Part shown: positions 1 through 37,834 of the stretch, piece after piece
Position numbering within the stretch: position 1 is the first letter of the stretch
Layout of the letters: each line of letters starts with the position of its first letter
Source of the DNA: Flavobacteriales bacterium
GTDB lineage: Bacteria > Bacteroidota > Bacteroidia > NS11-12g > UBA955
DNA: 37,834 nucleotides
NCBI GenBank assembly: GCA_002737625.1
Contig: NSIB01000010.1
Coordinates: 1 to 37,834, forward strand
Direction: 5' to 3'
Notes under the pieces: model-generated
Seen by the model: only the letters and a program-made list of their open reading frames with translations
Told to the model about the DNA's origin: nothing
Databases searched by the model: none
Made by a program: the position numbers and the translations under genes

Positions 1-70
1 AAATGATTGTTTGATCCGGCTTCCCAAAGTATTTATAATTTTGGGTGGCTTGTTATTCCTTACTCTGTAT

Positions 71-82
71 CTTTCAAAGAAC
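71..82 (-). promoter_or_regulatory. boxA-like antitermination site
   Basis: The minus strand reads GTTCTTTGAAAG here, resembling the boxA elements (GTTCTTTGA...) found in rRNA leaders and spacers of Bacteroidota. Its place downstream of three promoters supports an rRNA leader. NusB and S10/NusE (S10 is encoded at 26711-27019) would be the expected binders. Assignment by resemblance only. Confidence 0.45.
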
Positions 83-148
83 TTTATAAACTCAAGTCCG
101 TAGACTCGTTTATTGCTTTTTTTTCCTTATTCCTTCCGAAACGGGGTG

Positions 149-180
149 CAAATCTAACACTTGTTTTTGATTAAAACAAA
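149..180 (-). promoter_or_regulatory. Leftward promoter P3 (rRNA-type)
   Basis: Minus-strand TTTG (177-180), 20-base spacer, then TAGATTTG (149-156), matching TAnnTTTG. Followed by CACCCCGTTTC, the same start-region motif as P1 and P2. Lies 112 bases downstream of P2 and about 150 bases from the left edge. Confidence 0.65.
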
Positions 181-260
181 CTTAATTTTTGAAAAATTAA
201 GCACGATCATCTCAACAACTGTTTTGATTTCGGCACTTCGTAACTTTTAGAACGGGGTCG

Positions 261-293
261 CAAAGATAGTGATGTTTTTACTTTTTAAACAAA
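261..293 (-). promoter_or_regulatory. Leftward promoter P2 (rRNA-type)
   Basis: Minus-strand TTTG (290-293), 21-base spacer, then TATCTTTG (261-268), matching TAnnTTTG. Downstream bases CGACCCCGTTC repeat the motif seen after P1 and P3. Lies 93 bases downstream of P1. Confidence 0.65.
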
Positions 294-353
294 TAACTTT
301 TTAATAATTTGCTATCTGCCCAAGTCGTTGGACGTCTCTATCAGAACGGGATG

Positions 354-384
354 CAAAATTACCATCTTTTTTGACATATTCAAA
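354..384 (-). promoter_or_regulatory. Leftward promoter P1 (rRNA-type)
   Basis: On the minus strand a TTTG (381-384) is followed after 19 bases by TAATTTTG (354-361), an exact match to the Bacteroidota -33/-7 consensus TTTG-N19-21-TAnnTTTG. The bases just downstream read CATCCCGTTC, shared in near-identical form with P2 and P3. It is the most upstream of three tandem promoters pointing out of the window. Confidence 0.65.
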
Positions 385-390
385 TACTGT

Positions 391-426
391 CTCTAAAATA
401 ATCTAGAGGTTTTCACCAACCCCTAG
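391..426 (-). terminator. Probable terminator after queA
   Basis: On the minus strand a 9-bp stem (arms 418-426 and 403-411, one G-U pair) with a 6-base loop is followed by ATTATTTT. It lies 29 bases behind the queA stop and just before the rRNA-type promoters, where insulation would make sense. The T-run is interrupted, so efficiency is uncertain. Confidence 0.45.
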
Positions 427-454
427 TCATTCAATCAATTAACCCTGAAAAAAA

Positions 455-1699
455 TTATCGCCAAAGTAAAGAACCATCTCCGTAGCTTAGAAAACGGTAG
501 CTTTCACGGTGTGCATGCTCGTAAATACCCCGCCACTTTCCTCCCAAAAATGCATCAACCAACATCAATAATGTCGATTTGGGTTGGTGAAAGTTAGTAA
601 TTAAGCCATCGCAGATGCGAAAATTGAACCCAGCAACAATAAAAATCTTCGTCTCACCACCCAAAATACCAACGCTCCGCTCACAAAAATCCAGAATTGC
701 CAATAAAGATTCTTTCAAATCCACCTCCCTATTCAGTAATCGAACCGATAAATCACAATATGCATCCTCCGTCTCTACCTTCCCCATCCACTGATTTCCT
801 AAAATTCTCACACCTATATAATATAAACTCTCCAAAACCCGCATCGATGTCGTACCAATAGCCACTACCCTACCCCCACGTTTCGATGGAAATTCACTTT
901 CCATACCTACGTGACGAACTGATTCGCCTGGATACAACCTAAGTAATAACTGCGCTATCAAATCCTGATTGATTTCAAAACGCTCCGAATGCATATCGTG
1001 ATGATGTGAAAACTCGCCTGTCATCGGTTTAAATGTCCCCGCACCCACATGCAAGGTCAACTTGGCCAACCCAATTCCCTTTCCTAAGATCCGCTGCTCC
1101 AATTCCTCCGTGAAGTGTAACGATGCCGTTGGTGCCGCTACCGCCCCTGTCTTTTCGGCAAAAATGGCCTGATACCTCTCTTTATCACCAACCTCTACAC
1201 CGCGATCTATATATGGAGGCAATGGCACTTTCCCCAAATCCTCGATGGCCTCAGGCATACTGCTATACCCCTCAGGCAATTCAAACTGCACTTGATTTTC
1301 TTCCCTACTCAGCCACTTTATTGTCAACTTCTCCGAAACTACCGCCTCATCCCCCTCTCTAAACCGCTTGCGATTTCCAACCATCGCTTCCCATCTCAAC
1401 CATTCCGCATCCAACGGCTTCAATAAAAATATCTCGATTTGATGCCCCCCCGATGTTAATGCATGCAACCGCGCAGGTATCACCTTGGTGTCGTTGGCAA
1501 CCAACAATACATCCGCCCCCAATTCCTGATCCAATTCATGGAAACGACGATCCTTGATTTCACTACCAGTCCAAACCAATAACTTACTCGCATCTCTCGG
1601 CTCGATGGCATATTGTGCAATTTGATCTGATGTTAAACTACAGTCGTAATCGCTGACAGCCAAATGAGGCACTCCATTGTCAAAGCCGTCCTCGATCAT
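455..1699 (-). CDS. queA: S-adenosylmethionine:tRNA ribosyltransferase-isomerase QueA
   Basis: QueA transfers and isomerises the ribosyl part of SAM onto preQ1-modified tRNA, giving epoxyqueuosine at the wobble base. Family motifs visible in the 414 residues are NDTKVIPARL near the N-terminus, VGAGTFKPM in the middle, and ITNFHQPKSTLLMLV and YGDGSLL near the C-terminus. At about 410 residues it is the longer form common in Bacteroidota. The reading frame stays open to 1804, but the extra N-terminal stretch overlaps rdgB and is unlike QueA; the ATG at 1699 forms an ATGA overlap with the rdgB stop, implying translational coupling. It is the last gene of the plsY-clpS-scoA-rdgB-queA unit. Identification is firm; the exact start is likely. 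Confidence 0.93.
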   Translation of the reverse strand: MIEDGFDNGVPHLAVSDYDCSLTSDQIAQYAIEPRDASKLLVWTGSEIKDRRFHELDQELGADVLLVANDTKVIPARLHALTSGGHQIEIFLLKPLDAEWLRWEAMVGNRKRFREGDEAVVSEKLTIKWLSREENQVQFELPEGYSSMPEAIEDLGKVPLPPYIDRGVEVGDKERYQAIFAEKTGAVAAPTASLHFTEELEQRILGKGIGLAKLTLHVGAGTFKPMTGEFSHHHDMHSERFEINQDLIAQLLLRLYPGESVRHVGMESEFPSKRGGRVVAIGTTSMRVLESLYYIGVRILGNQWMGKVETEDAYCDLSVRLLNREVDLKESLLAILDFCERSVGILGGETKIFIVAGFNFRICDGLITNFHQPKSTLLMLVDAFLGGKWRGIYEHAHRESYRFLSYGDGSLLWR

Positions 1700-2283
1700 C
1701 CCAAATACTCCATTAATGATTGAAATGCCCGACCTCGATGACTCATCGCATTTTTTTCCGCCGCCGACATTTCCGCAAAAGAACGAGTCTCGCCATCCGG
1801 ACAAAATAAGGGATCATATCCAAATCCATCACGGCCTTGAATTTCTGTCAAAATCACTCCATTTACCCTGCCCTCTATATATGTAGGTTTATCATCAAAT
1901 CCCACCAAACACAAAACCGTTATAAAAAAGGCGCGTCTGTCTGCTTTCCCTACCATCACTCGCAGCAATTTTTTATTGTTTTTATTATGATTACCCGCTT
2001 CTCCCGCATATCGAGAAGAATAAACACCGGGCTCCCCTTCCAGAGATTCCACACACAAACCGCTATCATCTGCCACACAAGGCAAACCAGTTAAAGCCCA
2101 AACGGCCTCGGCCTTGAGCAATGCATTTCCGCGAAATGTTGTTTCCGTTTCATCCACATCAATATCTACCCCCGCTTCTTTCAATGAAATCAAATGCAAT
2201 TTACCCTGAACGATGGCCTGCGCTTCATCAATCTTATGTTGATTGTTGGTGGCAAAAACCAATGTCTGCAATTCAACTCCCAT
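1696..2283 (-). CDS. rdgB: Non-canonical purine NTP pyrophosphatase (RdgB/HAM1)
   Basis: Hydrolyses dITP, dXTP and ITP to monophosphates, keeping deaminated purines out of DNA and RNA. The 195-residue protein shows the whole HAM1 signature set: ATNNQHK at 11-17 (phosphate binding), DDSGL at 72-76, PGVYSSRYAG at about 85-94, GRDGFGYDPLF at about 150, and MSAAEKNAMSHRGRA near the C-terminus. Length is normal for the family (about 190-200). It starts 4 bases behind the scoA stop and its stop overlaps the queA start by four bases, so it is an internal gene of the operon. No unusual residues are seen. Confidence 0.95.
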   Translation of the reverse strand: MGVELQTLVFATNNQHKIDEAQAIVQGKLHLISLKEAGVDIDVDETETTFRGNALLKAEAVWALTGLPCVADDSGLCVESLEGEPGVYSSRYAGEAGNHNKNNKKLLRVMVGKADRRAFFITVLCLVGFDDKPTYIEGRVNGVILTEIQGRDGFGYDPLFCPDGETRSFAEMSAAEKNAMSHRGRAFQSLMEYLG

Positions 2284-2287
2284 GCGA

Positions 2288-2986
2288 TTACACTCTGGGT
2301 CTGGTGGTACGCTGCTCTATACGCTTCTCGTAATTCTTTCCCAAAACGATCCGCTGAACATAAATACCAGGAACATGAATATCATTCGGATTCAATTCTC
2401 CAGCCTCAACCAATTCTTCTACTTCCGCGATCGTAATTTTTCCCGCCATCGCCATCATTGGATTGAAGTTCCGTGCGGTATCTTTAAATATTAAATTTCC
2501 ATGTTTATCGGCTTTCCATGCTTTCACGATAGCAAAGTCCGCATCAAAAGCATATTCCATGAGATACGTTTTATCGCCAAAAACGCGCAATTCCTTGCCC
2601 TCGGCAACCTCGGTTCCCACGCCTGCTGGTGTATAAAACGCTGGTATTCCCGCGCCTGCGGCGCGGCACCTTTCCGCCAATGTGCCCTGTGGGATCAATT
2701 CAACCTCCAACTCACCGCTCAATAACTGTCTCTCAAATTCCGCATTTTCACCCACATAAGAACTCACCATCTTCTTTACCTGCTTGCCCTGCAACATCAA
2801 ACCAATCCCAAAATCATCCACCCCAGCATTGTTCGATATACAAGTTAACCCCTTCACACCCTTCTTCACCAACGCAGCAATTGAATTTTCTGGAATCCCG
2901 CACAACCCAAAGCCACCTAACATTAACACCGCTCCGTCTTCTATGTCTGCAATGGCCGCTTCAGCCGATGAAAATACTTTTCTCAT
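2288..2986 (-). CDS. scoA: 3-oxoacid CoA-transferase subunit A
   Basis: Alpha subunit of a succinyl-CoA/acetoacetate-type CoA-transferase (ScoA/AtoD/PcaI family), which moves CoA between succinate and a 3-oxoacid. Seen in the 232 residues: the CoA-binding loop [10 protein letters not shown] at 24-33, SNNAG at about 51-55, and [20 protein letters not shown] in the middle, all typical of subunit A. The catalytic glutamate of this family lies in subunit B, which is not next to it: neighbours are clpS (12-base gap) and rdgB (4-base gap). The partner must be elsewhere in the genome. A GC-rich perfect hairpin (2651-2667) lies inside the [10 protein letters not shown] coding region. AtoD-like specificity versus succinyl-CoA use cannot be decided from sequence. 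Confidence 0.9.
2651..2667. repeat. GC-rich perfect inverted repeat within scoA
   Basis: Seven-base arms (2651-2657 and 2661-2667) made only of G and C flank a TGC loop. It lies inside the conserved GTLAER...GAGIP segment of scoA, so it does not interrupt the gene. The composition stands out from the AT-rich surroundings and the arm/loop design resembles the terminator hairpins at 6846-6862 and 32225-32251. Confidence 0.6.
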
Positions 2987-2998
2987 AATGTTTCAAAT

Positions 2999-3289
2999 TT
3001 ACTGCACCTCAAGCTGAGCCGACAACCCTTTTTCGCACAACACAGTACAAACTGGTTCTAAATCATCGTAACCCCCGTTTTTAATCGCATATTTCCCGTT
3101 ATTATGCACAAACCAAGCACACTGTTCAGCCTGCAAACGGTTATGATTGCAATATTTTATCAAATTCACAATCACCCAATCAAACGAGTTCACCTCATCA
3201 TTATACAATACAATCTGCCAACCATTGTCTAGCAGGGTTTCTTCAACCGCCTCGGGATTTATCTTGGGAGATGAATTCGCCATTAACAT
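2999..3289 (-). CDS. clpS: ATP-dependent Clp protease adaptor ClpS
   Basis: ClpS binds proteins with N-degron residues (Leu, Phe, Tyr, Trp) and hands them to a ClpA/ClpC-type unfoldase. The 96-residue protein has the family core: WQIVLYNDEVNSFDWVI (about 24-40), then LQAEQCAWFVHNNGKYAI, corresponding to the substrate-binding and clamp regions, and a C-terminal LCEKGLSAQLE. The N-terminus is short and flexible, as usual. Two in-frame ATGs (3289 and 3283) fit equally well; I use the first, 6 bases behind the plsY stop. It is the second gene of the plsY operon. No Clp ATPase is in the window. Confidence 0.92.
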   Translation of the reverse strand: MLMANSSPKINPEAVEETLLDNGWQIVLYNDEVNSFDWVIVNLIKYCNHNRLQAEQCAWFVHNNGKYAIKNGGYDDLEPVCTVLCEKGLSAQLEVQ

Positions 3290-3295
3290 AAACTC

Positions 3296-3973
3296 TTATT
3301 TCTTTTGTTTCATTACGATGCGAGTCTTGGCCTCTTCACCGGCAATCAATCGTTTAATATTCTTGCGATGCGTAACCAAAACCAAACCTGCCACCAAAAA
3401 ACTAAAAATCAAAATACTCAGATGTGTCTCACCAAAAACGCGAATAAATAAAAATGGAATCGATAATCCCGCCAATAACGAGCCGATACTCACATATCCC
3501 GTAATGATGTTTGCCACCAAGAATACAGCCAATGCCAAACCTGCCACCGCAGGATTCAAAGCAATTAGCATCCCAAACAGTGTGGCAACACCCTTACCCC
3601 CCTTAAACTTCGCAAATACGGGTATCAAATGTCCGATTACCGCCATCGTACCAAACAACACCATCAATAATTTATGATCCCCCTCGGCCAAACCACCAAT
3701 ATCGGTATGACTCAATGCCAAATCCGAAAATCCATCCCTAGATAAAAAATCAACCACATCCGCCAACCTTACCGCTAAATACCCTTTGAGAATATCCAAT
3801 ACCAACACAATGCTACCTGGTCCCTTTCCCAATAAGCGAAACACATTGGTAGCCCCTGAATTCCCACTGCCATACTCTCTCACATCGATACCATAAAAAC
3901 TCTTACCCACCCAGATTGCATTGGGGACTGAACCCAATACATATGCAATCAAAACAAAGGTTATTTCCAACAT
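3296..3973 (-). CDS. plsY: Acyl-phosphate:glycerol-3-phosphate acyltransferase PlsY
   Basis: Integral membrane enzyme that transfers an acyl group from acyl phosphate to glycerol-3-phosphate, the first step of phospholipid synthesis. The 225 residues show the three PlsY motifs: YVLGSVPNAIWVGK plus GSGNSGATNVFR near the N-terminus, GHLIPVFAKFKGGKGVAT in the middle (phosphate-binding), and THRKNIKRL near the C-terminus, with several hydrophobic spans between. I start at the ATG at 3973 (MLEITF...), which aligns with family N-termini; the frame extends a few codons upstream only to a TTG. First gene of the operon running to queA; a -7 element at 4050-4057 is the probable promoter. Confidence 0.94.
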   Translation of the reverse strand: MLEITFVLIAYVLGSVPNAIWVGKSFYGIDVREYGSGNSGATNVFRLLGKGPGSIVLVLDILKGYLAVRLADVVDFLSRDGFSDLALSHTDIGGLAEGDHKLLMVLFGTMAVIGHLIPVFAKFKGGKGVATLFGMLIALNPAVAGLALAVFLVANIITGYVSIGSLLAGLSIPFLFIRVFGETHLSILIFSFLVAGLVLVTHRKNIKRLIAGEEAKTRIVMKQKK

Positions 3974-4049
3974 TACTATTTGCAATTATCTATATATGTA
4001 AAACCGCTAGCCTTTCTAACGCTCAACAATCCTTGATTATTTAATTTTA

Positions 4050-4057
4050 CAAATATA
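4050..4057 (-). promoter_or_regulatory. -7 element for the plsY operon
   Basis: TATATTTG on the minus strand matches TAnnTTTG and lies 77 bases upstream of the plsY ATG. The best TTG upstream (4081-4083) is 23 bases away, slightly beyond the usual spacing, so support is moderate. Confidence 0.4.
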
Positions 4058-4069
4058 CCAAAAATAAAA

Positions 4070-6790
4070 TTAAGGCTTCACAAGCTTAATTGCAGCCACT
4101 TCTGAGCCTGATTTAACCTGAACCCAATAAATTCCTGACAACAAACCCGTTACATCCAACGCCAATCCGCCACCGTTTAACGTTGCTGTTGGAACCGAAT
4201 GTAAGCTACCTTTGATGTCGAATACCGTTGCGGATTCAATTTTTAACACGGACATGGGTTCGATCACAAATACCTCGGTTGCTGGATTTGGATGAGCTTT
4301 CAACCAATCTTGTTGGATTTGATTCACGTTTGATGCAGGTATTGGAGGCAAATCAAATGCCTCTTCCCCATCAGCACAGTTATTAGCACTGCCCTGAGCT
4401 GCGGAATAACCCAATCCCCTACGAGAAAAAGCATCCCAAATGATTTTCTTATTTGCATTGCCATAGCGAATACTATCGGCCGCCATTATCGCATCCCTTG
4501 CATCCACAAATCCGGGACCACATGGCTGTAATTTCATGGCATCAATCACCACTTGTACCGCACGATTGTTTCCTCCTGTACCGTTATATAAATCCTCATC
4601 AAAACCGTATTTATCTACATAGCCCCAGAACATATCCCAAAGCATAGCGCACCAAATCTCACCCGTATAATGGACTTCTGTTTGCACGCCCGAAGCTGCT
4701 TTTGCCAAATTTCCGTAGGTATGGGGATTCAACGACATGTTGGTTGAGTATGGATAGGTCCGAATACCATCGCCAGTTTGATCTTGGCCAAACAACCAAT
4801 TCCCAACTCCGCGTGGCTTAGAACCCACATCACCCTTTTTTGCAGTAAATGCCAATCCCATAAAATCGCTCCATCCTTCGCCCATTTGCTCGGCATTGCT
4901 CAATCCATTGGAATTTGAAGGGCCGCAAGTTAAACGTGTAGAAATTCCATGGGTATATTCATGTCCCATTACGCCCAAATCCAAATCACTGTCGGTCTTT
5001 TTTGCATAAGCCGAACTATCATAAAACGTGATACTCAACGAAGAATCCGCCAAAAATGTTCTCAATTCATTGGCATTTGAAAAACGGACAAAAATCACTG
5101 GAATTGTTACTTTACTCGCCTGCGCAGTATTGTCTGTCGCCATTGTAATCACAGCATCCGCAGTAGATGTATCTAACAAAATTGCCGCGGTAGCGCCATT
5201 GGATTGTGCACGGTAAACTTTTTGAACAAACGTGCAACCGCCACGAACGATGGCTGCAAAATTCCCTTTTAACTCTGAACTGTTTGTTAAACCCGTGCAA
5301 CATTTGTTTGTCACCGGCGATACATTATCCTTAACCAAAATCATTTTACCCGTGGTAGGAACGGCGGTGATTTTCTTACCCCAATTGCCATCGGTGATGC
5401 CTACGCCATATTTAACTCCTTTACCATTATTAACAACCAAGTTGGCTTTTGCGCCCACACCATCCCAGATATACATTTGCATGCGGGGGGCTGAGCCATC
5501 GGGAGGCGTTGACATATTGGCATTGTTTGTACCACTGCCATCCTGAGCATCTGCATTCACAGCATCGTTACCGGCACCCAAACCATCATAATTGTTCTTC
5601 TGAAAATTCCCGCTGGGCTCATCAAATCCATAATGCTGCGAAATATCATGCATGAAATTATTCACCACAAACAAATTTCCTATGGCAAAATCCTGATAGT
5701 TCAGTGGATTGGTCTCGGCTGGGTCATATGCCAAATTAAATGCGAGCGATGCCCCACCATCAGGAGATTTTCCTGGTGTGTTTTTTCCAGCTGCGTCTTC
5801 TGCCGCATAAACGTTATTTCCACGAGTGATTGTGTATTCCGCACCGGATTTGCCGTCCACATCATGCCATCCATAGGGCGATGCTTGGGCGTCTGCAGGA
5901 CTGGTGAGCGTGGTTGGACTGCCATATAGCGGACTTTCAGTGGGAAAAGAAAATGATTTATACGTTGCACCGTCTCCACGGCGTTGCAAGGGTTTGCTAC
6001 CTGATAACAACAAATTCTGAGAAACACTTTTTCCAATTAGCGGACGATTCGCTTCCATGGCAGACAATGAACCTTCATTGGAGCTATTTTTCTCCTCGGC
6101 CGACATGGCTGTTGGGGTACAATGAACTGTCCAACTATGTCGTTGCAAGATTTTACCAGATGCATCAATCCACAAATTGACCCAGTCTGAGGTTGCAGAA
6201 TTATAAAATACAAAATACTGTGCAGCGATTAAATCTCCCTTTTCGTTAGGCCATGCCATCGCCTGAGTATAAAATTCACTCTCTTCGAATCGGGTTCCGA
6301 TGGTCATGGGTTGCCATTTGATTCCGGTTGTTGGAAAAATCGAAGATTCATTGCTGCCGTCTGAAGTAACGAGGCGAGCCAAACCATTTTCTTGTTCGAT
6401 GGCTTTTGCGCCTAAAACTTCCTTATTCAACGCGGTAAATGAACCCACCAAATGATCCGTAACATGCGCAACGGCACGGTTGGTAGAATACAATAAATCT
6501 CCATTTGGGTTGAAATGCAGTCCCATCACACCATTCATCACGGGAACACCTTGAATTGTTTGCAATACATAAGCATGCGTAACTCCGCTGCCATCACGAT
6601 ATAAATCCTGAATCTGAGCGGCGGCCATATCTTCCTTCACCAATCCCCATTTCCCCGCCGCCGCTAAATCCATGGCGGTTTGAAGAACTTTGGCTTTGGT
6701 TAAAGTAGAAACAGAATTTTGAGCATTCGCTTTAAAACTGATGGCAAAAATCCCCATCAATACAAATTGTTTAAACTGTCTGGTACGCAT
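4070..6790 (-). CDS. Secreted M36 (fungalysin) metallopeptidase with PA and T9SS sorting domains
   Basis: Predicted extracellular zinc metalloprotease of 906 residues. A signal peptide (MRTRQFKQFVLMGIFAISF then KANA-QN) is followed by an FTP-type propeptide. The M36 catalytic domain carries HEYTH at 610-614 and the third zinc ligand Glu638 in GEGWSD. A protease-associated (PA) domain sits at about 480-585, before the active site, with FAAIVRGGCTFVQK as its core. The last 75 residues begin AHPNPATEVFVIEP and end IYWVQVKSGSEVAAIKLVKP, typical of a type A T9SS sorting domain, so it is likely exported by T9SS and anchored or released. The ATG at 6790 is chosen over the one at 6838 because only it starts with a proper signal peptide. 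Monocistronic, behind the eno terminator. Confidence 0.9.
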   Translation of the reverse strand: MRTRQFKQFVLMGIFAISFKANAQNSVSTLTKAKVLQTAMDLAAAGKWGLVKEDMAAAQIQDLYRDGSGVTHAYVLQTIQGVPVMNGVMGLHFNPNGDLLYSTNRAVAHVTDHLVGSFTALNKEVLGAKAIEQENGLARLVTSDGSNESSIFPTTGIKWQPMTIGTRFEESEFYTQAMAWPNEKGDLIAAQYFVFYNSATSDWVNLWIDASGKILQRHSWTVHCTPTAMSAEEKNSSNEGSLSAMEANRPLIGKSVSQNLLLSGSKPLQRRGDGATYKSFSFPTESPLYGSPTTLTSPADAQASPYGWHDVDGKSGAEYTITRGNNVYAAEDAAGKNTPGKSPDGGASLAFNLAYDPAETNPLNYQDFAIGNLFVVNNFMHDISQHYGFDEPSGNFQKNNYDGLGAGNDAVNADAQDGSGTNNANMSTPPDGSAPRMQMYIWDGVGAKANLVVNNGKGVKYGVGITDGNWGKKITAVPTTGKMILVKDNVSPVTNKCCTGLTNSSELKGNFAAIVRGGCTFVQKVYRAQSNGATAAILLDTSTADAVITMATDNTAQASKVTIPVIFVRFSNANELRTFLADSSLSITFYDSSAYAKKTDSDLDLGVMGHEYTHGISTRLTCGPSNSNGLSNAEQMGEGWSDFMGLAFTAKKGDVGSKPRGVGNWLFGQDQTGDGIRTYPYSTNMSLNPHTYGNLAKAASGVQTEVHYTGEIWCAMLWDMFWGYVDKYGFDEDLYNGTGGNNRAVQVVIDAMKLQPCGPGFVDARDAIMAADSIRYGNANKKIIWDAFSRRGLGYSAAQGSANNCADGEEAFDLPPIPASNVNQIQQDWLKAHPNPATEVFVIEPMSVLKIESATVFDIKGSLHSVPTATLNGGGLALDVTGLLSGIYWVQVKSGSEVAAIKLVKP

Positions 6791-6837
6791 GAAATTGCAA
6801 GATATCAAATCACACCGAGAGTAGCAAAAATTATGCA

Positions 6838-6870
6838 TAAAAAAAGGCCCGCTGCGCGGGCCTTTTTTTT
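6838..6870 (-). terminator. Rho-independent terminator after eno
   Basis: Seven-bp all-GC stem (6846-6852 with 6856-6862), TGC loop, flanked by A-run and T-run so it works in either direction. On the minus strand it follows the eno stop (6887) and ends in seven T residues, closing the carA-eno transcript just before the M36 gene. Confidence 0.85.
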
Positions 6871-6886
6871 CTTTCTAATAAAAAAC

Positions 6887-9279
<2,393 letters not shown>

Positions 9280-9289
9280 TTCAAGGATT

Positions 9290-9321
9290 CAAATTTCGTA
9301 CATTTAGAGCAAGCGCTCAAA
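9290..9321 (-). promoter_or_regulatory. Probable carA-eno promoter
   Basis: Minus-strand TTTG (9318-9321), 20-base spacer, then GAAATTTG (9290-9297), one mismatch from TAnnTTTG. Transcription would begin only a few bases before the GTG start of carA, leaving almost no leader. Confidence 0.45.
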
Positions 9322-9348
9322 CATTGTGGGTAAATTGTGGTATACTGC

Positions 9349-10407
9349 CTATTCTTTTGGTGAATCCAAGTTCTCTTTAGGGAACCAAACCGACCAGAAA
9401 ATACTCAAAGCAAGTATACCTATGATAATCAATAAATTATGAACTTCGTTAAATCCATACTGATGCGCCCATTTCTCTAGTAACATCTTTAGCCCTATGT
9501 AAACAAGAATCATCGACAGTCCGTATTTCAAACTATAGAATTGATCCATGCCTGCACCAAGTAAAAAGTAAAGCGACCTAAGACCCATCACAGCAAAAAT
9601 ATTAGAGAAAAATACCAAATAGGGATCCGTGGTCACACCAAATACAGCGGGAACGCTATCCACCGCAAAAACCACATCGGTTATATCTACAATAATCAGG
9701 ACGAGAAATGGAATCGTGACGTATAATAACCCTTCATTCCTCACAAAAAATCGAGTTTCATCGGGGTTTTTATCCCAAATCCGAAACCACCTTCGGGTGA
9801 AGCGTATTACCGGATGATTTACCGTATCAAAAGAATCATCATCCCCTGCTACCAGCATTTTGAAACCACTGTAAATTAAAAATGCGCCAAACACATACAT
9901 CACCCAAGTAAAACGACTTACCATTTCAGTACCCAAATAAATAAATAAGAATCTAAGGACGATGGCCCCTATAACTCCCCAAATCAAAATGCGTTTCTGA
10001 TTTTGACCGTTCATCTTGAACGATTGGAAAATTAATAAAATTACAAATAGGTTATCAACGCTCAAGGCATATTCCAATAAAAATCCACTCAAATAGCTTA
10101 TCGACGAAGTTCTAGAAAATTCATCCATTGCATAGTCAAATCCCCTACCCAAATTGAGATCTATGTGATATTCCATTTCATAACGCTGTAAATCCTGTAA
10201 CGTAGTAATTTGATGCACCTGACCGTGAAAAAAATACACCGCAACCGTCATCAAAAGTCCAATACCAAACCAAACTGAAGAATGCTTGATTGCCTGCTTA
10301 GCCGATACCTCCACATCGGTTGTTTTAGAAAAAACACCCAAATCCCAGAGCATTCCAACCATTAATACAACAAAGAATAATCCAATGAAAATAAACTGAG
10401 TAAACAT
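9349..10407 (-). CDS. TerC/Alx-family integral membrane protein
   Basis: Polytopic inner-membrane protein of 352 residues. TerC family members are linked to manganese export and tellurite resistance. The family core is visible twice: LLEYALSVDNLFVILLIFQ (about 110-130) and VDITDVVFAVDSVPAVFGVT (about 240-260), with acidic residues inside membrane segments thought to bind metal. About eight to nine hydrophobic spans are seen. Start: the ATG at 10407; the open frame continues three codons to a TTG. A -7 element TACCTTTG at 10414-10421 directly precedes this ATG, suggesting a near-leaderless message. It is divergent from the S46 peptidase gene, with 72 bases between the two start codons, and 69 bases upstream of carA. 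Substrate not determinable. Confidence 0.9.
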   Translation of the reverse strand: MFTQFIFIGLFFVVLMVGMLWDLGVFSKTTDVEVSAKQAIKHSSVWFGIGLLMTVAVYFFHGQVHQITTLQDLQRYEMEYHIDLNLGRGFDYAMDEFSRTSSISYLSGFLLEYALSVDNLFVILLIFQSFKMNGQNQKRILIWGVIGAIVLRFLFIYLGTEMVSRFTWVMYVFGAFLIYSGFKMLVAGDDDSFDTVNHPVIRFTRRWFRIWDKNPDETRFFVRNEGLLYVTIPFLVLIIVDITDVVFAVDSVPAVFGVTTDPYLVFFSNIFAVMGLRSLYFLLGAGMDQFYSLKYGLSMILVYIGLKMLLEKWAHQYGFNEVHNLLIIIGILALSIFWSVWFPKENLDSPKE

Positions 10408-10413
10408 GCTCCA

Positions 10414-10421
10414 CAAAGGTA
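10414..10421 (-). promoter_or_regulatory. -7 element directly before the TerC gene
   Basis: TACCTTTG on the minus strand matches TAnnTTTG; only six bases separate it from the ATG at 10407. A TTG lies 22 bases further upstream (10444-10446), a little too far for a consensus -33 box. Confidence 0.45.
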
Positions 10422-10465
10422 AAGCCTTCCGCTAGCAATATGCCAAGACTCCCAACAGAATTTGG

Positions 10466-10473
10466 TAGATTTG
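10466..10473 (+). promoter_or_regulatory. -7 element directly before the S46 peptidase gene
   Basis: TAGATTTG matches TAnnTTTG and ends six bases before the ATG at 10480, so the transcript would be nearly leaderless. No TTG at the expected -33 distance is seen. Confidence 0.4.
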
Positions 10474-10479
10474 CCAAAC

Positions 10480-12831
10480 ATGAGAAACACCGTTTTGAAA
10501 TTTGCAAAAATCATAGCACCAACCACACTCGCATTGTCATTGGTTGCATTCATATTTCAATCACACAAACCCGAAGAGGGAATGTTCCCTTTGAATTACG
10601 TTAACATAAATGATTTAAAAAATGCAGGTCTCAAACTCGAAGGAGAAGACATTTTCAACCCCAACGGATTAAGCCTTACCAATGCTTTGGTAAAAGTTGG
10701 CGGATGCACAGGCAGTTTTATCTCCAAGGAAGGATTGATCATCACCAACCACCATTGTGTTTATGGAGGCGTGGCCGATGCAAGCACAGTAGAAAACAAC
10801 TACCTCGAAAACGGATTTGTAGCCAAAACAAAGGAAAAGGAAATCCCTATCAACATGCCCTGCAAAATCACTGAGAATTATGAGGATGTATCGGCCTTGG
10901 TGCTTCAAGACATCGATTTGAACGCATCACCCAGTGAACGTTCCGCCAAAATCAAACAGAATATCGGAAAAATTGTTGCTGCAGAATCCGCAAAACACCC
11001 CGAAATGAGTATCGAAATTTCTGAGATGTTTGTCGGTAAGACCTATACCCTATTCCGCTATATATTTCTTAAAGACGTTAGATTGGTATTGGCCCCACCC
11101 GTCACCATCGGGCAGTTTGGCGGAGATTCAGACAACTGGGAATGGCCACGACACAATGGCGACTTTAGTTTGGTAAGAGTATATGTAGGAAAAGATGGCA
11201 AACCCGCTGCCTACAATAAAGAAAACGTTCCCTATACACCAGCAAAAACACTAAAAATCAATCCAAAAGGCACAAAAGAAGGGGATTTTGTCTTTATCAT
11301 GGGCTATCCAGGTAGAACTTTCCGCAACGAAACCGCACCCTATTTGGCCTTCCAAGAAACTGTAAACCTTCCAAAAATTCAAGGCTTCTATGCTTGGTAT
11401 CTGTCACAAATCAAGGATATCACAAAAAACAATGAAGCGGAAAGATTGGCATTCGCCGGCGATGTACAGAGTCTAGAAAACGTAGAAAAAAATTACCGCG
11501 GTAAAATCCAGGGCTTGCGCAGAACCCAGCTGGTGAATGCCCGAAACAACGAAGAAAATGAAATGCTAGAGTGGGCAAAAACGCAACCTAGATATCAGCA
11601 AATGGGTGTGGCGGCCATCGATACATTGAGAAATCAGTGGGCTATCAAATCGGCGACAAAAGATGTAAGGTATTGGATGCAATTCACCAATAACCAAAGC
11701 AAGTATAGTTATGCTATCGCTGCTATAGAAAACGCTCGGATGCAATGGTCGATACTTGTAAATAATACACAAAAATCCAACGTTACAGGGGTGGCATCTA
11801 AAATGATCAATCTGGCCGAGGCCAAAAAAGCAATTCTATTGAGTCTGAACAAGCAATTAAATACGATCGAAATTCCTCTAAACAAGGAACTCGAACAACG
11901 TGTATTGGCAAAAATGTCAATTGAGGGCGTGGAACTAATGAAACACACAGATCAAATTGCTAAAAAATATGGCCAAAGCAATATGTTCGGAGAAAATCAG
12001 GACTACTTCAATCATCGTTTGAAAGTGATGCTCAAAGGTCGGTCTCCAGAATCATGGGCAAAAATTGCGGCTACACAAACGCGCATTAATCAAATTTCAG
12101 AAATCAAAGCCATTGCTGAAGCAGCGAAATCCGCAGCCAATTCCATTACAGATGCAAATCAATCCTCGTACAACGCAAAATGGTGGGAAAAAGCCATTTC
12201 AAAGGAAGACGCACTGAGTCAATGGGGTCGATTGGTAAATCAAATCACAGGACCCGTAAGCACGCAATCTGCAAAAATGGAGGAGATTATCAAAGCGGCA
12301 ATGCCAGTATATTTAGACATGCGCAGAGATTTCAAAGCCACACAATTCATACCTGACGCAAACTCCACTTTGCGCTTAACTTACGGATATATAAGAGGAT
12401 ACAGTCCAAATGATGGCGAAATACACAAGCCATACACCTATTTAGATGGAGTTTTTGAAAAGGCCAATACGCGTCCAGATTATAGATTACCGAGTATAGT
12501 CGCAGACAATTTGAGAATTAAAGACATTGCACCGGTGTTTAAAGATCCTGAAACGGGGAAGGTTATTGTAGGCATGCTATACAATTTAGATACCACCGGT
12601 GGAAACAGTGGATCACCAGTCTTGAACAATCGTGGGGAACTGATTGGTATCAATTTCGACCGCAGTTTCACCGCCACGATTAACGACTACGCCTGGAACG
12701 AAAATTACAGTCGTTCTATTGGTTGCGATATTCGATATGCTTTGTTTGTAATGAAATATGTTTCCAAAGCCGACCATATACTTGCGGAATTGGGTATCAC
12801 TGAAGATATTTTACAGGGCAAATCCAATTAA
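10480..12831 (+). CDS. S46 family dipeptidyl-peptidase, DPP11-like
   Basis: Predicted periplasmic serine exopeptidase of 783 residues releasing dipeptides from N-termini. S46 family signatures: GGCTGSFIS and ITNHHCV with the catalytic His at 91 or 92, GGDSDNWEWPRHNGDFSLVRVY with Asp228, and TGGNSGSPV with Ser710. Eighteen residues after the Ser is Arg728 (NFDR); in P. gingivalis enzymes this position is Arg673 in DPP11, giving Asp/Glu specificity, and Gly in DPP7, so acidic-residue specificity is inferred. The N-terminus (LKFAKIIAPTTLALSLVAFIF) is a hydrophobic export signal. ATG at 10480 is chosen; the frame also has a TTG at 10462. Convergent with rplQ, sharing a bidirectional terminator. 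Likely supports growth on peptides. Confidence 0.92.
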   Translation: MRNTVLKFAKIIAPTTLALSLVAFIFQSHKPEEGMFPLNYVNINDLKNAGLKLEGEDIFNPNGLSLTNALVKVGGCTGSFISKEGLIITNHHCVYGGVADASTVENNYLENGFVAKTKEKEIPINMPCKITENYEDVSALVLQDIDLNASPSERSAKIKQNIGKIVAAESAKHPEMSIEISEMFVGKTYTLFRYIFLKDVRLVLAPPVTIGQFGGDSDNWEWPRHNGDFSLVRVYVGKDGKPAAYNKENVPYTPAKTLKINPKGTKEGDFVFIMGYPGRTFRNETAPYLAFQETVNLPKIQGFYAWYLSQIKDITKNNEAERLAFAGDVQSLENVEKNYRGKIQGLRRTQLVNARNNEENEMLEWAKTQPRYQQMGVAAIDTLRNQWAIKSATKDVRYWMQFTNNQSKYSYAIAAIENARMQWSILVNNTQKSNVTGVASKMINLAEAKKAILLSLNKQLNTIEIPLNKELEQRVLAKMSIEGVELMKHTDQIAKKYGQSNMFGENQDYFNHRLKVMLKGRSPESWAKIAATQTRINQISEIKAIAEAAKSAANSITDANQSSYNAKWWEKAISKEDALSQWGRLVNQITGPVSTQSAKMEEIIKAAMPVYLDMRRDFKATQFIPDANSTLRLTYGYIRGYSPNDGEIHKPYTYLDGVFEKANTRPDYRLPSIVADNLRIKDIAPVFKDPETGKVIVGMLYNLDTTGGNSGSPVLNNRGELIGINFDRSFTATINDYAWNENYSRSIGCDIRYALFVMKYVSKADHILAELGITEDILQGKSN

Positions 12832-12884
12832 CAGTCACACTCAATCAAATTTAGGTGTTGTCAGTAAGCGCCAAATTATACCAA

Positions 12885-12918
12885 ACAAAAAGGCCACCCA
12901 ATTGGGTGGCCTTTTTTA
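12885..12918. terminator. Bidirectional terminator between S46 gene and rplQ
   Basis: Ten-bp perfect stem (12891-12900 with 12903-12912) with a two-base spacer, flanked by A-run on the left and T-run on the right. It serves both the plus-strand peptidase gene (stop 12831) and the 17-kb ribosomal superoperon ending at rplQ (stop 12936). Confidence 0.88.
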
Positions 12919-12935
12919 TGAAATAAACTATTTTA

Positions 12936-13664
12936 TTATTTTGTTTCTTCCTCAGAACCTTCTTCAGCAGCGGGTGCTTCTGGCGTTTCATCAGCGGGTG
13001 CTTCTGGAGCAACCTCTTCAGTAGGGGCAGCAACTACTTCCTCAGCAGCCACTTCAACAACTGTTTCAGCAACTACTTCCTCAGCAGCCACTTCAACAAT
13101 TTCCTCAGCCACTTCGGCAACTGTTTCGGCAAAAACTTCCTCAGCAACTACAGTTTCAACAACGGCATCTTCAATAACAGTAGCAACAACAACTGCTTCA
13201 GCAACTTCGGCTTTAGGGGCAGAAGTTTTTGGTGTTGATGCACCACCACGACGAGAACGACGAGTAGTAGACTTTTTCTTATCCTCGTTGAATCCTTCGA
13301 AGAACTCATTGAAATCAACCAACTCGATCATAGCCATTTCCGCATTGTCACCAGCACGATTGCCAGTTTTCAAAATGCGAGTATAACCACCTGGGCGACT
13401 TGCAACTTTACCTCCAACTACTGTAAACAATTCAGTTACAGCCACTTTGTCTTGCAAATAAGAAAATGCAGTACGGTAATTGTGGGTTGTAGCTTCTTTA
13501 CTACGAGTAATAATGGGTTCAACATACACACGCAATGCTTTTGCTTTTGCAACCGTTGTTACTATACGCTTATGGATAATCAAAGAAGAAGCCATATTAG
13601 ACAGCATAGCTGCGCGATGTGAAGATGTTCTTCCTAAGTGATTGAATTTTTTTCCGTGTCTCAT
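12936..13664 (-). CDS. rplQ: 50S ribosomal protein L17 with long acidic repeat tail
   Basis: L17 lies near the exit tunnel of the large subunit. Residues 1-120 are a standard L17 domain ([20 protein letters not shown], then [20 protein letters not shown]). After a basic linker ([13 protein letters not shown] at about 129-141) comes a tail of about 100 residues built almost only from A, E, V, P and T (units such as [13 protein letters not shown]), ending GSEEETK. Total 242 residues is far longer than the usual 115-130 and also longer than the moderately extended forms I know of from Bacteroidota. The tail is strongly acidic and probably disordered, odd for an rRNA-binding protein. Last gene of the superoperon, 7 bases behind rpoA; a strong terminator follows. 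Confidence 0.95.
13028..13099 (-). repeat. 39-bp direct repeat in the rplQ tail
   Basis: An exact 33-base segment occurs at 13028-13060 and again at 13067-13099 (period 39 bases, i.e. 13 codons, so in frame). It encodes the repeated [10 protein letters not shown]-type unit. A shorter 16-base unit (about 12969-12984) is repeated nearby at about 12993-13008. Slippage or unequal recombination could change tail length without breaking the frame. Confidence 0.9.
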
Positions 13665-13671
13665 CTCTTAA

Positions 13672-14664
13672 TTAATCTTCGTTAATGTTGTATCTAGCAA
13701 CGTCCATTCCAAAGTGCAAGCCTTTTTCACGAACAAACTCTTCCAATTCTGACAACGACTTTTTACCGAAGTTTCTGAACTTTAACAAATCGTCGATATG
13801 GTAATTAACCAACTCACCCAAAGTCCTAATTTCTGCAGCTTTCAAACAATTGTATGCACGAACAGAAAGATCAAGATCGGCCAAAGGAGTTTTTAAAATT
13901 TTGCGCATAGACAAGAATCCTTCGTCAACTTCTTCAACGGCTTTACTCGCTTTAGACTCAGGCATAATGTTCTCGTCGCTAAACAATACAAAGTGCTGAA
14001 TCAAAATCTTCGCAGCCTCTTTAATGGCTTCTTCGGGATGAATACTTCCATCTGTGCTCAACTCCATCACCAATTTCTCGTAGTCGGTTCTTTGCTCTAC
14101 ACGGAAATCTTCAACGCTGTATTTCACGTTACGAATTGGCGTATAAATAGAATCAATTGCGATGGTTCCAATTTGGGCATCTTTCACTTTGTTTTCTTCG
14201 GCAGGTACATAACCACGACCTTTTCCAACGGTGATTTCCAACTCCAAATTTACAGTGGGTTCCATGTTACAGATTACCAACTCGGGATTTAGGATGTTAA
14301 ACGCATTGGTATAACGTCCGATGTCTCCAGACAAGAACTGATCTTTGCCTTTCACACTGATGAAAATTTTCTCCTGCTCTTCGGTAGAAGAGTTGGCTTT
14401 GAATCGCACTTGCTTCAAATTCAACACCATCTCTACCACATCTTCGGCAACACCTTTGATGGTGCTAAATTCGTGGTCTACACCCTGTATTTTTACAGAG
14501 GTGATGGCATAACCTTCCAAGGATGAAAGGAGAATTCTGCGCATTGCATTTCCAATGGTAACACCATAGCCTTTTTCCAATGGAGAGAATTCGAACACTC
14601 CATGAAAATCGGTGGCTTTGTGCATCACCACTTTATTCGGTTTTTGAAAAGGTATTACACCCAT
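13672..14664 (-). CDS. rpoA: DNA-directed RNA polymerase subunit alpha
   Basis: Alpha subunit, 330 residues; the N-terminal domain (about 1-235) dimerises and nucleates assembly of beta and beta-prime (motifs [20 protein letters not shown] and [11 protein letters not shown]). The C-terminal domain (about 250-320) has the helix-hairpin-helix core [19 protein letters not shown] and [14 protein letters not shown] that contacts DNA and activators. I start at the ATG at 14664 ([12 protein letters not shown]...), which matches family N-termini; the upstream in-frame extension from 14700 overlaps rpsD and looks unrelated. Gaps are 13 bases to rpsD and 7 to rplQ. Confidence 0.97.
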
Positions 14665-14677
14665 GATTTTGTTATTA

Positions 14678-15283
14678 TTATTTGCTATAAAGTTCGACAA
14701 TCAACTGCTCTTTAATGTTCTCAGGAATTTCAGAACGCTCAGGGTAAGTCAAAAACTTGCCACTCATTTCGTTTCCATTCCAATCGATCCAGCTAAAGCG
14801 GTTGTTTACTTTACTCACTGAATTGGTAATTACTTCCAATGACTTAGAACGCTCACGTACTGCAATTACGTCACCTGGACGCAATTGATAGCTCGCGATG
14901 TTCACTACTTCACCATTCACAAGGATGTGACAGTGAGAAACCAACTGGCGGGCGCCACGACGGGTTGGTGCAATACCCATACGGTACACTGCATTATCCA
15001 AACGAGCTTCCAAGAACTTTAACAAGTTCTCTCCGGTGATTCCCTTTTTCGCAGCCGCACGCTTGAAAGTGTTACGGAACTGCTTCTCCAATACACCATA
15101 AGTGTATTTGGCTTTTTGCTTCTCAGCCAATTGAACTGCGTACTCCGATTTCTTGGGCTTACGACGAGAATTGCCGTGTTGACCTGGACCGTAGTTCTTC
15201 TTTTCAAGTGCTTTATCTTTTCCGAAAATGGGTTCGCGGAAACGACGAGCAACTTTTGATTTTGGACCTGTATATCTTGCCAT
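14678..15283 (-). CDS. rpsD: 30S ribosomal protein S4
   Basis: Primary 16S rRNA binder that starts assembly of the 5-prime domain; in other bacteria also a translational regulator of its operon. The 201 residues begin [17 protein letters not shown] and contain the S4 RNA-binding domain [20 protein letters not shown] and [11 protein letters not shown]. The zinc-binding cysteines of some S4 proteins are absent. Lies between rpsK (20-base gap) and rpoA (13-base gap). Confidence 0.97.
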
Positions 15284-15303
15284 TGGTATTTTCTTCTAAT
15301 TGA

Positions 15304-15696
15304 TTAAACTCTTCTACGCTTAGGTGGACGACATCCGTTGTGTGGCATTGGCGTAATATCTGTGATAGATATAACTTCAATTCCAACGGTTTGAAGGTTA
15401 CGAATCGCACTATCGCGTCCGCTTCCAGGACCTTTTACGAAAACATCAACCTTTCTCAAACCTGCATCGTAAGCAACTTTGGCACAATCCAAGCTAGAAA
15501 CCTGAGCTGCATAAGGTGTGTTCTTTTTAGAACCCCTAAATCCCATTTTACCAGCAGATGACCAGCTAATCACTTGTCCATCTACGTTAGTAACCGAGAT
15601 AATGATATTATTGAAAGTAGCACGAATGTGCACCTGACCCATAGAGTCAACTTTTACCTTCTTCTTTTGAACTTTTTTCTTATTCGTATTTGCCAT
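15304..15696 (-). CDS. rpsK: 30S ribosomal protein S11
   Basis: Component of the platform of the small subunit, contacting the Shine-Dalgarno-pairing region of 16S rRNA. The 130 residues show [46 protein letters not shown] and the C-terminal [17 protein letters not shown] characteristic of S11. In Bacteroidota S11 belongs to a group reported to help hide the anti-SD tail, in keeping with the lack of clear SD sequences here. Gene order rpsM-rpsK-rpsD-rpoA-rplQ is the standard alpha operon. Confidence 0.97.
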
Positions 15697-15717
15697 GATT
15701 CTTTTCGATACTATGGA

Positions 15718-16095
15718 TTACTTAGTGGCTTTTTTCTTTCCTGCAACTGTCTTGCGCTTACCCTTACGAGTACGTGCATTGGTGCTGGTCCGCTGACCTC
15801 GAACTGGCAACCCTTTACGGTGACGTTGTCCGCGATAACAACCGATATCCATCAATCGCTTGATGTTCAATTGCACCTCTGAACGCAATTCTCCTTCCGT
15901 CTTGATGTTGGCAGTGATAAAATTACGAATAGAACCCAACTCATCGTCGTTCCACTCATTCACCTTCTTGTCATGACTGATTCCTGCTTGATCCAAAATC
16001 AAGGCAGCTCTACTACTACCAATTCCGTAGATGTAGGTTAGGCCAATTACGCCTCTTTTGTTTTTGGGAATGTCTATCCCCGCTATCCTAGCCAT
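15718..16095 (-). CDS. rpsM: 30S ribosomal protein S13
   Basis: Head protein of the small subunit, bridging to the large subunit and touching P-site tRNA with its basic tail. The 125 residues show [25 protein letters not shown] at the start (helix-two-turn-helix region follows) and [20 protein letters not shown] near the end, then a lysine-rich tail [12 protein letters not shown]. Starts 5 bases behind the rpmJ stop. Confidence 0.97.
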
Positions 16096-16100
16096 TATGG

Positions 16101-16217
16101 TTATCCTTGTCTTTGCTTATATTTCGGGTTCTTTTTGTTAATAACGTACACCTTACCCTTTCGGCGTACGATTTTACAGTCAACACTGCGCTTTTTTACT
16201 GCGGTTCTTACTTTCAT
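16101..16217 (-). CDS. rpmJ: 50S ribosomal protein L36 (zinc-free form)
   Basis: Read directly from the minus strand: a 38-residue protein beginning [20 protein letters not shown] and ending [12 protein letters not shown], a clear L36. Only one cysteine (Cys14) remains of the four zinc ligands (three Cys and one His) of the classical form, so it is the zinc-independent type. ATG at 16217, stop TAA at 16101-16103; 4 bases behind infA and 5 before rpsM. Confidence 0.95.
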
Positions 16218-16221
16218 GGTC

Positions 16222-16440
16222 TTACTTATATCTATATGAAATTCTTCCTCTGGTTAAATCATAAGGAGACATTTCAACTTGTACACGATCACCAGGTAGG
16301 ATTCGGATATAGTGCATCCTCATCTTACCTGAAATGGTTGCTATAATCTCATGTCCGTTTTGCAACTTTACACGAAACATGGCATTTGATAACGCTTCCG
16401 TTATCGTACCATCTTGTTTTATTGCATCTTGTTTGGACAT
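16222..16440 (-). CDS. infA: Translation initiation factor IF-1
   Basis: Small OB-fold protein (72 residues) that occupies the A site during initiation. The sequence [20 protein letters not shown] followed by [21 protein letters not shown] and [19 protein letters not shown] is typical and of full length. It follows secY directly, without adk or map. The 36-base gap between secY and infA is the largest inside the superoperon and contains TAATTTTTG and TAATTTCG, each close to but not matching the -7 consensus; a weak internal promoter is possible. Confidence 0.97.
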
Positions 16441-16476
16441 CTTGTTAAAAGGGTTGCGAAATTACAAAAATTATTA

Positions 16477-17844
16477 TTAAAAATCAACTTGACTATATTG
16501 GTTTGTTATCCTGCCCTTCATTCTACCCCCACCACTCATCAAGCCATCGTATTTACGCATCAACAAATAACTATCTATCTGTTGCAACGTATCCAATACT
16601 ACTCCCACTAAAATCAACAAACTTGTACCTCCAAAAAACTGACTGAATTCTTGATTCACCCCGCTATTCGCAGCCATCACTGGTAGTATTGCAACAATAC
16701 TAATAAACAAAGCACCCGGAAATGTAATCTTCGAAATCACACTGTCGATGAAATTTGCCGTCTGTTTTCCAGGTTTGATACCAGGGATGAAACCGTTATT
16801 TCGCTTCATATCATCAGCCATCTGAACTGGGTTGAAAATAATTGCCGTGTAGAAGTATGTGAAAATTACGATCAAAAATACCAAGACAGCATTGTGCCAA
16901 AAGCTGTTGGGATTCATCATACTCATCAACCATTCTGGCGGTGCAGTTTGTGTATAGAAACTTGTCACCGTTGCAGGCAAAAACAAAATAGCTTGTGCAA
17001 AAATGATTGGCATTACACCGGCCGCCAAAATCTTGATAGGCAAATATTGTCGTGCTCCTCCGTATTGGCGGTTACCCACAACACGCTTAGCGTAGTTAAT
17101 TGTTATCTTACGGGTTCCTTGGGTTAGCATAATCACACCCAACACAACCATAAACCAAATTACCATTTCGATGATGAAAAGGATAAATCCGGCACCTTGG
17201 AATTTAAACACCAGTTCGCTCAATAAAGCCGAAGGCATGCGGGCAATGATACCCACCATAATCAACAAACTGATACCATTTCCCAATCCACGGTCCGTGA
17301 TACGCTCTCCCAGCCACATAGTAAACATTGTACCTGCAGTAAGCAAGAAAATGTTACTAATCATAAACATTTCATACGACAATACATCGGTATAGTTAAA
17401 CAACAACGCCGCTCTGTTTCCAGGTGTATTGGTGATGTTATTCAAATATCCAAATGCTTGAACCGCAGTAAATGCAATGGTCAAGATACGTGTATACTGA
17501 TTGATTTTTCTGCGGCCCTCTTCACCCTCTTTCTGCATTCTTTGGAAAGCAGGAACAGCGATAGAAAACAATTGCATGAAAATCGAGGCCGAAATGTACG
17601 GCATGATTCCCAATGCAAAAATCGCACCTCTACCAAAAGCGCCACCCGCGAAAGTATTGATCAATCCCAAAATGTTGTTCTTGGTTTGATTGTTCAATCC
17701 CTCTAAAGCATCGCTATCAATACCAGGCAAAATTACATATGAGCCCAATCGGTAAATCACCAACAAAGAAATTGTGTAAACAATCCTTCTGCGCAATTCT
17801 TCAATTGACCAAATATGTTTGAAAGTTTCAATCAGTTTCTTCAT
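16477..17844 (-). CDS. secY: Protein translocase subunit SecY
   Basis: Central channel of the Sec translocon in the inner membrane. The 455 residues show ten hydrophobic segments and the family motifs RRRIVYTISLLVIYRLGSYV with the plug region (GAIFALGIMPYISASIFMQ), LGNGISLLIMVGI, and in the second half RNNGFIPGIKPGKQTANFI. The C-terminal DTLQQIDSYLLMRKYDGLM is also typical. Ends 36 bases before infA, begins 10 bases after rplO. Confidence 0.97.
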   Translation of the reverse strand: MKKLIETFKHIWSIEELRRRIVYTISLLVIYRLGSYVILPGIDSDALEGLNNQTKNNILGLINTFAGGAFGRGAIFALGIMPYISASIFMQLFSIAVPAFQRMQKEGEEGRRKINQYTRILTIAFTAVQAFGYLNNITNTPGNRAALLFNYTDVLSYEMFMISNIFLLTAGTMFTMWLGERITDRGLGNGISLLIMVGIIARMPSALLSELVFKFQGAGFILFIIEMVIWFMVVLGVIMLTQGTRKITINYAKRVVGNRQYGGARQYLPIKILAAGVMPIIFAQAILFLPATVTSFYTQTAPPEWLMSMMNPNSFWHNAVLVFLIVIFTYFYTAIIFNPVQMADDMKRNNGFIPGIKPGKQTANFIDSVISKITFPGALFISIVAILPVMAANSGVNQEFSQFFGGTSLLILVGVVLDTLQQIDSYLLMRKYDGLMSGGGRMKGRITNQYSQVDF

Positions 17845-17854
17845 GGTTGTCTAA

Positions 17855-18304
17855 TTACGCGATTTCGCTGATGCTACCACCCGCCTTTTCAATGGCTGCT
17901 TTTGCAGTTGCACTGAATTTGTGAGCGTGTACTTCCAAGGCGATCGTGATTTCACCGCGGCCCAATACTTTAATCATCTCACGCTTGTTTATCAAGTGCT
18001 TGCTGATCAAGAACTGCTTGTCGATGGTAGTTACACCATTTGATTCTGCCAATTGTTGCAATACATCCAAGTTAATGGCAGCATACTCCACACGGTTGAT
18101 GTTTTTAAATCCACCCTTTGGAATACGACGTTGCAATGGCATCTGTCCACCTTCAAAACCGATTTTACGGCTATATCCTGTGCGTGACTGTGCACCTTTG
18201 TGACCCTTTGTTGATGTACCACCTCTACCTGAACCTTGACCACGGCCAATACGTTTACGGTTTTTGATGGAACCTTCTGCGGGTTTTAAATTACTGAGAT
18301 TCAT
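17855..18304 (-). CDS. rplO: 50S ribosomal protein L15
   Basis: Late-assembling large subunit protein. The 149 residues begin with the glycine/arginine-rich extension (RIGRGQGSGRGGTSTKGHKG) that penetrates 23S rRNA, followed by GFEGGQMPLQRRIPKGGF, and a C-terminal globular domain ending AGGSISEIA. Length is normal. 8 bases behind rpmD. Confidence 0.97.
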   Translation of the reverse strand: MNLSNLKPAEGSIKNRKRIGRGQGSGRGGTSTKGHKGAQSRTGYSRKIGFEGGQMPLQRRIPKGGFKNINRVEYAAINLDVLQQLAESNGVTTIDKQFLISKHLINKREMIKVLGRGEITIALEVHAHKFSATAKAAIEKAGGSISEIA

Positions 18305-18312
18305 CTTCTTAA

Positions 18313-18495
18313 TTAATCAGCGTTTTCAACTTTTAACAAATGACTTACGGTGCGAACCATTCCTTCTGTAGAACCGTTAAGCTCAACAATACGGCTGGCG
18401 TGCATTTTATTCAAGCCCAGGGCTTTTAACGTGGCTTTTTGGTTTTTTGGATATCCAATGCCACTTTTGATTTGTGTGATTTTTACCTTAGACAT
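18313..18495 (-). CDS. rpmD: 50S ribosomal protein L30
   Basis: Short bacterial L30 (60 residues) with KITQIKSGIGYPKNQKATLK and LGLNKMHASRIVELNGSTEG, the characteristic core. Located between rpsE (5-base gap) and rplO, as in the standard spc operon. Confidence 0.96.
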   Translation of the reverse strand: MSKVKITQIKSGIGYPKNQKATLKALGLNKMHASRIVELNGSTEGMVRTVSHLLKVENAD

Positions 18496-18500
18496 GATAA

Positions 18501-19019
18501 TTAACCGTTAAATACTTTTTTCATACTAATACCGCGCAACTGAGCCACGGAATGTGGATCACGCATTTTCACCAAAGCATCAAAGGTTGCCTTCACCACG
18601 TTGTGTGGGTTGGATGAACCTTTAGATTTGGCCAATACGTCGGTAACACCTGCACTTTCCAAAACTGCACGCATAGCACCACCGGCAATTACTCCAGTAC
18701 CATGAGCCGCAGGCTTTAAAAATACATGTCCGCCGCCGAAACGACCGATTTGTTCGTGAGGTACAGTACCATTAATTACCGGAACCTTGATCAAATTTTT
18801 CTTTGCATCTTCGATTCCTTTATTGATGGCATCCATTACTTCACCTGATTTGCCCAATCCATGACCTACCACACCCTTGCCATCGCCTACAACCACCAAA
18901 GCGGTGAAGTTGAAAGTACGACCGCCCTTGGTAACCTTAGATACACGGTTGATGGATACAACCTTCTCTGTTAAGGTAAGTTCACTGGGTCTAACTCTTA
19001 CAATATTGCTATTCAACAT
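18501..19019 (-). CDS. rpsE: 30S ribosomal protein S5
   Basis: Fidelity protein of the small subunit near the mRNA entrance. The 172 residues have the dsRNA-binding-like N-domain with the spectinomycin-loop region [20 protein letters not shown], then [14 protein letters not shown] and the C-domain [16 protein letters not shown] and [14 protein letters not shown]. No loop deletion is visible, so no sign of spectinomycin resistance. 11 bases behind rplR. Confidence 0.97.
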
Positions 19020-19030
19020 GTTCGTTTCTT

Positions 19031-19390
19031 TTAGAATTCAAGACCACCCTCACGAGCGCCCTCTGCCAATCTTTTAACACGACCGTGGTATAAATTTCCA
19101 CCACGATCAAAAACTACTGCCTTGATTCCGGCTTCGATAGCACGCGCTGCAATGGCTTTACCCACGATCGCGGCCTTCTCCACTTTGGTTACTTTGTTTG
19201 CAGCAAAGCTCGCCTCACGAGAAGATGCAGCACACAATGTAGTTCCATTGGAATCGTCGATGATTTGCGCATAGATTTCAGCATTGCTTCTGAACACGTT
19301 CAAACGAGGACGTGCTGTTGTACCAGAAACTCTACCGCGAATTCTGCGTTTGATTTTATTCTTTTTATTGATTTTTTTGGTGTTTGCCAT
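19031..19390 (-). CDS. rplR: 50S ribosomal protein L18
   Basis: 5S rRNA-binding protein of the central protuberance. The 119 residues start with a lysine-rich segment ([20 protein letters not shown]), then [20 protein letters not shown] and the C-terminal [20 protein letters not shown] that defines L18. 14 bases behind rplF. Confidence 0.97.
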
Positions 19391-19404
19391 TTTTACCTTC
19401 CTCC

Positions 19405-19959
19405 TTATTTCTTAGAAGCAGATTTACCCGCTTTTCTACGTAATACTTCACCCGCAAAACGAATACCTTTTCCTTTGTATGGCTCAGGCTTTCGGAATGA
19501 ACGAATCTTCGCTGCAACCTGCCCCAACAATTGCTTGTCGGCACATTCCATCATAATTGCTGGTGGTTGACCTTTTAACGTTTCAGTAGTTACTTTGATT
19601 TCCTTTGGAACTTCCAACATGATTTTGTGAGAATATCCCAATACGAATTCTACAAAATTACCCTCGTTAGAGACCTTGTAACCTACACCTACCAATTCCT
19701 GACGAACACTGTGGCCCTGGCTTACACCAATTACCATATTGTTTATAAGGGCACGATACAAGCCATGATAAGCTCTGTGCATTTTACTGTCGCTGGGGCG
19801 ATTGACTGTCAAAACTCCATCAGCAATATCAACAATCATGTCGGTACTGATTTCCTGTGACACTTCTCCTTTTGGGCCCTTGGCTAACACCAAGCCATTG
19901 TTTACCGTAATGGTAACACTAGCTGGAATAGTAATGGGCAATTTTCCTACGCGTGACAT
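19405..19959 (-). CDS. rplF: 50S ribosomal protein L6
   Basis: L6 lies near the GTPase centre and the sarcin-ricin loop. The 184 residues show the duplicated fold: [17 protein letters not shown] and GPKGEVSQ at the start, [20 protein letters not shown] in the middle, and the signature [22 protein letters not shown] near the C-terminus. 18 bases behind rpsH. Confidence 0.97.
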
Positions 19960-19977
19960 TTATTTTCTTTTATATTG

Positions 19978-20376
19978 TTATGATACAAAACATAAAACTT
20001 CACCACCCACGCCCAATACACGGGCCTCCTTATCGGTCATTACACCTTTAGAAGTGGTGATGATAGCTACTCCCAAACCATTCAATACCTTCGGCATGCT
20101 TTCCACATTGGAATAACGTCGCAAACCAGGTGAGCTCACACGCCTCAACGTTGTTATAGCACTTTGCTTGGTTTGGTTGTGAAATTTCAACGCGATCTTA
20201 ATCACACCTTGGTGGTTGTCGGTCTCTTCAAATTTGTACTTCAAGATATATCCCTTCTCGTATAACACGCGGGTCATTTCTTTCTTTAAATTGCTGGCGG
20301 GTATTTCTACCACGCGGTGCTTGGCTTTTACTGCGTTGCGCAAGCGGGTCAGATAATCTGCAATTGGATCTGTCAT
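19978..20376 (-). CDS. rpsH: 30S ribosomal protein S8
   Basis: Binds the central domain of 16S rRNA. The 132 residues contain TDPIADYLTRLRNAVKAKH, RVLYEKGYILKYKFEE, and the C-terminal VSSPGLRRYSNVESMPKVLN and TSKGVMTDKEARVLGVGGE, all standard. In E. coli S8 represses its own operon by binding near the rplE start; no equivalent helix was established here. Confidence 0.97.
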   Translation of the reverse strand: MTDPIADYLTRLRNAVKAKHRVVEIPASNLKKEMTRVLYEKGYILKYKFEETDNHQGVIKIALKFHNQTKQSAITTLRRVSSPGLRRYSNVESMPKVLNGLGVAIITTSKGVMTDKEARVLGVGGEVLCFVS

Positions 20377-20389
20377 TGCTGTATATTTT

Positions 20390-20659
20390 TTACCAACTAG
20401 ATTTGGTTACTCCTGGAATTTTACCATCACTGGCCAATTGACGGAACTGGTTCCGGCAAACGCCAAATATTCTCATATAACCACGGGGTCTACCGGTTAA
20501 TTTGCAACGATTGCGCAAACGAACAGGAGAAGCATTGCGTGGAATAGCCTGCAACGCATCATAGTTGCCCTCAGCTTTTAATTTAGCGCGCTTTTCAGCA
20601 TAACGTTCAACCATGGCTTCACGTTTGCGCTGTCTGGCTTTCATTGATTCTTTTGCCAT
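20390..20659 (-). CDS. rpsN: 30S ribosomal protein S14 (zinc-free form)
   Basis: Small-subunit head protein, 89 residues, the long form without CxxC zinc ligands. Motifs: [20 protein letters not shown] at the N-terminus, [20 protein letters not shown] and the C-terminal [20 protein letters not shown]. Like L36 here, it does not depend on zinc. 3 bases behind rplE. Confidence 0.97.
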
Positions 20660-20662
20660 CTC

Positions 20663-21214
20663 TTATTTGGTTTTAAAGGGAAATCCTAAAAATTTTAACA
20701 ATTCTAAACACTCTTCATCTGTTTTGGCAGAAGTCACAATGGTGATATCCATACCTGTGATTTTATTTAACTTATCGATGTCGATTTCTGGAAAAATGAT
20801 CTGCTCAGTGATACCCATAGTAAAGTTACCTCTGCCATCAAAACCCTTTACATTCAATCCCTGAAAATCACGTACACGAGGCAATGCAATCGTAACCAAA
20901 CGATCAATAAAATCATACATGCGCACTTTACGTAACGTAACTTTTGCACCGATTGGAACATTCTTACGCAATTTAAAGTTGGAAATATCCTTCTTTGAAA
21001 AAGTTGCTTGGGCTTTCTGTCCACTGATTTTTGTCATTTCATCAATCGCAGCATCAACCAATTTCTTGTCGTTTACCGCAGCACCTACACCCTGATTCAA
21101 AACAATCTTCTGGATCTGGGGTATTTGCATGTAATTCTTGTAGGAAAATTTCGCCATCATAGCGCCTACTACTTCTTCTTTGTATTTCGTTTGTAACCTT
21201 GGAACGTAACTCAT
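20663..21214 (-). CDS. rplE: 50S ribosomal protein L5
   Basis: 5S rRNA-binding protein contacting P-site tRNA. The 183 residues show [20 protein letters not shown], the signature [38 protein letters not shown] and [20 protein letters not shown], ending in the usual [20 protein letters not shown]. 16 bases behind rplX. Confidence 0.97.
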
Positions 21215-21230
21215 GGTCTTCTATTTCTAT

Positions 21231-21566
21231 TTAGTTAATGAATTCCCCAGTTGATTTTGCAAAACGCTGCAATTTTCCACCCTCATTTACTTTTCTACCA
21301 ATGCGAGTAGCAGCGCCTGCAACTACAACCATTAAGTTAGATAAATGAATTGGGGCTTCAATTTTATCAATTCTACCTGAGGTATTTTGTGCAGAAGGTT
21401 TGAAGTGTTTTGTTACCATATTCAATCCTTCTACTACCGCACGATTTGTAGATGGCAACACACGCATTACTTTGCCTGTTTTACCTTTGTCGTCTCCAGC
21501 CAACACCTTCACAGTGTCGCCCTTCTTTACGTGCAATTTTGTTTTGGTTATTTCTTTCTTTGCCAT
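21231..21566 (-). CDS. rplX: 50S ribosomal protein L24
   Basis: Assembly initiator of the large subunit. The 111 residues contain the KOW motif (VKKGDTVKVLAGDDKGKTGK) and the following VEGLNMVTKHFKPS, then IEAPIHLSNLMVV. 3 bases behind rplN. Confidence 0.97.
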   Translation of the reverse strand: MAKKEITKTKLHVKKGDTVKVLAGDDKGKTGKVMRVLPSTNRAVVEGLNMVTKHFKPSAQNTSGRIDKIEAPIHLSNLMVVVAGAATRIGRKVNEGGKLQRFAKSTGEFIN

Positions 21567-21569
21567 CTC

Positions 21570-21938
21570 TTATAAAACTTCAGGGGCCAATGAAACGATC
21601 TTCATAAACTGTTTGTCCCTCAATTCACGGGCAACAGGCCCGAAAATACGAGTGCCTCTCGGCTCGTCGTTGTTGGTTAACAATACGCAGCTATTTTCAT
21701 CAAAACGGATATAAGATCCATCAGGTCTGCGAACTTCTTTTTTCACGCGTACAACTACGGCTTTTGAAACCGAGCCTTTTTTCACGTTACTACCGGGAAT
21801 CGCTGCTTTCACAGAAACAACAATTTTATCGCCAACGCTGGCATATCTACGACCCGTACCACCCAACACGCGAATGCAAAGTACTTCTTTCGCACCACTG
21901 TTGTCGGCTACTCTCAATCTTGATTCTTGTTGTACCAT
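21570..21938 (-). CDS. rplN: 50S ribosomal protein L14
   Basis: Interface protein contacting 16S rRNA. Its 122 residues start [20 protein letters not shown] and include [17 protein letters not shown], the exposed [20 protein letters not shown] and the C-terminal [20 protein letters not shown]. One base separates it from rpsQ. Confidence 0.98.
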
Positions 21939-21939
21939 C

Positions 21940-22200
21940 TTATTTAGCTTTTTCTACGATTTCTACCAATCTGAACCGTTTGGTCTTGCTCAACGGACGG
22001 GTCTCCATGATGCGAACGATGTCGTTCTCACCACAAGTATTGGCCTCGTCATGAGCCGTGTACTTCTTGGTCTTTTTAAAGTACTTACCATATTTGGGGT
22101 GCTTAACGTTGCGCACAACAGTTACTACGATGGTCTTATCCATCTTAGCACTGGCAACAACACCAACAATCTCTTTTCTTGCGTTTCTTACCGTTTCCAT
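21940..22200 (-). CDS. rpsQ: 30S ribosomal protein S17
   Basis: OB-fold 16S rRNA-binding protein, 86 residues: [20 protein letters not shown], then [19 protein letters not shown] and [20 protein letters not shown]. Its ATG shares one base with the rpmC stop codon (TAATG overlap), implying coupled translation. Confidence 0.97.
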
Positions 22201-22439
22201 TAGTTTTCTTGGCTTTGGTTGATTTTCCTTTCGATGGCATTCATTTCCGCTTCCTGACGACGAGAGTTTAACTCCGTCAACATGCGAGCCACGTCTTTTC
22301 TTGCTTCTTTCATTTTGTGAGGGTTCTCAATTTGAGCAACGGTATTCTGAAATCTCATTTTCGTCAACCGTTTTTTCTCCTCCTTATAGCGCTCAACTAG
22401 TTCTTTATTTGGAAGCGTTTTGATATCTGCGTACTTCAT
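22200..22439 (-). CDS. rpmC: 50S ribosomal protein L29
   Basis: Exit-tunnel rim protein that contributes to the docking site for SRP and trigger factor. The L29 core is [20 protein letters not shown] with the C-terminal [18 protein letters not shown]. At 79 residues it is somewhat longer than the common 63-70, with a charged tail ([17 protein letters not shown]). 3 bases behind rplP. Confidence 0.96.
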
Positions 22440-22442
22440 TGA

Positions 22443-22868
22443 TTAGTTCTCCTCATTATAATCTGGACGGACAATAAATTTGCAAGCCACCGGCATTTTC
22501 TGTGCCGCCAAACGCATACCCTCTTTGGCAATTTCCATGGGTACACCCGCTACTTCAAACATAATTGTTCCTGGTTTAACAATGGCAACCCAGTATTCTG
22601 GAGCACCTTTACCTTTACCCATACGAACCTCTGCAGGCTTCTTGGTAATTGGCTTATCTGGGAAAATCCTTATCCAAACTTGACCTTCACGCTTCAAGTA
22701 ACGCGTTACCGCAATACGAGCCGCTTCTAGTTGTCTGGCTGTGATCCACGATGGTTCCATGGATTTTAATCCAAAGCTACCATAGGAAATAAAATGTCCG
22801 CGTGTAGCAAGACCCTTCACTTTTCCCTTGTGTTGTTTTCTAAATTTTGTTCTTTTTGGACTCAGCAT
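22443..22868 (-). CDS. rplP: 50S ribosomal protein L16
   Basis: Large-subunit protein near the A site that helps orient tRNA. The 141 residues show [40 protein letters not shown], the signature [20 protein letters not shown] and [20 protein letters not shown]. Full length. 16 bases behind rpsC. Confidence 0.98.
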
Positions 22869-22884
22869 AGCTTAATTCTCCTTA

Positions 22885-23652
22885 TTAATTCCTTCTACGG
22901 CGATCTCCACCACGATCTCCACCACCACCACGGTTACGGTCTCCACCACGCTGATCTCTACGATCAGGACGATTTCCACCACCATCACGGCGACGTTCTT
23001 GTTCAACTTGAGGAGCCAAATCTACCTTTCCGTAAATCTCTCCCTTACACACCCATACTTTAATACCGATTTTTCCGTAAACCGTCTGCGCTTCCACCAA
23101 TGCATAGTCGATGTTTGCACGCAGTGTATGCAATGGAGTTCTACCATCTTTATACATCTCAGAACGAGCAATCTCACCACCATTCAAACGACCGCTGATA
23201 CGAACCTTAATTCCCTCAGCTCCCATCTTCATGGTACCTTGAATCGAATTCTTAATGGCTCTCTTGTATGAAAAACGATTTTCAATCTGCTGGGCGATAT
23301 TCTCTCCCACCAAACGAGCATCCAACTCTGGACGTTTGATCTCACTGATGTTGATTTGAACATCCTTACCAGTGATTTTCTTAATTTCTTCGCGGATTGC
23401 ATCAACTTCTCCGCCCCCTTTACCAATTACGATGCCCGGACGGCTCGTGTGAATGGTTAAAGTTATGCGCTTTAGTGTTCTTTCAATCACGACTTTGGAA
23501 ATGCCTCCTTTTGGAATACGCACTTGCAAATACTTGCGTATTTTCTCGTCTTCAACGAGCTTATCGCCGTAATCTTTTCCTCCATACCAATTGGAGTCCC
23601 AACCACGGATGATTCCTAATCGTAATGCTATAGGGTTAATCTTTTGTCCCAT
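22885..23652 (-). CDS. rpsC: 30S ribosomal protein S3 with Arg/Gly-rich tail
   Basis: S3 forms part of the mRNA entry tunnel and its helicase activity. The 255 residues have a KH domain ([17 protein letters not shown] at about 73-89) and the C-domain [20 protein letters not shown] and [20 protein letters not shown]. After about residue 220 there is a low-complexity tail of D, R, G and N (blocks such as [15 protein letters not shown]), ending RRRRN. Such basic RG-rich ends occur on S3 of several Bacteroidota and may contact RNA. DNA for the tail is repetitive. Sits between rplV (21-base gap) and rplP. Confidence 0.97.
22891..22995 (-). repeat. Low-complexity repetitive DNA in rpsC tail
   Basis: Imperfectly repeated plus-strand units of the type GATCTCCACCAC and GGTCTCCACCACG encode the Arg/Gly/Asp-rich tail of S3. 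Irregular, without fixed period, so replication slippage within the coding tail is the simplest origin. Confidence 0.7.
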
Positions 23653-23673
23653 ATTCTATTCTGCTATCCTTTA

Positions 23674-24048
23674 TTATTCGTTAGTGGTTTGAACTTCCTT
23701 GTTCTTCAAACTGTCGATCACAATCGTAACGTGATTTGTGCGCTTGCGCTGACGGTAACCACGACCCTGAGGAGCAGTTCTCAAACGCTTTACAACAATA
23801 CCACCATCTACCATGATTGTTTTTACATACAATTCGCTGTCTTCGATACGCTCACCGGTATTTGCCTGACCCCAGTTCGCAATTGCGCTCTTGAGTAATT
23901 TAGACAAATAAATTGCATAGGTAGGTTTTTGGTTCCACTGAAGAATGTTCAATGCGCGCTCAACACGCTCACCGCGTACAACATCTGCTACCAAACGCAT
24001 TTTGCGTGGTGATAACGGACAGTTTCTTAAAATTGCTTTTGCTTCCAT
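23674..24048 (-). CDS. rplV: 50S ribosomal protein L22
   Basis: Lines the exit tunnel with a long beta-hairpin. The 124 residues show AILRNCPLSPRKMRLVADVV, LLKSAIANWGQANTG and the hairpin region KRLRTAPQGRGYRQRKRTNH, the site where macrolide resistance changes occur in other bacteria; nothing unusual there. 11 bases behind rpsS. Confidence 0.97.
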   Translation of the reverse strand: MEAKAILRNCPLSPRKMRLVADVVRGERVERALNILQWNQKPTYAIYLSKLLKSAIANWGQANTGERIEDSELYVKTIMVDGGIVVKRLRTAPQGRGYRQRKRTNHVTIVIDSLKNKEVQTTNE

Positions 24049-24059
24049 GCCTTCAATGT

Positions 24060-24317
24060 TTATTTACCGTGACCTTTATATGTTCTTGTGGGTGCAAATT
24101 CGCCCAACTTATGTCCTACCATATTCTCTGTTACATAAACAGGAATAAACTTATTCCCGTTGTGAACAGCAAACGTGTGTCCTACAAAGTCTGGAATAAT
24201 CAAGCTTCTTCTTGACCAGGTCTTAACTACCGTTTTCTTGTTGCTTTCGTTGAGGACTACTACCTTCTTTGAAAGCTTTACGTCTACAAATGGACCTTTT
24301 TTAATGGATCTTGCCAT
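24060..24317 (-). CDS. rpsS: 30S ribosomal protein S19
   Basis: Small-subunit head protein, 85 residues: [60 protein letters not shown] and the ending [14 protein letters not shown] typical of S19. 15 bases behind rplB. Confidence 0.98.
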
Positions 24318-24332
24318 GATTTCGCTTATCTA

Positions 24333-25166
24333 TTACTTATTGCGGATTGATTTTCTTTTCTCAATGATCAAATTACTGCTACCTTTCTTCGGTGCACGTG
24401 TCTTTTGACCCTGAGAGTATATGAGATTCCTTGAACGAGGCTGACCTCCCTTGTTGCGGCCTTCACCACCACCCATCGGGTGATCAACAGGGTTCATTGC
24501 AGAAGGACGTACGCGTGGACGCTTTCCCATCCAACGTGAGCGACCGGCCTTACCTTTACGCACCTGACTATGCTCCTGGTTTCCTACCGTTCCAATAGCA
24601 GCAATACATGCAGCCAAAATCAAACGACTCTCACCTGAAGGCAATTTGATAGCAGCATACTTACCCTCACGCGCCATTAATTGGGCATAAGAACCAGCAC
24701 TGCGACAAATTTTAGCACCCTGACCTGGATTCATTTCGATGTTGTGAATCAAAGTACCCAATGGAATTTCAGCCAATGGCAATGCATTCCCAATCTCTGG
24801 AGATACGCCTGGACCCTGTTCCACTTTCTGACCCACCTTCAATCCCGAAGGAGCAATGATGTATCTCTTCTCTTCACCGAATTGAACCAAAGCAATAAAT
24901 GCACTGCGATTTGGATCGTATTCTACTGTCATTACCTCACCAACTACTCCAAAATTATTACGTTTGAAGTCGATGATACGATAGCGACGTTTGTGACCAC
25001 CCCCGATATACGGTGAGGTGATTTTTCCTTGATTATTCCGTCCACCGGATTTGCTCAATGATACCAACAAACTCTTCTCAGGTTTGCTAGCAGTGATTTC
25101 AGCAAACGCATTGGCAACTCTAAAGCGTTGACCAGGCGTGGTGGGATTTAAACGACGTACTGCCAT
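24333..25166 (-). CDS. rplB: 50S ribosomal protein L2
   Basis: Needed for subunit association and peptidyl-transferase assembly. The 277 residues hold the OB and SH3-like domains with [36 protein letters not shown] and the near-catalytic histidine region [18 protein letters not shown]. Full length, with the lysine-rich end. 2 bases behind rplW. Confidence 0.98.
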
Positions 25167-25168
25167 GA

Positions 25169-25453
25169 TTAGATGTTTTCGTAAAAGTCTATGTTAAATC
25201 CTTCTTTTAATGTGACAATGGCCTTTTTATACTTTGCAGTATAACCGGAGATTTGGCCTGTGCGACGGTTACGGCGCGACTTCCCCCGTTGGATCATGGT
25301 GTTTACTGATGCAACTTCCACTCCATAGAATTCTTCAATGGCTTTCTTAATTTCATCCTTGTTTGACTTCGGGTCAACGATGAAACCATACTGACCACGC
25401 TTATCCATGATAGCGGTCATTTTCTCAGTAATCAACGGCTTCTTGAGTATCAT
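25169..25453 (-). CDS. rplW: 50S ribosomal protein L23
   Basis: Exit-site protein that binds trigger factor and SRP. The 94 residues show [40 protein letters not shown] and [20 protein letters not shown]. Its ATG lies within the last codons of rplD (four-base ATGA overlap), indicating coupling. Confidence 0.97.
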
Positions 25454-26076
25454 TTTGTATTTGCCTCCTGAATCTTGGCGATTGAACTTTCGGTTAAAAT
25501 TAATTGTCCAGCTTTCATCACTGCGTATGTGTTCATATCTGAAGCACGCATGACTGTGTTTCCTTCAATGTTACGTCCACTCAATACGATGTTCTTCTGG
25601 ATCTCAGACGTTACGAATAGTGTACGACCGGTCACCTTTAAAGCTTTCAACATGTTTGCAAACTCCGATGTTTTTGGCGTAGACATGTCAAAATCTTCAA
25701 CGATCATGATGTTGTTTGTTTTTGCCTTATAAGAAAGAGCAGACAAACGAGCCAAACGCTTCAACTTTTTGTTCAATTTGAAAGAATAGTCACGTGGACG
25801 AGGACCGTGAATACGAGCTCCCCCTACAAAAATACCTGCTTTCAATGAACCGTGACGTGCTCCCCCTGTACCTTTCTGACGGAAAATCTTTTTGGTAGAC
25901 CGGTGAATTTCTTTTCTCTCTTTGGTTTTGTGTGTACCCTGACGTTGATTTGCCATGAACTGTTTCACATCCAAATATATGGCGTGGTCGTTTGGACTCA
26001 ATCCAAATATAGACTCAGATAACGTTACCGTCCTTCCAGTCTCAGACCCTTGCTTGTTTAATACTTTAATTTCCAT
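25450..26076 (-). CDS. rplD: 50S ribosomal protein L4
   Basis: Exit-tunnel protein and, in enterobacteria, repressor of the S10 operon. The 208 residues include the long internal loop [20 protein letters not shown] and [20 protein letters not shown] that reaches the tunnel constriction, and a C-terminal Rossmann-like part. 2 bases behind rplC; overlaps rplW. Confidence 0.97.
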
Positions 26077-26078
26077 GA

Positions 26079-26696
26079 TTAACGCTCAATTATTACGGTT
26101 GAACCATTATGACCTGGAATCGCACCTTTAATTACGATTAGGTTTCTTTCTGCATCAATTTTTAACACTTCCAAGTTTTGGATTTTAACGCGTTGCCCTC
26201 CCGTTCTACCAGCCATGCGCATTCCTTTGAATACACGACCTGGGAATGAACAAGCTCCAATAGATCCAGGTGCACGCAAACGGTTGTGCTGACCGTGAGT
26301 TGCTTCACCAACACCCGCGAAACCATGACGTTTTACAACACCCTGAAAACCTTTTCCCTTGGCTTTTCCAACCACGTTAACAAACTCGCCCGCCTCAAAC
26401 AAACTCACATCAATGATCGAACCCAACTCTGGAGCTGACTCAACATCACGGAATTCCATAACTACACGCTTAGGCGTAGTATTTGATTTAGTAAAGTGAC
26501 CCTTCATTGCTGAAGAAGTATGCTTGTCTTTCTTTTCACCCCAAGACAATTGTACGGCTTCGTATCCGTCTGTATCTTTTGTCTTTACCTGGGTAACTAC
26601 GCATGGTCCAGCTTCAACAACCGTACAAGCCAAACGCTTGCCGCCTTCGTTAAAGATACTGGTCATACCCAATTTTTTTCCAATAATTCCATTCAT
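26079..26696 (-). CDS. rplC: 50S ribosomal protein L3
   Basis: Early-binding large subunit protein whose loop approaches the peptidyl-transferase centre. The 205 residues begin [20 protein letters not shown] and include [40 protein letters not shown] and [20 protein letters not shown], the L3 signatures. 14 bases behind rpsJ. Confidence 0.98.
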
Positions 26697-26710
26697 AACA
26701 ACTACCCTCC

Positions 26711-27019
26711 TTACAATTTGATTTCAACTTCAACACCACTAGGCAACTCAATCTTCATCAAAGCATCAACAGTCTTGGTAGAACCGTTGAAAATGTCGAT
26801 TAAGCGTTGGTATGTGCAGTATTGGAACTGCTCCCTAGCTTTTTTGTTTACGTGAGGTGAACGCAACACTGTAAAAATCCTTTTACGTGTTGGTAGCGGC
26901 ACTGGCCCACTCACCACAACCCCAGTGGTCTTAACGGCCTTCACAATCTTCTCGGCAGATTTGTCGATAAGGTTGTGGTCGAAAGACTTGAGCTTAATTC
27001 TGATTTTTTGACTTATCAT
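26711..27019 (-). CDS. rpsJ: 30S ribosomal protein S10 (NusE)
   Basis: Small-subunit head protein that also acts with NusB in rRNA antitermination at boxA sites. The 102 residues show [20 protein letters not shown], the signature [20 protein letters not shown] and NKKAREQFQ. Joined to fusA by an 11-base gap, so the str and S10 clusters are fused here. Confidence 0.98.
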
Positions 27020-27030
27020 TTTGTAATTTA

Positions 27031-29133
27031 TTAACTCGTAGCGTTAGCTTTTTTCAATACTTCATCTGCAATGCTCTTTGGTGTTTCAGCAAAGTGACTG
27101 AATTCCATCGTTGACGTTGCGCGGCCCGAAGTGATAGTTCTCAATGTTGTTACATATCCAAACATTTCACTCAATGGCACTTTTGCTTTTACAATCTGAG
27201 CACCTGCACGTTCATCAATTCCTTCCAATTGACCACGACGACGGTTCAAATCACCCATAACATCACCACTATTTTCGTGAGGCGTTACCACTTCCAATTT
27301 CATAATTGGCTCCAACAATACTGGATTACAACGTCGGGCTGCTTCACGGAAACCGCTGCGAGCTGCAACTTCAAACGACAATGAATCTGAATCCACCGCG
27401 TGGAAACTACCGTCAAACAAACGCACTTTCATACGATCGATTGCATAGCCCGCTAACACACCATTGGACATGGCGGCCTTGAAACCTTTTTCTACTGAAG
27501 GAATGAATTCACGGGGGATAGAACCACCCACTACGTCATTTACCCACTGCAGACCTTCACCCACGAATGTATCGTCGGCAGGACCAATAGTAAATTGAAT
27601 ATCCGCGAATTTACCACGACCACCAGTTTGTTTCTTGTACGTTTCACGGTGAGTATAATTTTCAGTAATTGCTTCTTTATATGTTACTTGAGGCGCACCT
27701 TGGTTACATTCAACCTTGAATTCACGCTTCAAACGATCCAGGATGATTTCCAAGTGCAATTCACCCATACCACTAATGATGGTTTGTCCAGTTTCTTGGT
27801 CTGAATGTACACGGAATGTAGGATCTTCTTCCGCCAATTTAGACAAAGCATTGCCCAATTTGTCAGAATCTGTTTGTGTTTTTGGTTCAATAGCCAAACC
27901 AATTACAGGCTCAGGGAATACCATTGATTCCAATACGATTGGGTGGCCTTCAGCTACCAATGTATCACCTGTTTTGATGTCTTTGAAACCCACTGCAGCA
28001 CCAATGTCCCCCGCTCCCAAATAATCGATAGGGTTCTGTTTGTTCGCATGCATTTGGAAGATACGTGAAATACGCTCTTTGTTTCCGGTACGCATGTTCA
28101 ACACATAAGAACCAGCATCCAACTTACCAGAGTATGCACGCAAGAAACACAAACGACCTACATAAGGATCAGTTGCAATCTTAAATGCCAAAGCGGCAAA
28201 TGGCTCTTTATAATCAGGCTTACGGATCACCTCAGCACCTGTGTCTGGGTTGGTTCCAATTGCACCACCTTTGTCGATTGGAGACGGCATCAATTCCATG
28301 ACCATATCCAACATAGTTTGTACACCCTTATTCTTGAACGCAGATCCACACATCATCGGAACAATTTTCATGTCGATAACAGCGGGACGCAATGCATTCA
28401 AAATTTCTCTTTCTGTAATTGACTTTGGATCCTCGAAGAATTTCTCCATCAACGTATCATCGTATTCAGATACTGCTTCCAACAACTTCTCTCTCCAAAT
28501 AGTAGCCTCTTCCAACATATCTGCGGGAATATCGATCGTCTCATAGGTCATCCCATGATCATTCTCGCTCCAGACCATTCCACGAAAGTTGATCAAATCT
28601 ACAACCCCTATGAAATTATCTTCAGCACCGATGGGCAACTGCAAAGGAATTGCGTTGCTCCCCAACATAGTTTTTACCTGTGTTACTACATTTAAGAAAT
28701 CCGCACCGGCGCGATCCATTTTGTTAACGAATCCGATACGAGCTACATTGTAGTTGTTTGCCAAGCGCCAGTTTGTCTCAGATTGTGGTTCAACACCATC
28801 AACCGAACTAAACAAAAATACCAAGCCATCCAATACACGCAAAGAACGATTCACCTCTACAGTAAAATCTACGTGACCTGGAGTATCTATGATGTTAATG
28901 TGGTAATTATTATCCAAATATTTCCAAAAAACTGTTGTCGCAGCAGAAGTAATGGTAATACCACGCTCTTGCTCTTGAGCCATCCAGTCCATGGTAGCCG
29001 CTCCGTCGTGTACTTCACCAATTTTGTGGTTTACACCAGCATAGTAAAGAATACGCTCCGTAGTAGTTGTCTTACCCGCATCAATGTGGGCTGCAATACC
29101 AATGTTTCTTGTAAAAGATAAATCGCGTGACAT
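27031..29133 (-). CDS. fusA: Translation elongation factor G
   Basis: GTPase that drives translocation and, with RRF, ribosome recycling. The 700 residues are full length. G-domain motifs: P-loop [13 protein letters not shown] (Lys21 at the phosphate loop), [12 protein letters not shown] switch I, DTPGHVDF and [10 protein letters not shown]. Later parts show domain III ([18 protein letters not shown]) and domain IV ([20 protein letters not shown]), whose tip enters the decoding site, ending in domain V with [16 protein letters not shown]. It sits between rpsG (18-base gap) and rpsJ; tuf is not present in this cluster. Confidence 0.98.
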
Positions 29134-29151
29134 GCTCTTAAATTCCTCTTA

Positions 29152-29622
29152 TTAAATCCTAAAGTGTGCGAAAGCTTTGTTGGCTTCAGCCATTTTGTGT
29201 GTATCTTCTTTTTTCTTCACTGCAGACCCTTCATTGCGTGAAGCGGCCAATATTTCGCCAGCCAATTTCTCAGCCATTGATTTTTCGTTGCGCTTGCGAG
29301 CATATCCAATCATCCACTTCATTCCAACGGCCATACGACGGCGAGGTTGAACTTCTGTCGGGATTTGGAATGTAGAACCACCAACACGACGTGCTTTAAC
29401 TTCCACCGTAGGCATTACGTTATTCAACGCTTTGCGGAAGGTCTCAATACCAGGCTCTTCTGTGGCTTTGGCTTCTACCAAGTCCAATGCTGAGTAAAAA
29501 ATGTTGTATGCCAATGATTTCTTACCATCATACATCATCCCGTTCACAAAACGAGTAACTACTACGTCGTTGAACTTAGGATCGGGTAACAATATGCGTT
29601 TTTTAGCGCGCGCCTTTCTCAT
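29152..29622 (-). CDS. rpsG: 30S ribosomal protein S7
   Basis: Starts assembly of the 16S 3-prime domain and lines the E site. The 156 residues show [39 protein letters not shown], the [20 protein letters not shown] loop and the C-terminal helix [20 protein letters not shown]. 12 bases behind rpsL. Confidence 0.98.
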
Positions 29623-29634
29623 AACTGATTGTGA

Positions 29635-30015
29635 TTATTTCTTAGCCTTTGGTTTCTTTGTGCCATATTTACTTCTTCGCTGGTTACGGCCTTCTACTCC
29701 GGCAGTATCCAATGCTCCTCGTACGATGTGATAACGTACACCCGGCAAATCCTTAACCCTGCCGCCACGTACCAAAACGATACTGTGTTCTTGCAAGTTG
29801 TGGCCTTCACCTGGAATGTAGGCGTTCACTTCTTTTCCGTTCGACAAACGTACACGAGCTACCTTACGAAGAGCCGAATTCGGCTTCTTTGGTGTAGTTG
29901 TGTATACGCGGGTACAAACACCTCTGCGCTGTGGACAAGAATCAAGTGCAGGTGACTTGCTCTTATAAACAGTTTCCTGCCGTCCCTTTCTAATTAGCTG
30001 TTGAATTGTTGGCAT
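29635..30015 (-). CDS. rpsL: 30S ribosomal protein S12
   Basis: Decoding-centre protein controlling fidelity and the target of streptomycin resistance changes. The 126 residues show [40 protein letters not shown] and [20 protein letters not shown]. The lysines in PKKPNS and VKDLPG are those of drug-sensitive proteins. Start at ATG 30015; the frame stays open to 30099 but that extension covers the promoter and does not resemble S12. First gene of the superoperon; 20 bases upstream of the ATG is a -7 element. Confidence 0.98.
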
Positions 30016-30035
30016 ATTTTTCCCAAAAAGGACGG

Positions 30036-30066
30036 CAAAATTACGCCTATTATTTGTCAAAATCAA
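30036..30066 (-). promoter_or_regulatory. Promoter of the str-S10-spc-alpha superoperon
   Basis: Minus-strand TTG (30064-30066), 20-base spacer, then TAATTTTG (30036-30043), matching TAnnTTTG. It continues GCCGTCC, resembling the start regions of the rRNA-type promoters at the left edge (same -7 as P1). The leader before rpsL is about 17 bases. It is the only convincing promoter I find for the 31-gene unit. Confidence 0.65.
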
Positions 30067-30219
30067 GACGATGTTAAAAAAATATAGCACTGAATTCAAA
30101 AGAAACCCAAATATCCTTCAAATTTGGGCCATTATAGGGGTTGCGCAGCCCTAAATTGCTGAATTCAATGACCCATCGGGCAACTTTCATCTTTTTTTCA
30201 ACGTCTCCCATTTTGGCAC

Positions 30220-30227
30220 TACTTTTG
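30220..30227 (+). promoter_or_regulatory. -7 element for the DUF1573 gene
   Basis: TACTTTTG matches TAnnTTTG and lies 28 bases before the ATG at 30256. No clear TTG at the -33 distance is seen; the assignment rests on the -7 box and position. Confidence 0.35.
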
Positions 30228-30255
30228 ACAACTTAAAATACATTCTAAACGTCCA

Positions 30256-31398
30256 ATGAATACAAAATTCTTCCGCATTTTCATCCCAACACTACTTTTT
30301 TGCACCCAAATTGGCGCCCAAAATCCAACCATCACACCAAAAGGTCCAGAGATCCAATTTGACCATATAAAACATGATTTTGGCAAGATTGAAGAATCAA
30401 TTCATTATGCAATTCATAGGTTTCCATTTCACAATACAGGAACCACTCCGCTACACATTCAACAAGTACATACTTCCTGCGGATGCACCACCCCAGATTG
30501 GACCCGTGATTCAATCCCCCCAGGAGGAAAAGGTTTCATCGAAGCGAGATTCGAAACAAACAATCGAATTGGGTCATTTCAGAAATCAATCACAGTTTAT
30601 TCCGACGCCGTAACCGCATCGCTCGTTCACCTCGATATTGAAGGAGAGGTTTTAAAGCCACGAATCGACCCCAACGCTGCCTTGATGCCCGACATGGGCA
30701 AAATGTCGTTCAGTGCCCCCAGTTTCTCTTTCCTAGAACTATCAGACAATCAGCAGGACTCACAAACCATTCGCATTACCAACGAAACTCCATATACCGC
30801 CAATTTCGAACCCATCAACCCATCGCAAATTCCTACATTTATTAAAATATTGAGCTACCCCACTACTTTGGAGCCCAATGAAATTGCATATTTTAAAATC
30901 AAAATCGACGGAACTAAAATTTCCCATTACGGCTTCGGGGCCATTGAACTGCCTTACACCACCGACAACCCCGCGGCTCTCTTTAATAGCATTTATGTCA
31001 ATTATGTACGCCGACAGTATTTCCCTAAAATGAATGCCAAGCAATTAGCCAAGCAACCCAAATTGGAAATCGATGTTACAGAGATAAACTGGGGCAAAAA
31101 GGTAGCTGGCGATCTCCTTTTTACAGACATCCATGTCAAAAACACGGGTAAGACAGAATTGAAAATACACGATATCACGCAAGACTGCGGTTGTATCACT
31201 TTGAAGTTCGATAAAAAGATCTTAGCTCCCGGAGAATCAATGCCAATAAGGGTTTTCTTCGATACCGTTCTAAAAAAGGGAAATGCCAATTACAACATTT
31301 GGATCGTTTGTAATGACCCTGTTGCTCCCGAGCGGAACGTCCCCATCAAGGCTGTGTTTGATGCAAAAGTGATTGAGTGCCAAAATTGTCCTAAGTAA
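30256..31398 (+). CDS. Exported protein with two DUF1573 domains
   Basis: 380-residue protein with a signal peptide (MNTKFFRIFIPTLLFCTQIGA, cleavage before QN). Two DUF1573 (ASH/MSP-like beta-sandwich) domains are visible: residues about 33-130 (FDHIKHDFGKIEES, then HTSCGCTTPDW and IPPGGKGFIEARF) and about 285-370 (INWGKKVAGDLLFTDIHVKN, then TQDCGCITLKF and LAPGESMPIRVFF). Each has the characteristic CGC motif. The section between (about 135-280) looks like a further, divergent beta-sandwich. The C-terminus ends in a Cys pair (ECQNCPK). Such proteins are abundant and mostly uncharacterised in Bacteroidota, probably periplasmic. Transcribed away from rpsL; convergent with the YebC gene. Confidence 0.88.
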   Translation: MNTKFFRIFIPTLLFCTQIGAQNPTITPKGPEIQFDHIKHDFGKIEESIHYAIHRFPFHNTGTTPLHIQQVHTSCGCTTPDWTRDSIPPGGKGFIEARFETNNRIGSFQKSITVYSDAVTASLVHLDIEGEVLKPRIDPNAALMPDMGKMSFSAPSFSFLELSDNQQDSQTIRITNETPYTANFEPINPSQIPTFIKILSYPTTLEPNEIAYFKIKIDGTKISHYGFGAIELPYTTDNPAALFNSIYVNYVRRQYFPKMNAKQLAKQPKLEIDVTEINWGKKVAGDLLFTDIHVKNTGKTELKIHDITQDCGCITLKFDKKILAPGESMPIRVFFDTVLKKGNANYNIWIVCNDPVAPERNVPIKAVFDAKVIECQNCPK

Positions 31399-31456
31399 TT
31401 AGTTGAGGCGATTATACTAAGCAATCGAGAGAAGCACTCGTCGTTAGCGAAATGCC

Positions 31457-32176
31457 TTACCTCAAATTGTGATAGACGTTCTGCACGTCATCGTCGCCCT
31501 CTAAGCGATCCACTAGATCCAAAACTTCTTTTGCTTGCTCCTCAGTGAGATCCACATAGGTATTGGGGACATATTGTAATTCGGCGGTATTGTATTCGAT
31601 GCCAATATCTTCTAGGGCTTTTTGCATCGTACCGAAGTCTGTAAAATCGGTATAAACGTACACCATTTCTTCATCGAGAGCGACCTCATCCAAACCAAAA
31701 TCGATCAATTCAAATTCAAATTCATCCAGGTCGCGGCTACCCAATTTTGATTTCTCGATTTTAAAAACGCCTTTACGGGTAAAGATAAAATCTAAGGAAC
31801 CCGTTTTACCCATAGCTCCGCCGCCTTTATTGAAGTGCATGCGTACGTTGGCCACGGTTCTAGTATTGTTATCCGTTGCCGTTTCAACCAAAACACCCAC
31901 CCCATGAGGTGCATATCCTTCGAAGCGAACTTCTTCGTAATTTTCTGAATCCCCTTTGGTACTTGCACGTTTGATAGCAGCATCTACGCGATCTTTCGGC
32001 ATATTAACCGACTTCGCGTTTTGCATTACTGTGCGCAACTTGGCGTTATTTTCCGGATTGGGTCCACTTTGCTTTACTGCGATGGCAATTTCTTTTCCGA
32101 TGCGGGTAAATTGCTTTGCCATGCGATCAAAGCGAGCAAACATGGTATGCTTTCGTTTTTCAAAAATCCTTCCCAT
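31457..32176 (-). CDS. YebC/PmpR family protein
   Basis: The 239-residue protein belongs to the YebC/PmpR (TACO1) family, long listed as transcription regulators and recently linked to translation of proline-rich stretches. N-terminal part: MGRIFEKRKHTMFARFDRMA, KQFTRIGKEIAIAVKQSGP and the signature NMPKDRVDAAIKRAS; then YEEVRFEGYAPHGVGVLVET and GGGAMGKTGSLDFIF, typical of the family. Start: ATG at 32176, matching family N-termini; upstream in frame there is only a TTG. A -7 element (TATCTTTG, 32186-32193) stands nine bases before it. Convergent with the DUF1573 gene (58-base gap without an obvious terminator). Confidence 0.93.
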   Translation of the reverse strand: MGRIFEKRKHTMFARFDRMAKQFTRIGKEIAIAVKQSGPNPENNAKLRTVMQNAKSVNMPKDRVDAAIKRASTKGDSENYEEVRFEGYAPHGVGVLVETATDNNTRTVANVRMHFNKGGGAMGKTGSLDFIFTRKGVFKIEKSKLGSRDLDEFEFELIDFGLDEVALDEEMVYVYTDFTDFGTMQKALEDIGIEYNTAELQYVPNTYVDLTEEQAKEVLDLVDRLEGDDDVQNVYHNLR

Positions 32177-32185
32177 AAGTAATTG

Positions 32186-32193
32186 CAAAGATA
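32186..32193 (-). promoter_or_regulatory. -7 element directly before the YebC-family gene
   Basis: TATCTTTG on the minus strand, identical to rRNA-type P2, ends nine bases before the ATG at 32176. No TTG at the usual -33 distance; the receptor terminator lies just upstream at 32219-32253. Confidence 0.45.
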
Positions 32194-32218
32194 CAAAACC
32201 TCCGTGGACGTGGTTAAG

Positions 32219-32253
32219 AAAAAAGGGAGGGCGGCCTGCGGCCGCCCTCCCTC
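32219..32253 (-). terminator. Strong terminator after the TonB receptor gene
   Basis: A perfect 12-bp G/C stem (32225-32236 with 32240-32251) with a three-base loop is followed on the minus strand by six T residues (32219-32224). It lies 59 bases behind the receptor stop and prevents read-through into the YebC-family gene. Confidence 0.88.
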
Positions 32254-32311
32254 ACTCCAACACCCGAAAAAAATCGCGGCCAAAAATCAAACCAAAAACT
32301 TAGACTATCAA

Positions 32312-34576
32312 TTAAAACTGATATGATATACTCACATTTACACTGCGCCCACTCGCACTCATCCCGCTTGCAAAATATCGGTAATGCAGATCCAATAAAT
32401 TCTCAATCGCAAGATTTGCCGTTAAACCCGACTTATGCTGATAGCCCCCACGCAAATTCCAACACCGCCATGCAGGATTAAACCCATCCGCCTTGCCATC
32501 GCCATTGATATCCGCCAGACCTACAGGCTGCTTGTCCTGGTTGTCCTCCCCGCTGCTCGAATAATCCTCCGCCTTCTTTTTGCCATTGAACAAACACTGT
32601 CCTTCAACAAACCAACCCTCGCCGTTCCAACGCAACGCGGCCTGCCCATAGATGGGAGGAATGTGATCCAGCGGCTGCTCCGCAGCCGCATCATTCAACT
32701 CATAAACACCCTTTGTCTGTGTAACCGAACCCGTAAACCACAACTCACGCATCAACCGAACCTTCGCATTCAAATACATCCCTGAAATATGTCCAACAGC
32801 CACGTTACTAATCTGATACACCGGCGTCAAACGCCCATCATACATCAACGAATCCGCACCATTCAATTGTCCGCGCTGGTCCAATAACAAATTCTTCACC
32901 GCACTGCTGAAAACCCCCACCTCAAACGCAAATGACCTATCCTTCCTCCATAATACCCCCAAATCAAGCGTTGTGCTCTGCTCCGCCTTCAAATCAGGAC
33001 TCGGCACCAACAACTTCACGCCTGGCTTGCTATCAAACACTTTGGTCATATCATCCACATTCGGATTGCGATACGCTTGATTCACACTCGCCTTCAATAA
33101 CAACCCCTTCTTCAACTGTTGCGTAAGCCCCAAATCATAACTCGGAGTGGTTGAAGCAAAAGAAATCGAACTATATGGCAATTTCCATGGATTCGCCTTA
33201 GAATACATAGCATCCAAAGCATATTTCGAAACCCTAAATCCCCCCTGAATCACTGTTCCAGTGGATACGATGCGATAAATTCCCTGGGCAAAAACCGAAT
33301 GCATCTGCGTAGTTGCACCCGAATCGCTGTAACGCGCTTTTGTTGCAGTTTCCGCCAACGTTGAAATATTTTTATTGATTCCCACCGATGTTACATCGTT
33401 CCATACCATCTCAATGCCCGAATTCACCGTAAACGACTCGCTCAATTGATCATGGCGATCCAAATTAACCGTTCTCATGGTAACATCGTCCCTTTGCGTA
33501 CGCTCCGTTTTGCTTCCAAAATTGCGAGTTACTCGCGCCACTTTCGTACTCTGCTGGGCCAAGGTCAAACGAGTATTGTGATCTACACTTCCCATTTTTG
33601 CGATGTACGATAAATAATTGCGGTTTTGAGGCGTATAATCCCAACGACCATAAACGGGCTTGCCTTTATCAAACTGCGACATACGATCGTAGCGGGGAAT
33701 TAAATCAGACATCGACTTTTGAAAATTCAACGTATGTTCGATTTTACCTGTTTTAGCAAATAACTTGGCAAATAAATCGGTTTGAGAGTACCCAGTTCCT
33801 TTCTGCAATTGGGGATCATCGTTTACCAAAACTGTATCGCGACCATTGATTTGGGTCACATATTTAGGCAATAATCCAAAAGTATCCCAGTCCGAGTAAT
33901 TTTTACTCCCACTGTGCAAATCACCAAATTGACTGCGTGTGGCCGACAATAACAACCCTACTTTCTCACTTTGAATCTTCAACCCCGCGTTTCCAATCAT
34001 TGAGTTACTCGCCGATAAGTATCGAACCGTAGCATTGGGTTTCACCTCAAATTTTCCAAGGGTAGCATCTTTCGTTTTGAAGTAAAGCACACCACCCAAA
34101 GCATCGGAGCCGTACAATGTAGAACCCGCACCAAAATTCACCTCCATACGATCTAAAATAAATGGATCAATGGTGATGATATCTTGCAGATGACCTGAAC
34201 GATACGTTGCATTATTCATACGAACACCATCCACAACCAACAAAACCCTGGAGGCTTCAAAACCCCTTAATACAGGAGAACTACCACCCATTTGACTCTT
34301 TTGTACAAATACCTGACCTGTATTGATCAACGCATCACCCAATGTCGCGGATTGCAATTCTGCCAAACGCTTGGCACTAACGACTTCAATTTGTCGTGGC
34401 GAATCCTTCCTTTTTTGAGCAAAACGCTGCGATGAAACCAACACCTCATCAAACGATTCTACGTCCGTTGTGTCGGCATTTTTTTTTGTCGTGTTCACCC
34501 CTGGTGAACTATTTTCTTGACCGTAACCTATGCCCATCAGGCACATAACGGCGACTGTTAAAATTGTTTTTTTCAA
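32312..34576 (-). CDS. TonB-dependent receptor, heme/hemoglobin-type
   Basis: Outer-membrane beta-barrel of 754 residues that takes up a ligand using TonB energy. A signal peptide (MKKTILTVAVMCLMGIGYGQ) precedes the plug domain (about 45-175) with SSPVLRGFEASRVLLVVDGV and FGAGSTLYGSDALGGVLYF; these closely resemble hemoglobin/heme receptors, so heme or another iron source is inferred as ligand. The barrel ends SGRSVNVSISYQF with the terminal aromatic. A predicted outer loop near residue 690 contains DINGDGKADG, an EF-hand-like calcium loop. The start codon is TTG at 34576: an in-frame stop lies 18 bases upstream and the first ATG inside would destroy the signal peptide. An SD-like site is absent. 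No ton or heme genes are adjacent. Confidence 0.87.
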   Translation of the reverse strand: MKKTILTVAVMCLMGIGYGQENSSPGVNTTKKNADTTDVESFDEVLVSSQRFAQKRKDSPRQIEVVSAKRLAELQSATLGDALINTGQVFVQKSQMGGSSPVLRGFEASRVLLVVDGVRMNNATYRSGHLQDIITIDPFILDRMEVNFGAGSTLYGSDALGGVLYFKTKDATLGKFEVKPNATVRYLSASNSMIGNAGLKIQSEKVGLLLSATRSQFGDLHSGSKNYSDWDTFGLLPKYVTQINGRDTVLVNDDPQLQKGTGYSQTDLFAKLFAKTGKIEHTLNFQKSMSDLIPRYDRMSQFDKGKPVYGRWDYTPQNRNYLSYIAKMGSVDHNTRLTLAQQSTKVARVTRNFGSKTERTQRDDVTMRTVNLDRHDQLSESFTVNSGIEMVWNDVTSVGINKNISTLAETATKARYSDSGATTQMHSVFAQGIYRIVSTGTVIQGGFRVSKYALDAMYSKANPWKLPYSSISFASTTPSYDLGLTQQLKKGLLLKASVNQAYRNPNVDDMTKVFDSKPGVKLLVPSPDLKAEQSTTLDLGVLWRKDRSFAFEVGVFSSAVKNLLLDQRGQLNGADSLMYDGRLTPVYQISNVAVGHISGMYLNAKVRLMRELWFTGSVTQTKGVYELNDAAAEQPLDHIPPIYGQAALRWNGEGWFVEGQCLFNGKKKAEDYSSSGEDNQDKQPVGLADINGDGKADGFNPAWRCWNLRGGYQHKSGLTANLAIENLLDLHYRYFASGMSASGRSVNVSISYQF
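32671..32689. repeat. GC-rich perfect inverted repeat within receptor gene
   Basis: Eight-base arms (32671-32678 and 32682-32689) around a TCC loop, encoding the DAAAEQ stretch of a variable receptor loop region. No T-run follows on either strand, so it is not a terminator. Confidence 0.55.
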
Positions 34577-34596
34577 TTTGTTGGTTGTTTTAAATT

Positions 34597-34716
34597 AGGC
34601 TCACAACAGGTAAGCCAATAATTGATAAAAACCCAAACCCTGCTGTTTCCTAAACACACTCCATCGTTTGGTTTAAGAATTTCAACCCTCGTATTGAACG
34701 CCTTTGCTGCATAAAA
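34597..34716 (-). promoter_or_regulatory. Structured leader of the TonB receptor mRNA
   Basis: Between the probable promoter and the TTG start lie about 140 transcribed bases. Three hairpins can be drawn: a 5-bp stem about 34682-34700; a compound one with inner arms within 34644-34656 and outer arms 34629-34638 with 34666-34674; and a 7-bp stem (34598-34616, loop of five) just before the start. I do not recognise a known riboswitch. A regulatory role is inference. Confidence 0.35.
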
Positions 34717-34719
34717 AAG

Positions 34720-34749
34720 CAAATATAAAATTTCCCGTCGCGCAATCAA
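34720..34749 (-). promoter_or_regulatory. Promoter of the TonB receptor gene
   Basis: Minus-strand TTG (34747-34749), 19-base spacer, then TATATTTG (34720-34727), matching the Bacteroidota consensus. Transcription would begin near 34716, about 140 bases before the start codon. It overlaps the region in front of the divergent thiolase gene. Confidence 0.55.
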
Positions 34750-34759
34750 TGAAATTGTT

Positions 34760-34767
34760 GAATTTTG
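34760..34767 (+). promoter_or_regulatory. -7-like element directly before the thiolase gene
   Basis: GAATTTTG differs from TAnnTTTG at one base and ends four bases before the ATG at 34772; the transcript would be leaderless. No -33 TTG at the right distance, so support is weak. Confidence 0.3.
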
Positions 34768-34771
34768 CAAC

Positions 34772-35974
34772 ATGAAGACACCGGTTTATGTGATTGACAT
34801 TCTGAGAACGCCTGTAGGCAAATTTGGTGGCACCTTAGCCGCAATTAGACCAGATGATCTTGCAGCGCATGTAATTCAATCGATTTTAGCCCGAAACCCC
34901 AATATTGATCCCGCCGCTATCGATGAGGTAATTTTGGGTGCGGCAAACCAAGCTGGGGAAGACAACCGAAACGTGGCGAGAATGGCATCCTTGATGGCCG
35001 GGATCCCAACCTCAGTTCCAGGCTATACAGTAAACCGATTGTGTGCCAGTGGATTACAAAGTATAATGAATGGCGCCATGTCGATTGCCTCAGGACAAGC
35101 CCATTTGATAGTTGCAGGTGGCACAGAAAGTATGACCCGCGCTCCGTTTGTGATGGCCAAAGCCGATGCTGCTTTCTCCAGAACGCCAGAAATCTACGAT
35201 ACAACCATCGGTTGGAGATTTACCAACAAAACATTGGCGAAGATGTATCATCCGTTTTCTATGGGTGAAACCGCAGAAAACGTCGCCCAGCAATTCAATA
35301 TTTCCCGAGAAGATCAAGATCTGTTTGCCTATGAAACTCAACTCAATTGGAAAAATGCGCAAGCAGCCGGACTCTTTAACCAAGAAATTGTAGCCGTTCC
35401 CATTCCTCAAAAAAAGGAGGATGCGATACTTTTTGATACCGACGAGCATCCACGACTCAGCGAAGTAAGCGTACTTGCATCGCTCAAACCCGCCTTCAAA
35501 GAAGGAGGTTCAGTGACCGCAGGCAATAGCTCGGGCATCAACGACGGCGCCGCAGTTTGCATTCTAGCCTCGGAAGAAATGGTGAAACAATTGGGCCTAA
35601 CCCCCATGGCTCGCGTAGCTGGAATTGGTGCTGCCGGTGTCGACCCAAGTATCATGGGAATCGGACCTGTCCCAGCGACGCAAAAAGCTTTGAAAAATGC
35701 AGGACTTACCATTCAAGATCTAGATGTTGCAGAGCTGAACGAAGCCTTCGCCGCACAGGTTTTGGCTAGCATGAGAACTTTACACATCGACCGTAGCATC
35801 GTAAACCCCAATGGGGGAAGTATCGCCATCGGTCATCCATTGGGTGCCTCTGGAACGAGAATTTCGGCTACTCTTTTGCATCAAATGAATCGCAATAAGT
35901 CGTTAAAATATGGCTTAGCAACCATGTGTATTGGGGTTGGACAAGGCTGTGCCATTGTTTACGAAAATTTGTAA
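34772..35974 (+). CDS. Acetyl-CoA acetyltransferase / 3-oxoadipyl-CoA thiolase
   Basis: Thiolase of 400 residues with the full catalytic set: nucleophile Cys91 (NRLCASG), His355 (SIAIGHPLGASG) and Cys386 (MCIGVGQG). The segments GAANQAGEDNRNVARMA, TIGWRFTNK and MGETAENVA are closer to the PcaF/PaaJ (3-oxoadipyl-CoA) branch than to typical acetoacetyl-CoA thiolases, but substrate cannot be settled by eye. The stop codon overlaps the truA start by one base (TAATG), so the two are co-translated. It may cooperate with the CoA-transferase encoded at 2288-2986, but they are 32 kb apart. Divergent from the TonB receptor gene. Confidence 0.93.
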   Translation: MKTPVYVIDILRTPVGKFGGTLAAIRPDDLAAHVIQSILARNPNIDPAAIDEVILGAANQAGEDNRNVARMASLMAGIPTSVPGYTVNRLCASGLQSIMNGAMSIASGQAHLIVAGGTESMTRAPFVMAKADAAFSRTPEIYDTTIGWRFTNKTLAKMYHPFSMGETAENVAQQFNISREDQDLFAYETQLNWKNAQAAGLFNQEIVAVPIPQKKEDAILFDTDEHPRLSEVSVLASLKPAFKEGGSVTAGNSSGINDGAAVCILASEEMVKQLGLTPMARVAGIGAAGVDPSIMGIGPVPATQKALKNAGLTIQDLDVAELNEAFAAQVLASMRTLHIDRSIVNPNGGSIAIGHPLGASGTRISATLLHQMNRNKSLKYGLATMCIGVGQGCAIVYENL

Positions 35975-36729
35975 TGCGATACAAAATTGAATTGGCCTAT
36001 GAAGGCACCTGTTTTGGGGGTTGGCAAGTTCAGAACAATACCATTACCGTTCAGGGTGAAATCAACAAAGCACTGAGTGAGGTCTGTAACCAAACCATCG
36101 AAACGATGGGATGCGGCAGAACCGATTCGGGTGTTCATGCCAGTTATTTTGTCGCCCATTTTGATGGACCAGACAATATCCCATTGGATTTGGATGTTCG
36201 ATTGAATAAGATGCTACCCAACAGCATCGGCATAAAAAAAATCACGGCCGTAAATGAGGATTTTCATGCCCGATTCTCAGCTTTACGACGTGAGTATCAT
36301 TACCACATTCATCGAACAAAAAACCCCTTCACCGCCAATTTCTCCTTGTGGTTAACCGCAGAATTGGACCTAGAAGCGATGAATCAATGTGCTCAGGCAA
36401 TCATCGGAAATCACGGTTTTCAAGCATTTTGCAAAGGGGAAATCCCCAACGAAAATCCCAATTGCGATGTAAATTTCGCTTGCTGGGAGGCCACTGAAAC
36501 GGGCTATACATTTAAAATCCAAGCCAATCGATTCCTCCGAAATATGGTGAGAGCTTTGGTGGGAACGATGATAGAGGTTGGACAGGGGAAAATCTCATCC
36601 GCAGATTTTAAGCAAATTTTCGCTGGCGAATCCAGAAGTGAGGCCGGCGCGTCCGCGCCGGCCCAAGGACTCCACCTAACGGATGTGAAATATCCCACAG
36701 CCATTGCCAAAGGCAATACCTTAGGCTAA
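35974..36729 (+). CDS. truA: tRNA pseudouridine(38-40) synthase TruA
   Basis: Makes pseudouridine at positions 38-40 of tRNA anticodon stems. The 251 residues show YEGTCFGGWQVQ, the catalytic Asp51 in GCGRTDSGVHAS, RREYHYHIHRTKNPF, and the C-terminal RFLRNMVRALVGTMIEVGQG. The ATG at 35974 is within the thiolase stop (TAATG) and is preferred over an upstream in-frame ATG at 35926 inside the thiolase gene. Near the 3-prime end, codons for EAGASAPA form a 22-base GC-only-arm inverted repeat (36642-36663), though the protein keeps the normal family length there. Convergent with the partial gene that follows, 27 bases apart. Confidence 0.95.
   Translation: MRYKIELAYEGTCFGGWQVQNNTITVQGEINKALSEVCNQTIETMGCGRTDSGVHASYFVAHFDGPDNIPLDLDVRLNKMLPNSIGIKKITAVNEDFHARFSALRREYHYHIHRTKNPFTANFSLWLTAELDLEAMNQCAQAIIGNHGFQAFCKGEIPNENPNCDVNFACWEATETGYTFKIQANRFLRNMVRALVGTMIEVGQGKISSADFKQIFAGESRSEAGASAPAQGLHLTDVKYPTAIAKGNTLG
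36642..36663. repeat. GC-rich perfect inverted repeat within truA
   Basis: Ten-base arms made only of G and C (36642-36651 and 36654-36663) separated by TC. It encodes the conserved RSEAGASAPAQGL segment of truA, so it is not an in-frame insertion. No T-run on either strand. Confidence 0.65.
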
Positions 36730-36756
36730 TTAAATCAACACAAAAATCAATTTTTC

Positions 36757-37834
36757 TTATTCCTCAAATCTACGAATAAACTTATCAGCCTGACGTTCAG
36801 TTGCGGGCCTAATGTAAAAGCCCTCGGCCTTAATCTTGCTCATCGTAACAGCCAAAACACCCTGCATCTTTTCATCCGAGCAATAAATATTTGCCACCGT
36901 CTTCGTCAAATTGATATAGATATAATCCTTAGCACCAAGCTCTAAATACATATACATATTCTGCCCGCTCCGCTTGTGCTCCAACAACATCGTCGCCCTT
37001 AAACTCTTATTGATAGGCTTGCCCGCAATACTTGCCACCGACACGATATCATCACAATACATACCGCGCATTTTGCTGTCCCAACGGAAAGTTGCATCGC
37101 TCAAAACAAAGGCATAATTCGCCTCGTCCTTACCTGTTAATTCGCCGTTCTTTTCCAAATTGGCCAAGGCCTGACGTGCACTCTTCTCATTTTCCATCAT
37201 CTCCCCCAAACACCGCTTAAAGAAGTCCGTATTCACCGAGGAAGTTGTCCCACCGTTCTCATTAATCAATGCCACCAACGCAGTGACATAATCCTGAGGC
37301 ATCGGAAAATCCAACATCATCGCCATGTTGAAGACAAACGAGCTATCACCGCGATATAAATCCGCCGTACCTGCATTCTTAAAGTGAATATTGGGCGTCT
37401 CCAAGCCAAAGTCCAAAGGTCCTTCCGCGTGAATCGTATGATCTTTCTCGTTAAACTGAATCCAACTCCCTTTCAATCCGCCATCGCGCAATCTCGACTT
37501 ACTACCAGCATAGAAACTCTCCGTCTTGTGGTCGTAATAGAAAATCCCCGTATCGTTCGTTACGTCATCGTCCGAATATCTGCGCTTCCAAGAATACATC
37601 AATGGATACACATGACTAGAATCGTTGGCCACAAATAGTCCCACATACTGCTTCTTGTTGTCTTTATCGCGCGGATCGCTCATATCCAACACAACGTCTT
37701 TGGGATCCACGCGGTTATCGAACCGAATCCACGCCGATGGATAAATGTTTTTAAACGTGTGTAGCGGTTTCACATAGCCGGTAAAGCGAATTAACTTCTC
37801 CGTACTTTCTATCTGAGCGAAACCCTTATACCCG
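36757..37834 (-). CDS. Unrecognised protein, C-terminal part only
   Basis: The frame is open through the right edge, so this is the C-terminal 358 residues of a longer protein; the GTG at 37773 is merely internal. I recognise no domain. Seen: GYKGFAQIESTEKLIRFTGY at the edge, SAWIRFDNRVDPKDVVLDM, FYAGSKSRLRDGGLKGSWIQ, HTIHAEGPLDFGLETPNIHF, and a C-terminal half rich in charged and aromatic residues ending IRRFEE. No membrane helices, no T9SS sorting domain. The alternation of short hydrophobic strands suggests beta structure in the first half and a mixed fold later. Plus-strand neighbour truA is convergent. Confidence 0.75.
   Translation of the reverse strand, partial: GYKGFAQIESTEKLIRFTGYVKPLHTFKNIYPSAWIRFDNRVDPKDVVLDMSDPRDKDNKKQYVGLFVANDSSHVYPLMYSWKRRYSDDDVTNDTGIFYYDHKTESFYAGSKSRLRDGGLKGSWIQFNEKDHTIHAEGPLDFGLETPNIHFKNAGTADLYRGDSSFVFNMAMMLDFPMPQDYVTALVALINENGGTTSSVNTDFFKRCLGEMMENEKSARQALANLEKNGELTGKDEANYAFVLSDATFRWDSKMRGMYCDDIVSVASIAGKPINKSLRATMLLEHKRSGQNMYMYLELGAKDYIYINLTKTVANIYCSDEKMQGVLAVTMSKIKAEGFYIRPATERQADKFIRRFEE

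Follow-up and report, generated by a model that had tools for sequence, protein, structure and literature searches.

The window, that is, the whole stretch of DNA analyzed here (37,834 nucleotides, or 37.8 kb), constitutes an entire contig of a Bacteroidia metagenome-assembled genome (MAG; 1.46 Mb, 73.6% complete), the left-hand end of which (positions 1 to 384, minus strand) comprises, as judged by synteny, the promoters and the leader of an rRNA operon, with the 16S rRNA gene located just beyond the contig (Table 1). An assembly-wide search detected no 16S gene in this MAG (designated G000), and no RNA family was matched in the window using Rfam. The block is, nevertheless, 86% identical over its full length (458 bp) to a region of the closest relative (genome G004, contig C10, positions 5286 to 5743) which adjoins a 16S gene (locus L002), the same contig harboring 16S, tRNA-Ile, tRNA-Ala, 23S, and 5S and, thus, a complete rrn operon. 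Synteny with this contig places a 16S gene directly downstream and on the same strand, thereby bearing out the original prediction, which had read the region as the control region of an rRNA operon. Among 14 loci submitted to Rfam, a 16S gene was present next to the matching block in five (L002, L006, L011, L013, and L015), the others being contig-edge ends or tRNA loci. By comparison with L002, base 1 of the window corresponds to a position two bases before the start of the Rfam 16S model, and the 16S sequence GTTTGATCC is expected approximately 12 bases beyond it, well inside the 300 bases within which an rRNA gene had been anticipated. In other genera of the same family (f1), tandem promoters of a similar type were found by eye to recur before 16S. 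The genome encodes two queA-like genes, one of which terminates approximately 70 nucleotides before the first rrn promoter of the window, while the other (L202, contig C14) carries the start element described below and is situated just before tRNA-Leu(gag).

Table 1. Features of the rRNA operon control region and the rpsL superoperon in the window
Feature	Positions	Strand	Description
Leader segment GGATCAAAC	9..17	-	Complementary to the 16S 5' end GTTTGATCC in relatives
boxA-like GTTCTTTGAA	73..82	-	Putative antitermination site
boxB-like hairpin	86..114	-	Predicted; between P3 and boxA, directly before boxA
P3	140..180	-	-33 TTTG 177-180, spacer 20, -7 TAGATTTG 149-156, start element CACCCCGTT 140-148
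P2	251..293	-	-33 TTTG 290-293, spacer 21, -7 TATCTTTG 261-268, start element CGACCCCGTT 251-260
P1	345..384	-	-33 TTTG 381-384, spacer 19, -7 TAATTTTG 354-361, start element CATCCCGTT 345-353
queA-like gene (Queuosine_synth)	458..1804	-	Pfam PF02547; upstream of P1, same direction, outside the promoter region
rpsL (S12)	29638..30015	-	Pfam PF00164 and neighbors; first gene of rpsL-rpsG-fusA-rpsJ-rplC
rpsL superoperon promoter	30030..30067	-	-33 CTTG, spacer 20, -7 TAATTTTG 30036-30043, start CCGTCC 30030-30035

The three tandem promoters, P1, P2, and P3, conform in both boxes and spacing to the primary-sigma consensus of the Bacteroidota (-33 TTTG and -7 TAnnTTTG, here 19 to 21 nucleotides apart), as given in the passages of PMC7366714 and PMC9723704 drawn on here, and represent the tandem arrangement of an rRNA control region. 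Their strand and individual spacers are precisely those originally proposed, and each continues into a shared start region of the form C-n-YCCCGTT; the interval that had been assigned to them (149 to 384) encompasses the promoters, whereas the start motif of P3 falls just outside its left limit. The pattern TTTG-N19-21-TANNTTTGC-N1-3-CCCGTT has exactly three matches in the window, all on the minus strand and corresponding to P1, P2, and P3, whereas none of 100 dinucleotide shuffles contained any match (mean 0.00, maximum 0). The two boxes alone produced five matches versus 1.06 by chance, with 1 of 100 shuffles reaching at least five, which is weak evidence; it is, therefore, the sharing of the start region, and not the boxes alone, which renders the set significant. 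A homolog of P1 is present in several same-genus relatives, and P2 is the same in L002 and L003, its start (CGACCCC) being one base longer and not strictly matching the generalized element defined below. The 20 nucleotides upstream of the -33 boxes of P1, P2, and P3 are 75%, 85%, and 90% A+T, respectively, values obtained in AT-rich intergenic DNA with no control set. An inverted repeat identified by eye, TTAATTTTT-C-AAAAATTAA (window positions 182 to 200), lies just upstream of the -33 box of P3 and is possibly a UP-like or protein-binding site. In two same-genus genomes (G001 and G009; L007/L008), a further rrn promoter was noted whose start region appears, by eye, to be foldable on itself (CCCCTTCCGATAAGGGG in L008).

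The leader downstream of P3 resembles the rrn boxB-boxA antitermination leader, in that a predicted hairpin is followed by a boxA-like sequence (GTTCTTTGA) which is conserved before 16S. The boxA-like site, whose presence downstream of the promoters had been correctly anticipated, is unchanged in eight other leaders of the same genus (g1; L014 and L016 are not among them); this putative site, identified from its sequence, differs from the boxA of Escherichia coli. Single-sequence folding predicted a hairpin at the corresponding position in 16 of 16 family f1 leaders, with a different shape in L017. In an alignment of 14 of these 16 leaders (13 distinct; L015 and L017 were left out), 87% of cells were paired, and the paired cells, the cells changed on both sides (nine), and the covariation score were each higher than in any of 500 shuffles or any slid version. 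Four pairs, however, were changed on both sides, a number attained in 48 of the shuffles, and the observed count of pair types was attained in 489 of them; we conclude that the leader hairpin has some covariation. The leader also harbors GGATCAAAC, which, in full or in a shorter form, occurs just before 16S in L002, L004, L006, L008 to L013, L015, L018, and L020 in addition to the window, and folding of the family f1 leaders that reach 16S predicts a hairpin over its start in all 12. Such pairing resembles proposals of cis-acting, U3-like control of 16S pseudoknot folding. The complementarity was not significant per sequence against a mononucleotide shuffle (p about 0.07 to 0.12 in genus g1) and was not consistent in leaders outside family f1.

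The promoter of the rpsL superoperon fits the Bacteroidota consensus at the -7 box and carries CTTG in place of TTTG at -33. It had been proposed to share its -7 sequence with P1 and to possess a related downstream motif: the -7 boxes are indeed identical, and CCGTCC, which is retained at this position in eight of eight family f1 genomes, is related to the rrn start regions through the generalized element, while CCCGTT itself is absent. Over 18 bases, this promoter and that of tRNA-Thr in the tRNA-tuf cluster differ at a single position (TTTGCAGTCCTTTTTGGG versus TTTGCCGTCCTTTTTGGG; tuf assigned by eye).

The CCCGTT core was rejected as a genome-wide mark, as TTTGNN{1,2}CCCGTT occurred at 14 sites in G000 compared to 13 for the reversed control; three of the 14 represent P1, P3, and tRNA-Leu(gag), and the others look like chance. 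The conserved core was instead defined as TAnnTTTG-C[A/C]-N-Y-C-C (TANNTTTGCMNYCC), a generalization made after tRNA promoters and those of rpsL, rplM, and rplU had been viewed; because the pattern was drawn from these promoters, the counts that they yield in G000, G004, and G014 cannot be regarded as independent of it. The later tests comprised the annotation of sites genome-wide, other families, the rpsL scan across the Bacteroidia, and gap, rpsL of the own family having been viewed beforehand. In the window, the generalized element has three matches versus 0.08 expected, with 0 of 100 shuffles containing three.

Across G000, 30 sites matched TANNTTTGCMNYCC, compared to three for the reversed pattern, and 26 of these precede translation genes, namely, 11 tRNA genes, two rrn promoters (P1 and P3), 12 ribosomal-protein genes, and one queA. 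The ribosomal-protein sites, as assigned using Pfam, are those of rpsL, rpmB (twice), rplS (twice), rpsP, rpsT, rplM, rpsF, rpmH, rplU, and rpmE. The other four are located before a uppS-like gene and a PPIase/SurA-like gene and, in two instances, before DNA with no open reading frame (ORF) found downstream, a number close to that predicted by the reversed control. The twofold occurrence of rpmB and rplS involves contigs C1 (47326 and 58404) and C8 (13618 and 23549), where the two genes lie in the same orientation about 11.1 and 9.9 kb apart, and is possibly indicative of a mixed MAG (contamination of 2.35%) rather than a true duplication.

A TAnnTT(T/C)G box was present within 75 nucleotides of 60 of 81 tRNA genes in three genomes; among the 21 box-less genes, 19 appear, by eye, to occupy downstream positions in rrn, tRNA, or tuf operons, and the remaining two are tRNA-Pro(ggg), with a box further away (also by eye). 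In the tRNA promoters of G000, the box is followed by C in 17 of 17 cases and by CA in 16, while the fifth and sixth bases are C in 76% and 94%, respectively. The strict element, C[A/C]NYCC, was found in 12 of these 17 promoters (11 of 15 if only TTTG boxes are considered) and is, thus, lacking from five, the corresponding counts being 15 of 20 in G004 and 15 of 23 in G014. The core of P1 matches the tRNA-Leu(caa) promoter in many same-genus genomes, and within the eight genomes of family f1 the strict element precedes rpsL in 8/8, rplM in 8/8, and rplU in 7/8. As a control, 278 kb of G000 was sampled, in which 76 TAnnTTTG boxes lie near ORF starts; three carry the element, all of which precede translation genes (rpsL, rplS, and tRNA-Leu(tag)), leaving 0 of 73, these 73 being boxes near ORFs with unannotated downstream genes rather than proven promoters. 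The difference between 12 of 17 tRNA promoters and 3 of 76 boxes yields p = 6e-9 (Fisher), or 2e-11 with the three removed.

The element could conceivably serve only to make promoters strong, as an extended -7 box devoid of special regulation, given that translation genes are strongly expressed. Such an explanation would accommodate the readability of the first two bases of the element as a box extension and the general frequency of C directly after TTTG, which was observed at 25 of the 73 sampled sites and in 11 of 21 promoters of the glycolytic gene gap. The highly expressed gap gene, used as a matched control for rpsL, behaves otherwise with respect to the full element: in the best 30 gap loci from 60 class genomes, a box was present in 21, none of which (0/21) carries it. 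By comparison, a scan of rpsL covering the best 80 of at least 591 loci from named genomes (almost all assigned to the Bacteroidota by their record titles, the exceptions being one Kapabacteria and one record labeled Sphingomonadales) revealed a TAnnTT(T/C)G box within 260 nucleotides in 79 of the 80 and the strict element in 43, versus 4 of 213 other TAnnTTTG sites of the same loci (p = 1e-24), while 37 of these best 80 lack the strict element. When only the nearest box is considered, the element is present in 41 of 78 rpsL loci versus 0 of 21 for gap (p = 2e-6). The fifth and sixth bases, near the presumed start, are also strongly constrained, being C in 87% and 74% of rpsL promoters, as they are in the tRNA promoters, and C-rich discriminators slow promoter opening in E. 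coli, both of which speak against strength as the sole function. Since gap is the only matched control and derives from genomes other than those of the rpsL set, the contributions of promoter strength and regulation are incompletely disentangled, and we regard strength alone as unlikely yet deserving of serious consideration. Two records of the rpsL set bear doubtful titles: L389, labeled Sphingomonadales, holds a Bacteroidia-type rpsL promoter, and L383, a MAG named Chitinophaga pinensis, harbors the rpsL closest to that of the window (98%) among the best 80 loci.

Beyond the own family, translation genes are far overrepresented among the sites of three genomes from other families. In G098 (family f8), 17 of 22 sites precede tRNA (nine), 16S (two), or ribosomal-protein genes (six); in G106 (f10), 19 of 33 precede translation genes (nine tRNA and 10 ribosomal-protein genes, one of the latter encoding an S1-domain protein), a further site at a contig end being unassigned; and in G114 (f6), 11 of 28 do so, comprising six rrn sites, two tRNA genes, rplM, rpsL, and release factor 1. 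The 28 sites of G114, used here as the count, correspond to 24 distinct ones owing to three like rrn operons, and sites of G129 were left out of all counts. The mark is not exclusive in G106 and G114, where 14 and 17 sites, respectively, were not assigned to translation genes, compared to three and three for the reversed pattern, a surplus that would be in keeping with a role in promoter strength. At the level of the class, all 28 sampled genomes exceeded the control (781 versus 176 sites), whereas 48 of 89 genomes of other classes did so (602 versus 471 sites). Similarly, among rrn leaders with at least 400 nucleotides of upstream sequence, TAnnTTTG plus a relaxed element (one extra base, or G allowed in second position) was found in 9 of 11 within the class and in 1 of 14 outside it, where inspection by eye still revealed YCC close to the presumed start in several rrn promoters with another box. 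The start sequence which had been suggested to be common to rRNA and ribosomal-protein promoters is, thus, upheld and extends more widely, to tRNAs, many ribosomal-protein operons, and the class as a whole; the shared control of the rRNA operon and the superoperon, originally a guess, is supported at the level of sequence.

The register of the element relative to the -7 box is constant, although anywhere from 7 to 72 nucleotides (searched to 75) separate the box from the tRNA. The shortest distance is that of tRNA-Leu(taa), which, as predicted by ARAGORN, starts 7 nucleotides after the box in three of three genomes; in G004 and G014 its promoter carries the strict element, which is absent from the G000 counterpart, the box there being TATCTTCG with CAGTTC at the start. 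Because this tRNA starts so close to the box, a later leader motif can be discounted here; the element is anchored to the -7 box and not to the gene, and has to act at initiation. In Flavobacterium psychrophilum, the box spans -12 to -5 (as stated in the passage of PMC9723704 used here), and, if this position is transferred, the CC at the fifth and sixth bases would sit at +1/+2. RNAs would then be predicted to start with C, 5 nucleotides after the box, which could suggest that the C-run functions as a 5' RNA motif, i.e., that RNAs starting with CC or CCCG are recognized or folded (as a hairpin, in stability, or in antitermination), in loose parallel to eukaryotic 5'TOP RNAs. Some rrn start regions could indeed pair, such as CCCCTT..AAGGGG in L008 (by eye). 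A role of this kind is highly improbable, however, considering that the mature tRNA follows the box by just 7 to 10 nucleotides in tRNA-Leu(taa) and a number of further tRNAs, which leaves no room for a leader element, that RNase P would remove the 5' stretch from tRNAs, and that the element precedes mRNAs, rRNA, and tRNA alike.

A G+C-rich stretch between the box and the start site is a hallmark of E. coli stringent promoters, and such a stretch lies here between the -7 box and +1 of stable-RNA and ribosomal-protein promoters, as it does in E. coli, representing a plausible target of ppGpp and nucleoside triphosphate (NTP) control. It is proposed that the element C[A/C]NYCC, which is class-wide and shared by many rRNA, tRNA, and ribosomal-protein promoters, probably serves as a discriminator for growth-rate (ppGpp/NTP) control. 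C-rich DNA between the -7 box and approximately +2 would make the open complex short-lived, and the C-rich start sequence would set initiation at a C, such that output would follow NTP supply and fall with ppGpp, and the translation apparatus would be throttled together. The present data establish the location of the region (by synteny) and the sharing, anchoring, and conservation of the element; the start nucleotide, the behavior of the open complex, and the response to ppGpp or NTPs are features that we infer, and initiation at C is unusual, which counts against this proposal. The element differs from E. coli discriminators in that its sequence is specific, its register fixed (CANYCC after TAnnTTTG), and its sites recognizable genome-wide, in that the phylum harboring it has another primary-sigma consensus, and in that it possibly reaches approximately +2.

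The growth-rate or ppGpp control originally suggested is in partial agreement with the transcriptome of a Porphyromonas gingivalis mutant devoid of the two ppGpp synthetases (PMC6994654), in which tRNAs and ribosomal-protein genes are expressed at raised levels; the passage compared here gives 17 of the latter, including rplS, rpsT, rpmE2, rpsF, rpmH, rplU, and rpmB. Seven of the 10 distinct ribosomal-protein lead genes which carry the element in G000 appear in that passage, while rpsP, rplM, and rpsL do not and rpsJ and rpsC do; with 17 ribosomal-protein genes in the passage, some overlap is to be expected.

A CTP synthase gene of G106 (L282) carries the same start element, a telling occurrence if initiation at C senses CTP. 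It has, accordingly, a bearing on a further explanation, namely, that the choice of start site within C-C-C-G senses pyrimidine NTP pools, as it does at E. coli pyrC, and that translation genes follow CTP/GTP rather than ppGpp. While many sites do present a C run followed by G, many others lack the G (CAGTCCTTTT and CAACCCCAAA), and a single CTP synthase gene from a single genome offers thin support, leaving this explanation improbable.

The Bacteroidota consensus, as given in the consulted passages of PMC7366714 and PMC9723704, ends at TAnnTTTG, and the start element described here lies beyond it; three promoter sub-variants, SM1 to SM3, are distinguished in PMC9723704, none of which is tied to translation genes in the portion of its text covered here. 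Our literature search, which covered mostly open-access papers without their supplements, returned no report of such a start element or of a biochemical test thereof. As an rrn promoter region, the locus is ordinary; it is unusual in exposing a sequence-level mark of translation promoters across the class. A bolder formulation, which we advance tentatively and consider possible rather than probable, is that one six-base start-site code, C[A/C]NYCC, marks the translation promoters of the Bacteroidia (rRNA, most tRNAs, and many ribosomal-protein operons) and functions as a single initiation-level switch, which RNA polymerase, acting with ppGpp and/or the initiating CTP, would read without recourse to a DNA-binding regulator.

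Among the major bacteria of gut and aquatic habitats are the Bacteroidota, whose primary-sigma consensus is unusual, and, to our knowledge, little has been established on how they tie ribosome production to growth; the 16S promoters of Bacteroides thetaiotaomicron were reportedly the subject of a study in 2009. A short, recognizable element at the start site, shared by rRNA, tRNA, and ribosomal-protein promoters, makes growth control directly accessible to reporter constructs with altered bases, and allows a set of growth-controlled promoters to be proposed in Bacteroidia genomes, including those of uncultured members. The element may, thus, represent a candidate switch by which these bacteria match ribosome production to growth.
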